Shown in pieces: positions 1 to 64,000 of a stretch of 64,000 bases of DNA. Origin of the DNA: Saprospirales bacterium (GTDB taxonomy: Bacteria; Bacteroidota; Bacteroidia; Chitinophagales; Saprospiraceae). Each line of letters opens with the position of its first letter. The stretch's first letter is position 1. Below the pieces are notes generated by a model that was not told the origin of the DNA, did not search any database, and saw nothing but the letters and a program-made list of their open reading frames with translations. The translations under genes were made by a program, and so were the position numbers. The stretch is taken from NCBI GenBank assembly GCA_007693915.1, contig RECS01000105.1, positions 31,422 to 95,421 of the forward strand, read 5' to 3'.

Positions 1-330
1 ACGAGTGCTCAGGTAGTTGATCATGCGCGCCAATTGGGTCAATCCCTCTGGGAGATGATAAGAGTTGAGAAAGATCGCTTTTCAGATGGAAAGCATCAGG
101 AAATTGTTGACAATATAGGGTCAACGATTGGATTTATCCGTGATAATCGTGAGGCTATGAATATAAGTGATAGTCAATTAATGGAACTGGAAAAACACCA
201 AAACGAATTGGACTCATTGATTTTGAATCACTCAGAAGAAATACACGATGAAATACATATCTCAGATGAAGCCAAAGAAAAATTGAGACTTCTATTAGAT
301 AGGGTTGAGGGATTGATTGATCGGGATTGA
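1..330 (+). CDS. Hypothetical protein, C-terminal part; reading frame is open to the left window edge
   Basis: Frame 1 reads TSAQVVDHARQLGQSLWEM... with no stop from base 1 to the TGA at 330; the tracked start at 34 is only an internal TTG. Confidence 0.6.
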   Translation, partial: TSAQVVDHARQLGQSLWEMIRVEKDRFSDGKHQEIVDNIGSTIGFIRDNREAMNISDSQLMELEKHQNELDSLILNHSEEIHDEIHISDEAKEKLRLLLDRVEGLIDRD

Positions 331-2445
331 TTATCTCAATAGCGTTACATCCCCTTTTAAAGTTCTTGTTCTACCATTGGGAAGAGTAATTTCAATTACA
401 TAGACATAGACATCAGCTGGAGCCTGACTGCCATTTTGTCGTCCATTCCATCCTTCCTCATTATTTTCATTGTCATAGACTTTTTGACCCCAGCGGTTAA
501 ATATCTTAAAATCGGTAATGAACGATCCATCAAATTCGTCTGCATTTACTACTACCGGTCTGAAAAGTTGATTTATACCTGTCTGTCCTCCAGGGGAGAA
601 AACATTAGGCACTTCAAATATAGGCTCAACTCCGTCTATAGTTACCTCCAAAATCCTAAGACAACCATTAGCATCGAGAAATTCTACTCTGATAAAATTA
701 TTTTCTCTTTCTTCTATGATTTCGATCATTACAGTCCTAGTTCCGGTTTCTACGAGATCACCATTGTAAAACCAGTTGATTTCGTCAACATCAATTGACG
801 GACTTACATTTAAAGTAAATGTTCCCTCAGTCCCAATAGGAATCTCCTCTCCGGGTGAAACATCCAATTCCATAACATCAGGCATAGGGAATACTCCTAT
901 AGTCGCCACACCTATAGATTCGCAGTTGTCCTCATCAAAAGCTCTCAACTCAAACTGAGTATCGGTATTTACAATAGCTATAGGTTCAAAACAATCGTCA
1001 CAGCTTAATTGGTCAGTATTGGAAACCCATTGTGGATTGGAAAAACCTTCAGAATTAACAATAATTTGTATTGGCTCACCGGGGCAAGCAATTAAGGGAT
1101 CTATAGGTATTGGAGGGAAAAAGATATTTACAGTGACACTTACTGAAACCGGGCAACATTCCTCTTTAGTGGCATTGAGGGTATAGGTTGTTGACTCTGC
1201 TGTAGTAACTATTGGATTGGGACAATCTGTACAACTAAGACCTTGTGTAGGTGACCACTCCAAATCGGTTAAATCAGTATCATCTATAATGATCTGTACA
1301 GGTTCATTGGCACAAACTGTGGTATCACTGAAATTAACTGGTATTTCGGGATCAACAACTTCTATCCAGATGCTGTCCATTGACTGACATGCGTTATTGG
1401 TATTGGTGCGGATATAGTATTGAGTTGTAAGGGCTATAACTGAAATATTCTGGAATGTTACACTATCTTGAATAGACCCATCTTCAGGCCTCCAGTTATA
1501 GGTTATGTCCGGAAATCTCTCAGGATTAGCGATGTTACTAAAAATAGTAAAAAAGTCTCCTACACAATATTTTTCACAGGGATCACGGGGTCCAGGTACG
1601 ACAGAATAATCAAATTCCGGTAAAGAATCAAGTCTGATAATAACGGTATCAGCATGCATACAACCATCAGGAGTTTCGATATTTACAATATACCTTGTCG
1701 AAAAGTCCACTGTAGCCAATGGGCTTTGTTCTGTATTTGAACTCAAACTACCGTCATTGGGAAACCATTGAACCTCTGATCCGGGAGGATCAACAGTTGT
1801 ATTCAGACTGATCTGTGGTGAGTCATCGCAGACAAATGCTGTAGGGGGCAATTGGATGTTAACATTATTGGGTAATACATTTACAATTACCGAATCGGTA
1901 AAAGTGCAATAACCATTTTCACTAGAAATATTGAGTATCAAAACTGTAGTATCTTTAGGAGTTGCCAAAGCATTTGCAATGTTCGGATCGCTCACATTTG
2001 TATCGGGGATCCATTCGAAAGTCATTGACTCCAAGCCTTCGGTTGTGGTTAATTGAAAATGATCATGTCGACAGACTGTAGTGTCCCTTGTAGTAAACTC
2101 TGGGATTTCAAATTCGTCCACTTCTACAGTTATAGTAGCCGTGATTTCTTCGCTGTTTAAAAAAAATACAACTGCTACTTCCTGACTGCCTGCCTCATTA
2201 AAGACTATGGAAAAGGTCTGCATGTTTTCAGATGAAGCGATGGCATTGCCGTCTAAAGTCCAAATGGTAGAATCTGGTGTCTGATTTGAAACATACGTAA
2301 ACTCAATTGCCTCGTTCTGGCAAATAAAAGGATCTATGTCTGTTAAAACTTCCAATTCAATATCTTGAGCGAAAGCAATCAGTGGTAAGCAAAATAAAAT
2401 CAAGACGAAAAAAAACAAAAATCCCTTTATGTTAATATTGATCAT
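331..2445 (-). CDS. Secreted protein with PKD/Ig-like repeats and C-terminal gliding-motility (T9SS type B) sorting domain
   Basis: Signal peptide; C-terminus VPNVFSPGGQTGINQLFRP...FKIFNRWGQKVYDNENNEEGWNGRQNGSQAPADVYVYVIEITLPNGRTRTLKGDVTLLR is the classic gliding_CTERM pattern. Confidence 0.92.
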   Translation of the reverse strand: MININIKGFLFFFVLILFCLPLIAFAQDIELEVLTDIDPFICQNEAIEFTYVSNQTPDSTIWTLDGNAIASSENMQTFSIVFNEAGSQEVAVVFFLNSEEITATITVEVDEFEIPEFTTRDTTVCRHDHFQLTTTEGLESMTFEWIPDTNVSDPNIANALATPKDTTVLILNISSENGYCTFTDSVIVNVLPNNVNIQLPPTAFVCDDSPQISLNTTVDPPGSEVQWFPNDGSLSSNTEQSPLATVDFSTRYIVNIETPDGCMHADTVIIRLDSLPEFDYSVVPGPRDPCEKYCVGDFFTIFSNIANPERFPDITYNWRPEDGSIQDSVTFQNISVIALTTQYYIRTNTNNACQSMDSIWIEVVDPEIPVNFSDTTVCANEPVQIIIDDTDLTDLEWSPTQGLSCTDCPNPIVTTAESTTYTLNATKEECCPVSVSVTVNIFFPPIPIDPLIACPGEPIQIIVNSEGFSNPQWVSNTDQLSCDDCFEPIAIVNTDTQFELRAFDEDNCESIGVATIGVFPMPDVMELDVSPGEEIPIGTEGTFTLNVSPSIDVDEINWFYNGDLVETGTRTVMIEIIEERENNFIRVEFLDANGCLRILEVTIDGVEPIFEVPNVFSPGGQTGINQLFRPVVVNADEFDGSFITDFKIFNRWGQKVYDNENNEEGWNGRQNGSQAPADVYVYVIEITLPNGRTRTLKGDVTLLR

Positions 2446-2593
2446 GTGTTTTATACTTTGTGTTAATTACCCCAAAATTACGATCATTTTTTATATAATA
2501 TTACAGAGTAACCTTTTTTTTACATTTTTAAAGTAATTGAAGCTAATTATATACTTTGGTAATAGGTGAGGAGGGACACTGATTTATTTTTTA

Positions 2594-2601
2594 TATATTT
2601 G
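2594..2601 (+). promoter_or_regulatory. Bacteroidetes -7 element (TATATTTG) upstream of M28 peptidase
   Basis: Matches TAnnTTTG 19 bp before the ATG at 2620. Confidence 0.5.
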
Positions 2602-2619
2602 CAAAAAAAATCAACTGAT

Positions 2620-4284
2620 ATGAAAAAGCTATATTTATTAATAATGGGTCTGATTCCTTTCTTGCTGTTATACTCCTGTGGAGAAACAACTGAAAAAACA
2701 GACATCGAATTACTTACATTTGATTTGAATATTGACAATCTTGAGAGACACATTGAAACATTGGCCTCTGATGAATTTATGGGAAGGATGCCTATGACTG
2801 TCGGGGAGGATCTAACATTGGCTTATCTAGAGAATGAACTTTCACAAATGGGTATTCAGCCCGGTAATCATGGTAGTTTTTTTCAGGAGGTTGGTTTGGT
2901 AACTGTTACCTCTAAAACTGATGAAAACTTAGTAATAACTGGTGGTGATGAGAATATCATTTTGAATAACGGCAGTGATTTTGTAATTTACTCTCAGTTA
3001 CTACAGGATGAGATAGTTGTTGAAGATGCAGAATTAGTCTTTTGTGGTTTTGGAGTGGTTGCTCCTGAATACGACTGGAATGATTACGAAGGTATTGATA
3101 TGGAGGGCAAGATAGCAGTTGTACTCGTAAATGACCCGGGCTTTTATATGGATGAAGACAGTGATCTATTTACCGGAAATGCTATGACTTATTATGGCAG
3201 GTGGACTTATAAATATGAAGAAGCTGCAAGACAAGGTGCTGCCGGAGTTATTATCGTACATAATGACGCCCCCGCAGGTTATGGTTGGAATGTTGTCGAA
3301 ACTTCATGGTCTGGAGCAAAAATGCAATTGGATCTTCCTGAAGGTGCTGTAGAAAGATCTCCGCTTCAAGGTTGGATTACTTATCCGGTAGCTCAACAAC
3401 TAATGAATGCTGCAGGTCTAGATAAGGAGGAAATGCTTCAAGCTGCACTTTCACCGAACTTTGAACCGGTACCACTGGGTTTAAAGACTTCTGCAAAAAT
3501 GAATAATACTTTCGAGGGGGGTGTATCGCAAAATGTGATAGCAATTATCGAAGGATCAGAAAGACCTGAAGAATATATTGTTTACAGCACGCACTGGGAT
3601 CACCTGGGCGTTAGAGCTCCTATTGATGGTGATAGCATTTATAATGGTGCTGTTGATAATGCTACCGGAGTAGCTATTTTACTTGAAATTGCTAGAATAG
3701 TGCAAGCTATGGAAGATAAACCCAAAAGATCTCTTGTATTTCTTTGGGTAACTGCTGAAGAACAAGGATTATTGGGCTCATCTTATTATGCTAATAATCC
3801 CATATATCCAACCAATCAAACTGTTGCGAACTTGAATGTAGATGGAATTTTCCCTTTTGGTCCTACCAATGACTTGATTGTAGTGGGTTATAATCAAAAT
3901 GAGCTGGTTGATTGGGCTAAAGACATTGCTGAAACTCAAGGCAGATATGTTGTTCCCGATCAAGAACCTGAAAAGGGATTCTTTTATCGCTCTGATCAAT
4001 TTAGTTTTGCGAAAGTTGGTGTGCCTGCTTTTTATGCAGGGGGCGGGACTGATCTCGTTGATGGTGGAAGAGAAGTGGGTGAACCCTTAAGAGCAGAGTA
4101 TTTGCGCAAATACTATCATCAGCCCGGGGATGTTTATAATCCTGAAACATGGGACTTGAGAGCGATTGCTCAGGATGGTGAATTCTTCTTACGTTTTGGT
4201 ATAGACATAGCAAATAGTGACAGATGGCCTGAGTGGAATGAAATTTCTGAATTCAGAGCCATTAGAGCTGCTGACAGAAATTAA
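2620..4284 (+). CDS. M28 family metallopeptidase lipoprotein with PA domain
   Basis: ATG at 2620 gives lipoprotein signal MKKLYLLIMGLIPFLLLYSC; YSTHWDHLG, GAVDNATGVAILLE, TAEEQGLLGS are M28 zinc-ligand motifs. Confidence 0.9.
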   Translation: MKKLYLLIMGLIPFLLLYSCGETTEKTDIELLTFDLNIDNLERHIETLASDEFMGRMPMTVGEDLTLAYLENELSQMGIQPGNHGSFFQEVGLVTVTSKTDENLVITGGDENIILNNGSDFVIYSQLLQDEIVVEDAELVFCGFGVVAPEYDWNDYEGIDMEGKIAVVLVNDPGFYMDEDSDLFTGNAMTYYGRWTYKYEEAARQGAAGVIIVHNDAPAGYGWNVVETSWSGAKMQLDLPEGAVERSPLQGWITYPVAQQLMNAAGLDKEEMLQAALSPNFEPVPLGLKTSAKMNNTFEGGVSQNVIAIIEGSERPEEYIVYSTHWDHLGVRAPIDGDSIYNGAVDNATGVAILLEIARIVQAMEDKPKRSLVFLWVTAEEQGLLGSSYYANNPIYPTNQTVANLNVDGIFPFGPTNDLIVVGYNQNELVDWAKDIAETQGRYVVPDQEPEKGFFYRSDQFSFAKVGVPAFYAGGGTDLVDGGREVGEPLRAEYLRKYYHQPGDVYNPETWDLRAIAQDGEFFLRFGIDIANSDRWPEWNEISEFRAIRAADRN

Positions 4285-4345
4285 ACCTTCTATTTTGAAT
4301 AAGAAAAATATTTTGATTAGTTAATTTTTAAGAACATCATATATA

Positions 4346-4383
4346 CAGGTCGGCAACTGATTTTCAGCCGACCTGTTTTTTTC
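4346..4383 (+). terminator. Rho-independent terminator after M28 peptidase
   Basis: CAGGTCGGC-N12-GCCGACCTG followed by a T-run. Confidence 0.85.
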
Positions 4384-4445
4384 TCTACAATTTACTTTCA
4401 ATGAAATTGATGAAGTGATCGATTAATTACTATAAAAAGGTAAGA

Positions 4446-4889
4446 ATGGAAAAGGATAACTTTTATAAAGCAGCATTAGAAGAGGCAAAAAATGGAATGA
4501 GAAACGGAGGAATTCCGATTGGTTCAGTGCTTGTTTATAAAGGAAAGATTATTGGACGGGGACACAATCAGCGTATCCAAAAAGGAAGTCCAATACTTCA
4601 TGGGGAAATGGATGCTCTCGAAAATGCTGGCAGACAAAATGCAGCCGTCTATCGCAATTCGGTCTTATATACCACACTTTCTCCTTGCTCCATGTGTACC
4701 GGTGCAATTTTACTATATGAAATTCCCAAAGTCGTAATCGGTGAAAACCAAAATTTTATGGGAGCGGAGGGTTTATTAAGAAAAAACGGGGTAGAAGTAG
4801 TTGTCCTGAATGACGAAGAGACCATTGAAATGATGGGCAGGTTTATCGATTCATTTCCTGAAGTGTGGAATGAGGATATCGGGGTGTAG
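4446..4889 (+). CDS. Cytosine deaminase (CDA fold, yeast FCY1-like)
   Basis: HGEMDALEN and LSPCSMCTGAILLYEIPKVVIGENQNF zinc motifs; FIDSFPEVWNEDIGV C-terminus resembles yeast Fcy1. Confidence 0.85.
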   Translation: MEKDNFYKAALEEAKNGMRNGGIPIGSVLVYKGKIIGRGHNQRIQKGSPILHGEMDALENAGRQNAAVYRNSVLYTTLSPCSMCTGAILLYEIPKVVIGENQNFMGAEGLLRKNGVEVVVLNDEETIEMMGRFIDSFPEVWNEDIGV

Positions 4890-4945
4890 AAATTTTGTTA
4901 TTTTAAACTGTTTTGAAGTAGTTTAAGAAGGAACTTGCGCCACTT

Positions 4946-6175
4946 CTAAATTATATTTTTCTTCTTAAAACACGCTATAAAAAATCCATCAAAACCGGTT
5001 TTTGAAGGTCTGAAATTAACACATTCTATTAACTTAAATTCTCGTCCACGGTCAGATTCTAGAAATGCATTTACCTGATTTTCATTTTCTGAGGGGAGAA
5101 TACTGCAACTTGCGTAAGTCATGATTCCCCCAGGTTTTAACATCTGAGAATAAAAGTTAAGAATATATGCTTGGTTTTTTTTTATTTCATCCAAATCCTC
5201 TGGCTGAAGTGACCATTTGATATCTGGATTGCGGCGTAAAACTCCGAGTCCCGAACAGGGTACATCCAACAATAAGCGATCTGCGGACTTGTTAAGTCTT
5301 TTTATTGTCTTTGTTCCCTGGATAAACCTTGTTTCTATTATGTTGGATCCTGCTCTTTTGGCTCTCTTCTTAATTCCGGCAAGCTTCCATTCAGCATTAT
5401 CCATAGACAGAACTTTTCCCTTATTCTTCATCAGGCAAGCGAGGTGCAAACTTTTTCCACCCATGCCTGCACAGGCATCTATTACTCGCATTCCCGGTTT
5501 TGGATCTAGGTATTCAGCTACCTTTTGTGAGGATGGATCCTGTACCTCAAATAGGCCTTGCTGAAAGCTTTTCGTTTTAAAAATATTTTGTTTTTGATCG
5601 ACAAGCAGCGCTGTTTTATAGCCATCAATTAGGGTGGTAGTGATACCTTCTTCAAGCAATCTCTTTTTGAGAGTCTTGATATCTGTTTTTAGGGTATTAC
5701 ATCTGAGTGCCATTGCAGCCTGAGTATTCATGGCGTCTATCTCTTTTGCCCAATCTTCGCCTAATTCTAGATAACCAAGTTCATCTAACCATTCTGGGAT
5801 GGACAGATAATCAGAACGCTTAAGTTCAGCGGATTTTAATTCGGGTGTTTCTTTTTCAACACTTTCTAAAGGTTCGCTTTTTATCCTCATTCCATTGAGC
5901 TCAAAAAAAGCTTCAATTATTTTTCTGTTAATGGGTCTTCCTGAATGCGCAACCAATAGAGCTCTCCATCGAATGATGTCATAGGTGATGTCAGCAAACC
6001 ATCCCTTTAGCCCCTCACCCCAGTTTTTATGCACTGCAAAAACCTTTCCTATGGCTTTGTCTGCGTGTGTTTTCCTTTGAAAAACCATAAATAAAGCTCC
6101 TTCAAGAGATTCGAGAAATTCATCTCCAAAACTGAGGTTTAGGTATTTGTTTATTGGGAAGGGATTCTTTTTCAT
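4946..6175 (-). CDS. RsmB/NOP family class I SAM-dependent RNA (cytosine-5) methyltransferase
   Basis: VIDACAGMGGKSLHLA, LLLDVPCSGLGVLRRNPDIKW, TYASCSILPSENENQV motifs. Confidence 0.9.
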   Translation of the reverse strand: MKKNPFPINKYLNLSFGDEFLESLEGALFMVFQRKTHADKAIGKVFAVHKNWGEGLKGWFADITYDIIRWRALLVAHSGRPINRKIIEAFFELNGMRIKSEPLESVEKETPELKSAELKRSDYLSIPEWLDELGYLELGEDWAKEIDAMNTQAAMALRCNTLKTDIKTLKKRLLEEGITTTLIDGYKTALLVDQKQNIFKTKSFQQGLFEVQDPSSQKVAEYLDPKPGMRVIDACAGMGGKSLHLACLMKNKGKVLSMDNAEWKLAGIKKRAKRAGSNIIETRFIQGTKTIKRLNKSADRLLLDVPCSGLGVLRRNPDIKWSLQPEDLDEIKKNQAYILNFYSQMLKPGGIMTYASCSILPSENENQVNAFLESDRGREFKLIECVNFRPSKTGFDGFFIACFKKKNII

Positions 6176-6238
6176 TTATTGGCGTTGATTTATAAAAGAG
6201 TCCACGAGGACTCAAAGATCAAAAAAGAAGTCAACAAT

Positions 6239-7168
6239 TTAAATTCTCATTTTTGACCTTCTGCCGAGGTAAGATCTAAGTATTTCAGTATATCCTTTTT
6301 TTATATCTGCCTCAACCATATCCATTCTATACTGTAAGCATTTAGTTTTTAACTGTTTGCGGTAGGAATCAACTTTATGCAAATACTCTTCTCTTACCTC
6401 TGAGGGTTGCACCTTAACTTGTTCGCCACTCTCAAGATCGATAAAAATATGTGGTCTTTCGCTAAAGTTAAAGTCAAATTCAGTCTGATGGTCAATTACG
6501 TGCATGAGGATTACCTCGTGTTTGTTGTGCTTTAGATGCTGAAGAGCAGAAAACAACTCATCCTTATTGTCATTCCGATCAAACATATCTGAAAACAAAA
6601 TCACCAATGATCGCTTATGGATGGTTTCTGCAATCTGATGGAGACATTGAGCAGCATTTGTTGAGACATTTTCGGCAGGAGTTTGTATGCGTTCTTCCAG
6701 TTTGGATAAAAGCAGTTTATAATGGGTCAGACTGGATTTGGGCTTATAATGGGTAATGATCTCAGTATCAAAAAGCGTCAAACCAAAAGCATCCCGCTGT
6801 CTTTTGAGTAGGTTCATCAATGAAGCTGCACCTAAGGCAGAAAACTCAAATTTGGAAAGCTGGAGATTTTTACCTGCTTTAACTTTAGGATAATGCATAG
6901 AAGAGGAGTTATCGATAACTATTTGACATCTAAGATTGGTCTCCTCCTCGTATTTTTTTAGAAAAAGCTTATCAGTCCTTGCATATACTTTCCAGTCGAT
7001 ATCTTTGGTACTGCTGCCGGGATTATATAGTCGATGTTCAGCAAATTCCACAGAAAAACCATGAAATGGACTTTTGTGTAAACCTATTATAAAACCTTCT
7101 ACAACTTCCTTAGCAAGTAAATCAAGATTGCTGATTTCTCTTACTTCAAACTTGTCAAAATAACTCAT
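6239..7168 (-). CDS. DUF58 domain-containing protein (vWA-like)
   Basis: HRLYNPGSSTKDIDWKVYARTDKLFLKKYEEETNLRCQIVIDNSSSMHY. Confidence 0.88.
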   Translation of the reverse strand: MSYFDKFEVREISNLDLLAKEVVEGFIIGLHKSPFHGFSVEFAEHRLYNPGSSTKDIDWKVYARTDKLFLKKYEEETNLRCQIVIDNSSSMHYPKVKAGKNLQLSKFEFSALGAASLMNLLKRQRDAFGLTLFDTEIITHYKPKSSLTHYKLLLSKLEERIQTPAENVSTNAAQCLHQIAETIHKRSLVILFSDMFDRNDNKDELFSALQHLKHNKHEVILMHVIDHQTEFDFNFSERPHIFIDLESGEQVKVQPSEVREEYLHKVDSYRKQLKTKCLQYRMDMVEADIKKGYTEILRSYLGRRSKMRI

Positions 7169-7194
7169 CTACTAAATTGTGGTGATTGGTCAAT

Positions 7195-7235
7195 AAAAAG
7201 AACCCTTACATTAAAACAAGGCAAGGGTTCTTTTT
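7195..7235 (-). terminator. Rho-independent terminator after trxA (symmetrical)
   Basis: AAAAAGAACCCTT-N15-AAGGGTTCTTTTT inverted repeat. Confidence 0.8.
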
Positions 7236-7253
7236 ATTGGATCTGATGCCGGA

Positions 7254-7571
7254 TTATTTATTGGCTTCAATTTTTTCCTTTAAAGCTTGTTTAGAGATAA
7301 CACCTACGTGCTTGTCAACTACTTCACCATTTTTGATAAATAGAATAGTTGGTATGGATCTAATTGAGTATTTACTTGCTACCTGAGGATTATTGTCTAC
7401 ATCCACTTTGCCAATAACAACCTCTCCATTGTATTCGCTTGCGGCTTCATCAATAATTGGAGCGATCATTTTACAAGGACCACACCATACTGCCCAAAAA
7501 TCAGCAACAACTAATGCGTCAGTTTCAAGTGCTGCTGATTGAAAATTATCATCTGTGAATTCAAATGCCAT
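7254..7571 (-). CDS. trxA: Thioredoxin
   Basis: WAVWCGPCKMIAPIIDEAA active site, cis-Pro SIRSIPTILFIKNG; 105 aa. Confidence 0.95.
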   Translation of the reverse strand: MAFEFTDDNFQSAALETDALVVADFWAVWCGPCKMIAPIIDEAASEYNGEVVIGKVDVDNNPQVASKYSIRSIPTILFIKNGEVVDKHVGVISKQALKEKIEANK

Positions 7572-7646
7572 GTTTTTAATTTTAATTTGAAAAAATAATA
7601 TACAAATTTAATACAATTTTTCCTTAGAATTGTTCTTTTTTAAATT

Positions 7647-8744
7647 ATGCCGAATAGGAAATTCATCAAATGGTTTTTTATGTCAGCCCTTCTTGGAGGT
7701 TGGCTTTTTTATTTTTTCCCATTTTTTACTGATTCAATTTATGGCGCATGGATTTTTCCATCTATCAGATTATTCTTCAATACCCTGTCCTTTGTATCGC
7801 CCCTCCCCCTTATTTATTTTTTTATTCTTTGGTGCGTCGCTTTACTAGGTAGCTATATTAAAAATAAGTCCTTTTTTATGCATTCCTCTGTTAGTAAAAA
7901 TATTTTGAAAGTGGGTTCCGATTTATTATATTTTATATTATTTATCGTTGCTACATTTTATTGGGCGTGGGGAATGAACTACTTCAGAACATCTGAAGCA
8001 GCTCGGTTTCAATTAGAAGTTGGAGCAATAGAACAGTATCGTTTGAAAGAATGGATATTGAGTTGGACTGAAAAAGTCAACAATAGTAGATTTCTTTTGC
8101 ATTTTGATGATGACGATGAAATTAGGAATTATCTTACACAAATTGATTTAAACTCTGATTTAGAGAAAAGCTTTTATGAACTGAAAAACTTCCATGATTT
8201 AACTTCATTTCGTCATATACCAGTTATGTTGTGGCGCCCCAAAGGACTTTGGCTTAGAAATTCCACCGCGGGGTTTTATTTTCCATTTACCGGTGAGGCT
8301 ACCCTTGATAGTGGTTTGCACCCCTATCAGATTCCATTTACTACAGCTCATGAAATGGCGCATGCTGTTGGCTTTACAGATGAAGGCATTTGCAACTTGC
8401 TCGCACTTCTCGTTTGTATGTCTGCTGAGGATGAATTCATAAAGTATTCAGGTAAATTAGCACTTTGGAGGTATTTAGCACGGGAGGTCAGAAGATTAGA
8501 TCCAGAATTTTATACCACCATTTTTGAAGAAAAATTATCTGATAAAGTAAAAAACGATTTAAGGGCCATCCACCGAAATAGTCAAAAATACCCGGACTGG
8601 TTTCCCGGCCTGCAGAGAAGGGTTTATGACACCTATTTAAGGGCTCATGGCGTGAGAGAAGGAATTGCTAGCTATAATGAGGTTTTAATGTTGGCTGAGT
8701 CCTACTTTTATTTATTCAGAGAGCGTGAGAATGATGTCGATTAA
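7647..8744 (+). CDS. DUF3810 domain-containing membrane protein (HExxH zinc-peptidase-like)
   Basis: N-terminal TM segments; FTTAHEMAHAVGFTDEGICNLLALL motif. Confidence 0.85.
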   Translation: MPNRKFIKWFFMSALLGGWLFYFFPFFTDSIYGAWIFPSIRLFFNTLSFVSPLPLIYFFILWCVALLGSYIKNKSFFMHSSVSKNILKVGSDLLYFILFIVATFYWAWGMNYFRTSEAARFQLEVGAIEQYRLKEWILSWTEKVNNSRFLLHFDDDDEIRNYLTQIDLNSDLEKSFYELKNFHDLTSFRHIPVMLWRPKGLWLRNSTAGFYFPFTGEATLDSGLHPYQIPFTTAHEMAHAVGFTDEGICNLLALLVCMSAEDEFIKYSGKLALWRYLAREVRRLDPEFYTTIFEEKLSDKVKNDLRAIHRNSQKYPDWFPGLQRRVYDTYLRAHGVREGIASYNEVLMLAESYFYLFRERENDVD

Positions 8745-9374
8745 GTTGGTATTCAGAAGTGATATGGCTTGCTTCTTATTGTCAAGTAAATTTGCTTCAA
8801 CTTCATTTTTTGCTAATGTAGCCCTGATCGAAAGGAAATTTATTTTTTCCATTATCGCTACAAAAAAGACTGCACTATTGTCCTTTGTGAGCAATAAAGA
8901 TGCCCCATGATTTTTACTCAAAGTTTTTATTGCTTTTTTTTCTAATCGTCCTGAATTCAGTGTGATGCTAACAGCAAGAGGCAAAAATTGACCTGTTTGG
9001 GGGTTTTTAAATTGGTCATTTTCAAAGGGTAATTCAGAATGACTATTTGCATCAATTAATTCAGACAAGTTTCTATCAATTATTTTCTCACTAAAAAAAA
9101 TATCATTGGATACTTGATATACTTTTGCTTCTTCCAACTCTCCACTTAATCTAATTGCTAATCCGCTATGAATAAAAAAGTCTGTCGATTGGTGCTGAAA
9201 GTAGCGGGTCAATGCATAGGTTGTCCTTAAAATATCTTCACCCGTAATGAGGATTTGAATTTCCAAGCTTTTAAACCTAAAGTGAAAAGGTTTTATTTGT
9301 TGAGCCTGATTCTGTAAAAAAGTGATTAATGCACTAACTTCTTCAAATTTTGCGGCGGCAATGGCTAATTTCAT
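8712..9374 (-). CDS. Futalosine hydrolase / MTAN-like nucleosidase homologue, divergent
   Basis: Length and order of blocks (MKLAIAAAKFEE, ITGEDILRTTYALTRYF, FFIHSGLAI, SAVFFVAIMEKINFLSIRA) follow the MqnB/MTAN fold, but the catalytic-motif region is degenerate. Confidence 0.55.
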   Translation of the reverse strand: MKLAIAAAKFEEVSALITFLQNQAQQIKPFHFRFKSLEIQILITGEDILRTTYALTRYFQHQSTDFFIHSGLAIRLSGELEEAKVYQVSNDIFFSEKIIDRNLSELIDANSHSELPFENDQFKNPQTGQFLPLAVSITLNSGRLEKKAIKTLSKNHGASLLLTKDNSAVFFVAIMEKINFLSIRATLAKNEVEANLLDNKKQAISLLNTNLIDIILTLSE

Positions 9375-10184
9375 TTAATAGTTTTTCTGATATGAAAATC
9401 CGGCAGAAGGACTAAATCCCAATGGCTGATGATAGGCTGCTGCTGATTGAATCTGCCATTCTGAAAGATTAAATAGAACTCCAAATGAAACTGAAGAAGG
9501 CGTTGTAATCGTACCTAATATAATAGTGATGGAAGGATGGATATGATAATGGATAGCTGCCTTAAAACCAATATCATAATCTATGTCTTTTACCAATCCC
9601 CCTCCTAAAACTAATTGATCAGATATTCGCCATTCCAGATCAATATTGAAAACCGAGGGCAAAGGACTATCCTCATAGATTTCAAGACCTAGTGGATTGA
9701 CGATATGTACTCCTATGCTAAAACCTGAAAATAGGTCATAGATAAATCCTAGTCTAAAGGACAGTTGATTAGCTTGACCGTAATTACTAATACTCATTTG
9801 ATACCAATCTATTTGAGCACCTAAACTAAAGTCAGGTCCCATTTTCATCCCGTAGGTAAGCCCGATTCGATTTTGTCTGAATTCCTCAATTCCATAAGTA
9901 TTGAAATTAATACCCACTGCTGAAAAATCACCCGCAGGTAATGCGAGGGCAAGACCAACATTGTGGAAGTCTGGTAGTAAAAAAGTTTGTTCTGCATATG
10001 CTGCGGCTGAAAAGCCGCGGACCTCACTAAGGCCTGCCTGATTAGCAAATGAGGACTGTATGTTTTTGTTAGTATAGGACCAGCCGGAAGATGCTCTTCC
10101 ACTAACTGGCATGGATTCAATTTGTGCCATTGCTTCCGCACCTATGAAGAATAAAATTAAGACAAAGGGGATCCCGATTTTCAT
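9375..10184 (-). CDS. Outer-membrane beta-barrel protein (PorV/UPF0164-like)
   Basis: Signal peptide from M at 10184; alternating amphipathic strands; NPLGLEIYED, FSPSAGFSYQKNY terminus. Confidence 0.65.
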   Translation of the reverse strand: MKIGIPFVLILFFIGAEAMAQIESMPVSGRASSGWSYTNKNIQSSFANQAGLSEVRGFSAAAYAEQTFLLPDFHNVGLALALPAGDFSAVGINFNTYGIEEFRQNRIGLTYGMKMGPDFSLGAQIDWYQMSISNYGQANQLSFRLGFIYDLFSGFSIGVHIVNPLGLEIYEDSPLPSVFNIDLEWRISDQLVLGGGLVKDIDYDIGFKAAIHYHIHPSITIILGTITTPSSVSFGVLFNLSEWQIQSAAAYHQPLGFSPSAGFSYQKNY

Positions 10185-10536
10185 TTTATCAAAATACATT
10201 TCAATGCAAAAATAATCCAAAATTTGAAAGTATCAATTAAATGCCATGCATTGGGTTTGGTTTTGCCGTGCAATAAAAGAAGAATTCAATTCCGGGTTTG
10301 AAAGGAATAGGCTGTCAGGACCGGCATCTTTTTTATCCTCACTATAAAAAGTCACATAGTAATTGATAAATCAACCCAAAACTGAGATTTGAATAGATTT
10401 AAAGTGTTGAAAAATAATAAAATATAAAACATTTAAAATTGGTTTATTCAACCTATATTAAATATTTTAACACATTTTACATCTCAAATTTTCCCTCGAT
10501 AAATAATTAGAAGTTTATTGAGTTAAAGCTTTTTAT

Positions 10537-10544
10537 TAGCTTTG
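10537..10544 (+). promoter_or_regulatory. Putative -7 element (TAGCTTTG) for topA
   Basis: TAnnTTTG match ~31 bp before ATG; TTG at 10518-10520 as possible -33. Confidence 0.4.
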
Positions 10545-10575
10545 CGCTCAAATTCATCTTTCAAATTTACCACAT

Positions 10576-13149
10576 ATGGCTAAAAACTTACTTATTGTAG
10601 AATCACCCGCTAAGGCCAAAACCATTGAAAAATATTTAGGAAAGGATTTTAAAGTAAAATCCAGTTTTGGACATATACGAGACCTCGATAAAGGCTCGAA
10701 GGGTGTTGACATTGAGAATAATTTCAAACCTAAATATGTTATTAGTCCGGATAAAGCCAGAGTGGTTAAAGAATTGAAAGGGGAGTTAAAAAAAGTTGAA
10801 AACGTATGGTTGGCCACGGATGAGGACCGCGAAGGAGAGGCCATTTCTTGGCATCTATGTCAAGTATTGGGATTGGATGAGAAAACAACACGCAGGATTG
10901 TTTTTCGTGAAATCACGAAAAATGCTATTCAGAAGGCTGTTCAAAAACCAGGAAACCTCGATCTCAACCTTGTAGAAGCACAACAGGCAAGGAGGATATT
11001 AGATCGATTAGTTGGTTTTGATTTGTCAGGCCTTTTGTGGAAAAAGGTTAAAAATAAATTATCAGCAGGTAGGGTGCAATCTGTAACGGTAAAGCTAGTA
11101 GTTGAAAGGGAAAGAGAAATAAATGATTTTGAGGTAAATAATTTCTATAAACTCGTTGCAATTTTTAATGTTCAGCCGGATAAGGGAGAAGTGGTTCAAC
11201 TGAAGGCTGATTTTTGCAGGAGATTACCCGATGAAAAAACTGCAAGACAGGTCCTTGAAAGCTGCAAAGGGGCGATTTATTCTATAACAGACATAGAGCA
11301 AAAGCCTTTAAAGAGAAGACCGTCTGCTCCTTTTACTACCTCCACTCTTCAACAGGAGGCCAGTCGCAAGCTTGGTTTTGCTGTAAAAAGGACCATGATA
11401 GCTGCTCAACGGTTATATGAATCAGGTCATATAACGTATATGAGAACGGATTCAACTATTTTGAGTGATACTGCCATTAAAGCAGCTGCAGCTGTGGTCC
11501 ATGATCAATTTGGTGCAAAGTATCATCAAGCTAGAAAATTTGCAGGAAAGAAAAAATTAAGTCAGGAGGCTCACGAAGCGATCAGACCATCTTATATGGA
11601 CAAGGAATCTGCGGGTTCGGATCGGGATCAGATGCGTTTGTATGAATTGATTTGGAAGAGAACCATTGCATCGCAAATGGCGGATGCTGAGTTAGAAAAG
11701 ACTACTGTTAAAATTGATATTTCCACTGTGAAGCAAGATTATTTTCAGGCTACAGGGGAAGTTTTGATGTTTGATGGATTTTTAAAGGTATACATGGAAT
11801 CCAGAGATGATGATGATGACGATGAGAAAAGCGGTATTCTGCCTCCGTTAAAATTAGGACAAGAACTTCCACTTCTGCATATGACTGCTACCGAACGCTT
11901 TACCAGACCTCCTGCACGATACACAGAGGCATCACTTGTGAAAAAGCTAGAAGAATTAGGCATTGGTCGCCCATCCACTTATGCACCTACCATCACCAAA
12001 ATCATGGAACCCGATCGCGGTTATGTGATCAAGGACACAAGACCTGGGGTAGAGAGAAAATTCAACGTATTGGTACTCCAGGATAATCAACTTAGCGAAA
12101 AAGTAGATAATGAAACTACAGGTGCTGTCAGTAACCGACTTTTCCCCACAGATATGGGTATGGTAGTAACTGACTTTTTGGACAAGTACTTTAAAGTTGT
12201 CATGGATTATAGCTTTACTGCTGAGATTGAAAAGCAGTTTGATACAATAGCAGATGGTAAGCTTCAGAGAGGGAAAATGCTAAAGGACTTTTATGAGGAT
12301 TTCAATGCTGTTGTCAAAAAAACTGAGGAAGAAGCGGACCGTGAGACAGGAGAGCGAGTATTGGGTACGGATCCCAATACAGGGCATTCCGTTTTAGCTC
12401 GAATTACCAGATATGGACCAGTCATTCAGATAGGCAGCAAGGAAGAAGTAGGGGAGGAAGGTAAACCTAAATTTGCTTCTTTGCGTCATAACCAAAGTAT
12501 TGAGACCATTACTTATGAAGAGGCAATGGAACTATTTAAACTTCCCATGGATCTTGGAGAGTATAAAGATAAACCGGTAAGTATTGGTGTAGGTCGCTTT
12601 GGACCATATGTCAAATGGGGAGATAGTTTTATTTCTTTACCTAAAGGAATTGATCCGCTTACTGTTGATTACGACCAAGCAATACCTATAATTCAGGAAA
12701 AAGAGAGGGCAGACAAACCACTTTTTGAATACAATGGTAAACCTGTAACAAAAGGTAAGGGGCGTTTCGGTCCATTCCTTAAGTGGGATGGGATGTTTAT
12801 TAATATTCCGCGAAAATATGACCCAGAAACGATCAGTCAGGAGGAGTCTGTTGAATTGATAAAAGCTAAGATTGAGAAGGAAAAAAATCGGTACATTCAA
12901 CGATGGGAAGAGGAGAAAATAGCTCTGGAAAATGGTCGTTGGGGACCCTTTATAAGATATGGAAAAAAGTCAGTCAAATTGCCTAAGAAAAAAGATGATT
13001 CAAAGTACACACCTGAGGAAGCAGCTGAATTGACCATAGATCAGGTCAAAAAGTTTATTGAAGCGGAAATCCCGGGGGCCTTTAAGAAAAAAGCTGCTAA
13101 GAAAACAGTGAAAAAGCCTACCAAAAAAGCTACAGCTAAGAAGAAGTAA
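10576..13149 (+). CDS. topA: DNA topoisomerase I (type IA) with Lys-rich C-terminus
   Basis: LLIVESPAKAKTIEKYLG, ATDEDREGEAISWHL, YMRTDS catalytic Tyr; repeated GRFGPYVKWG C-terminal topo repeats. Confidence 0.97.
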   Translation: MAKNLLIVESPAKAKTIEKYLGKDFKVKSSFGHIRDLDKGSKGVDIENNFKPKYVISPDKARVVKELKGELKKVENVWLATDEDREGEAISWHLCQVLGLDEKTTRRIVFREITKNAIQKAVQKPGNLDLNLVEAQQARRILDRLVGFDLSGLLWKKVKNKLSAGRVQSVTVKLVVEREREINDFEVNNFYKLVAIFNVQPDKGEVVQLKADFCRRLPDEKTARQVLESCKGAIYSITDIEQKPLKRRPSAPFTTSTLQQEASRKLGFAVKRTMIAAQRLYESGHITYMRTDSTILSDTAIKAAAAVVHDQFGAKYHQARKFAGKKKLSQEAHEAIRPSYMDKESAGSDRDQMRLYELIWKRTIASQMADAELEKTTVKIDISTVKQDYFQATGEVLMFDGFLKVYMESRDDDDDDEKSGILPPLKLGQELPLLHMTATERFTRPPARYTEASLVKKLEELGIGRPSTYAPTITKIMEPDRGYVIKDTRPGVERKFNVLVLQDNQLSEKVDNETTGAVSNRLFPTDMGMVVTDFLDKYFKVVMDYSFTAEIEKQFDTIADGKLQRGKMLKDFYEDFNAVVKKTEEEADRETGERVLGTDPNTGHSVLARITRYGPVIQIGSKEEVGEEGKPKFASLRHNQSIETITYEEAMELFKLPMDLGEYKDKPVSIGVGRFGPYVKWGDSFISLPKGIDPLTVDYDQAIPIIQEKERADKPLFEYNGKPVTKGKGRFGPFLKWDGMFINIPRKYDPETISQEESVELIKAKIEKEKNRYIQRWEEEKIALENGRWGPFIRYGKKSVKLPKKKDDSKYTPEEAAELTIDQVKKFIEAEIPGAFKKKAAKKTVKKPTKKATAKKK

Positions 13150-13175
13150 TTTATCAAGGTATTGAAGAGAATTAG

Positions 13176-13350
13176 CCCGGATTATTCACAAAATTTCTAC
13201 TGCAAAGCCAAACTGTCAGCTATAATAGAAAATGCTCGAAATTTATTATCCTCAAAATTGGGCTACAATTCCTTCGGATAAAAATTTCTGCGCTTCCCAA
13301 TTCTATTGACATTTTTGCTTTTCGAAACGAAATCTCATTAATAATCCGGG
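13176..13350. repeat. MITE-like intergenic repeat, copy A
   Basis: Bounded by CCCGGATTATT...AATAATCCGGG; flanked by TTAG on both sides (13172-13175, 13351-13354); about 89% identical by hand to the reverse complement of 29001-29176. Confidence 0.85.
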
Positions 13351-13381
13351 TTAGGAAGTCTTGAATTTTGGAAAGAAGTAT

Positions 13382-13413
13382 AAAAAAAAGCCGCTTCATT
13401 GAAGCGGCTTTTT
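13382..13413 (-). terminator. Rho-independent terminator after DUF3276 gene
   Basis: AAAAAAGCCGCTTC-att-GAAGCGGCTTTTTT. Confidence 0.85.
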
Positions 13414-13415
13414 TA

Positions 13416-13802
13416 TTACCAACTCATATCTTCTTTATCGATCGATTCGTCTGAATCGCTAGCTTTGTTTTCATCATCATCCTGAGGTATGTAATTTCCT
13501 TCATCATCGTATCTGTCTGCAAATTCGTTGTAGTCATAATTTGGCATCAAATCATTCTTGATGTGATTAACAACGTCTTCTAGGTTTTCAACAAATCGAT
13601 TGAAATCTTCTTTATAAAGGAATATTTTATGTCTGTTGTAACCATTTCCATCAAAACGTCTGGTGCTCTCAGTTAATGTGATATAGAAATCATCACCCTT
13701 CGTTTGTTTAACATCAAAAAAGTAAGTTCTCTTTTTTCCCGCCCTAACTTTCCTGGAGTAAACTGACTCTTTGTTGTAATTATCTTTTTCCACAATTTTC
13801 AA
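13416..13802 (-). CDS. DUF3276 family protein (PUR-alpha-like nucleic-acid binding)
   Basis: VYSRKVRAGKKRTYFFDVKQTKGDDFYITLTESTRR...KIFLYKEDFNRFVENLEDVVNHIK. Confidence 0.85.
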   Translation of the reverse strand: MKIVEKDNYNKESVYSRKVRAGKKRTYFFDVKQTKGDDFYITLTESTRRFDGNGYNRHKIFLYKEDFNRFVENLEDVVNHIKNDLMPNYDYNEFADRYDDEGNYIPQDDDENKASDSDESIDKEDMSW

Positions 13803-13895
13803 GTTTAATCAAAAAAATATTATCACTGCAAATGTAATAATAAATGGTTAATTATTAAAAAAAAATAAATATTTGTGTTTTTAAACTAACATTCC

Positions 13896-15980
13896 TTAAT
13901 ACTCCAAGACTTCCCGAATTGCGATAGCCACTTTTTCTGCATTTGGAATCATAGTTTTTTCCAGAATTTCATTAAGGGGTATTGCTGGCATATTCTCCGA
14001 TCCTATGGTTTTTACGGGAGCATCAAGGTGTTTAAAGCAATTCTCTTGAATGCGGGCTGCCACACTTTGAGCGAAAGTGTTGTTTACCGGCTCCTCAGTG
14101 ACGACAAGACAGCGATTATTTTTCCGGACAGATTCGTAAATGATACTTTCATCAAGTGGATAAATGGATCTCAGGTCAACAATTTCCACCCTACCATTAA
14201 ATTCTTTAGCGGCATTCATGGCCCAATGCACCCCCATTCCATAAGTGATAATACTAAGCCGGCTATCCTCGATGTTTTTATCTGCCATCTGCACATACCG
14301 CCCTTTACCGATGGGTACTTTATAGTCTCTTGAAGGCTCAATAGTTCTTGCAGCAAGTGTGCCTGGTACTTTTGACCAGTACAAGCCCTTATGTTCCAAA
14401 ATGACTACCGGATTAGGATCTTCATAAGCTGCTTTTATCAATCCCTTCAGATCAGCTCCTGTTGAGGGATAGACCACTTTTATTCCTCTGATATTAGCCA
14501 ATACAGATTCTACACTTGATGAGTGATATGGACCTCCACTGCCATAAGCGCCAATTGGCACACGGAGTATCATGCTTACCGGATATTTTCCATCGGAAAG
14601 AAAACAGGAACGACTGACTTCCGTAAATAATTGATTTAATCCCGGCCAGATGTAATCTGCAAATTGGACCTCGACTATTGGTTTTAGTCCAACTGCCGAC
14701 ATTCCGACCGTGCTACCTACAATAAAAGCCTCTTGTATTGGTGTATTGAAAACCCGCTCATCTCCGAAAGTTTGAGCAAGGGTGGCAGCTTCACGAAATA
14801 CACCACCTAACCTTCCTCCGACGTCCTGACCGTAGAGTAGACATTCTTTGTTATCCTCCATTAACTCTTTTATCGCAAAAAGCGCACAATCCACCATTAC
14901 TTTCTCTTCCCCACCTTCAGGTTCACGCGTTCCCGATTCATCCAATACTGGAGTTTTAGCAAAATCATGAGTGAACAAATCCTCAGGCTGCGGATCGGGA
15001 GCATGTAAAGCTTTTTCGTAATCTGCTGCAACCTTTTCTTTCGCTTCATTTTCTAGAGAGAGAAGGTCTTCTTCACTTACTCCAATTTCGTTTAAAAAGC
15101 TCCTTAGTTTAGGCCAAGGGTCTCTACTTTTATGTTCTTCTAGATCATCTCTATACCACTCTTTGCGCACTCCTGAAGTGTGATGATTTAGTAGGGGAAC
15201 TTTAGCATGTAGTAAAAAAGGTCTTCTTTCTTGCCTGATGATGCTTAGAATTTCTTTTATTTCTTGGTAACACGCCAAAAAGTCAGTACCATCTATGGTC
15301 CTTGCTTCCATTCCTTTGAAACCACTGGCAAATTCGTAGGCATCCTGTGCTCTCGTTTCTGCTGCGTTGGCTGATATATCCCATTCATTATCCTGTACAA
15401 GGTAAAGTATTGGCAGTTGTCTCAAAGCTGCCATCTGAAAAGCTTCAGATACCTCACCCTCGGTTACGGATGCGTCACCAAGTGAACAAACCGCAACAGC
15501 TTTTTCAGTCATTTCGGGATCAATGAGGCCGACCTGTTCCTGATATTGAAGTCCTAATGCAACGCCCGTAGTCGGAATCGCTTGCATCCCGGTAGCGGAA
15601 GATTGGTGGGGTATTTTGGGCATATCATCGCGCTTTAGAGAGGGATGGGAATAATAGGTTCTCCCTCCGGAAAACGGATCATCTTTCTTGGCAAGCAATT
15701 GTAGCATCAATTCCCGTGGCTCCATTCCAATGCCGAGTAAGATACTTTCATCTCTATAATAAGGTGATACGAAATCCTGTGGTAGCAACTGCATCCCCAG
15801 CGCCAGCTGAATAGCTTCATGTCCGCGTGAAGTGGCGTGCACATATTTAGAAACTACTTTAAAATTTTCTTCGTAAAGCTCCGTCATGGATTTAGCTGTG
15901 CACATAAGTTTATACGCATGTAATAGTGTATCGAGACTTACTTGTTCCTTTTTGTTGGCAGATTTTACTGTATCAGGCAT
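13896..15980 (-). CDS. 2-oxoacid (branched-chain type) dehydrogenase E1, alpha-beta fusion
   Basis: N-terminal TPP-binding E1-alpha (GDASVTEGEVSEAFQMAAL) fused to transketolase-like E1-beta (LYGQDVGGRLGGVFREAATLAQTFG..RVFNTPIQEAFIVG). Confidence 0.92.
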   Translation of the reverse strand: MPDTVKSANKKEQVSLDTLLHAYKLMCTAKSMTELYEENFKVVSKYVHATSRGHEAIQLALGMQLLPQDFVSPYYRDESILLGIGMEPRELMLQLLAKKDDPFSGGRTYYSHPSLKRDDMPKIPHQSSATGMQAIPTTGVALGLQYQEQVGLIDPEMTEKAVAVCSLGDASVTEGEVSEAFQMAALRQLPILYLVQDNEWDISANAAETRAQDAYEFASGFKGMEARTIDGTDFLACYQEIKEILSIIRQERRPFLLHAKVPLLNHHTSGVRKEWYRDDLEEHKSRDPWPKLRSFLNEIGVSEEDLLSLENEAKEKVAADYEKALHAPDPQPEDLFTHDFAKTPVLDESGTREPEGGEEKVMVDCALFAIKELMEDNKECLLYGQDVGGRLGGVFREAATLAQTFGDERVFNTPIQEAFIVGSTVGMSAVGLKPIVEVQFADYIWPGLNQLFTEVSRSCFLSDGKYPVSMILRVPIGAYGSGGPYHSSSVESVLANIRGIKVVYPSTGADLKGLIKAAYEDPNPVVILEHKGLYWSKVPGTLAARTIEPSRDYKVPIGKGRYVQMADKNIEDSRLSIITYGMGVHWAMNAAKEFNGRVEIVDLRSIYPLDESIIYESVRKNNRCLVVTEEPVNNTFAQSVAARIQENCFKHLDAPVKTIGSENMPAIPLNEILEKTMIPNAEKVAIAIREVLEY

Positions 15981-15984
15981 GAAT

Positions 15985-16764
15985 TTAATTTTTTCGGTTT
16001 TTAAATGCAGCTATTGTTTTTTTGGAAAAATCGGATAAAATGAGTTGACCACTCATTGTTGCCCTTTCCTCAAGTAATTCTCCCCAGTTTTCAGTTCCTT
16101 CCCAGAAAACCTTTTTTAATTTATTCAATGCTTCAGGATTGTAAGATGTTAACTCTTCGATTATGTTATTGATATGCGTATCTAGATCTTCCGTTTTTTC
16201 AAAAATTTCTGAGTACAAGCCTTTTTCTTTTGCATATTGGGCAGTTTGCCATTGATTTGGACTTAATGCCAAAGTTGAAAAAGCAGACATACCTGTTTTT
16301 CTCGCTACAGCAGGACCGATGACAAAGGGACCGATGCCGACGGCAAGTTCGCTTAAACGAATAGATGCGAATTTAGTGGCAAAACAATAGTCAGTAGCGG
16401 AAAGCAACCCCACTCCACCTCCTACAGCTTTTCCCTGCACTCTTCCAATTACTAATTTCCCACAAGTTCTAATGGCATTGATGACGTTAGCAAATCCCAT
16501 AAAAAACTTTTTCCCTGTAACACCATCTTCAATAGCTATCAATTCATCAAAGCTGGCTCCCGCACAAAATGTCCTATTTCCAGCACTTTTTAACAAAATC
16601 AGCACGGTGCCCGGATTCTTGCCTGCATCCAGAATCTGATGACTAAGTTCACTTAATAAGTTTCCCGGAAGTGAATTATGTGAAGGGTGATAAAATTCAA
16701 TCTCAGCTGCAACTCCAAATTGTGTTGTTTTTACGTAGCCTGTACTTTTGATATCTTTACTCAT
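15985..16764 (-). CDS. Enoyl-CoA hydratase/isomerase family protein
   Basis: NRTFCAGASFDEL, GRVQGKAVGGGVGLLSATDYCFA crotonase motifs. Confidence 0.9.
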   Translation of the reverse strand: MSKDIKSTGYVKTTQFGVAAEIEFYHPSHNSLPGNLLSELSHQILDAGKNPGTVLILLKSAGNRTFCAGASFDELIAIEDGVTGKKFFMGFANVINAIRTCGKLVIGRVQGKAVGGGVGLLSATDYCFATKFASIRLSELAVGIGPFVIGPAVARKTGMSAFSTLALSPNQWQTAQYAKEKGLYSEIFEKTEDLDTHINNIIEELTSYNPEALNKLKKVFWEGTENWGELLEERATMSGQLILSDFSKKTIAAFKNRKN

Positions 16765-16776
16765 TCTGTTATTTTA

Positions 16777-18828
16777 TTATTGACTTTGATCCAGTTTTTT
16801 GACCATGGTTAAAATTGTCGCAATGGCGACTGTTTCTCCGGTTTCGTCATAAACATCAACCAGGTATTTTACGATTCCCTTAGCAATGTCGTCTTCACTT
16901 CTTTTCTCCTGATCTACTTTTTCTTTTACAGTTAATCGCACACCAATAGTGGCGCCTGCATATACAGGTTTGGTGAATCTACATTCCTCTAGTCCATAAT
17001 TAAGTAATACAGGTCCCTTTGCAGCATCCACAAATAAACCTGCTGCGGCAGAAAGTATAAAATATCCGTGAGCAACTCTTTTTTCAAAAATAGTACCATC
17101 CAGAGAGGTCTCGTCGGTATGCGCATAAAAGTGATCCCAACTGACATTGCCAAAATTAACTATGTCTGCCTCGGTTATGGTGCGCTTGTGAGTGATGACC
17201 GTTTCGCCAACTTCCAGTTCTTCAAAATGCTTTCTGAACAGGTGTTGACCAGGGTCTTTGTATTTTCCACCTACCTGATATTGTTGCGTAATTTCGGAAA
17301 GGGTAGTGGGTGACCCCTGAATAGCGCATCTTTGCATATAGTGTTTTACTCCACGCACTCCACCCATTTCTTCACCTCCACCGGCGCGACCCGGACCTCC
17401 GTGAACAAGAAGCGGCATAGGCGATCCATGCCCGGTACTTTCTTTAGCGCAATCCCGATTTAAAATAAGAATTCTCCCGTGATGAGATGCAGATCCAAGA
17501 GTGTATTCTCTTGCAATATTATTATCGTAGGTGGCAATTGAACTGACAAGCGAACCTTTCCCCATTTTAGCCAATTGTATGGCTTCATCCAGATTTTTAT
17601 AAGGAATGATCGTGCTCACTGGTCCAAAAGCTTCCACTTCGTGCACCGCTGTATTTTCAAAAGGTTTTTCCTCAATAAGTAAGACGGGAGAGATAAAAGC
17701 GCCTTTTTCTAGGTCACCACCCAATACCTTCAGGATTCCATTGTCACCGTAAACAACCTTAGCAGTTTTTCGCAATTCTGCAATTCTCTCTTGAACTTCT
17801 TTTACCTGTTCCTTTCCGGCGAGGGCTCCCATTCTAACACCTTCTACTCTTGGATCTCCAATAGTTGTTTTTTGTAACTGAGCACTCAATTGAAGCTGAA
17901 CTTCTTCCACCCATTTTTCTGGTACAATAATTCTCCTAATGGCAGTACATTTTTGTCCGCATTTAACGGTCATTTCTTTTCTTACCTCCTTAATGAAAAG
18001 GTCAAATTCAGCTGTGCCCGGAGCAGCATCAAGACCTAGTATTGAACTATTAAGCGAATCAGCCTCCATATTAAAAGGGACTGCCTCAGAAATGATGCGT
18101 GGATGAGATTTAAGCATCCGACCGGTATCTGCTGAACCGGTAAAAGTTACTACATCTTGTGATTCAACACTGTCGAGTAGTGTTCTTGCCGAACCACATA
18201 TGAGTTGTAGAGCGCCTTCCGGAAGTATTTTTGATTTAATGATATCCCTCACCATCGCTTCAGTAAGATATGAAGTAAGTGTTGCAGGCTTAACTACCGC
18301 GGGTACACCGGCGAGTAGATTAACTGCAATCTTTTCCAACATACCCCAAATGGGGAAGTTAAAAGCATTGATGTGTACAGCTACCCCCTCTTTAGGAACC
18401 ATAATGTGATGTCCGATAAAAGTATTTCCCTTGGATAGAGGGGCATGTTCTCCATCAATATAATAGGGTTGGTCAGGGAATTTTTTTCTCAAAGAGGCAT
18501 TGGCGAAAAGATTTCCGATTCCACCTTCAATATCAATCCAACTATCTATTTTGGTAGCCCCAGTTTGATAGGATACAGTATAGTACTTATCTTTCATTGA
18601 AAAAAGGTGGAGTGCAAGAGCTTTGATCATCCTTCCTCTTTCCTGAAAAGTCATTTTTCTCAGGGCGGGGTTTCCTTTTTTTCTACTGTAATCTAGCACC
18701 TGACCGAAGTCAATGCCTTCAGTAGAAGCATAACTAATGAGTTGTCCATTGGAAGCATCCACAAGAGGTGTACCATCGCCTGCGCCTTCCGTCCATTGTC
18801 CTAAAATGTAATTACCGACTTTATTCAT
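16777..18828 (-). CDS. paaZ: PaaZ-type bifunctional aldehyde dehydrogenase / MaoC-like oxepin-CoA hydrolase
   Basis: ALDH domain (FTGSADTGRMLKSHP, NMEADSLNSSILG, VKCGQKCTAIRRIIVP) plus C-terminal MaoC hot-dog domain (FGNVSWDHFYAHTDE). Confidence 0.93.
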   Translation of the reverse strand: MNKVGNYILGQWTEGAGDGTPLVDASNGQLISYASTEGIDFGQVLDYSRKKGNPALRKMTFQERGRMIKALALHLFSMKDKYYTVSYQTGATKIDSWIDIEGGIGNLFANASLRKKFPDQPYYIDGEHAPLSKGNTFIGHHIMVPKEGVAVHINAFNFPIWGMLEKIAVNLLAGVPAVVKPATLTSYLTEAMVRDIIKSKILPEGALQLICGSARTLLDSVESQDVVTFTGSADTGRMLKSHPRIISEAVPFNMEADSLNSSILGLDAAPGTAEFDLFIKEVRKEMTVKCGQKCTAIRRIIVPEKWVEEVQLQLSAQLQKTTIGDPRVEGVRMGALAGKEQVKEVQERIAELRKTAKVVYGDNGILKVLGGDLEKGAFISPVLLIEEKPFENTAVHEVEAFGPVSTIIPYKNLDEAIQLAKMGKGSLVSSIATYDNNIAREYTLGSASHHGRILILNRDCAKESTGHGSPMPLLVHGGPGRAGGGEEMGGVRGVKHYMQRCAIQGSPTTLSEITQQYQVGGKYKDPGQHLFRKHFEELEVGETVITHKRTITEADIVNFGNVSWDHFYAHTDETSLDGTIFEKRVAHGYFILSAAAGLFVDAAKGPVLLNYGLEECRFTKPVYAGATIGVRLTVKEKVDQEKRSEDDIAKGIVKYLVDVYDETGETVAIATILTMVKKLDQSQ

Positions 18829-19195
18829 TTGGGTAGTTATTTTTAAATTGTTATCCTAATAAAATGGGAAATTCAAATGAGAGTTCAAAAGTACGAATTT
18901 GATATGAGTTGAACAAATATTCCTACATTCAAAGCCTAGATAAAAGTGATTACAAATTCAGGGGAAAAGTATCCCAAAAATGGATTAACACTCATTGCTA
19001 TGTTGCGGCATTAATTGTTTTTGCGAATCCATCATCTCTCAAACCATGTTAATCCAAATAGGGACGAAAATATGGCTAAAGGTTATTTTGTTTTAAAATG
19101 AAATTTTCCTCAAACTTCAAGTCAAAAAAGCTTTACAAACTTTAAAGATCTCTTTAACTCTTTAGCTCAGGACATCGCTATATAAACTCAAAATC

Positions 19196-21319
19196 TCACC
19201 CAATTCTCCCCAACAGACCTCTTTTTTTGTCCCCTTCTATGAGTTTTTTGATAAGTAAATTATCCGGGTGAGTCAATTCCGGATCTCTTTCCAAAATGAC
19301 TTTTGCAATTTTACGTGCGGCTTGCAGTATCTCGATATCGCGAGCGAGGTTGGCTACTTTGAGTTCGAGGTCACCGCTTTGACGGGTTCCTTCTATTTCT
19401 CCGGGTCCTCGGAGCTTCAGGTCTTCATCGGCAATGACGAAACCGTCATTGGTACTGCACATGATTTCCATTCGTTTGCGAGCAACTTTGGTGAGTTTGT
19501 AACCTGTCATGAGAATACAGTGACTTTGTTCGGCTCCCCGACCAACTCGGCCCCTTAGCTGATGGAGCTGAGACAAACCAAATCGCTCGGCATTCTCAAT
19601 GACCATTACTGAGGCATTGGGAACGTTGACTCCCACTTCAATTACAGTAGTAGAGACAAGTATATTGGTTCTACCCTCCACAAAGCGCTGCATTTCATAA
19701 TCCTTGTCTTCTGGTTTCATTTTGCCGTGGACTACGCCAATCTGATACTGAGGTCTTGGGAATTGACCGAGCAACGCCTCGTAGCCATCATTCAAATTGG
19801 AGAGATCGAGTTTTGCTGATTCCTCGATCAGGGGATACACTACATAAATCTGTCTTCCCTTAGCGATTTCTGATTTAAGAAAACTGTTTAATCGAGCACG
19901 GTATTTGTCCCTTGTTTGAGTGGTTTTGATAGGTTTTCTTCTAGGAGGGAGTTCGTCAATGACGGATATGTCGAGGTCTCCGTATAGTGTCATAGCGAGG
20001 GTTCTCGGGATGGGCGTAGCAGTCATTACCATAACATGGGGAGGAATACTGCCAGCTTTTTTCCATAGTTTAGCGCGCTGTTCTACACCAAAGCGGTGTT
20101 GCTCGTCAATAATTACCAAACCCAAGCTTTTAAAAACAACAGGATCTTCAATAACTGCGTGGGTGCCGATCAGCAAATTGACATCTCCTTTATCCAGATC
20201 TTCTAGTATTTGTTTTCTTTTCTTCCCTTTTACTGTACCACTAAGGAATTCTGCTCTAAGACCTATTCTTTTAAATTGTTCAGATATTTTTGAAAAGTGT
20301 TGACTTGCCAGAATCTCCGTAGGTGCCATCATGCAAGACTGAAAACCATTATCTACAGCTAAGAGGATAGCCATGACTGCCACTATAGTTTTTCCGCTGC
20401 CCACATCTCCCTGAACTAGTCTGTTCATTTGGATACCAACAGATGTGTCTTTTCTGATTTCTTTAATTACCCTTTTTTGTGCACCCGTCAGCTCAAAGGG
20501 GAGTTCATTGTTAAAATAGGTGTTGAAGTAATGTCCAACCTCCTTAAACACGTAACCTTTGAGTAGCTTCTTCCTACTTGTCATCCTAAACAACATCTGT
20601 AATTGCATCTCAAATAATTCCTCAAATGCAAGGCGCTTACGGGCAGCTTCCAATTGCATATTGTCTATAGGGAAATGGATTGCTTTTATGGCTTCGAATT
20701 TAGAGGTCAGCCTGAATTTGTTAAGCAAGTATTCTGGCAGAGTTTCAGGTATGTCCTGTACATTAAGTTTGCTTATGATCTCCTGAGTAATCCGTCGTAT
20801 TCCCCTAGTATCGAGTCCTCGACTATTCAGTTTTTCTGTACTGGAATAAACAGGTTGGAGGCCGGTTTTTCTCTTGTTATCTGTAGTTGTTGGATCAATT
20901 ATTTCCAATTCCGGATGAGCTAAGGTCTTTTGTCGATTAAAAAAGCCAAGCCTTCCGAAAATGATGACTCTCAATCCGGGTCTGATTACTTTTTCTAGAC
21001 GACTTGCTCCTTGGAACCAAATCAAAGAGAGGGTTCCGGTCTCATCGGCAAATATGGCATTTAACCTTTTTTTTCTGGCTACACCTGTTGTGTTTACCTG
21101 TTTTATGACCCCTTTTAATTGCACATGGGCACCCTCATCGAAAATTTCCTTTACTGTTTGAAATTGTGTTCTATCAATATAGCGAAAAGGAAAATCCAAT
21201 AGCATATCAGCCTGAGTAAAGATTTGCTTTTCTTTTTTTAATAATTCAGCTTTAGCCGGACCCACTCCCTTTACATAAGTGAGCTCCTCCATTAGCTTTT
21301 TTGAACCGGCGGCATGCAT
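19196..21319 (-). CDS. recG: ATP-dependent DNA helicase RecG
   Basis: QGDVGSGKTIVA, IDEQHRFGVEQR, MTATPIPRTLAMTLYGDLD, GRVGRGAEQSHC. Confidence 0.97.
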   Translation of the reverse strand: MHAAGSKKLMEELTYVKGVGPAKAELLKKEKQIFTQADMLLDFPFRYIDRTQFQTVKEIFDEGAHVQLKGVIKQVNTTGVARKKRLNAIFADETGTLSLIWFQGASRLEKVIRPGLRVIIFGRLGFFNRQKTLAHPELEIIDPTTTDNKRKTGLQPVYSSTEKLNSRGLDTRGIRRITQEIISKLNVQDIPETLPEYLLNKFRLTSKFEAIKAIHFPIDNMQLEAARKRLAFEELFEMQLQMLFRMTSRKKLLKGYVFKEVGHYFNTYFNNELPFELTGAQKRVIKEIRKDTSVGIQMNRLVQGDVGSGKTIVAVMAILLAVDNGFQSCMMAPTEILASQHFSKISEQFKRIGLRAEFLSGTVKGKKRKQILEDLDKGDVNLLIGTHAVIEDPVVFKSLGLVIIDEQHRFGVEQRAKLWKKAGSIPPHVMVMTATPIPRTLAMTLYGDLDISVIDELPPRRKPIKTTQTRDKYRARLNSFLKSEIAKGRQIYVVYPLIEESAKLDLSNLNDGYEALLGQFPRPQYQIGVVHGKMKPEDKDYEMQRFVEGRTNILVSTTVIEVGVNVPNASVMVIENAERFGLSQLHQLRGRVGRGAEQSHCILMTGYKLTKVARKRMEIMCSTNDGFVIADEDLKLRGPGEIEGTRQSGDLELKVANLARDIEILQAARKIAKVILERDPELTHPDNLLIKKLIEGDKKRGLLGRIG

Positions 21320-21364
21320 ACTTGTTTATGGTTTTTAATTTGTGTGTAAATGTGTTTTTTTAAC

Positions 21365-21372
21365 TACATTTG
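21365..21372 (+). promoter_or_regulatory. -7 element (TACATTTG) for rbfA
   Basis: TTTG at 21339-21342 then 22 bp then TACATTTG. Confidence 0.5.
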
Positions 21373-21448
21373 CGGTCAAAATTAAGAATAACCTCAGAAA
21401 TGGGTGGTTAACTTAAACCATTTTACAAAAAAAACTTAAGGTAATTAC

Positions 21449-21823
21449 ATGGCATCAAAAAGACAATTGCAGGTAGCAGAGACGATTAAAAGACATTTCA
21501 GCGTAGTATTACAAAGAGAGGGCTATCTAATTTATGGATCAGAACCATTAGTGACAGTCACCGGTGTGAGTATAACTCCTGATCTGAGTCAAGCAAGTAT
21601 CTATTTGTCTATTTACAATGTCGCTAAAAAAGAAAATGTGATTGAAGCTGTTTCACACCACGGAACTAAATTACGTCAGTCACTCGCCTCAAGAGTTAGA
21701 AAGCATATGCGTCGAGTGCCTTTTCTCGAATTTCATTTGGATGAATTACTGGATGAAATGGAAAAAGTAGATAACTTATTTGAACGTCTTTATGCAGAGG
21801 ACCAAATGGGGGAAGAAGAGTAA
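21449..21823 (+). CDS. rbfA: 30S ribosome-binding factor RbfA
   Basis: SKRQLQVAETIKRHFSVVLQ...VTGVSITPDLSQASIYLS...RVPFLEFHLD. Confidence 0.93.
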   Translation: MASKRQLQVAETIKRHFSVVLQREGYLIYGSEPLVTVTGVSITPDLSQASIYLSIYNVAKKENVIEAVSHHGTKLRQSLASRVRKHMRRVPFLEFHLDELLDEMEKVDNLFERLYAEDQMGEEE

Positions 21824-21878
21824 ATAGACCGGTTGATCATGGACTAAATCATGTTAATAAAGTGAAATTTTCTTAAAA

Positions 21879-23213
21879 ATGAGTACAATCTTAGTTATTG
21901 GTGCCGGAAGGTCTTCCTCTGCACTCATCAATTATTTATTGGATCAATGCAGTAGAAACAACTGGCAGCTTATTGTTGCTGACATGGATCTCGAAATGGC
22001 AAAGGCCCGAATAGGTAATAATGCTGTAGGTAAAGCAGTTCAGGTGGATATAATGGATATCAATTCCAGAAGAGAGTTGATCAAAGAGTCTGATTTGGTA
22101 ATTTCACTTTTGCCGGCTTTCTTACATACCAAAGTAGCAAGAGATTGTCTGGAATATAGCAAGCATCTGGTTACAGCTAGTTATGTTTCTTCAGAAATGC
22201 ATGAGCTGGCGGAAAAGGCCCGAAATAAAGGTTTGATGTTTATGGGTGAAATGGGTCTTGATCCCGGAATTGACCATATGTCAGCCATGGAAAAACTAGA
22301 TGAAATCAAGGCTGATGGGGGCAATGTTCATTCTTTCAAGTCCTATACCGGTGGATTGATTGCTCCTGAATCCGACGACAATCCCTGGCACTATAAATTT
22401 ACCTGGAACCCCAGAAATGTGATACTAGCAGGACAGGGTACAGCACAGTTTTTAAAAAACGGCAGGTTTAAGTATATTCCATATAACAGATTATTTACCC
22501 GTTACGATCTGGTGGATATTCAGGGTATGGGATCCTATGAAATGTATCCCAACAGAGATTCTCTTTTGTATCGCTTTGCCTATAATATTGAGGATATCCC
22601 TACTATAATCAGAGGAACTTTAAGACACAAAGGCTTTTGCGATGCCTGGAACGTTTTTATAAGGCTTGGATTGACAGACGATACTTACCCTATTGTGAAC
22701 AGTGAATATTTGACTTACAAAGAATTTGTTCAGGCCTATCTGCTTGATGATTCCAACCGCCCTCTAGTTGAAAAAGTTGCTGATTTTATAGGTGTTCATA
22801 AGCATTCAGAGGTAATGAAAAAGATAGAGTGGACAGGCTTGTTCAGCGATGAAAAAATTGGCATCTCAAATGCCACACCTGCTAAAATTCTTGAACATCT
22901 TTTAAGAGGTAAATGGAATCTAAAACCAGAGGATAAGGATATGATCATCATGCAGCATGAATTTGAATACACCTTGGGTGATAAAGCTAAAAAGTTAACT
23001 TCTACCATGATTCTTAAAGGTGAAAATGCTGAGGATACTGCCATGAGCAAACTGGTGGGATTGCCTTTGGCTATATTTGTCACTTTATTTCTTAAAGGTA
23101 CTCCTTTTTCTACGGACTCAAGTATTCCGGTAAAACGAGAGATTTATGCTCCAGTACTCAAAGAGCTTGAAGAGCATGGAGTTATTTTTAAGGAGAAGAT
23201 TGAGGATATGTAG
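21879..23213 (+). CDS. Saccharopine dehydrogenase family protein
   Basis: VIGAGRSSSALINYLL; GEMGLDPGIDHMSAMEKLDEIKADGG; SYTGGLIAPESDDNPWHYKFTWNPRNVILAGQG. Confidence 0.93.
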   Translation: MSTILVIGAGRSSSALINYLLDQCSRNNWQLIVADMDLEMAKARIGNNAVGKAVQVDIMDINSRRELIKESDLVISLLPAFLHTKVARDCLEYSKHLVTASYVSSEMHELAEKARNKGLMFMGEMGLDPGIDHMSAMEKLDEIKADGGNVHSFKSYTGGLIAPESDDNPWHYKFTWNPRNVILAGQGTAQFLKNGRFKYIPYNRLFTRYDLVDIQGMGSYEMYPNRDSLLYRFAYNIEDIPTIIRGTLRHKGFCDAWNVFIRLGLTDDTYPIVNSEYLTYKEFVQAYLLDDSNRPLVEKVADFIGVHKHSEVMKKIEWTGLFSDEKIGISNATPAKILEHLLRGKWNLKPEDKDMIIMQHEFEYTLGDKAKKLTSTMILKGENAEDTAMSKLVGLPLAIFVTLFLKGTPFSTDSSIPVKREIYAPVLKELEEHGVIFKEKIEDM

Positions 23214-23314
23214 CGGGAGAAGTAGGTTTGATGTGTTTGAGAAGAAATTGTTTCTTCGAGTGAAAAGTATTAAAATTAGTCATATAATTTAAAGCCTGAA
23301 CTTTTGTGATTCTA

Positions 23315-23641
23315 TTATTTTCCGGGAAGAAAAATATTTGTATTAAATATTTTTACCATTTTCCTAAGGATTTGAATGACTTCCTTTTCACTCATTTCTA
23401 TGACCGTAGCAATAAATTTAATTTCTTGCCCAAGATCATACATTTTAAGTATCAAATTTTGTCTTTCTTCTTGTCTCTTCTTATGCTTTCCTTTTAGGGA
23501 TACGGTTTCTAATGCACTATTTGAAATCCGGACATTGGTTAAATATTCATCGTATTGTTGTTTAGTGGTTGCGTCCATTTTGTCGTAATTTAATTTTTCA
23601 TTTAATTGACTAAGTCTCTTTGCTCTATATTTTTTAGGCAA
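23315..23641 (-). pseudogene. C-terminal remnant resembling Rpn / PD-(D/E)XK nuclease family transposase
   Basis: TTKQQYDEYLTNVRISNSALETVSLKGK...LILKMYDLGQEIKFIATVIEMSEKEVIQIL resembles the C-terminal tail of Rpn-family proteins; no nuclease domain in the ORF. Confidence 0.55.
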
Positions 23642-23958
23642 GTTAGTATTTTTTAAAAAATAAATCCATTCGTCCAGTGAAGTTATTGCAATATCATCAA
23701 AATTGTTAACTTATTTCAAGTACCCTTCAGGAAAAATTTCAGAAGGGTATTCACAAGAGAACTTCTTTTTTTAAACCCAACTACTTATCTACTTGATCCT
23801 ATTTAAACATCCAGAATTCAAGCTATTGGTTTAATTAATTTTTTGAAAGCTTTTTATCCTTTCATCTGACAAAGGAGATTTTTATAAATAACCATCAGCT
23901 TTTCAAAAAAATGTTCAATTTTGTATTCTATTTTAATAGTATTGGGGCTAAACACTGA

Positions 23959-25296
23959 ATGAATAAAAGCAAGTACATAAAAAAAATCTTCTCCTCCTCC
24001 ACAGATGTCAATGCTATGCAAACGGCGGCTTTTATCCGCTTTGCGCTGGTATGGGCGATTTATATCGCTTTGGCTCAATCCGATACTCCACTTGAATGGA
24101 TTGGAAGGTATGAGTTGTTCATTTTTTTGGCAAATCTATTTGCATTTGCGCTTCTCAACGGTGGAAAAAATGCAGTGCTCAATTACGACTTTGGGGAAGA
24201 TGACGAAAAATTATCTGCACTTTTGGCAGGTGCTTTTGTAGTTTTCTCGGCTGCTGGCATTCTATTATCCACTATATTTTTGTTGGTGAGTTTGTGGCAT
24301 GAATCCATTCCATCACTCTCAGGAATGGTGGATTTTCGCTACTATTTGGCAGCTTTTATTTTTCTTTTGGTTTCCTCCTCTGTACTTGATTTTTTTCTTT
24401 TACTAAAGAAAAGGTTTAAGTGGATCATAAGTCAGGCCGTGTTTTTCAACGCATTAACGGTAGTGGCAGTCATTGTGGCTGTGATTTATTTCAAGAGTCT
24501 TGAATTGGCCTTTTTGCTGATGGCTGTAGTTTTGTTTTTACAGACCGTATTGGTTTTGATGTTTTGTAGGTCGGGCTTTAGGCAGTTGTATTTATTTGAT
24601 TTTACCTCTTTTTTGAAAAAAGGTTTTTTGCCCTTGACTTTATTTGCCCTATTGGGTGGATTATCCAATTATATTGATGGATTTTTGGTGCTCATTCTAT
24701 CGGGATCGGAGGAGTTGTTCGCCGTATTTCGATATGGAGCAAGAGAGTTGCCCGTTTCAGTTTTGCTAACGGGGGGGCTAGTCAGTGCCATGGTTCCGCT
24801 CGCAGTGAGCGACAAGTTATTGGCTTCACAAAAACTTAAACGAGAAATGGCCACTTTGTATCATCAACTCTTTCCCCTCACCATTGGTCTTGTGCTGCTG
24901 AGTCCATGGATTTATCCCTTGGTTTTTAGCTCAGATTTTGCAGCCTCAGCCGGAATTTTTAATATTTATCTGCTACTATTATTCAGTCGACTGTTGATGC
25001 CTCAGGTATATCTTTACGCTTTTAAGAAAAACAAGATTTTGTTGATTGCTGCAGGCATCGAGATAGTAGTAAATTTCAGTCTCAGTTTGTGGTGGTATTC
25101 ATTGTATGGAATATATGGTATCGCCTGGGCATCAGTAATCGCTTATATGTCCTCTAAATGCGTGATGCTGTATTATCTTTCAGTCAAAGAAAAAATTGAG
25201 ATTAAGGAGCTGGTTCTCGTGCGTCCATATTTTATTTATGGATTGGTATTGGTCCTAGCTTATTTGATTTCATTGCTTTATACCACGCCCATATAG
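23959..25296 (+). CDS. Polysaccharide/lipopolysaccharide flippase-like membrane protein
   Basis: ~12 hydrophobic segments; FRYGARELPVSVLLTGGLVSAMVPL as in Wzx-like proteins. Confidence 0.8.
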   Translation: MNKSKYIKKIFSSSTDVNAMQTAAFIRFALVWAIYIALAQSDTPLEWIGRYELFIFLANLFAFALLNGGKNAVLNYDFGEDDEKLSALLAGAFVVFSAAGILLSTIFLLVSLWHESIPSLSGMVDFRYYLAAFIFLLVSSSVLDFFLLLKKRFKWIISQAVFFNALTVVAVIVAVIYFKSLELAFLLMAVVLFLQTVLVLMFCRSGFRQLYLFDFTSFLKKGFLPLTLFALLGGLSNYIDGFLVLILSGSEELFAVFRYGARELPVSVLLTGGLVSAMVPLAVSDKLLASQKLKREMATLYHQLFPLTIGLVLLSPWIYPLVFSSDFAASAGIFNIYLLLLFSRLLMPQVYLYAFKKNKILLIAAGIEIVVNFSLSLWWYSLYGIYGIAWASVIAYMSSKCVMLYYLSVKEKIEIKELVLVRPYFIYGLVLVLAYLISLLYTTPI

Positions 25297-25304
25297 TTTT
25301 TTTT

Positions 25305-26132
25305 ATGCAAAAAAAGTATTTAAAATCTTTGGAGGAAGTTTTTGATAAAAGAGAAGCTAAAGCCATGATTCGTGCCCTGTTGGAAGATCTTGAATGGGAT
25401 GGATTGCCCTGCATTCAATTAGCTGAAAAAGATCAAGAGAAGTTGTTGGAATCTGCTGTTGCAAAAATTATTCAAGGTATTCCGCTACAATACATAACTG
25501 GCAAGGCTAATTTTTACGGACGCTTTTTTAAGGTGGATGAAAACGTATTAATACCTCGGCCGGAGACTGAAGAATTAGTATATTATGCCTTGAAAAAAAT
25601 CCCTAAAAATGAACAACTCAATATTTTGGATGTTGGCACAGGCAGTGGTTGCATAGCCATTACCATTGCTATAGAAAGACCTGATTTGACTGTTTATGCT
25701 CTTGAAGTTAGTCTCGAAGCCTTGGATATAGCGATGAAAAATGTAGAGAAATTGGGTGTCAAAAATATGAAGTTTATCCACGCTGATTTTTTACATAATG
25801 ACTCTTGGTTCATAGATTTACCGAAATTTGATGTTTTAATCAGCAATCCCCCTTATATATGTTCTAAAGAGAAAAATAATATGAGTAAGTCTACTCTGGA
25901 AGAAGAACCCCATCTCGCACTTTTTGCTCCAGATAAAGATGTTTTGGCTTTCTACAGAATGATTGCAGAGTTGATGCCAGCAATCATGAATAAAAATTCC
26001 TATCTTTTTATGGAGATCAATGAATTCAGGTCAAAAGAAACAATGAAAGTTTTTGAAGAAATAGCGAAAAGGGTAAAGCTCATTCAGGATATGCAGGGAA
26101 AGGATCGGATGCTGGAAGTAAAAGTTAATTAG
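25305..26132 (+). CDS. prmC: Peptide chain release factor N5-glutamine methyltransferase
   Basis: VLIPRPETEELV, ILDVGTGSGCIAITIA, DVLISNPPYI. Confidence 0.95.
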   Translation: MQKKYLKSLEEVFDKREAKAMIRALLEDLEWDGLPCIQLAEKDQEKLLESAVAKIIQGIPLQYITGKANFYGRFFKVDENVLIPRPETEELVYYALKKIPKNEQLNILDVGTGSGCIAITIAIERPDLTVYALEVSLEALDIAMKNVEKLGVKNMKFIHADFLHNDSWFIDLPKFDVLISNPPYICSKEKNNMSKSTLEEEPHLALFAPDKDVLAFYRMIAELMPAIMNKNSYLFMEINEFRSKETMKVFEEIAKRVKLIQDMQGKDRMLEVKVN

Positions 26133-26176
26133 TGTTGATTGGACCCTGTTAAAAGGTTACTCTGTAAAGCTTTCTG

Positions 26177-26494
26177 TTAATCTTCCTCACTAATTTCCTG
26201 AAGAGATTGAAATAGTTCTCGGTAGGCGTGATTGTCTTGAAGCTTTTGGGCAACCAAGAGCCCAGCCCGGTAAATTTGAATAGCATTTTCTCTTTTGTTT
26301 AATTTTTCCAAAACTCCTCCGTAATGATAGTAGGTACCCACATAATCAGGGTGTTTTTCCATGAGTTGATCGTACTTTTTCATAGCAGTTTGAAGTTGTC
26401 CCTTGTTCTCCAACTCCTTTGCAATGGCATATAGAATAAAAGGATCGTTGGGGGATTCTTTTAGTAAATTTTCAAGTTGCTCAAGTCTGTCCAT
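26177..26494 (-). CDS. Small TPR-repeat protein
   Basis: PFILYAIAKELENKGQLQTAMKKYDQLMEKHPDYVGTYYHYG TPR pattern. Confidence 0.8.
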   Translation of the reverse strand: MDRLEQLENLLKESPNDPFILYAIAKELENKGQLQTAMKKYDQLMEKHPDYVGTYYHYGGVLEKLNKRENAIQIYRAGLLVAQKLQDNHAYRELFQSLQEISEED

Positions 26495-26589
26495 TATATA
26501 GCTTGTTTTTCCATAGTTTAAAATTGAATTCGGAAGATAAAGTTATTCAACTTAGCACCAAAAAGACAGATAAATTGAAACAATACCGA

Positions 26590-26597
26590 TATATTTG
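26590..26597 (+). promoter_or_regulatory. -7 element (TATATTTG) for etfBA
   Basis: TAnnTTTG match 34 bp upstream of ATG. Confidence 0.45.
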
Positions 26598-26630
26598 CAT
26601 TGCAATTATATAAAAAAAATTTGATCTAAA

Positions 26631-27371
26631 ATGAATATACTTGTTTGTGTTAGTAAAACGCCTGACACTACTGCAAAGGTAGATTTTATCGGTGATGCTA
26701 AAAAGTACAATGAGGAAGGGAAACAGTTCATCATGAATCCTTACGATGAATGGTATGCGTTGGTAAGAGCAATGGAGTTAAAAGAAAGCAACGGCGGTGA
26801 AGTAACTATTATCAACGTTGGTCCTGCTTCAAACGATCCCATTCTAAGAAAGGGGCTTGCTATCGGTGCGGATAAAGCTATTCGCGTAGATGCTGAAGAT
26901 ACGGATGCTTTTTTTGTTGCTTCCCAAATTGCTGCTTATGCAGTTGATAACGGTTTTGATTTGATTTTTTGCGGAAAAGAAACCATCGATTACAATGGAA
27001 GTTTAGTTGGAAGCATGGTCGCTGAATTATTAAATCAACCTTTTATTTCCTATGCAAGTAAGATGGAGTATACAGATGGCACAGCAATAGTGAACAGGGA
27101 CATAGAGGGAGGAATAGAGGTACTAAAACTAAAGACCCCATTTGTACTTAGTGCTGCGAAAGGACTTGCTGAGCAGAGAATTCCCAATATGCGTGGAATC
27201 ATGATGGCAAAAAGAAAACCATTGGATGTGATTCCTGCCGTTGATGCAGGTAGTGGTCTGAGTATTGAAAAATTTGAATTACCGGCTGATAAGGGGTCTG
27301 TAAAAATGGTAGATCCGAATGATATGGATGAGTTAGTTAGGTTACTACACGAAGAGGCTAAAATTATTTAA
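26631..27371 (+). CDS. etfB: Electron transfer flavoprotein subunit beta
   Basis: ILVCVSKTPDTTAKVDF; FCGKETIDYNGSLVGSMVAELL. Confidence 0.95.
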   Translation: MNILVCVSKTPDTTAKVDFIGDAKKYNEEGKQFIMNPYDEWYALVRAMELKESNGGEVTIINVGPASNDPILRKGLAIGADKAIRVDAEDTDAFFVASQIAAYAVDNGFDLIFCGKETIDYNGSLVGSMVAELLNQPFISYASKMEYTDGTAIVNRDIEGGIEVLKLKTPFVLSAAKGLAEQRIPNMRGIMMAKRKPLDVIPAVDAGSGLSIEKFELPADKGSVKMVDPNDMDELVRLLHEEAKII

Positions 27372-27389
27372 AAGAAAAAAAGATAAATT

Positions 27390-28349
27390 ATGATATTGGT
27401 TTTTGCAGAAACTAAAGATGGAAAACTAAAGAAAAACGCTTTTGAACTTTCTTCATTAGCATCTAAAATAGCAGCTGAGTTGTCCACTCAAGCTGTAGCA
27501 GTTGTAGTAGGTGCATGTGATCAGCCACAAGAGATCGGTAAATACGGTATTTCAAAGGTTTTTCACTATGATAACAGCAGTTTGAATGATTTTGATGATT
27601 ATGCTTATCGCGATGTCATAATCGGTTTGGCTGAAGAAATTGGAGCGCACTTAATATTGCTTTCTCATACAGCCATAGGGAAAGCCCTTTGTGGTCGACT
27701 TTCTGTTAGATACAAGGCAGATTGCATCAGTGCAATAAACGGACTTAGCGTTGAAAGTGGGCAAATTAAGTACATCAAGCCGGTTTTCAGTGGTAAAGCT
27801 TTTGCCCATTATTCATCCTCGGCTGAGCGGGTAGTAGCATCTCTTATTCCGAATTCTGTTTCATTTAGTGCTGGCGAGGGTAATGCAGAAGTGGAGAACA
27901 GATCAGATGCTGTTGAGCGTTCAGCTGTTGAAATTATCAAACGAGATGTGATAAGTGGTACGGTTCCATTACCTGAAGCAGAATTAGTGGTATCTGCGGG
28001 AAGGGGCATGAAAGGTCCTGAAAATTGGGGAATTGTTGATGAACTAGCGGATATATTGGGTGCGACAACAGCTTGTAGCCGCCCCGTATCTGATACCGGG
28101 TGGAGGCCTCATCACGAGCACGTAGGACAAACCGGTATTGCGATCAGACCTAATTTGTACATTGCTATAGGTATCAGTGGTGCTATACAGCATTTAGCAG
28201 GGGTCAATAATTCGAAGGTGATTGTCGTTATTAATAAGGACGCAGAAGCTCCTTTCTTCAAAGCTGCGGATTATGGAGTTTGTGGAGATTTGTTCGAAGT
28301 GGTTCCAAAATTAACTGAAGCCTTTAAACGTTTCAAAGCTGAGAATTGA
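27390..28349 (+). CDS. etfA: Electron transfer flavoprotein subunit alpha
   Basis: VSAGRGMKGPENWGIVDELADILGATTACSRPVSDTGWRPHHEHVGQTG...IGISGAIQHLAGVNNSKVIVVINKDAEAPFFKAADYG. Confidence 0.96.
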   Translation: MILVFAETKDGKLKKNAFELSSLASKIAAELSTQAVAVVVGACDQPQEIGKYGISKVFHYDNSSLNDFDDYAYRDVIIGLAEEIGAHLILLSHTAIGKALCGRLSVRYKADCISAINGLSVESGQIKYIKPVFSGKAFAHYSSSAERVVASLIPNSVSFSAGEGNAEVENRSDAVERSAVEIIKRDVISGTVPLPEAELVVSAGRGMKGPENWGIVDELADILGATTACSRPVSDTGWRPHHEHVGQTGIAIRPNLYIAIGISGAIQHLAGVNNSKVIVVINKDAEAPFFKAADYGVCGDLFEVVPKLTEAFKRFKAEN

Positions 28350-28376
28350 TTGCCTAAGGGCTGAAAAAGAAACTTT

Positions 28377-28979
28377 ATGAGTAAAATTGAATTGGAGATA
28401 GTTGCATTGTCACATAGCTTGAGTCAGTCTCATAACTATGCTGTAGTACTGGGAGAGAGGGACGGGAATCGCAGATTGCCAATTGTGATTGGTTCTTTTG
28501 AAGCTCAGGCAATAGCTGTAGCGATGGAGCGAATGACGCCCAATCGACCACTTACTCATGATTTATTTAAAAATACCCTTGATACATTTGATATTGTGCT
28601 GAAGGAGGTTATCATCAATAAGTTGTATGACGGAATATTTTATGCCAGATTAGTTTGCGATAAAAAAGGTGAGATTTATGAAATCGATGCCCGTACCTCC
28701 GACTCTTTGGCTATGGCGGTAAGATACAATTGTCCGATCTACACCTATGATTTTATTCTTGATGCCGCTGGTATTTCTTATGATGAAGCACAAGGAGATG
28801 AAACAGAACAGGATGCTGGTTTTCAACCCAAATCAGGAAAGTCCAAGCCTTCTAATATGGCAGCTATGTCAACTCAGCGTTTAAAGGAAGTTCTTGATCA
28901 GTCCTTGAAAGAAGAAGATTACGAAAAGGCGGCAGAAATACGTGATGAGTTGAATAAAAGGAAGTCGGCAGGTTCTTAA
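28377..28979 (+). CDS. Bifunctional nuclease (DUF151) with C-terminal UvrB/UvrC motif
   Basis: LPIVIGSFEAQAIAVAMERMTPNRPLTHDL; EIDARTSDSLAMAVR; UVR motif LKEEDYEKAAEIRDELNKR. Confidence 0.93.
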   Translation: MSKIELEIVALSHSLSQSHNYAVVLGERDGNRRLPIVIGSFEAQAIAVAMERMTPNRPLTHDLFKNTLDTFDIVLKEVIINKLYDGIFYARLVCDKKGEIYEIDARTSDSLAMAVRYNCPIYTYDFILDAAGISYDEAQGDETEQDAGFQPKSGKSKPSNMAAMSTQRLKEVLDQSLKEEDYEKAAEIRDELNKRKSAGS

Positions 28980-29000
28980 ATAAAGTCTCCTAATTTTTGA

Positions 29001-29176
29001 CCTGGATTATTCATCAGATTTCGCTACGAAAAGCAAAAATGTCAATAAAATTGGGAAGCGCAGAAGTTTTTTATCTGAAGGAATTGTAGCCCAATTTTGA
29101 GGATAACAAATTTCGAGCATTTTCAAGTATAGCCGACATTTTGTCTTTGCAGTAGAAATTTTATGAATAAATTAGG
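29001..29176. repeat. MITE-like intergenic repeat, copy B (inverted relative to copy A)
   Basis: Reverse complement aligns along its length to 13176-13350; one terminus (29171-29176) has decayed. Confidence 0.85.
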
Positions 29177-29314
29177 TAAAGAACCTAATTTAGTTGATTG
29201 TTCAGCAGAGTGCATTGAATATTTAACGGGTTTAGTTAGCACAACAGTTCAAGACCATTGCTAAAAAATTTTATCCCGACAGTTGATTTGGAGAAAGATT
29301 TAAAAGGGTAATGA

Positions 29315-29812
29315 TTACTTTAAAATCTCTCTTATCTTCTCCTCTAATTCATATTCATCTCCAGGGACATATCCGGTATGCGAATAAACAATATTTCCTT
29401 TTTGATCAATTAAAAAGCTTTGTGGTATGGTTTGAAAATTCAGCGCATTTTTAAGGTCCTGATTGGTATCGGTATAGATAATAAATGGCCACCCGTTTTG
29501 TTGTACCATAGGTCTGACCCTTGATACAGCTCGTGAATCATCAATAGAAATGGCTACTATCTCAAGATCAAATTCCTCCTTCCAGTCCTCGTAAATATCA
29601 GTCAGTGCATCGAGTTCTCTCCGGCATGGTACACACCAGGTAGCCCAGAAAGTCATAAAAGTTATCTTGCCGTTTTCGGCGTGTTCAGTGATGTTTACAG
29701 ATTGACCTTCAAGGGTTCTGACCTGTATTTCCGGCAATGTTCTTTGCCCGAATAATAATGAAGTGGAGAGCAATAAGAAAAAGATAATCAAAGAAGAATA
29801 AAGAAGTTTCAT
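29315..29812 (-). CDS. TlpA-family thiol:disulfide oxidoreductase, exported
   Basis: Signal peptide; MTFWATWCVPCRRELDALTDIYEDW; cis-Pro TIPQSFLIDQKGNIV. Confidence 0.93.
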   Translation of the reverse strand: MKLLYSSLIIFFLLLSTSLLFGQRTLPEIQVRTLEGQSVNITEHAENGKITFMTFWATWCVPCRRELDALTDIYEDWKEEFDLEIVAISIDDSRAVSRVRPMVQQNGWPFIIYTDTNQDLKNALNFQTIPQSFLIDQKGNIVYSHTGYVPGDEYELEEKIREILK

Positions 29813-29959
29813 CGATACAATTTTTATTTAAAAATTTAAAAACGTAAAGCTAAATAACTTACTAGACTTAATCTTTATTTTAAAAAAACTTTTCCTGACA
29901 TTAATATACAAAGGTCATTTTTTTATCTTCACCCTTTGAAATAATTAAAGTTACTGTAG

Positions 29960-31600
29960 ATGAAAAGTCTGAAAATTTTATTTTTAATTCTTTTTAGTAG
30001 TTTTTCTGTAATCCAAATAACTGATGCTCAGTCTGATGGAGGTCGCCTTTTTGGTAATCTTGAAATGAATGCCAATTTTTATATGAGGGATTCAGCGATT
30101 GGTGCTGATAATACTCCTCAGTATGACAATCAACTTTTTGGGGTAGATGCGTGGCTTACATTAAATTACTCTAATTGGGGCTTCGATTTTGGATTGCGAT
30201 TTGATATGTTTCACAATTCAGCATTGCTCAATCCTACCGGCTCTTATAATGACCAAGGTATAGGTAGGTGGTATATTCACAGGAGAATTGACGATTTAAG
30301 CATTACTGCGGGCTATATCTATGATCAGATTGGATCCGGAGTGATATTCAGAGCTTATGAAGAGCGACCTTTGCTAATTGATAACGCACTATTTGGTGTG
30401 CGCCTAGCTTATAATTTAACACCAGATTGGACAGTAAGGGCTTTTACCGGTCGACAAAAAAGGCAATTTGATACTTATGGATCTGTGATCCGAGGATTAG
30501 CCATAGATGGTTTTTATCAAACAAGTAGTGAGCGTCCCATATCTTTTGCTCCCGGATTTGGTGTAGTCGCGCGAACACTGGATAACAATACAGTGGACAG
30601 ATTGGTAAATACACTTCGATTTTACACACCAATGGATAGGGAAGGAATTGATATTACGTACAATACTTATGCATTTAGTTTGTATAACATGCTTACTGCA
30701 GGCCCTATTAGTTGGTATGTGGAAGCAGCATACAAAACCCCTGAATTAATATTTGATCCGTTTGCTTTGAGGGAAGATGGATTAGGCGGTATGACGCAAG
30801 GAAAACTGGTACAGGAGTCTGGAACCGTATTTTACTCGACTCTATCTTACTCTGCTTCAGGTTGGGGCATAACATTGGAAGGAAAACGAACTGAATATTT
30901 CTCTTTCAGGACGGATCCTCAATTAGAGTTAAATTTTGGTCAGATCAATTTTTTACCTCCAATGAGTCGTCAAAATACATATCGTTTGACTACTCGTTAT
31001 GTTCCTGCAACTCAGGAATTAGGCGAATTGGCTTTGCAGGCTGATGTTCGATATTCACCAAATAGGACATGGGGTTTTGTTGGGAATTTTGCTAACATTA
31101 CCGACCTGGATGGCAATGATCTTTACCGGGAGTACTTATTGGAAGTAAGGTATCGATATCAGAGGAAATGGACTTTAACAGGTGGCGTTCAAAGGCAGGA
31201 ATACAATCAGGATCGCTTTGAAGGGAAACCACAGGCTCCTATTGTAGAAACATTGACCCCTTTTGTTGAATTCCTATACAGAATTGATAGAAGACGTTCT
31301 TTAAAGTTAGAAGCACAATATATGGATACTCAACAGGACTTCGGTAGTTGGTTGTTTCTTGGTGCTGAATATAGCATAGCTCCACGTTGGATATTTTCCG
31401 GATCCCTCATGTACAATTCTGATCCTGTATTAACTGATGAAATTTTATACCCAACGTTATCGGTGGTTTATAATACAGGAGCAAATAGATTTTCGCTTAG
31501 TTACGTTAAGCAAGTTGAAGGTGTTGTTTGTACTGGAGGTATTTGCCGGTTAGAGCCTGCCTTTAGCGGGGTTAAATTCACCTTAAACTCAAATTTCTAA
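29960..31600 (+). CDS. DUF6029 family protein (predicted outer-membrane beta-barrel)
   Basis: Signal peptide, GGRLFGNLEMNANFYMRDS..., many amphipathic strands, C-terminal VVCTGGICRLEPAFSGVKFTLNSNF. Confidence 0.75.
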   Translation: MKSLKILFLILFSSFSVIQITDAQSDGGRLFGNLEMNANFYMRDSAIGADNTPQYDNQLFGVDAWLTLNYSNWGFDFGLRFDMFHNSALLNPTGSYNDQGIGRWYIHRRIDDLSITAGYIYDQIGSGVIFRAYEERPLLIDNALFGVRLAYNLTPDWTVRAFTGRQKRQFDTYGSVIRGLAIDGFYQTSSERPISFAPGFGVVARTLDNNTVDRLVNTLRFYTPMDREGIDITYNTYAFSLYNMLTAGPISWYVEAAYKTPELIFDPFALREDGLGGMTQGKLVQESGTVFYSTLSYSASGWGITLEGKRTEYFSFRTDPQLELNFGQINFLPPMSRQNTYRLTTRYVPATQELGELALQADVRYSPNRTWGFVGNFANITDLDGNDLYREYLLEVRYRYQRKWTLTGGVQRQEYNQDRFEGKPQAPIVETLTPFVEFLYRIDRRRSLKLEAQYMDTQQDFGSWLFLGAEYSIAPRWIFSGSLMYNSDPVLTDEILYPTLSVVYNTGANRFSLSYVKQVEGVVCTGGICRLEPAFSGVKFTLNSNF

Positions 31601-31616
31601 AACCAAAAATTTTGAT

Positions 31617-32468
31617 ATGAAGCATTATCTTAATCTTGTTTATTTTGCTTTTTTTACCTCTGTTTTGATTCTTTTTTCTGCCTGCGATGAAAAAGAAGTA
31701 CTAATTCCGGATTTCGTCCTTCCGGATTCTGATAGGGTGGTGGTCATTGAAGAGTTAACGGGTGTTAGATGTCCCAATTGTCCTGGAGGTAGCAGAGAAT
31801 TGAAAAGAATACAAGAACAATTTGGTGACAATGTAGCTATTGTAGGTATCCATTCAAACATTCTTGCCAATCCATTTCCGAATAGTAAATATGACTTTAG
31901 AGCACCATTTAATGATCAAATACAGGATTATCTAGGTTTGCCAATTGGGAAACCTTCTGCATATATTAATAGACGTTTTTTTTCGAACGAAAATAACAGA
32001 GCAATTCCAACGGTGGGTAGTTGGGCAGGATACGTTGCCCAGGAACTTGAATCTTTTGCCACCCTAGAGATTGATGCATCACATAATTTTAATCCCGAGT
32101 CAAGGGAGTTGGATATCTCCCTTATTATCAATGCTAAATCTTTACTGGAGGGCAGATATCAACTCACCGTCTATCTGACAGAATCAGGTATAATTGATCC
32201 GCAATTAGATCAAACAGTGGGAGTCATTGAAGAATACGTACATAATTTTGTGCTCAGGGAAGTGCTCACCAATGTAACAGGTGATGTATTGCCCGATGTG
32301 CTGAATCCCGACCAACCAATAAACAGGGCGTTTAACTTTACCATCCCGGAGGAAGATGGTTGGTGGAATGTTTCCAACATGAATGCCATTGCATTTGTCA
32401 CCTCATATGATGTGGAAAATCCTGATATAAGGGAGATTATCCAGGCAGTTCAATTTAGTTTGTTGTAA
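31617..32468 (+). CDS. Omp28-related lipoprotein (thioredoxin-like CxxC)
   Basis: Lipoprotein signal ...LILFSACDEK; VVVIEELTGVRCPNCPGGSREL Omp28 signature. Confidence 0.88.
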   Translation: MKHYLNLVYFAFFTSVLILFSACDEKEVLIPDFVLPDSDRVVVIEELTGVRCPNCPGGSRELKRIQEQFGDNVAIVGIHSNILANPFPNSKYDFRAPFNDQIQDYLGLPIGKPSAYINRRFFSNENNRAIPTVGSWAGYVAQELESFATLEIDASHNFNPESRELDISLIINAKSLLEGRYQLTVYLTESGIIDPQLDQTVGVIEEYVHNFVLREVLTNVTGDVLPDVLNPDQPINRAFNFTIPEEDGWWNVSNMNAIAFVTSYDVENPDIREIIQAVQFSLL

Positions 32469-32574
32469 GAAATATATTGAATATTTTTATTACTACCATA
32501 CTGGTTGTGTGCCTTTTTGATGTGATCGTTTTTTCATTTTGTTCCTTCTAAGTCTTCTTTGAAGGTCATTTTAT

Positions 32575-32582
32575 TATCTTTG
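32575..32582 (+). promoter_or_regulatory. -7 element (TATCTTTG) for pheT
   Basis: TAnnTTTG match 27 bp upstream of ATG. Confidence 0.45.
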
Positions 32583-32608
32583 CATTTTTGATTATTTAGC
32601 TAAAAAAT

Positions 32609-35032
32609 ATGAATATATCCTATAATTGGCTCCACCAATATATCAACTCTTATCAATCTGTTGAAGAACTTTCTGAAATTCTTACTGCTATAGGTTTAGA
32701 AGTAGAGGGAGTTAGTGTTTTTGAGACCATTCCAGGTTCTTTGAAAGGCTTGGTAGTGGGAGAGGTGCTTGAATGTAGTAGTCATCCCAATGCAGATAAA
32801 CTTTCATTGACAAAAGTAGATATCGGGGCGGATGAATACTTACAAATTGTTTGTGGTGCACCTAATGTAGCAGCGGGTCAAAAGGTTGTGGTTGCAACTG
32901 TAGGAACTACAATCCATCCTTTGGATGGTGAACCTTTTACTATTGGAAAAGCCAAAATAAGGGGAGTCTTATCACGCGGTATGATTTGTGCTGAAGATGA
33001 GATTGGCTTGGGGCAAAGCCACGATGGAATAATGGTTTTAGATCCTGATACCAAGGTTGGCACCCAAGTAGCGGATTTGTTTGACATCTCCATAGATCAC
33101 ATTTACGACATTGGATTAACCCCTAACAGATCAGATGCCACTTCTCACATCGGAGTAGCGCGAGATGTTTTGGCTTATTTAAGAATTAACACAGCAGATA
33201 AGGCAAAAATTAACTTTCCTGATCTTTCCGGTTTTCAGCCTGGTCATTCCAATAATTTTAAGGTGGAGATTAAGGACATTTCTGCTTGTCCAAGGTATTC
33301 GGGGCTTGTGATTAAAGGTGTAAAAGTAGCACCGTCTCCGGAGTGGTTGCAAAATCGTCTTAGGTCTATAGGCCAACGCCCAATTAATAATGTTGTGGAT
33401 ATTACCAACTTTGTTCTTCAGGAAATGGGACAGCCGTTACATGCCTTTGATTTAGATAAAATCAAGGGTAATGGTATTATTGTTCAAAAAGCTAAAAACA
33501 ACACTGTTTTTAAGACTCTTGATGAGGTAGAAAGAAAGCTAGATGGTGAGGACTTGTTGATATGTGATGCTGAATTGAATCCACTTTGCCTTGCAGGTGT
33601 GTTTGGAGGATTTGGCAGTGGAGTTACTGAAACCACCACTGATGTTTTTTTAGAATCTGCACATTTTGAAGCTGTTTCAATTAGAAAAACTAGCACCAGA
33701 TATTTACTGAGAACAGATGCTGCAAAGATATTTGAAAAAGGTAGTGATCCTTCTGTTACCATTGATGCATTGAAAAGGGCAGCCCTTTTGATTGCAGAAT
33801 ATGCCGGTGGGTATATTGATAGCCAGATTTTAGATGTTTATCCCAAACCCATCGATAAAGCTGAAATTAAATTGAATTTTGACAAAGTGAGAAGTTTGAC
33901 AGGTGCTCCTCTAAGCAATGATCAAATAATTAATATTTTGCTTGCAATGGACATGGAGGTTGGTGAGCATAGAAACGGATCCGTAAATGTTAAAGTAACA
34001 ACCAATAAATCAGATATTAAAAGAGAAGCAGATTTGATAGAAGAAATTCTCAGGATATACGGTTTTGATAATGTTCCCTATAGTGACAGCATTCATATAC
34101 CCTTAATCAGTTCTAAATGGCCGGATAAACATACTTTGACCAACAAGGCAGCAGATTACCTCGCTGCATCCGGATATTCTCAAATGATGAATTTATCTCT
34201 AGCTAGATCAGATTGGTATCAAGGGAAAGAGGAGGAATTGGTTTTTATAGAAAACACATCTAATGAGAGTCTCAATATTATGCGTCCCGATATGATTGAG
34301 GCTGTACTTGAAACCCTTTCACACAATATCAACAGACGTCAAAAAGACCTTGCATTTTTTGAATTTGGAAGGACATATAATAAAAAGGAGGATAGTATAC
34401 TAGAAAATGAGACCCTCATTTTAGCTCTAACCGGTAAAATAAAATCTGGAAATTGGCTGGAAACTAATAAAACTGCCGACTTTTTTGATATAAAAAAGTC
34501 AGCCCTCAGTTTGTTGGAATTTATGGGAGTGGATTATAATCTGGTTGAAGAGATTGTGAATGATCATAAATGGGCCTATGGTATTGACATATCAAGAGGT
34601 AAATCCGTATTAATCAAAACAGGGATGGTTGCCACTGATTTATCGCGGCAATTTGATGTTGAGTCAGATGTTTTTGTGGCTGAGCTCAATTGGCCTGAAA
34701 TTGTAAAACTATCAGCAGAGGCAAAAACCATCAGTGATGTCGTAAATAAGTACCCTTCTGTAGAACGAGATTTAGCGTTAGTAATGCCAGATCATTTAAC
34801 CTATTCAGAAATAAGTAATTTAATAGCTCGATCATCTGGCAAATTACTGGATGCTATGCAGTTGTTTGATGTGTACAGGGATGATGAAAAAATAGGAAAA
34901 GGAAAAAAATCCTATGCCATCCGTCTTGTTTTTTCTGATCCTACAAAAACACTGACAGACAAAAATATAGATAAGGTCATCAAAAAGATTTTAGGTACGC
35001 TTAAGCACCAAATGAGTGTTGAGTTGAGATAA
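32609..35032 (+). CDS. pheT: Phenylalanine--tRNA ligase beta subunit
   Basis: MNISYNWLHQYI..., tRNA-binding EMAP-like domain, GLTPNRSDATSHIGVARDV, RPINNVVDITNFVLQEMGQPLHAFD. Confidence 0.97.
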   Translation: MNISYNWLHQYINSYQSVEELSEILTAIGLEVEGVSVFETIPGSLKGLVVGEVLECSSHPNADKLSLTKVDIGADEYLQIVCGAPNVAAGQKVVVATVGTTIHPLDGEPFTIGKAKIRGVLSRGMICAEDEIGLGQSHDGIMVLDPDTKVGTQVADLFDISIDHIYDIGLTPNRSDATSHIGVARDVLAYLRINTADKAKINFPDLSGFQPGHSNNFKVEIKDISACPRYSGLVIKGVKVAPSPEWLQNRLRSIGQRPINNVVDITNFVLQEMGQPLHAFDLDKIKGNGIIVQKAKNNTVFKTLDEVERKLDGEDLLICDAELNPLCLAGVFGGFGSGVTETTTDVFLESAHFEAVSIRKTSTRYLLRTDAAKIFEKGSDPSVTIDALKRAALLIAEYAGGYIDSQILDVYPKPIDKAEIKLNFDKVRSLTGAPLSNDQIINILLAMDMEVGEHRNGSVNVKVTTNKSDIKREADLIEEILRIYGFDNVPYSDSIHIPLISSKWPDKHTLTNKAADYLAASGYSQMMNLSLARSDWYQGKEEELVFIENTSNESLNIMRPDMIEAVLETLSHNINRRQKDLAFFEFGRTYNKKEDSILENETLILALTGKIKSGNWLETNKTADFFDIKKSALSLLEFMGVDYNLVEEIVNDHKWAYGIDISRGKSVLIKTGMVATDLSRQFDVESDVFVAELNWPEIVKLSAEAKTISDVVNKYPSVERDLALVMPDHLTYSEISNLIARSSGKLLDAMQLFDVYRDDEKIGKGKKSYAIRLVFSDPTKTLTDKNIDKVIKKILGTLKHQMSVELR

Positions 35033-35068
35033 AAAACTTTAAAAAGTTGCTAGTTTTAAAAATAGTGT

Positions 35069-35076
35069 TATCTTTG
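35069..35076 (+). promoter_or_regulatory. Promoter -7 element of tRNA-fMet (TATCTTTG), -33 TTG at 35047-35049
   Basis: TTG-N19-TATCTTTG matches the Bacteroidetes consensus spacing. Confidence 0.65.
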
Positions 35077-35107
35077 CAGTCCGTTACTAATAACGGCACT
35101 TCTATAT

Positions 35108-35180
<73 letters not shown>

Positions 35181-35186
35181 CAAAGT

Positions 35187-35218
35187 AAAGCCCGGAATCA
35201 TTATTTCGGGCTTTTTTT
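35187..35218 (+). terminator. Rho-independent terminator after tRNA-fMet
   Basis: AAAGCCCGgaatcattattTCGGGCTTT then T-run. Confidence 0.85.
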
Positions 35219-35357
35219 ATACTTAATAAGGATTCGAGTCGCCGTTTTATTGCCTTGTAAATATAGCGGAAAATCAATTGAAAAATCTTCTTAAAATCAG
35301 CATTTAAAATATTACAACTTCATCTATTAATGACGCTTTAATATGAATTTTTTTTGC

Positions 35358-35365
35358 TATATTTG
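35358..35365 (+). promoter_or_regulatory. -7 element (TATATTTG) for gyrA
   Basis: TAnnTTTG match 22 bp before ATG. Confidence 0.45.
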
Positions 35366-35386
35366 CGCCTTAAATTTAAATAAAAT

Positions 35387-37858
35387 ATGACAGACCCCTC
35401 AAGGATTTTAAATGTTAACATAGAGGACCAAATGAAATCTGCATACATAGATTATTCTATGTCTGTTATTGTGTCCAGAGCATTACCTGATGTACGGGAT
35501 GGTTTGAAACCCGTTCACAGAAGGATTCTTTTTGGAATGGATCAATTAGGTGTTCAATACAATAAATCCCATAAAAAATCTGCTAGAATAGTCGGTGAGG
35601 TATTGGGTAAATACCACCCACATGGCGACAGTGCGGTTTATGATGCTATGGTGAGAATGGCTCAGCCTTGGTCTCTAAGGTATCCGCTTGTTGATGGTCA
35701 GGGTAATTTTGGAAGTATGGATGGGGATTCACCTGCTGCCATGCGTTACACAGAGGCGAGATTGCAGAAAATATCAGATGAACTTCTTTCTGATATCAAA
35801 AAAGAAACAGTTGATTTTAATCTCAATTTTGACGATACGCTCGAAGAGCCTTCTGTCTTGCCTTCACGCATCCCAAATTTGTTAGTGAATGGTGCTTCTG
35901 GTATAGCTGTGGGTATGGCGACCAATATGTTGCCCCACAATCTGACCGAAGTTATAGATGGCATATCTGCCTTTATAGATAATCCTGAGATTACGATTGA
36001 TGAGTTGATTCAACATGTAAAGGCTCCTGACTTTCCTACCGGTGGAATAATTTACGGATATAGTGGGGTAAAAGAGGCTTTTGAAACAGGTAGAGGAAGA
36101 GTAGTGGTTCGAGCTAGGGTTGAAATAGAAGAAACTGGAACCGGAAGAGAACGCTTAATAGTTACCGAAATTCCCTATCAAGTGAATAAGGCTAACCTTA
36201 TTATTAAAATTGCCGATTTGGTCAACGATGAAAAAGTGACCGGTATCAGTGATGTCCGTGATGAATCTGATAGAAATGGATTGAGAATAGTTGTCGAATT
36301 AAAAAAAGACGCTATGGCTAGCGTAGTTTTATCAAAGCTCTATAAATACACTCCACTTCAAACCTCTTATGGGGTTAATAATATAGCTCTTGTTAATGGC
36401 AGACCTATTCAATTGAACCTCAAAGATATGATGTCCCATTTTGTGGATTTCAGAATAGAGGTGGTGGTTAGAAGAACGCAATACGAATTGCGGAAAGCGG
36501 AAGAAAGAGCTCATATTTTGGAAGGACTTCTTATCGCACTTGATAATTTAGATGAGGTGATTTCACTTATCCGAGCCAGTAAAACTGTACAGGAGGCCCA
36601 GGAGGGCTTGATGAGTAGATTTAAACTTTCTGAAGTTCAAGCAAAAGCCATTCTTGAAATGCGCCTTCAGAAACTGACTGGTCTGGAAAGGGAAAAGGTC
36701 AAAAGTGAATATGATGAACTGCAGAAGAAAATTACTTATTACAAGAGCATACTTGCTTCAGTCGAACTACAAAGAGAAATCGTAAAGAATGAGCTGCTAG
36801 AAGTAAAAGAAGTTTTTGGAGACGAGAGAAGGACTGAGATTTCTTTTGAAGATGGTGATATCAGTATAGAAGATATGATCCCCAATGAAGATGTAGTCGT
36901 TACCATTAGTCATCTCGGATACATCAAAAGAACAAAAGTTTCTGAATATAAAACTCAAGGAAGGGGTGGCAGAGGTAGTCGCGGATCTAAAACGCGTGAT
37001 GAGGATTTTATAGAACATATCTTTACTGCCCGAACCCATGATCACTTATTATTATTTACTGAATTGGGTCGTTGTTTCTGGCTTAAAGTTTATGAAATAC
37101 CTGAAGCCAGTAAGACAAGCCTTGGTAGGGTTATTCGTAATATTATTCCTCTACCCAAAGAAGATAAAGTAAAAGCATATATTAAGATCCAGGATTTGAA
37201 TGATCAGGATTTTATCAATAGTCACTATATCGTTTTTGCCACTGCTTTTGGTATCATAAAAAAGACGCTTGTAGAAAGCTTTTCAAGACCGAGGACCAAT
37301 GGTATTAATGCAATTACCATCAAAGAAGGAGATAGTTTATTGGAAGTAAAACTGACGAATGGCGAGTCCGAAATAATGCTTGCCAATAGAAATGGTAGAG
37401 CGATTAGATTCCATGAATCGAATGTCAGGGCAATGGGTAGAACTGCAGCTGGCGTTATAGCGATGAGATTGGATGACGATAAGGATAGAATTGTAGGAAT
37501 GATAGCTGTGGATCCTGCTGACCCTGCATTCTCTGTGCTGGTTCTCTCTGAAAGGGGTAATGGAAAAAGATCACCCATAAATGATTACAGAATCACTAAC
37601 AGAGGTGGTAAAGGGGTAAAAACCATGAATATTACTGAAAAAACAGGAGCCCTTGTTGCAATCAAAGCAGTAACAGATGTGGACGACCTGATGATAACAA
37701 CAAAAATGGGGGTAGTTATAAGATTGGATATTAGTGAGTTAAGAGTTATGGGACGAGCAACTCAAGGTGTTAGACTTATCCGACTAAACGGTGCTGAAGC
37801 CATTGCAGATGTGACCATTGTCAAAAAGGAAAATGGCGAAGGAGAAGAAGAGGAATAA
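35387..37858 (+). CDS. gyrA: DNA gyrase subunit A
   Basis: [35 protein letters not shown] catalytic Tyr; GyrA-box-like QGRGGRG; acidic tail. Confidence 0.96.
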
Positions 37859-38013
37859 CATGGAATTAACTGCAAATTGATCTTATTTGGAACAATTCTG
37901 GTCGTTAAATATTTCTATATTTGGGACCCTTTTAGCAAATCACTTAATTTTGTAAATATCTAACTAGATGGTTTGTTTTAAGTAAATTGATTTTAAAATT
38001 TAAATTTAACAAA

Positions 38014-39327
38014 ATGAAAAAGATTATTTTATTAGGATTATGTGTTTTGATGACTGTTCCTGAAATCATAGGTCAAAATATCAACAGAGACATTAGACAA
38101 GCTACACGTGAATTGAACCGCTATAATCTCGATCCACTTCAAAATGCAGAGAACCTTACTGAGGCTATTAATTTAATTGAGGAAGTGATTAAGGATCCGG
38201 AAGCACTTGATAATTATCGTGCTTGGCAAACAAGGGGAGAAATTTATAATACTTCATTAACAGCTCAGGTTACTATGATTCAAATTGGTCAGGCAGAATC
38301 CTTATCTAGACCTCATGAAGCCATGATGGCGTTCGAATCATTCAGAATTGCCTTACCACTTGCTGAAAGAAGACACGAAACTCGCGATGCATTAGATGGT
38401 ATAACAGAAGCTGCGGGTCACCTTGGATTTGTTGGCAATACTCATATTTCTGCCGGAGAGTTTGATCAGGCGTTTTTTCCTTTGAATGCCGTATATGAGA
38501 TACATAATATTCTGATTGAAAATGAGCGCGATCCTATTTTTGAAGATAAGGATGAGCTTTACAATCATCTTTATATTCTTGGTATAACTGGCTTGGGTAC
38601 TGATGAAGCTGAACTTGCTAAGTCGTATTTAATTAAATTGTATGAGGCAAGGTTTGACGAGCCCAGAGTGTATACGACTCTTTTTGACCTGTACATTCGA
38701 ACAGATGAAGATAAAGCTTTTAAATATTTGGATGCGGGAAAAGAAGTAGATCCGGAGAATATAGATATTCTTTATGCAGAGATAAATTACTATATTGGAA
38801 AGCAGGATTTTACTATGTTGCAGGAAAAACTTACTCTTGCGATTGAGAAAGATCCTGAAAATCACACTCTTTATTCAGTTTTGGGTAACGTATTTATGAA
38901 TTTGATGAGTGAAGCATTAGCTGAAGAAAACGACGAAGAAGTGACTCTTTATTTTGAGACAGCACAAGGATATCTTGAAACTGCTATCGAACTTGAGCCA
39001 AACTTTTTTGAGCCTTATTATACATTAGGTTCAATGTACTTTAACAAAGCTGCAGTGCTTACTCAGAGGATGAATGATTTGGGTATGTCCAGAGAAGAAC
39101 AAAGACTATATGAAGAGTACAATACACAGGCAAACGAATTATTTGAAACAGCTTTGCCGTTTTTTCAAACATCAGAAAGTCTTGAACCCAATGACCATTC
39201 AACACTTATTGCATTAAGAGAGACTTACGCTAGAATGCAGGATTTTGACATGTATCAGGTGTTTAATGAAAGACTACAAAGGTTGGAGAAAGGTGAAAAA
39301 ATTGAAACTCCCTACTTTGGGAATTAA
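38014..39327 (+). CDS. Secreted TPR-repeat protein
   Basis: Signal peptide from ATG 38014; TPR motifs (DPENHTLYSVLGNVFMNLMSEAL..., EPNFFEPYYTLGSMYFNKAAVL). Confidence 0.8.
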   Translation: MKKIILLGLCVLMTVPEIIGQNINRDIRQATRELNRYNLDPLQNAENLTEAINLIEEVIKDPEALDNYRAWQTRGEIYNTSLTAQVTMIQIGQAESLSRPHEAMMAFESFRIALPLAERRHETRDALDGITEAAGHLGFVGNTHISAGEFDQAFFPLNAVYEIHNILIENERDPIFEDKDELYNHLYILGITGLGTDEAELAKSYLIKLYEARFDEPRVYTTLFDLYIRTDEDKAFKYLDAGKEVDPENIDILYAEINYYIGKQDFTMLQEKLTLAIEKDPENHTLYSVLGNVFMNLMSEALAEENDEEVTLYFETAQGYLETAIELEPNFFEPYYTLGSMYFNKAAVLTQRMNDLGMSREEQRLYEEYNTQANELFETALPFFQTSESLEPNDHSTLIALRETYARMQDFDMYQVFNERLQRLEKGEKIETPYFGN

Positions 39328-39350
39328 ACAAATATAATTCAATGAACTTT

Positions 39351-39385
39351 AATCCCCTGATATATCATATCGGGGGATTTTTTTT
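39351..39385 (+). terminator. Rho-independent terminator after TPR gene
   Basis: AATCCCC...GGGGATT followed by T-run. Confidence 0.8.
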
Positions 39386-39406
39386 AGATTTGCGTAAAAT
39401 ATCAAA

Positions 39407-41095
39407 ATGGATCAAAAAATAATTTTCTCAATGATGGGAGTGAGTAAAGTTCTCCCTCAGAATAACAAGACCATCATTAAGGACATACACCTATCTTTTT
39501 TTTATGGTGCTAAAATAGGCATCATTGGTTTAAATGGTTCTGGAAAATCTACCTTGCTTAGGATTATTGCTGGGATAGATCAGAATTACAGAGGTAAAAT
39601 TGAATTCCAGAAGGATTACAAAATCGGCTTTCTGGAACAAGAGCCGCAGTTAGATTCCGAAAAAACAGTTAAGCAAGTGGTTAGTGAGGGTGTTCAGGAG
39701 ATAATGGATCTTTTGGCTGAATATGAGGAGGTGAATCAAGCCATGGGAATGGAAGAAAATTATATGGATCCTGACAAAATGGATAAGCTGTTGCACAAAC
39801 AGGGTAGCCTAGGAGAGCGTATTGACTTGGTTAATGGATGGGAAATTGATTCCGTTTTGGAAAGAGCCATGGATGCTTTGAAATGCCCAGATCCTGAGAA
39901 AAAAATTGAGGTTCTGTCCGGTGGAGAAAAAAGAAGAGTAGCTCTGTGTCGATTGTTATTGCAAGAGCCTGACATCCTACTTTTAGATGAGCCTACCAAC
40001 CACCTCGATGCAGAGTCCGTACATTGGCTAGAGCAACACCTTGAAAGGTATAAAGGAACTGTAATTGCTGTAACCCACGATAGATATTTCTTAGATAATG
40101 TAGCCGGTTGGATACTTGAGCTGGATAGGGGAGAGGGTATTCCTTGGGAAGGAAATTATTCTTCATGGTTGGAACAAAAGCAGAAAAGACTTGCTACTGA
40201 AGAAAAACAAGAAAGTAAGCGTCAGAAAGCACTTCAAAGAGAGTTGGAGTGGGTGCGTATGAATCCCAAAGGAAGACAGGCGAAAGCCAAAGCAAGACTG
40301 AGTAATTACGAAAAAATGGCTGCGGAGGAAGCCAAGACTAAGGAGGCAAGACTAGAGATTTTTATTCCTTCCGGTCCTCGCCTTGGTAATAATGTAATTA
40401 ATGCTGAGGGCATTTACAAAGGATATGGAGACCGCCTACTTGTTGAAAATCTCTCCTTTCAATTGCCCCCTGCTGGTATTGTTGGAATTATTGGACCCAA
40501 CGGAGCCGGTAAGACTACGCTTTTTAGAATGATTATGGGACAGGAAAAGGCGGATAAGGGAAATATCGAAATTGGAGAAACAGTGAAGATTGGATATGTT
40601 GATCAAACCCATGAAGATATCCACCCCGACAAAACAGTTTATGAGGTCGTCTCTAATGGTAATGATTTTATTCAATTAGGAAATACTGAAATAAACAGTC
40701 GTGCTTATCTTGCTAGATTTAATTTTACAGGAGCTGATCAAGAGAAAAAATGTGGTGTTTTATCTGGAGGAGAAAGAAACAGACTTCACCTAGCTATGTG
40801 TTTAAAACAGGAGGCTAATGTTTTACTTTTAGATGAGCCTACAAACGATATAGATGTCAATACCTTACGAGCTCTCGAAGAAGCTATAGAAAATTTCCCG
40901 GGTTGTGCAGTAGTAATTTCACATGATAGATGGTTTTTAGATAGGGTTGCCACGCATATATTGGCTTTTGAAGGGGATGCACAAGTGTATTATTTTGAAG
41001 GTGGATACTCTGATTATGAAGAGAATAGAAGGAAACGCCATGGCGAAATTGGAAGTAAAAAATTCAAATATAAAAAGTTGGTAGCAGAGGGGTAA
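39407..41095 (+). CDS. ettA: ABC-F protein, energy-dependent translational throttle EttA
   Basis: Two ABC domains (GLNGSGKST, GPNGAGKTT; LSGGEKRRVALCRLLLQEPDILLLDEPTNHLDAESVHWLEQHL); linker WVRMNPKGRQAKAKARLSNYEKM. Confidence 0.95.
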   Translation: MDQKIIFSMMGVSKVLPQNNKTIIKDIHLSFFYGAKIGIIGLNGSGKSTLLRIIAGIDQNYRGKIEFQKDYKIGFLEQEPQLDSEKTVKQVVSEGVQEIMDLLAEYEEVNQAMGMEENYMDPDKMDKLLHKQGSLGERIDLVNGWEIDSVLERAMDALKCPDPEKKIEVLSGGEKRRVALCRLLLQEPDILLLDEPTNHLDAESVHWLEQHLERYKGTVIAVTHDRYFLDNVAGWILELDRGEGIPWEGNYSSWLEQKQKRLATEEKQESKRQKALQRELEWVRMNPKGRQAKAKARLSNYEKMAAEEAKTKEARLEIFIPSGPRLGNNVINAEGIYKGYGDRLLVENLSFQLPPAGIVGIIGPNGAGKTTLFRMIMGQEKADKGNIEIGETVKIGYVDQTHEDIHPDKTVYEVVSNGNDFIQLGNTEINSRAYLARFNFTGADQEKKCGVLSGGERNRLHLAMCLKQEANVLLLDEPTNDIDVNTLRALEEAIENFPGCAVVISHDRWFLDRVATHILAFEGDAQVYYFEGGYSDYEENRRKRHGEIGSKKFKYKKLVAEG

Positions 41096-41172
41096 TCAAA
41101 AATTGAAAGTCTTCCAATCCAAAGTATCCTTGAGGTGTTTTTAATATTATCTAAGAGTCTAATGCAAAATAG

Positions 41173-42954
41173 TTATTCTATTTCTGCTAGTTTTTGCTTT
41201 TCAAAAATATTGAAATATGCACCTTCTATCTGGATGAGTTCCACATGGGTACCCTCTTCTATAATTCTTCCCTTGTCCAAAACTATAATCCTATCAAAAT
41301 ACTGAAGAGCGTCAAGTCGGTGCGTAATCATTAATGTGGTTTTGTCCGTCAATTCATTTCGCAAGTGGTTGATAATCTGCTGCTCAGTTTTTGTATCCAC
41401 TGCAGACAAACAATCGTCCAGTATGATGATTTCCGGGTTCTTTATAAAAGCTCGTGCAATTGAAATGCGTTGTTTTTGACCACCGGATAGCGTTACTCCT
41501 CTTTCTCCTGTTATAGTCTGAAATCCTTTTGGAAACTCTTTAATATCTTCGTAAATGGCTGCTAGTTTTGAATATTTTTCAATTTCCCCTTTTTTCGCAT
41601 TAGCTTTTCCAAACTTTATGTTTTCTTCTATGGTATCAGAAAAAAGAAACACATCCTGTTGTATGTACGCAATGCTTTTTCTCAGATGAAAAAGGTCATA
41701 GTGTTTTAAATTTTTCCCTTCAATAAAAATATTGCCTTCAGTTGGGTCAAAGGTTCTAACCATCAAATCAGCAAGTGAAGTTTTTCCCGATCCTGTTTTA
41801 CCAACAATTCCTACCTTTTCTCCGGGGTTTATAATCAAAGAAATATCTTTTAATGCATTAATGCCTGTGTCAGGGTAGGTTAAAGACACGTTTTTAAATT
41901 CAATTTTCCCCTTTACTTGTTGTCTAATCGTGCCAATATTTTCTATTTGAGAAGGGGTGCTCTTAAACTGATTTATTCTGTTCATCGAAGCCTCAGCTTG
42001 CTGGACTATAGATGCGATCCAACCAATCGCTGTAACTGGCCATGCAAGCATATTGACATACAATACAAATTCAGCTATGTTGCCCGGACTGAGATCACCT
42101 CTGATCATCTGAATTCCGCCTATATAAATGGTAATAATGGTGCTCGTACCGATAAGCAAAAGCATTAGTGGTGAAAACAGTGCATCTACCTTCGCAAGTG
42201 AAATCGATTTTTCTTTAAATACATTGGATTGAGCATTGAAATAGGTGCTCATCTGCTTTTCTCTTACATAGGATTTTAATACCCTGATGCCTGAATAAAC
42301 CTCCTGAGCAACACTATTCAGATATGCCAATTGACGTTGAATTCTTTCACTTTTTCTGTTTATAATACTGGAGACATAGTATATAGAAATAGAAAGCAAT
42401 GGAAGTGGTAAAAGGACATAAAAAGTAAGTGTTGGACTTACACTGACCATAGCGTAAATTACTATGATAAAAAGAGTTAGAAGATTAATAAAATACAAAA
42501 TTGCAGGTCCAAGGTAGTTTCTTACCTTATTTACATCTTCAGTTATTCTTGACATCAAATCACCGGTTTTGTTCCTCCTGTAAAAAAGTTGGTCCAATTC
42601 CTGATACTTATCATAAATTTCTTTTCTTAAGTCGTATTCAATTAATCTGGATGCGACAATGATGGTTTGTCTCATGAAATACATGAAAACTCCCATAATC
42701 AGGGCTAGAATCAACACCAATATCCCAAAATACAGTAAGATACTACCTATTTCCATGTACAAATCTGCTCTTGCATCAGTACCTTCTAATAATTTGAATA
42801 GTTTTATGTTCTCCAATACGAGGTCTAATGCCTCCCTTACCATTTGTGGCTGCAATACTCTAAAGAAATTGGATAAGCCAACAAAAAGCGTACCCAGAAG
42901 TAGTTTCCATCTGTACCGATAAAGAAATCGATTTAATGTGATTAAATTTTTCAA
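41173..42954 (-). CDS. ABC transporter, fused permease/ATPase (MsbA-like exporter)
   Basis: 6-TM N-terminal domain; GKTGSGKTSLADLM, LSGGQKQRISIARAFIKNPEIIILDDCLSAVD. Confidence 0.93.
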   Translation of the reverse strand: MKNLITLNRFLYRYRWKLLLGTLFVGLSNFFRVLQPQMVREALDLVLENIKLFKLLEGTDARADLYMEIGSILLYFGILVLILALIMGVFMYFMRQTIIVASRLIEYDLRKEIYDKYQELDQLFYRRNKTGDLMSRITEDVNKVRNYLGPAILYFINLLTLFIIVIYAMVSVSPTLTFYVLLPLPLLSISIYYVSSIINRKSERIQRQLAYLNSVAQEVYSGIRVLKSYVREKQMSTYFNAQSNVFKEKSISLAKVDALFSPLMLLLIGTSTIITIYIGGIQMIRGDLSPGNIAEFVLYVNMLAWPVTAIGWIASIVQQAEASMNRINQFKSTPSQIENIGTIRQQVKGKIEFKNVSLTYPDTGINALKDISLIINPGEKVGIVGKTGSGKTSLADLMVRTFDPTEGNIFIEGKNLKHYDLFHLRKSIAYIQQDVFLFSDTIEENIKFGKANAKKGEIEKYSKLAAIYEDIKEFPKGFQTITGERGVTLSGGQKQRISIARAFIKNPEIIILDDCLSAVDTKTEQQIINHLRNELTDKTTLMITHRLDALQYFDRIIVLDKGRIIEEGTHVELIQIEGAYFNIFEKQKLAEIE

Positions 42955-43161
42955 AGAGTTGAATTATAGTTAGGTGATATTCTAATGGTGGCTAAACACT
43001 ACAAACCACAAATTTAGACCAATGTTTTGTTTCCATGATAGTTTTTACGGAAGTTGGTAGGGTGGTGTTTATGATTTCGAAAATACACCATCAGGAATTA
43101 ATAAAGAACATCCGAGTAATTGATTGTATTATTTATTAGATTTATAGACCCTAAAATTTCC

Positions 43162-43169
43162 TATATTTG
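43162..43169 (+). promoter_or_regulatory. -7 element (TATATTTG) for fbp
   Basis: TAnnTTTG match 19 bp before ATG 43188. Confidence 0.45.
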
Positions 43170-43187
43170 CAGCAAAAATACTCGCAA

Positions 43188-44198
43188 ATGTACAGAATAG
43201 AAACACTTGATGAATTCATAATTAAGAGACAAAAGAATTTCTCTACCGCCACGGGTGAGCTAACCGGTTTACTTAGAGATATTGGACTCGCTGCAAAAAT
43301 TGTAAACAGAGAAGTGAACAAAGCCGGTTTGATTAATATTCTTGGTAAATTTGACAAAGAAAATGCATCAGGGGAACAAGTTGCAAAATTGGATATATAT
43401 GCCAATGATAAACTCATTGACTTTCTTAAAACAAGTGGTGAATGTGCAGGCTTGGCTTCAGAAGAACTTGAGGATTTTGTGCCCTTTCCTCCCAGAAATG
43501 GAAAATACGGAAAGTATGTGGTTTTGGTAGACCCACTAGATGGTTCATCTAATATTGATGTTAATGTTTCCGTAGGGACTATTTTTGGAATTTACAGGCG
43601 CATTGGGAAGGAAGATGAACCTGCTAGTCTAGATGACTTTTTACAAAAAGGAACTGAATTGGTTGCTGCAGGATATGTTATTTATGGAACCTCTACTATC
43701 CTTGTGTATTCTACCGGAAACGGTGTAAATGGATTTACTCTTGATCCTTCCATTGGTGAATTTTGTTTGAGTCATAGAGACATAAAAATTCCTCAGGAAG
43801 GTCCATATTATTCTGTAAATCAAGGCTACTATCTCAAATTTGACCTTGAAATGCGAAGGTATATTGATTATTGCTCAGACTTAAATTTGAGACTTCGATA
43901 TATTGGCACTATGGTAGCAGATATTCACCGTATTCTATTTCAAGGTGGAGTATTTATGTACCCCAATACGAGAAAATATCCGCAAGGCAAATTGAGACTT
44001 CTTTATGAGTGTAATCCCCTTTCATATATTGTAGAACAATCCGGAGGTAAGGCCATAAATACTAGACTGGAGCGGATATTAGAACTTAGTCCTGAGGAAT
44101 TGCACCAAAGGTCAAGTGTCATAATGGGTTCTCCCAAAATGATCGATGAGATGAAAGAATTTGTGCTGAGATATGCTCCTGATACAGTGGGAGGATAA
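43188..44198 (+). CDS. fbp: Class 1 fructose-1,6-bisphosphatase
   Basis: ASEELEDF, VLVDPLDGSSNIDVNVSVGTIFGIY, YIGTMVADIHRIL, KLRLLYECNPLSYIVEQSGG. Confidence 0.97.
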   Translation: MYRIETLDEFIIKRQKNFSTATGELTGLLRDIGLAAKIVNREVNKAGLINILGKFDKENASGEQVAKLDIYANDKLIDFLKTSGECAGLASEELEDFVPFPPRNGKYGKYVVLVDPLDGSSNIDVNVSVGTIFGIYRRIGKEDEPASLDDFLQKGTELVAAGYVIYGTSTILVYSTGNGVNGFTLDPSIGEFCLSHRDIKIPQEGPYYSVNQGYYLKFDLEMRRYIDYCSDLNLRLRYIGTMVADIHRILFQGGVFMYPNTRKYPQGKLRLLYECNPLSYIVEQSGGKAINTRLERILELSPEELHQRSSVIMGSPKMIDEMKEFVLRYAPDTVGG

Positions 44199-44367
44199 TC
44201 ACCATTATTCTGTTTTTTTCGGATAAAAAATTTTATTGTGAATTCAAGTCATGTAATTTATCGCTAAAAAGCTGTTGCTGTTATTAAGAAAAAAAATTAT
44301 ATTTACACTTTATTTTCTGGAATCCCAAGTGATTACAAGGGTAAATTACAATTTTAAATATAATATC

Positions 44368-45606
44368 ATGAGGATCAAATTCTTATTCACAACATTCATT
44401 TTACTGTCATGCAGTTTGTCATTACTCGTTTCACAGGAAATGGTTGAGGATCCTACAGAAAAAACGGATAGTGTAAGCTTCGAAAAAAGTTCTGCTTTAG
44501 GGATTATTGCAAAAAAGTTATTAACCGATTACAATGGTCCAATAGCCAATGAACCTTTTGACTTTCAAAAGTGGAATGGGGGTTTTGAACTTGGGGTAAG
44601 ACTACCCCTAAATGATTATTTGAACCTTGCTTTTCCTTTTAAAGCATCATCTGTTACGCTTCCTGAAACCAACAGGAATGTCAATATTTTGTCCTTAGAT
44701 GCTCAGGCTCAGTTTTTTCCTTTGCAAAATAATAGTATAAGACTTCAACCGTATCTCGCCTCCGGTATTGGAGCTGTTTTTGAGGGCGGTGATGACGATC
44801 TGAGTTTTGCAGTTCCTTTAGCTGTGGGTGCAAATATACACATCAATAAAAGGGTTGATTTGAATTTAGAGATGGCGTATAGAGTTGGATTAAAGTCAGA
44901 TAGAAATAATTACCAGTTAGGCATCGGATTTATTTACAATCTTACCGAAATGGAAGATAAGAAACCAAAACCACTTCCCGAAGTAATTGAGGAGGTTCCG
45001 GAGCCTTTTGATCATTTGGTAGATAGTGATGGTGATGGTGTACCCGATATATATGATTTGAGCCCGCAAAGGAGTGGGCTTGTCGAACTAATGGGTGCTC
45101 CTGATAGCGATGGTGACGGCATACCGGATCACCTTGATAAATGTCCACATGAACCCGGTCCCATTGAAAATCATGGTTGTCCTATAGAAGAACAGGTGAT
45201 TGCTGAACCTGAGCCAGAACCAGAACCGGAAATTGAAGAAATACCGGAAGAAATTCAAGAAGTTCTGGATATTGCAATGAGAGATGTACAATTTGATCTT
45301 GGACGTGCCACTATTCGTCCAGAGTCTTTTACTGTTCTCAACCAAGTTGCTGAAATAATGAGAGAATATCCCCAATATCGACTAAGAATCCATGGTCATA
45401 CTGATAATATTGGCTCCGCTGCTAACAATCAACGTTTGAGTGAGCAAAGGGCAAGGTCTTGCTATGAGTATCTTGCATCAAGAGGAGTATCGACCGCTAG
45501 GATGTCCTTCACCGGATTCGGTGAGTCAAGACCTGTCGCTACCAATGATACCCCTGAAGGCAGGGCAACAAATAGAAGAGTAGAATTTCAGCTTTATTTG
45601 GACTAA
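44368..45606 (+). CDS. OmpA-family outer-membrane protein with thrombospondin type-3 repeats
   Basis: Signal peptide from ATG 44368; DSDGDGVPDIYD/DSDGDGIPDHLDKCP; C-terminal OmpA: LRIHGHTDNIGSAANNQRLSEQRARSCYEYL. Confidence 0.93.
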   Translation: MRIKFLFTTFILLSCSLSLLVSQEMVEDPTEKTDSVSFEKSSALGIIAKKLLTDYNGPIANEPFDFQKWNGGFELGVRLPLNDYLNLAFPFKASSVTLPETNRNVNILSLDAQAQFFPLQNNSIRLQPYLASGIGAVFEGGDDDLSFAVPLAVGANIHINKRVDLNLEMAYRVGLKSDRNNYQLGIGFIYNLTEMEDKKPKPLPEVIEEVPEPFDHLVDSDGDGVPDIYDLSPQRSGLVELMGAPDSDGDGIPDHLDKCPHEPGPIENHGCPIEEQVIAEPEPEPEPEIEEIPEEIQEVLDIAMRDVQFDLGRATIRPESFTVLNQVAEIMREYPQYRLRIHGHTDNIGSAANNQRLSEQRARSCYEYLASRGVSTARMSFTGFGESRPVATNDTPEGRATNRRVEFQLYLD

Positions 45607-45614
45607 TACAATTT

Positions 45615-46163
45615 ATGAAATCCCCTGCACAAGAACTTATTAGTGATCTAAGCGATGAAACCAGAGAAATTATTACTTTGGTTAAAAAACATCTTAGCCC
45701 ACTATCTCATGAGGAGTTTTTGCTAAGACCGGATGAAAAAAGCTGGAGTCCGGCTGAATGTCTTGAGCATTTAAACTTTTATGCTGCGCATTATTATCCG
45801 GTTATTCAGAGGAAAATGAATGAAGCTGGTCCATTTAAATCTGATTATCAGTTTAAAAGTGGATTTGCCGGTAATTTTTTTGCTAATTCACTTAAGCCTG
45901 GCAAGGGTATGAAACTTGCTGCTCCCAATGATAAAAATCCTGCAAAAATTGGTCTTGAACCTAAGGTTATTGAACGTTTTCTCAAGAACCAAAATACCAT
46001 GTTAGACCTCTTGAAAACTGCGAGAAAAAGAGATTTAAACGGAATAAAAATCCCATTATCGATTTCAACAATGATTAAATTTAAACTAGGTGATACTTTT
46101 CGCTTTTTAATTTATCACAATCAAAGGCATGTGCTACAAGCAGTTAAGGCGCTTAGAAATTAA
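45615..46163 (+). CDS. DinB-like (DinB_2) family protein
   Basis: EKSWSPAECLEHLNFYAAHYYPVI...FRFLIYHNQRHVLQA metal-binding His pattern. Confidence 0.8.
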   Translation: MKSPAQELISDLSDETREIITLVKKHLSPLSHEEFLLRPDEKSWSPAECLEHLNFYAAHYYPVIQRKMNEAGPFKSDYQFKSGFAGNFFANSLKPGKGMKLAAPNDKNPAKIGLEPKVIERFLKNQNTMLDLLKTARKRDLNGIKIPLSISTMIKFKLGDTFRFLIYHNQRHVLQAVKALRN

Positions 46164-46629
46164 AGGTAAGGGTATTTAGATTAAGTTTTCGAATTAGGCT
46201 TTTAAACAATAATCTAAAAGTTAGATGGCTATTGATTCAAACTAACTAAATGTTTAAGGTTAATTACTTACATTTAATGGTATGATAGACAGAATTATAA
46301 TCAATCGACCTGACTTGCCCCTAAGAAAATTGAACACCGAACACCCATTAATCTCGTCTCGTTGACGAGATGATTTAAGAAGTATTCAAAACTTAAGAAT
46401 AATGATTATAAATCAAATCCATATTGAATAATGGGAAATTCTTAAATCGAATATCGATGCCTGCCCCATACATTTTGGTAGCCCCCTTGCCTGCCCCCAA
46501 TCCACTTGGTGGATTCTTCAACAAAAAAATTTGAATAAAGTATAATTTAATAAAATGGAGAAATACTTTCGAATCCGTGAGGTTGTTTTAAGGTTAGCTA
46601 TGCGCCTAATGCAATTAAGTTTTTAATCA

Positions 46630-47082
46630 TTACAGATAAAGATCCATATCTCCAAAGGGTTCGGGATGCTTTTCCATGAATTCTTCCAAGTACTTTTTCT
46701 TGAGTAAGAAGTATATTTTCTTGCCAAAATTTCCCTTTTCTTTTAGAACGATAAATCCGAGTTTGTAGAGGTAATAATTTTCATAACCAATGGATTCAAC
46801 TGAATCGAAACTATACCTAAAGGTCTTGATGTAGTTGGTAACAAAGATTCCTTCCTCACTCAGTTCAACCCTTTTTAGCTGAAAAATAGTTAAATAAATA
46901 ATCATTAAGGTAGATAGGTAGAAAAGAAGATTGGAGTATTTGAGTAAATCAGACTGAAAAAGCTGAATAGTGGAATCATCAGCTATGAACATTAATAATG
47001 AGAATAAGCCATAAAAGGTGGTCCAAAAAATCGGGATAAAGATCCTAAATAATAAAGTGAGGTTACTTGAAATTCTAAACAT
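46630..47082 (-). CDS. Small membrane protein, two TM segments plus PH-like C-terminal domain
   Basis: Two N-terminal hydrophobic segments then VELSEEGIFVTNYIKTFRYSFDSVESIGYENYYLYKLGFIVLKEKG; overlaps tatC stop as TAATG. Confidence 0.6.
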   Translation of the reverse strand: MFRISSNLTLLFRIFIPIFWTTFYGLFSLLMFIADDSTIQLFQSDLLKYSNLLFYLSTLMIIYLTIFQLKRVELSEEGIFVTNYIKTFRYSFDSVESIGYENYYLYKLGFIVLKEKGNFGKKIYFLLKKKYLEEFMEKHPEPFGDMDLYL

Positions 47083-47897
47083 TATTTATTCATATTTTTT
47101 TTCTCAATACGAGCTGCGATTACAATGCTGACTTCATAAAGAAAATAAAGTGGTATAGTAATTAAAAGTTGAGTGATGACATCAGGGGGAGTTATAATTG
47201 AAGCCATAATTAGTATAATGACAAAGGCGTGCTTGCGATAGGTGCGCATAAATTGAGGTCCAATAAGGCCAATATTTGCAAGGAAATAGACAAGTACCGG
47301 TAATTGGAAAACGATCCCGGTAGGTAGAGTAAACATGGTCATGTAATTGACATAAGAGTGTAGAGTAGGTGCACTGGTTGCCCCAACATCATAGGAGGCT
47401 AAAAAGGTTATTGCAAAGGGTGAAAGCACATAGTAGCCAAATAAAACTCCCATAAAAAAGAGGAACGAACAGACAAAGACGAAGCCCCTTGCCGCTTTTC
47501 TCTCTTTATCATAAAGTCCCGGTTTGATAAATTTCCATACTTCAAAAAAGACATACGGAATAGCAATTACCAGACCCAACCAAAAGGATACTTTTAAGTG
47601 GACAATAAACTGTTCACCTAAATCTCTGGTCAAAAGCTGGAACTCAGGCGGTGCGAAACACAATCGTTCTGAAACGGCGCATATCACTTTATAGGTTAAA
47701 AAATCACTGCTTCTAGGCCCCATTATTACCGTATTGAAGACAAAGTCTTTAGCGAGAAATACAATAATAGCAAAAATGCCAATACCCACTAAGGAACGTA
47801 TGATATGCCACCTCAATGATTCAAGGTGTTCAAGGAATGTCATCTTATTGGGATCCCTTTTATCCAAAGCATCCACATCTATCTGATCAAGTGGCAT
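47082..47897 (-). CDS. tatC: Sec-independent protein translocase TatC
   Basis: MTFLEHLESLRWHIIRSL; VFFEVWKFIKPGLYDKERK; ITPPDVITQLLITIPLYFLYEVSI. Confidence 0.96.
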   Translation of the reverse strand: MPLDQIDVDALDKRDPNKMTFLEHLESLRWHIIRSLVGIGIFAIIVFLAKDFVFNTVIMGPRSSDFLTYKVICAVSERLCFAPPEFQLLTRDLGEQFIVHLKVSFWLGLVIAIPYVFFEVWKFIKPGLYDKERKAARGFVFVCSFLFFMGVLFGYYVLSPFAITFLASYDVGATSAPTLHSYVNYMTMFTLPTGIVFQLPVLVYFLANIGLIGPQFMRTYRKHAFVIILIMASIITPPDVITQLLITIPLYFLYEVSIVIAARIEKKNMNK

Positions 47898-48192
47898 TTT
47901 AACCGCTATATTTAGGTTTTAAGTACGCAAATATACTGCTTTCGATCATGGTAATAAGCTGAGATAGGTTATTATTTCTTTGCATTTAGGCAGCGGCACC
48001 TTTGATTGTTGTATTAAAAAATTGCAGAAATACTTGAGTTTCGATGCGTCCGTTAGCTAAAAATTGATATAGCGAGCATTATCTATTCTTTTTTGTCTTA
48101 GTTCGGGGAAAGAATGTACTCCTTAGAAAACATCAGTAGACCTACGAGTAAAATTGGTCAGTAATAAAGACTCACAAAATGATGAAAAACTA

Positions 48193-49545
48193 CTATTGTA
48201 CTCCTTGATTTCTCATTGCATTATAAAGCCTTACAAATCCACCGATATCAGCACCTTTAAGATAGTTGGGGTGTTTGCCGACTTTGCCGCCGTATTTAAC
48301 ACATTGATCGTGAATGGTATGCATGGTCTCTTTTAGCCGTTTTTCTAACTTTTCAATTGTCCAACGATAGCCTGTAGAGTTTTGTGCCATCTCAAAGGCT
48401 GAAACAGAGACTCCACCGGCATTAGAAGCTTTACCCGGAGCATAAAGGATATTGATCTTATGAAAAACCTTTACCGCATCATGAGTACAGGGCATATTTG
48501 CTCCTTCTACTACGGCAATGCATCCATTTTCTTTTAAATTTTCAGCGTCATGTTTTTCTAATTCATTTTGTGTAGCACAAGGTAAGGCAATATCACAAGG
48601 GTAATTCCATGGTTTTTTATCCTCCGAAAATTCAAGATTATACTTTTCTGCTAATTCAGAAATTCTACCCCTTTTTTCAAATTTCAGTTTCATGGTAAAG
48701 TCTAACATCTCTGATGATATTCCGTTTTTTGCATATACAACACCACTACTATCTGACAGAGTCTGTACTTTCAATCCCATATCCAATGCTTTTTCACAAG
48801 CATACAAAGCGACATTTCCGGATCCTGAAATATTTACTGTCTTACCATTAAGTTTTAAGTTGTTATAATTAAACATCTCAGCTAAAAAATATAGGCATCC
48901 ATATGCTGTTGATTGTGGTCTTAATTTACTTCCACCAGAGAAATAGTTTTTCCCCGTATAATCACCTCCAAATGAGTCCTTAAGTTTATTTGTATAGCCA
49001 AAAATGTAACCAATTTCTCTTTCCCCTACACCTATATCGCCTGCGGGTACATCTTCATTTTTTCCTGTAAATGTATAAAAACTTGCTGCAAACGCCTGAC
49101 AGAATCGCATAACGTCCTGTTCGTTATAATCTGCCGGATTAAAATCAGCTCCACCTTTTGCTGCACCTAATTGCAAGCCGGTCAAACTGTTCTTTAAAGA
49201 CTGTTCAAAAGCTAAGAATTTAAGTATGTCAAGATTTACACTGGGGTGAAAGCGAAGACCACCTTTGTAGGGTCCAAGAGCATTGGTAAATTGAACCCTA
49301 TAACCTCTATTTAACTCCTCTTTTCCCTTCTCATTTAACCAGCTGATTCTGAATTGAATAATTCGATTTGGCTCAAATAATCTTTTGATGATGCCAAGAT
49401 TTTGATACTCTTTGTTTTTAGTAACAAAAGGCTGTATTTGATTTAAAAAAGAATCAACGACCCCGGAAAATATTTCCTGTTCGGGTTGATGTGATATTAT
49501 AGACCTCTTGATTTTATTTAGCTCTCGATTAATTGAATTTTCCAT
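48193..49545 (-). CDS. gdhA: NADP-specific glutamate dehydrogenase
   Basis: YKGGLRFHPSVNLDILKFLAFEQSLKNSLTGLQLGAAKGGADF; DVPAGDIGVGEREIGYIFG; GSGNVALYACEKA. Confidence 0.97.
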   Translation of the reverse strand: MENSINRELNKIKRSIISHQPEQEIFSGVVDSFLNQIQPFVTKNKEYQNLGIIKRLFEPNRIIQFRISWLNEKGKEELNRGYRVQFTNALGPYKGGLRFHPSVNLDILKFLAFEQSLKNSLTGLQLGAAKGGADFNPADYNEQDVMRFCQAFAASFYTFTGKNEDVPAGDIGVGEREIGYIFGYTNKLKDSFGGDYTGKNYFSGGSKLRPQSTAYGCLYFLAEMFNYNNLKLNGKTVNISGSGNVALYACEKALDMGLKVQTLSDSSGVVYAKNGISSEMLDFTMKLKFEKRGRISELAEKYNLEFSEDKKPWNYPCDIALPCATQNELEKHDAENLKENGCIAVVEGANMPCTHDAVKVFHKINILYAPGKASNAGGVSVSAFEMAQNSTGYRWTIEKLEKRLKETMHTIHDQCVKYGGKVGKHPNYLKGADIGGFVRLYNAMRNQGVQ

Positions 49546-49640
49546 TCTTTTGAATTTAAATGGAAAACTGCCTTAAAATGTTTTAGGCATTGATATTCTC
49601 GACCAGGCTTAGGCTTTCAGGAATGAACAAAAGCATTTTT

Positions 49641-50615
49641 TTAAGAGGTTATAAAAAATAGAATACCAAGCCCAAAAAACAAGATTTGAACAATGAATAT
49701 GATACTACCTGAATATATTGCTTTACCACTTATTCGAATTAAACTTTTGAGATTAATTTTTAATCCGATTGCTGCCATCGCAAAATTAAGCATGATTTCT
49801 CCAAAAGAGGCAAGTGGGGAAGTAATGGAGACTGGTACCCAGTTGATTTGAGAAATTATCACTGCTAAACCAAAGAATAAAATAAATATTGGGAATTTAG
49901 TTTTTGTTGACGCATTTTCTTTTTTAAACAAAAAATAAACTACAAGCAGAAAGGGAAAAAGAAATGCTATTCTTGCCATTTTTACCACCACCGCTAATTG
50001 GCCTATATCATCCCCCATAGCATAAGCTGCTCCTACAACATGTCCCATGGACTGTAAAATACCCCCAAGCAGGATGCCTATTTCTCTAGCTTCCCATCCT
50101 AAAGCAGAACCCATAAGAGGTAATAAAATCATTCCTACAAGACCTAATAAATTGATTACCGCTAATGATATTCCTGTCTCCTCTTCTTTTGCCTTTACTA
50201 TTGGTGCGGTTGCGCCGATTGCAGCAGAACCACAAATAGCGCTACCAGCACCCAGCAGCCAAAACAATTTGCCTTTTTCTCTAAACAAACGATTCAATAA
50301 TACTGCCGCGGCTAGTAAAACGATAAAACTCATCGTCACTATTATTGCTGTTTCTGCACCTAACATTTTTACTCTGGAGAGTTCTAATCCAAATCCCAGA
50401 AAAATGATAGCTGTCTCCAGTACGTACTTTTCGGTAAAAATTACACCTGGAAGAAAACCCTTAAAATTCTCAATAAATTGACGGATAATCAAGCCTGCTG
50501 CTAAAGCAATCAATGCAGTGCCAATTCCAGGGAGAAAAGGTGTACTGAGGTATGCGCCAAGGGTGATGGCAGCAATCAATAAAAAACCTGCAGATAGATA
50601 AGAGTACTTCTTCAC
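49641..50615 (-). CDS. YeiH/UPF0324 family putative sulfate exporter
   Basis: ~9-10 TM; GAGSAICGSAAIGATAPIVKAKEEE and ILQSMGHVVGAAYAMGD signature. Confidence 0.92.
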   Translation of the reverse strand: MKKYSYLSAGFLLIAAITLGAYLSTPFLPGIGTALIALAAGLIIRQFIENFKGFLPGVIFTEKYVLETAIIFLGFGLELSRVKMLGAETAIIVTMSFIVLLAAAVLLNRLFREKGKLFWLLGAGSAICGSAAIGATAPIVKAKEEETGISLAVINLLGLVGMILLPLMGSALGWEAREIGILLGGILQSMGHVVGAAYAMGDDIGQLAVVVKMARIAFLFPFLLVVYFLFKKENASTKTKFPIFILFFGLAVIISQINWVPVSITSPLASFGEIMLNFAMAAIGLKINLKSLIRISGKAIYSGSIIFIVQILFFGLGILFFITS

Positions 50616-50678
50616 TTAAAATGATTAGACCACAAAAGTAAATTAAATATCCGCCTATGTTTGTGACAATTGTTACAT

Positions 50679-50711
50679 AAAAAAAGCCGGAGGTTTAGTC
50701 CGGCTTTTTTC
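50679..50711 (-). terminator. Rho-independent terminator after lpd
   Basis: AAAAAGCCGGA-ggtttag-TCCGGCTTTTTT. Confidence 0.85.
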
Positions 50712-50728
50712 TTAACTATTAACACATT

Positions 50729-52126
50729 TTACAAATGAATTACCTCATCATAAGCTGCTGCAGCAGCTTCCATAATAGCCTCACTCATCGTGGGATGAGG
50801 ATGAATCGTTTTGATTATTTCGTGACCTGTAGTTTCAAGTTTTTTGACAGCTACCAATTCAGCCACCATTTCAGTTACGTTATACCCAATCATATGACCT
50901 CCCAATAATTCGCCGTATTTATCATCAAAAATCAGCTTTACAAAACCTTCTTTAGCTCCAGCTGCGCTAGCTTTACCGGAGGCTGAAAATGGAAACTTAC
51001 CAATTTTTAATTCATATCCCGCTTCTTTCGCCTGAGCCTCCGTCAAACCTACAGAGGCAACTTCAGGATGGCAATAAGTACATGATGGGATGTTGTTGTA
51101 ATCAATTGGTTCAACTTTCAGTCCTGCAATTTTCTCTACACATAGAATACCTTCTGCACTGGCAACGTGTGCTAATGCAGGTCCAGGAATAATGTCTCCG
51201 ATTGCATATATACCAGGTACATTTGTTTGGTAGTATTCATCAACTTTCACGTAACCTTTGTCTGTCTTTATTCCCAGAGTTTCTAATCCGACATTTTCAG
51301 TATTGGGGGAGATTCCTGCAGCCGATAAAACTACATCACATTCTAATTTGGTTACTTTACCGGACTTGTTGTTCTTTACCTCAAGTTCACATTTGCCATT
51401 ATTTACTACTACCTTTTCAACTGCACTGTTGGCAAGAACTTCCATGCCTTTTTTCTTAAAAGCCTTTGTCAGTTCTTTGGAAACATCAATATCTTCTCTC
51501 GGAACCAAACCTTGTTCCATATATTCAACTATGGTGACTTTAGTGCCGATAGAATTATAGAAATATGCAAATTCAGAACCTATAGCACCGGCTCCAACTA
51601 CAACCATTGATTTAGGTTGTTTCTCTAAAGACATGGCTTTTCTATATTCTATGATGTTTTTTCCATCAATAGGGATATTGGGAAGTTCTCTTGCCCTTGC
51701 ACCTGTAGCAACAATGATGTTTTTAGCAGAATAAGTTTTGGAGTTACCTTTTTCATCAGTTACCTCTACTTTTTTGCCTCTCACTAATTTTCCATGTCCA
51801 TCGAGAACAGTAATTTTATTTTTTCTAAACAAAAATTGAATACCTTTACTCATGCCATTTGCAACTCCTCGGCTTCTGCTGATCATTTCCGGAAAATTTG
51901 CTTTGGCTTCAGAAATACTGATCCCATAGTCAGACGCGTGATTAATGTATTCGAAAACCTGTGCACTTTTTAATAGGGCTTTGGTAGGTATACACCCCCA
52001 ATTCAAACATATCCCTCCGAGAGATTCTCTTTCAACTACTGCTGTTTTCATTCCTAATTGGGACGCTCTGATTGCAGCGACATATCCACCGGGTCCACTT
52101 CCTATAACTATTAAATCAAAATCCAT
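50729..52126 (-). CDS. lpdA: Dihydrolipoyl dehydrogenase
   Basis: IGSGPGGYVAAIRASQLG, GGICLNWGCIPTKALL redox disulfide, HPHPTMSEAIMEA. Confidence 0.97.
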   Translation of the reverse strand: MDFDLIVIGSGPGGYVAAIRASQLGMKTAVVERESLGGICLNWGCIPTKALLKSAQVFEYINHASDYGISISEAKANFPEMISRSRGVANGMSKGIQFLFRKNKITVLDGHGKLVRGKKVEVTDEKGNSKTYSAKNIIVATGARARELPNIPIDGKNIIEYRKAMSLEKQPKSMVVVGAGAIGSEFAYFYNSIGTKVTIVEYMEQGLVPREDIDVSKELTKAFKKKGMEVLANSAVEKVVVNNGKCELEVKNNKSGKVTKLECDVVLSAAGISPNTENVGLETLGIKTDKGYVKVDEYYQTNVPGIYAIGDIIPGPALAHVASAEGILCVEKIAGLKVEPIDYNNIPSCTYCHPEVASVGLTEAQAKEAGYELKIGKFPFSASGKASAAGAKEGFVKLIFDDKYGELLGGHMIGYNVTEMVAELVAVKKLETTGHEIIKTIHPHPTMSEAIMEAAAAAYDEVIHL

Positions 52127-52296
52127 CTGTAATTTTTTTAGTAAAAACAGCGCAAAGATAAGGTATTTATCATATTAAACCTGAAGGGAAAATTAATTTC
52201 AATATACAAATCCCGGAATTTACATTGATTTGATTCAAATGTAGGTTGGATAAATAATTTCAATTCAAAAAGAATTTAATAGTCGAACTCAATTCC

Positions 52297-52836
52297 TTAT
52301 TTAAAAACTAAACCGTCAAATTTTTTTTCAAACTGCTTCCAAGGGGTTTGGAGGTAATGTCCTCCGGCAATATAAAAAATTATGGGCGCAAATTGCTCCG
52401 GCCCTATGAAACCTGCAATGGGTTGAATGATGTTTAAGTCTTCATCCAAAAAAACAATTGTAGGGAAACTAAGCCTTCCTAATCGTTCCGATAATTTAAT
52501 TGCAAATTCGTGATGTCCGCGGTTTCCTTTTTGTATAAAACTGTATTTTTCATTTCGAAAGTGAATGTCGTTCCGTGATTCAGCATTGAATTTAACAGCA
52601 TAGAAATTTTCATTTATATACCGCGCTATGGATTCATCTCCAAAAGTTGACTCATCCATCCTTTTGCACCAACCGCACCAGTCTGTGTACATATCTATTA
52701 TGATTTTCTTTGGTACTCTTTCATGAGCAGCAATAGCTTCCTCAAAGGACATCCAATTAACTTTTTCTTGGGCGGAAATAAAAGTAGTAGATAATAACAG
52801 AAAGTTTACTAAAAAAAAACAACTAATGGCGTTCAT
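52297..52836 (-). CDS. Exported thioredoxin-family protein
   Basis: Signal peptide; IIDMYTDWCGWCKRMDESTFGDESIARYINENFYAVKFNAE. Confidence 0.9.
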   Translation of the reverse strand: MNAISCFFLVNFLLLSTTFISAQEKVNWMSFEEAIAAHERVPKKIIIDMYTDWCGWCKRMDESTFGDESIARYINENFYAVKFNAESRNDIHFRNEKYSFIQKGNRGHHEFAIKLSERLGRLSFPTIVFLDEDLNIIQPIAGFIGPEQFAPIIFYIAGGHYLQTPWKQFEKKFDGLVFK

Positions 52837-53212
52837 GTGTCAAGATAGTGATTATACGTTTCATTTTCAAGTGCAAATATCTTGGTTTTTTGGGATTGTA
52901 AAAATTCTTTATTACAACCTTAACTTTTAGGGATTCCTTAGGAGTGGATTTGCTTTACTATTGATAATCATGCATGATACATAACACTTTAAATCCAAAT
53001 CTTTGATTTCGGAAAAAACCTCACAAACTTTACTTCTTCTTGCAGTTAAAACAAAAAAAGGACAAGATGAAAGGGGAAATAATAGTGTAAGATTCTTCCA
53101 AGTATAACACGGGTATTAAATACGACTGAATTGTTGTCAAAAAATCAATCTATTTTTAACCTCCGGAAAGGTTACAGTAGGTAAAAAAATATAAAAACTT
53201 ACTGAATTACTT

Positions 53213-54337
53213 CTACAAAGTTCCCCTTAATTCTTGTTCTCTTTCAATGGCTTCAAATAGCGCTTTGAAATTACCTTTACCAAAAGATCTTGCACCTTTA
53301 CGCTGGATGATTTCATAAAACAGAGTAGGGCGATCCTGAACCGGTTTAGTGAAAATTTGTAATAAATAACCTTCGTCATCTCGGTCCACCAAAATATTTT
53401 GAGATTTTAAATCCTCTATTGATTCATCAATTTCTCCAACCCTGTCGAGTAAATCATCATAGTAATTTTCCGGTACGTACAAAAAATCTACTCCGTTAGC
53501 ACGCAATTTACCTACTGTATCTATGATGTCATCAGTTTCTACTGCAATGTGTTGTACGCCTGCGGTCTTGTAGAAGTCGAGATATTCTTCGATTTGAGAT
53601 TTCTTTAAGCCTTGAGCCGGCTCATTAATCGGAAATTTAATGTATCCATTTCCATTTGACACCACTTTACTCATTAGTGCCGTATATTTTGTGGAAATGT
53701 CCTTATCATCAAATGTAATCAGTAGCTTAAAACCAAGAACATCCTGATAAAATTTTACCCATTTGTTCATATCGCCAAGTTCTACATTTCCGACACAGTG
53801 ATCTACATATTTTAGCCCAACCCCTTCGACTTTTCTCAAACTTGTTTTTGCTTTAAAGCCCGGCATAAAAACTCCATTATAATTTTTTCTTTCTACAAGA
53901 GTATGGATAGTCTCTCCGTAGGTGTGTATTCCTGCAAGTACGACTTCTCCTTGATCATCTTTGATTACATATGGTTCAAAAGCTGATTTGGCACCCCTTT
54001 CAACGGCTTTATTATATGCATCTCTTGCATCATCGACCCAAAGTGCTAGTACTTTAACCCCATCACCATGCAATTGAACATGTTTGAGAATTTCGTGATC
54101 AGGTTCATAAGCCGAAGTCAACACCAATCTGATCTTTCCCTGCTGAACAACATAGCTTACGGTATCTTTTACTCCGGTCTCAGGCCCTCTGTAAGCTATC
54201 AACTCATAACCAAAAGCTGCCTGATAATACATGGCAGCCTGTTTGGCGTTTCCTACATAAAATTCAATATAATCAGTCCCATTAATAGGAAAGGTATCTT
54301 TTGCCGTTCTGGCTGATGTTTTGGTTAATGTTTCCAT
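53213..54337 (-). CDS. hppD: 4-hydroxyphenylpyruvate dioxygenase
   Basis: VDHCVGNVELGDMNKWVKFYQDVLGF; GVQHIAVETDDI; LLQIFTKPVQDRPTLFYEIIQRKGARSFGKGNFKALFEAIEREQ. Confidence 0.96.
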   Translation of the reverse strand: METLTKTSARTAKDTFPINGTDYIEFYVGNAKQAAMYYQAAFGYELIAYRGPETGVKDTVSYVVQQGKIRLVLTSAYEPDHEILKHVQLHGDGVKVLALWVDDARDAYNKAVERGAKSAFEPYVIKDDQGEVVLAGIHTYGETIHTLVERKNYNGVFMPGFKAKTSLRKVEGVGLKYVDHCVGNVELGDMNKWVKFYQDVLGFKLLITFDDKDISTKYTALMSKVVSNGNGYIKFPINEPAQGLKKSQIEEYLDFYKTAGVQHIAVETDDIIDTVGKLRANGVDFLYVPENYYDDLLDRVGEIDESIEDLKSQNILVDRDDEGYLLQIFTKPVQDRPTLFYEIIQRKGARSFGKGNFKALFEAIEREQELRGTL

Positions 54338-54342
54338 TTGTT

Positions 54343-55497
54343 TTATTTTATCCAACTTTTATAATAGTCTTTATCTTCAATTCCAGCAGCATGAGTAGTC
54401 ATTAAAAGCGGCCTGAAGGTATCAATCATGACTGCCAGCTCTTTTGTTTCTTTTTTACCTATGCTTTTTTCCACAGTACCGGGATGTGGTCCATGCGGAA
54501 TTCCACCTGGGTGAAGTGTAATCATTCCCTTCTCTACATGATCTCTGCTCATGAAATCCCCATCTACATAATACAATACCTCATCACTATCAATATTAGA
54601 ATGGTTATATGGTGCAGGTACAGCTAACGGATGGTAGTCATACAACCTTGGGACGAAGGAACAAATTACATAATTCCGTGCTTCAAATGTCTGATGTACA
54701 GGTGGTGGTTGATGTATCCTACCGGTTATTGGCTCAAAATCATGAATAGAAAATATATATGGATAAACATATCCATCCCAACCAATTACCCCAAAAGGGT
54801 GATTTTGATAGTGATAAGGATACATTTTATCCTCTTTTTTAATGTATAGTAGAAACTCACCTTTTTCTTCATGAGTTTCTAGTTCATCAGGTTTGATGAT
54901 GTCTCTTTCGCAAAATGGAGAGTGCTCCAATAATTGACCAAATTGGTTTCGGTATCTTTTTGGCGTGACTACGGGACTGTAGGATTCTATAATTAGTAAG
55001 CGATTATCGGGTGTGTCAAATTCAATCTTATAAATAGTACCTCTAGGAACTACCACATAATCACCATATTTGAATTTTAGGTTTCCGTATTGAGTTCTCA
55101 ATTTTCCACTGCCCTCGTGGATAAAAATAACTTCGTCTGCATCTGCATTTTTAAAGAAATACTTATCATTTCCTTTTCGCGGTGCGGCGAGGATTATTTT
55201 ACAATCGTTATTTAGCAAGACAGCTTTTCGACTTTGTAAATAGTCGTCAGCAGGTGCAATTTGATACCCCATCAAACAACGGTGCTTTAATTGCCGGTCG
55301 TGAACTGTTTCAGGTCTCACATCCTTTGGATCACCCACCTGAATTATTTGTGTCGGTGCATGTGTGTGATACAAATTCGAGTAATTATGACTAAAACCCT
55401 CTGTTGAAAACAATTCTTCATGATAAAGTGAGCCATCTGTTTTCCTAAACTGAGTATGGCGTTTTCGCGGAAATTCTCCTAATTTATGATAATGCAT
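54343..55497 (-). CDS. hmgA: Homogentisate 1,2-dioxygenase family protein
   Basis: ATG at 55497 (MHYHKLGEFPRKRHTQF); SPFCERDIIKPDELETHEEKGEFLLYIKKEDKMYPYHYQNHPFGVIGWDGYVYPYIFSIHDFEPITGRIHQPPPVHQTFE. Confidence 0.92.
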   Translation of the reverse strand: MHYHKLGEFPRKRHTQFRKTDGSLYHEELFSTEGFSHNYSNLYHTHAPTQIIQVGDPKDVRPETVHDRQLKHRCLMGYQIAPADDYLQSRKAVLLNNDCKIILAAPRKGNDKYFFKNADADEVIFIHEGSGKLRTQYGNLKFKYGDYVVVPRGTIYKIEFDTPDNRLLIIESYSPVVTPKRYRNQFGQLLEHSPFCERDIIKPDELETHEEKGEFLLYIKKEDKMYPYHYQNHPFGVIGWDGYVYPYIFSIHDFEPITGRIHQPPPVHQTFEARNYVICSFVPRLYDYHPLAVPAPYNHSNIDSDEVLYYVDGDFMSRDHVEKGMITLHPGGIPHGPHPGTVEKSIGKKETKELAVMIDTFRPLLMTTHAAGIEDKDYYKSWIK

Positions 55498-55575
55498 ATA
55501 TTGTAATTTTGAAAGCCCAAAATTACAACATTTAAGACCTAATTCCAAAGCATCGGTCTAAAGATTAAATATAAA

Positions 55576-57060
55576 TTAGAACTTGAACCCCATTGTTAAG
55601 GCTATGCGGTTTATCCCATAATCGTTGAATACTTCAGGCTGCTTGGCATCGGAATTTTCAGGCAGAAAGTAGGGGAGTTCCAATCGCTCCACAATGCTTC
55701 TCTGAAGGGCCATGTCCAGAAAAAATCCTTGACTACGGACACCTGCTCCTAAGCTCCAAATAAGATCCCTTTCATCGTCAATGTCAAAAGCTCTTTGAAC
55801 GTATTGCAAACCACCTCGCAGTCTTATATTATTTAAAGCAAGTTCACCTCCCAATCTAAAATTGAGCGCAGTCCCAAGTTCCCTTTCTATCTCATTATTG
55901 GTAATTCTTTCTTGGGGAAGGAACTGATTACTGTTGCGTCTTGTGAAGTTGTAGTTTGACGAACTGTAGTCGAGGTATTCTATATCAAAAGATAGAAAAC
56001 CATTATTGCCGACAAGATAGCCCAAACCTGCCATTACCCTCCATGGGGAAGTAAAGTTGTAATCAAAAAGCCTGACCGGTGATTCTCCAATTTGAGGTGA
56101 ATTTGGTAGGGTAGGATCCTGACTGGGATCAAATCTAAAGGTAGCTGTTGTGTAATATTCCTCAGATAATGAATACCAACCGGGTGAATGGATAGCTAAA
56201 CCAAGTCTTAGGGCTTGAGAGTGACGATAAATTAAACCGGCCTTTAATTGAAATCCGATTCCATCTACCTCTCGAAATTCATCAAATTGAAAAGACCTGA
56301 AAACTGGATTTTCATTTTCATCATCACTGTCAATATAAATTCTGTCCTCAGTTATCCGCACAATTGGCATACTCAATGTTAAACCAAACATTAGTTTTTC
56401 TTCCATATTTGCTGCAATGGCAAACATCAATTCATTGGTGCTGCCTCTAAGTCTTGATGTAAACTCTTTGTCCAAAATATCTTCATTTCTAAGATCGCTG
56501 GAATAAGTGTCATCATCTTGATTGTGAATTAAGGCAAAGGCATCATATGCAGGTCCCACTTCGTAATCATCAATTAATTCTGGAGGAAGGCCTTCACCAA
56601 GTGCAACGAACCTATCTAGAATACTACCTGTAGATTGACCAAGGGCAAAGACATTATGATGATAAGAAGCCAAGCGATTGTATCCAAATGTAAAAGTGAA
56701 GTTCGTAATGCTGGAGGAGCTTTGAGGCGGGGAAGCTAAAACCAACCCAATATTGTTAAATTGCAAATTATTAAATCTATCATCATTCTGAGTATTGTCC
56801 CATCTTGAATCAACCTGTGCACTATACAGGACTGGAGTGAAAACTAATTCAGATCTTCTAATGAGTGCTAATCCGGCTGGATTATATGATGATGATGAGT
56901 AATCTGCACCAAGTGCCAACATGGCTGATCCCGCTCCCATGTTTCTGGCGGTTCCTATGTGGTCCAAAGTTGAAATTCTCATAGCATTATCAAGGGTTTG
57001 TCCCCAGGAATCTGCAAAAAATAAAAAGGACAGTAATGTCAGGCTGATTATCCTATACAT
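55576..57060 (-). CDS. OmpP1/FadL-like outer-membrane transport protein
   Basis: Signal peptide; NMGAGSAMLALGADYSSSSYNPAGLALIRRSEL; beta-barrel, terminal Phe (GINRIALTMGFKF). Confidence 0.85.
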   Translation of the reverse strand: MYRIISLTLLSFLFFADSWGQTLDNAMRISTLDHIGTARNMGAGSAMLALGADYSSSSYNPAGLALIRRSELVFTPVLYSAQVDSRWDNTQNDDRFNNLQFNNIGLVLASPPQSSSSITNFTFTFGYNRLASYHHNVFALGQSTGSILDRFVALGEGLPPELIDDYEVGPAYDAFALIHNQDDDTYSSDLRNEDILDKEFTSRLRGSTNELMFAIAANMEEKLMFGLTLSMPIVRITEDRIYIDSDDENENPVFRSFQFDEFREVDGIGFQLKAGLIYRHSQALRLGLAIHSPGWYSLSEEYYTTATFRFDPSQDPTLPNSPQIGESPVRLFDYNFTSPWRVMAGLGYLVGNNGFLSFDIEYLDYSSSNYNFTRRNSNQFLPQERITNNEIERELGTALNFRLGGELALNNIRLRGGLQYVQRAFDIDDERDLIWSLGAGVRSQGFFLDMALQRSIVERLELPYFLPENSDAKQPEVFNDYGINRIALTMGFKF

Positions 57061-57083
57061 ATGATTGAAAATTTTACATGTTC

Positions 57084-57117
57084 AAAAAAAATGGGGTTGC
57101 TAGTTGTTGCAACCCCA
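57084..57117 (-). terminator. Rho-independent terminator after Arg/Ser/Asn-rich protein gene
   Basis: Minus strand: TGGGGTTGC-loop-GCAACCCCA then T7. Confidence 0.75.
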
Positions 57118-57136
57118 ATGAAGTTTTTAATTTATG

Positions 57137-58591
57137 TTAACCACCTCTTCCTGATCTACCTGAACTACTAGATCTTGGGGAGTCAGAACCGGAACTTCTT
57201 GAGCTTCTTCCGGTATTGGTTCCTGATGATCCGCTATTGCTGCGCGATGGGGGGGAAGCTGCAGGACTTCTCTGATTACTTCTTGAGGAGGGATTTACGC
57301 CACTGCCTCGTTGGTTTGAACTTCTATTGTTATTTATTGAAGGTGGTGAAGTTCTCTGATTGGACCGATTTCTGTTCATGTTTGGAGGATTTGGTTGTCG
57401 CTGACGATTCTGTTCAATTCCTCTTTGTGAAGGCTGGTTGGTTCTGCCCTGATTCTCTCTCATTTGAGGAGGACCTGTTCTCTGTTGTGAACGATCATCG
57501 AAAGCAGGTGTTCTTTGCTGCGTACTTCTTCTATCGGTATTCGCCCTTTGAGGTACGTTAGACCTTCTGTCTGATTGATATTGATCGCGGGTTACTCTAT
57601 TGTCTCTGAAATTTCTCTGAGCTTCACGTCCTGCTGGCGTCCTTTCATTTGAAGGACTTACACTTGCGAAGTCGCTTCCGGTAGTTCTTCCTCTAGTAGC
57701 CTGCTCAGTTCCTCCTTCCCTTGCAGGTATTCTGTCTTCAGAAGTTCTTGTTCCTCTCTGACCATTAATTGAGCGGTCTCCACTGTCTAATCTATCATGG
57801 TTTTCTGATTGGGCAATTCGACCTCTTGTTGAAGTACTTCTTTCATCAGAGGTGGGCTCATTTCTTACTTCATCATCACTACTACCCGTTCCGGCGACTG
57901 ATCTACCAGAGCGCGGAGCTGCACCCCCAGTAGCTCCACCCGGTCCATACTGGGTTCCTCTTCTACTGCGAATGTCATCAGATGGTCTTTGTGTGCTGGT
58001 ACCAGGACGACTGGTGTAATAATTATTTACGTAATAATTGTTGCTGGTATAAAATATCGGACATCCTCTATACCCAAAGCTACCCCAACTACTGTAACCA
58101 TAACCAAATCCAAAACCATACGAATGAAAACTTCCGTAGGGTCTATAGGTTCTGTATGGCCTCCAAGGGTTATGCCAAGAGTGGTAAGGGTTGAAAAATG
58201 GATCGTGATGATGCCAGTGATAATAACTGAATGCATGTGGTCTGTATGGTCTAAAGCGATAAGGAGAAACATAAATGGTAACACCGGGACTGTGATATCC
58301 ATAATACACAAGATCAACAAAATATGGATCATAAAAGTCTATACCACGAGCAGGGCGGTGAAATCTTCTTATTCTTGAAGTGTAATAAAAATCGTAGTCA
58401 TCAAAATATTGACTGTCGTATTCCTGCTCACCAAAACTAATGTCGCTATCAGAATAAACGTTATTTCTGAAGGTGGTTGTTTGGAAATCATCAGGGTTAT
58501 AATACAGGTCATCGTATTGCGACCACAATGAAATGGGAAGCAGGGCGATGATTGCGGTAATCAAAATCGATTGGATGGAATAATTTTTCAT
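57137..58591 (-). CDS. Secreted Tyr/His-rich plus Arg/Ser/Gln/Asn-rich low-complexity protein
   Basis: Signal peptide MKNYSIQSILITAIIALLPISLWSQ; aromatic/His block; long disordered basic tail ending SSSSGRSGRGG; own terminator. Confidence 0.8.
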   Translation of the reverse strand: MKNYSIQSILITAIIALLPISLWSQYDDLYYNPDDFQTTTFRNNVYSDSDISFGEQEYDSQYFDDYDFYYTSRIRRFHRPARGIDFYDPYFVDLVYYGYHSPGVTIYVSPYRFRPYRPHAFSYYHWHHHDPFFNPYHSWHNPWRPYRTYRPYGSFHSYGFGFGYGYSSWGSFGYRGCPIFYTSNNYYVNNYYTSRPGTSTQRPSDDIRSRRGTQYGPGGATGGAAPRSGRSVAGTGSSDDEVRNEPTSDERSTSTRGRIAQSENHDRLDSGDRSINGQRGTRTSEDRIPAREGGTEQATRGRTTGSDFASVSPSNERTPAGREAQRNFRDNRVTRDQYQSDRRSNVPQRANTDRRSTQQRTPAFDDRSQQRTGPPQMRENQGRTNQPSQRGIEQNRQRQPNPPNMNRNRSNQRTSPPSINNNRSSNQRGSGVNPSSRSNQRSPAASPPSRSNSGSSGTNTGRSSRSSGSDSPRSSSSGRSGRGG

Positions 58592-58790
58592 GATCTAAGT
58601 TTTTACTTGTATACCACAAAGTACGGTTATTTTTGAGAATATACGGTTAACAGTCGATTAAAAGCCTTAAAAAAAATGTTAATAATTCTCAGCTATTCTT
58701 TTACTTTGCATTTCATTTTATAGCTTTCACTGTTAATACGAATAGACCAGCTTGAAAGTTTCACATTTAGATAGTTTAATATATAAATAA

Positions 58791-60257
58791 ATGAGTAAAG
58801 GAATTATTTCCAGAGAACAGAACTACTCTCAGTGGTATAACGACATTGTAAAAAGAGCAGGTTTGGCAGATCATTCTGCCGTAAGAGGATGCATGGTAAT
58901 TAAACCACATGGCTATGCTATTTGGGAAAATATGAAAAAACAACTTGATGTCATGTTTAAGGAAACAGGTCATGTCAATGCTTATTTTCCACTTTTTATT
59001 CCTAAAAGCTTTTTAAGTAGAGAAGCGGAACATGTAGAGGGATTTGCAAAAGAATGTGCTGTAGTAACTCATCACAGGCTGATGAATGATCCTAATGGTC
59101 AAGGTGTTATAGTGGATCCTGAAGCGAAGCTTGAGGAAGAATTAATAGTTCGACCCACTTCCGAAACTATTATTTGGAACACTTATAAAGACTGGATTCA
59201 ATCTTATCGGGACTTACCACTACTTATTAATCAGTGGGCAAACGTAGTGCGTTGGGAAATGCGTACACGACCATTTTTGAGAACTGCTGAATTTCTCTGG
59301 CAAGAAGGTCATACTGCCCACTCAAGTAAAGATGAAGCTATAGAAGAAGCAGAAAAAATGCATGAGGTGTATACACGTTTTGCTGAAGATTATATGGCTA
59401 TGCCAGTTATAAAAGGTGTGAAAACTGAAAATGAGCGTTTTGCAGGTGCTCTTGAAACCTATACTATTGAAGCAATGATGCAGGATAAAAAGGCTTTACA
59501 AGCCGGGACCTCTCATTTTCTAGGACAAAACTTTGCCAAAGCGTTTGATGTAACATTTTTGAATGAAAATAATAAAGAAGAACTAGTGTGGGCAACTTCA
59601 TGGGGTGTTTCCACCAGACTTGTCGGTGCCCTAATTATGACTCATTCAGATGATCAAGGTCTGGTTTTGCCTCCAAAACTTGCTCCTATTCAGGTTTCAA
59701 TAGTTCCAATACCAAAGCCTGCTGAAGAAATTGATAAAGTGGCTTATCAATTGGAAGATGAGTTGAAAAAAGCGGGATACTCGGTGTTTTATGATCGCGA
59801 TGATAAAAAACGCCCGGGTTTTAAGTTCGCAGAACACGAATTAAAAGGAATTCCGGTTCGTCTTGCTATTGGCAAAAGAGACCTAGCTAATAAGGTAGTT
59901 GAGGTAGCGAGAAGGGATACAGGTGAAAAAGTTTCCGTTCCTATAGATCAAATTGTAAAGAAGGTTAATGAGTTAATGAAGGATATTCAGAAAAACCTTT
60001 TTGACAAAGCATTGAGGTTTAGAGAGGCGAACACCCATCATGCTGATAGTTGGGAGGAATTTGAAAAGATAATAAAAAAAGAAGGTGGTTTTGTATATGC
60101 CCATTGGGATGGAACCTCCGAAACGGAGTTAGCGATTAAGGATAGAACGAAGGCGACCATAAGATGTATACCACTGGATCGTAAAGAAGAAACGGGAAAA
60201 TGTGTCTTCAGTGGAAAGCCATCAGCCGGCAGAGTTATTTTTGCTAAAGCATATTAA
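58791..60257 (+). CDS. proS: Prolyl-tRNA synthetase (short archaeal/eukaryote-like type)
   Basis: [79 protein letters not shown]. Confidence 0.97.
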
Positions 60258-60298
60258 GAGCTAAATATTAATTGATTTTATAACTAAACAAAATAAAA

Positions 60299-60670
60299 AT
60301 GGCATTTGAAGTAGAAGGAATTCTTCACAAAAAATTTGAAACAGAACAGAAAACTGAGACCTTTAAAGCTAGGGAGTTTGTATTATTGCTTCCGGATGAG
60401 CGATATCCGCAGTATATTAAATTTCAATTGACTCAAGATAATTGTTCCATACTGGATAAGTTCAATGAAAAACAAAAACTGAAGGTTCATTTTGACCTTA
60501 GAGGAAGAGAATGGAATGAGAAGTATTTTACCAATTTACAAGCCTGGAAAATTGAAGGAGATAGTCTGGAGGATGAATTGCAACAAACTTCATCTGATTT
60601 TGATGATCCCGGTTTTCCGGATGCAGATGATGTTCCAAAATCGGAGGAATTTGACGACATGCCTTTTTAG
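60299..60670 (+). CDS. DUF3127 domain-containing protein with SSB-like acidic C-terminal tip
   Basis: FEVEGILHKKFETEQKTETFKAREFVLLL...FNEKQKLKVHFDLRGREWNEKYFTNLQAWKIE; ends SEEFDDMPF. Confidence 0.85.
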   Translation: MAFEVEGILHKKFETEQKTETFKAREFVLLLPDERYPQYIKFQLTQDNCSILDKFNEKQKLKVHFDLRGREWNEKYFTNLQAWKIEGDSLEDELQQTSSDFDDPGFPDADDVPKSEEFDDMPF

Positions 60671-60749
60671 AAAATATGAGGTGCGCTGTGAACTCGCACA
60701 ATAGACTTCATTGCAAAAAGGTTTAGTTTTCAAGTTAAACGTATTCAAG

Positions 60750-61307
60750 ATGTTGGGAATTAAATATGTCTCTGTAGTTTTCTTATTCAGTATTTGCTGG
60801 TTTCAGATTGGTTATAGTCAGACTTTAACCGGTATAAGTACAATTTGGGATGACGATTACCGAGAGTGGTCTCTATTCACAGCTGAAGACACATTGAATC
60901 TAGGTACACTTGAATTAACCGGTTTACTCAATAGTCCTAGAATGGATTGGTCTTATAGGGTTTTGGAATCCTTTGGAAGAATTAGAAATATTCAAAGGAA
61001 TAATTACACCTCATGGGAAATTCAAGGACCTTATAATATGGTCAATGTGCGTCAGCAATGGCCTGATGACTTGCGGGAATGGAGAGTTACAGACAACAGA
61101 TTAACTGTCAATTGGAGAAGTAGGTATCAGCATCATTATGAAGAGTGGGTACTTTCTCATAGTGACTATGGTCATTTTTCTATGTACACACTTAATCCCG
61201 GAGACCCAAGAGATTGGGTGATTGTCGATAAAATGAGGGATGACTTTCCTTTTGAAATGAAAATGGCTTTTGTATTTGTCACTATTTTCTTTACCAGTCC
61301 ATTTTAG
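60750..61307 (+). CDS. Hypothetical secreted protein with Trp-centred tandem repeats
   Basis: Signal peptide MLGIKYVSVVFLFSICWFQIGYSQ; repeats DYREWSLF.., NYTSWEIQ.., DLREWRVT.., HYEEWVLS.., DPRDWVIV.. Confidence 0.75.
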   Translation: MLGIKYVSVVFLFSICWFQIGYSQTLTGISTIWDDDYREWSLFTAEDTLNLGTLELTGLLNSPRMDWSYRVLESFGRIRNIQRNNYTSWEIQGPYNMVNVRQQWPDDLREWRVTDNRLTVNWRSRYQHHYEEWVLSHSDYGHFSMYTLNPGDPRDWVIVDKMRDDFPFEMKMAFVFVTIFFTSPF

Positions 61308-62389
61308 GGGACAAAATACCTAAAGTCAGTTTTAGGATCCAATTCCTTTAGACAGGCAATTATCCATTTCACCAAATTTTCTATATCGTCCTTGTGCGCC
61401 ATTTCAACTGTGGTATGCATATATCGCAATGGCAAAGAAAGTAAAATAGATGGTGTACCTCCATTTGAATATGCAAAAGCATCAGTATCAGTACCTGTAG
61501 ATCTTGAACTCGCTTCCCTTTGATAAGGAATTTTGTTTTCCTCTGCGGTTTTACACGCCAAATCAATAAGTTTAGAGTGCACAGCAGGGGCGTAGGTGAC
61601 TGTTGGGCCATCTCCACATTTTACCTGTCCATGTACTTTTGGTTCGACAAGCGGGGTATGCGTGTCATGAGTAACATCAGTAACAATTGCGACATTTGGA
61701 CGAATGGTTTGCGCTATCATTTCCGCTCCTCTCAATCCTACTTCTTCCTGAACAGAATTAACTAGATAAAGGGAGTAGGGGAGTTCAATTTTTTCATTTT
61801 TCAAGTATTGAGCTACCTGTGCAAGAACAAATCCACCCATTTTATTATCCAGACTCCTGCCGGCGAAATACTTTTTATTGATTTCAGTTATCTCATCTTC
61901 AAAAGTGGCAATGCAGCCGACGTGTATGCCCATTTTTTCTACCTCTTTTTTATTTTTTGCACCCACATCAATGAATATGTTCTCCAGACTTGCTGATAAT
62001 TTGGCTTTTGTACCTCTTCTCGTGTGAATTGCAGGCCAACCAAAAACGCCTTTGACGATGCCTTTAGGAGTGTGAATATTCACCCTCTTTGCCGGAGCAA
62101 TGGCGTGGTCTGAACCACCGTTTCTTATGACCCTTAAAAACCCATCGTCAGAAATGTGGTTTATGAACCAAGAAATTTCATCAGCGTGACTTTCTAAAAC
62201 TACCTTAAATTCTTTCCCCGGATTTACTACTCCGTAACAGGTTCCATAAATATCGAGATGTATCTCATCAACAAAAGGCTTGATAAAGCTCGACCAGATT
62301 TTTTGTCCTGACTTTTCAGCACCGGTTGGAGATGCATTATTGAGGTATTCGTATAGAAATGATGTATTCTTTTCATTAAATAAATTCAT
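61304..62389 (-). CDS. M42 family metallopeptidase
   Basis: VVLESHADEISWFINHI, AGRSLDNKMGGFVLAQV, NSVQEEVGLRGAEM, GTDTDAFAYSNGGTPSILLSLPLRYMHTTVEMAHKDD. Confidence 0.95.
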   Translation of the reverse strand: MNLFNEKNTSFLYEYLNNASPTGAEKSGQKIWSSFIKPFVDEIHLDIYGTCYGVVNPGKEFKVVLESHADEISWFINHISDDGFLRVIRNGGSDHAIAPAKRVNIHTPKGIVKGVFGWPAIHTRRGTKAKLSASLENIFIDVGAKNKKEVEKMGIHVGCIATFEDEITEINKKYFAGRSLDNKMGGFVLAQVAQYLKNEKIELPYSLYLVNSVQEEVGLRGAEMIAQTIRPNVAIVTDVTHDTHTPLVEPKVHGQVKCGDGPTVTYAPAVHSKLIDLACKTAEENKIPYQREASSRSTGTDTDAFAYSNGGTPSILLSLPLRYMHTTVEMAHKDDIENLVKWIIACLKELDPKTDFRYFVP

Positions 62390-62394
62390 ATTGA

Positions 62395-63033
62395 CTAATT
62401 TTTTTTATTTGACCAGTCTAAAGGATTTTTCCGCCATTCTTCTAAAGCAATTAAATCCTCTTCACTTATTTTTTTTTCATCAGCTGCAACTTGTATAAGA
62501 TCAGAAAAACCGGAAAGGCTGTAATACTGGCAAGATGCATCTTCAAAGTTTTTCTCAGAAAGATCTAACTCATAAGAAAATACAGACATAACTCCCAACA
62601 CTTCAAGTCCTTCCTCTCGGAGAGATTCAACTGCTTCAATACTGCTACCTCCTGTGCTAATTAAATCCTCTATAACGAGAATCTTTTTTCCTTTCTCAAA
62701 ATGTCCTTCAATTTTTGATTTTAATCCATGCCCTTTTGCTTTGGAACGAACGTAAATAAATGGAAGTTGAAGGCTATCTGCAAGCAGCATTCCAAGGGGA
62801 ATTCCGGCTGTTGCCACACCAGCTACCATTTCAGCTTGCCCAAATTGGCCTGATTTTTCCGCCATAATTGTTTTTATCTCATTTCTTACTTCAACAAATG
62901 ACAATAATTTTCTATTGTCACAATATATGGGTGAGCGCAATCCCGATGCCCAGGTAAAAGGATTATTTACATTTAATTGGACTGCATTTATACTTAATAG
63001 GTAACTTGCAACTTTTTTAGATGGATTACTCAT
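62395..63033 (-). CDS. pyrE: Orotate phosphoribosyltransferase
   Basis: FTWASGLRSPIYCDNRKLLS; MVAGVATAGIPLGMLLAD; ILVIEDLISTGGSSIEAVESLREEGLEVLGV; M at 63033 preferred start. Confidence 0.96.
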   Translation of the reverse strand: MSNPSKKVASYLLSINAVQLNVNNPFTWASGLRSPIYCDNRKLLSFVEVRNEIKTIMAEKSGQFGQAEMVAGVATAGIPLGMLLADSLQLPFIYVRSKAKGHGLKSKIEGHFEKGKKILVIEDLISTGGSSIEAVESLREEGLEVLGVMSVFSYELDLSEKNFEDASCQYYSLSGFSDLIQVAADEKKISEEDLIALEEWRKNPLDWSNKKN

Positions 63034-63061
63034 TGAGTGAATTTTTTCAAAATTGACCCAA

Positions 63062-63718
63062 ATGTACAAAATTTATATAAATGAAACCCCGCTGATTTTA
63101 TCGAGGACTTCCATGCTCGCAGCGTATACTTTTTATGCAAAAGATAAGGTGTTGGTGGTTCGCTATACCGGAAAAAGCAAGAATTTATTACAGTGTATCG
63201 ATTTGTTAGAGAAATCGTCAAGGTATGATGCGGTTATAATCCATAGTGATGACTACAGGATTCTTAAAGACGACTTTAATGCCTTGTTTAAAAAAATATA
63301 TGCTGCAGGTGGAGTAGTTAAAAATCCTAAAAATGAAGTATTGTTTATTTTTAGGAAAAAAAGGTGGGATTTGCCCAAAGGAAAAATAGATAAAGGTGAA
63401 TCTAAGTCAGAGGCTGCTTTGCGCGAAGTTGAGGAGGAAACTGGGGTAAGCGATTTAAATTTAAAATCCAAAATTATAAAAACTCGCCACACCTATAAGG
63501 AGGGTAAAAAACGAATATTAAAAATTGTATATTGGTACCTTATGGAGTCAGCAGGTTTGGAAAAACCTAGACCCCAAATAGAAGAAAATATTGAAAAGGC
63601 TAAGTGGATTGAACCCGGTCAATTACTTACTTCCAACCCTAAAATGTACCGAAGTATTAAAGAAGTAATGCGAAAGTATTATCAGCTTTATATTCATAGA
63701 CTTTCTAAAGAGGTGTGA
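63062..63718 (+). CDS. NUDIX hydrolase
   Basis: GKIDKGESKSEAALREVEEETGV Nudix box; ATG 63062 preferred over TTG 63053. Confidence 0.93.
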   Translation: MYKIYINETPLILSRTSMLAAYTFYAKDKVLVVRYTGKSKNLLQCIDLLEKSSRYDAVIIHSDDYRILKDDFNALFKKIYAAGGVVKNPKNEVLFIFRKKRWDLPKGKIDKGESKSEAALREVEEETGVSDLNLKSKIIKTRHTYKEGKKRILKIVYWYLMESAGLEKPRPQIEENIEKAKWIEPGQLLTSNPKMYRSIKEVMRKYYQLYIHRLSKEV

Positions 63719-63960
63719 TGAATTTGATCCATAAGTAAAGGTTTATAACGAAATTAAATTTCATAAGATATCAATTAGGTGTGTTTTTGACACATTGATA
63801 TAATTTAAAGGTAAACTGCTATAATATTTCAATAGTTCGTAGATGAATTATCGCCTTTAAAAAAGGATAATTTTGGTTTGAGATCTACAACAACCTATAG
63901 GGTTTTATAAAAGTTTTCAGCAGGAATTGAAGTTTTAAATTTACTTTATCAAACTAGTTT

Positions 63961-63994
63961 TGTGGAATCAAGGTTCAAATCCTGCTATCCCTTC
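63961..63994 (+). other. tRNA 3'-end-like fragment (T-arm and 3' acceptor strand only)
   Basis: TGTGGAATCAAGGTTCAAATCCTGCTATCCCTTC; GGTTCAAATCC T-loop plus CTATCCC acceptor-like strand, but no matching GGGATAG 5' half in the preceding ~100 bp. Confidence 0.35.
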
Positions 63995-64000
63995 AAACAT

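Follow-up and report, generated by a model that had tools for sequence, protein, structure and literature searches.

What is the 175-bp inverted-repeat element that lies directly behind topA in a Saprospirales bacterium (contig RECS01000105.1), and does its interior matter? The window, meaning the whole stretch of 64,000 nucleotides analysed here, contains this element (copy A) at 13176..13350, delimited by sequence, BLAST, fold and covariance model, with its conserved folding strand (orientation A) on the minus strand. Copy A is bounded by CCCGGATTATTCACAAAATTTC at the topA-side end (13176..13197, plus strand) and CCCGGATTATTAATGAGATTTC at the far end (13329..13350, minus strand), and TTAG stands on the left (13172..13175) and on the right (13351..13354) as a 4-bp target duplication of the YTAR type. 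The upstream neighbour is an open reading frame at 10576..13149 on the plus strand, named topA in an earlier note on this DNA, and 26 bp separate its stop (13149) from the start of the element. The earlier note had described a MITE-like repeat with just these coordinates, termini, TTAG flanks and distance to the topA stop, all of which are borne out by the sequence; the imperfect inverted repeat of ~22 bp that it reported agrees at 18 of 22 positions. It is likewise correct that the repeat encodes nothing, as no open reading frame is listed within the 175 bp, which leave room for at most 58 codons. The second copy it placed at 29001..29176 (copy B, plus strand) is real and inverted relative to copy A; its right end has decayed to TGAATAAATTAGG, and its flanks, TTGA and TAAA, retain no duplication.

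A genome-wide BLASTN search returned 42 matches and a covariance model 34, so the element is not a two-copy repeat; these counts are lower bounds, because many copies are cut by contig ends and the true number is higher. Most copies in this genome share the same terminal ends. Identical 4-bp flanks, all of the form YTAR (TTAG, CTAG, CTAA, TTAA), border 9 of the ~18 full copies, and some of the other copies have flanks one base off identity. All copies checked are intergenic, none interrupting an open reading frame of 90 codons or more. Of the 16 sites of copies L009–L028 with both neighbours identified, 9 are flanked by convergent genes and one by divergent genes, a distribution that suggests removal from promoter regions. 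The copies display no orientation bias relative to neighbouring genes and therefore give no support for a read-through RNA. One relative (G004) carries a copy that is 90% identical, and two others (G005 and G006) hold a diverged subfamily; a 219-bp member of this subfamily also occurs in the Saprospirales genome (L081 59-277, G000:C122), so that two subfamilies coexist there. A pair of partial matches in G006 (G006:C85), separated by 5.9 kb and considered as the two ends of a large parental transposon, proved to be separate copies with ordinary genes between them, and contig-end fragments of 51–55 bp, considered as a short deletion derivative, could be explained by breaks in the assembly at a k-mer of ~55.

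The ends of the element point to its probable source of mobility. The only PF13701 (IS1380 family) transposase gene in the Saprospirales genome contains a stop and a frame change that disrupt it. It is bounded by TTAA-CCCGCATTATTCACCA at one end and by CTAA-CCCGAAAAATTCATGA, read on the opposite strand, at the other. This broken IS1380 (G000:C15:15980-16967; L080 1230-2596) measures ~1.37 kb and has related ends, with flanks (TTAA and TTAG) one base apart. A genome of the same family (G264) contains four intact IS1380 copies with CCCGGATTATTCACGG at both ends and matching YTAR flanks, and the 13-bp end CCCGGATTATTCA is identical between these copies and the element. Furthermore, an IS1380 of Persicobacter ends in CCCGAATTATTCA and is flanked by TTAA at either end, and the IS1380 end TTAA-CCCGCATTATTCATGA occurs in a Krumholzibacteriia host. 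The shared termini and YTAR flanks identify the recognition ends as IS1380-type, and the search for a parental transposase by way of the termini, which the earlier note had proposed, thus leads to intact IS1380-family elements (PF13701). No transposase was found beside the single terminal-repeat copies in G228, G320, G005:C13 and G006:C47. A tiny element of ~44 bp with the same ends lies between TTAA and TTAG in G228 (L083 2980-3023, G228:C492).

A pattern search for two perfect 13-bp ends lying 138–168 bp apart matched at least 118 stretches. Among the matches listed, the interiors from Pirellulaceae H4, casp150 and Persicobacter are unrelated to copy A, and others align with it from end to end. 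A covariance model built from 28 such alignable elements detected homologous elements of ~176 bp, at 2–84 copies per host genome and with a patchy distribution, in hosts labelled Acidobacteria, Krumholzibacteriia, Gammaproteobacteria, Desulfobacterota, Nitrospirae, Gemmatimonadales, Planctomycetota, Myxococcales and Bacteroidota, which places the conserved-interior family in at least nine phyla. The model found none in Persicobacter and weak terminal matches alone in the hosts of unrelated interiors. Few Bacteroidota carry the family: with strict filters it was found in 2 of 396 genomes. Interiors from different phyla are ~40–60% identical (summarised as 40–60% diverged) and the GC content of the element follows that of its host, from 33% to 65%; cross-assembly contamination is therefore no explanation. 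Of 32 foreign elements flanked by YTAR, ~25 have identical flanks. A search of viral contigs, phages and plasmids did not find the element. Nested in one Flavobacteriaceae copy (L221 5995-6188) is a palindrome rich in GC, GCCCGCCTGCGGAACGGGCAGAC, which may be a further small repeat that inserted there. In the Pirellulaceae H4 bin (L108–L224), a 187-bp MITE is very abundant; it has the same ends, but its interior is unrelated and its duplications are apparently 5 bp long (e.g., GTCAA, CTCAA, TTAAT).

The IS1380 transposase itself is scarce where the conserved interior occurs. It was detected in 1 of 20 non-Bacteroidota hosts (G324–G343), whose draft assemblies may drop multi-copy insertion sequences, and in 3 of 25 hosts once Bacteroidota were added, as opposed to 4 of 4 hosts tested for unrelated-interior MITEs (p ~0.0015, calculated by hand and open to the same loss from drafts). 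This scarcity and the broken state of the IS1380 in the Saprospirales genome count against the IS1380 link. The helper may have been lost in assembly, may be transient or may be a different one, or the element may transfer together with its helper.

Copy A is predicted to fold as one long hairpin. Its minus strand has an RNA fold z-score of -7.6 and its plus strand a DNA fold z-score of -5.2, and in neither case did any of 200 shuffles reach the same stability. Across the family, the strongest covarying columns are confined to one antidiagonal, indicating one hairpin that spans the entire element, and standard interior pairs reach 61% on that antidiagonal versus ~37% at every other offset. Two-sided, compensatory changes occur in all 17 confident interior pairs, with 0 of 500 shuffles reaching these values, and 91% of the cells of these pairs are paired versus 30–48% with slid structures; the covariation leans largely on related copies (~17 effective sequences), and the model derives from these very elements. 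The earlier note had foreseen that the whole unit could fold as one long hairpin, which stands, although the AATTGGG/CCCAATT arm pairing it named is not the predicted one.

Two internal loops of this hairpin are nearly invariant. Close to the ends, GA faces GNA, and close to the tip, GNA faces GA. On the minus strand of copy A, the outer loop consists of GA at 13322..13323 (model positions 28–29) and GCA at 13201..13203 (model positions 151–153, inside YGYARYAG), and the central loop of GAA, the GNA side, at 13273..13275 (model positions 77–79) and GA at 13252..13253 (model positions 101–102, in TTGAGGA). A middle loop can be read on the same strand from GCA at 13289..13291 and GA at 13236..13237, and a GCA/GA loop is predicted in the sister copy L009.

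The two strands are far from equivalent. In 89 of 90 elements the RNA fold of orientation A is more stable than that of the complement (weighted mean 17 kcal/mol), with orientation assigned first from sequence homology and later from the model and hence not wholly independent of the fold. At well-paired positions of strand A, G-U amounts to 11.4% versus 1.5% for A-C, and to 4.9% versus 1.7% when three conserved G-U columns are removed. Mismatches are purine-purine on strand A and mostly pyrimidine-pyrimidine on the opposite strand. Loops of the G..A/G..A type occur 2.39 times per element versus 0.06 times in simulated noisy palindromes, an enrichment of ~40-fold, and 0–0.23 times per element in other, unrelated MITEs; the simulated control takes mismatches to be random, at a rate that was chosen, and G-A loops are favoured by the energy model, which softens the numbers but not the strand contrast.

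Taken together, these findings are best explained by an IS1380-mobilised MITE whose interior is a selected single-strand hairpin, a reading to which, on sequence data, a probability of about 0.72 can be attached. IS1380-family transposases would recognise the terminal CCCGGATTATTCA and move the element as a non-autonomous transposon, which would insert at YTAR with a 4-bp duplication. The interior would belong to a single ancient family that occurs in many phyla, and selection would maintain it as a long one-strand hairpin with G..A/G..A purine loops at fixed places. Its folded form is probably an RNA transcribed from strand A or, failing that, the single-stranded DNA of strand A. We infer that the hairpin helps the element itself to spread or to be tolerated and does not act for topA, to which nothing ties it specifically.

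As for the form that folds, RNA is more likely than single-stranded DNA. A mobile structured RNA, that is, a ~176-nt GA-loop hairpin carried into at least nine phyla by borrowed IS1380 ends and selected as RNA, is a tentative proposal that falls a little short of even odds, and selection on such an RNA may concern propagation of the element or a function for the host. That the folded strand acts instead as single-stranded DNA, for example when transposition is coupled to replication or as a site bound by a host protein or the transposase, is possible but somewhat less probable. Both the strand specificity and the tandem sheared G-A pairs would be compatible with hairpins of single-stranded DNA no less than of RNA; the terminal repeats belong to the same hairpin, and the lack of orientation bias towards neighbouring genes points the same way. 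However, as a DDE family, IS1380 should act on double-stranded ends, and a preference for G-U wobble pairs is typical of RNA.

Both of these forms presuppose a selected fold. An ordinary IS1380 MITE might instead possess its hairpin as a by-product, with arms kept complementary by template switching, and this we consider unlikely. Long palindromes do undergo correction by template switching, and the same-terminus MITEs of Pirellulaceae, casp150 and Persicobacter spread equally well with unrelated interiors. Yet such correction would erase mismatches, whereas the purine loops stay at fixed positions across phyla. Neither the division of purine-purine and pyrimidine-pyrimidine mismatches between the strands, nor the excess of G-U over A-C, nor the better folding of one strand in nearly every element agrees with a by-product. 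Template-switch repair may mimic covariation but gives neither strand preference nor kept mismatches, and a selected single-strand fold is therefore the best reading.

Two further explanations concern the origin of the repeat. Insertion at YTAR with a 4-bp duplication is a habit of the IS5 group, and an IS5-group parent was the first guess; known Bacteroidetes MITEs in Porphyromonas also match IS5-family ends (PMC4596501). This origin is now highly improbable: the ends are identical over 13 bp to those of IS1380 elements that enclose PF13701 transposases, they differ from the Porphyromonas IS5 ends printed in the same paper, and the guess was dropped once IS1380 elements with identical ends turned up. 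A regulatory 3' element of topA, for which the position of copy A just past the stop and before a terminator-like hairpin (13382..13416) might speak, is refuted by at least 34 copies beside unrelated genes and by the closest relative (G001, downstream neighbour protein 94% identical), where the conserved terminator directly follows topA at an empty site. Every test that the earlier note had proposed for a MITE (copy number, YTAR flanks, IS1380 ends and the empty site) thus supports its assignment of the repeat behind topA to this class of tiny non-coding transposons, and its reading falls short in treating as unremarkable an interior that is a conserved, strand-specific hairpin across phyla.

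The interior hairpin is previously unlisted. A scan of ten loci against Rfam up to E=5 gave sub-threshold leader and sRNA hits alone over the element (in L027), and no paper on its end sequences was found in the literature searched, a scope that leaves out most subscription journals and ISfinder. MITEs are usually viewed as deletion debris with inconsequential interiors and a range of one genus; here a fold is kept in at least nine phyla, which suggests that a mobile element is maintaining a structured molecule, either RNA or single-stranded DNA. It thus becomes testable whether such a molecule can be carried by a non-autonomous transposon and be needed by it, and the mobile-RNA reading, if true, would define a new class of transposon-borne non-coding RNA. 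In practice, YTAR together with CCCGGATTATTCA ends and the GA/GNA loop pair forms a strict signature for annotating many unlabelled copies.

Several known systems resemble the element in part. REP/BIME sequences are mobile intergenic hairpins with mismatches, moved by RAYT transposases, and REPs are not known to possess either terminal inverted repeats or target duplications, in both of which the present element differs. Structured RNAs in Rfam have in common with it a covarying, strand-specific fold, but no Rfam family matches. Among IS1380 insertion sequences (PF13701; e.g., IS1247, ISEcp1), the intact members described here have the same 13-bp ends and YTAR duplications, whereas the element spans 175 bp without a transposase and its interior is unrelated to the IS1380 gene. 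IS1247 has a 16/13-bp inverted repeat and a 5-bp duplication (PMC3281130), and short inverted repeats with duplications of 4–5 bp are common to the IS1380 family and the element. The unrelated-interior IS1380 MITEs (Pirellulaceae H4, Planctomycetota casp150, Persicobacter) share its termini and similar size but lack the conserved GA-loop hairpin, and the Pirellulaceae duplications are apparently of 5 bp. Finally, the MITEs and BrickBuilt elements of P. gingivalis are likewise short, non-coding, multi-copy and intergenic, with target duplications and the terminal repeats of autonomous insertion sequences (PMC4596501). Those elements were described within one species and have IS5-type ends (PMC4596501), whereas the interior fold of the present element is conserved on one strand across at least nine phyla.
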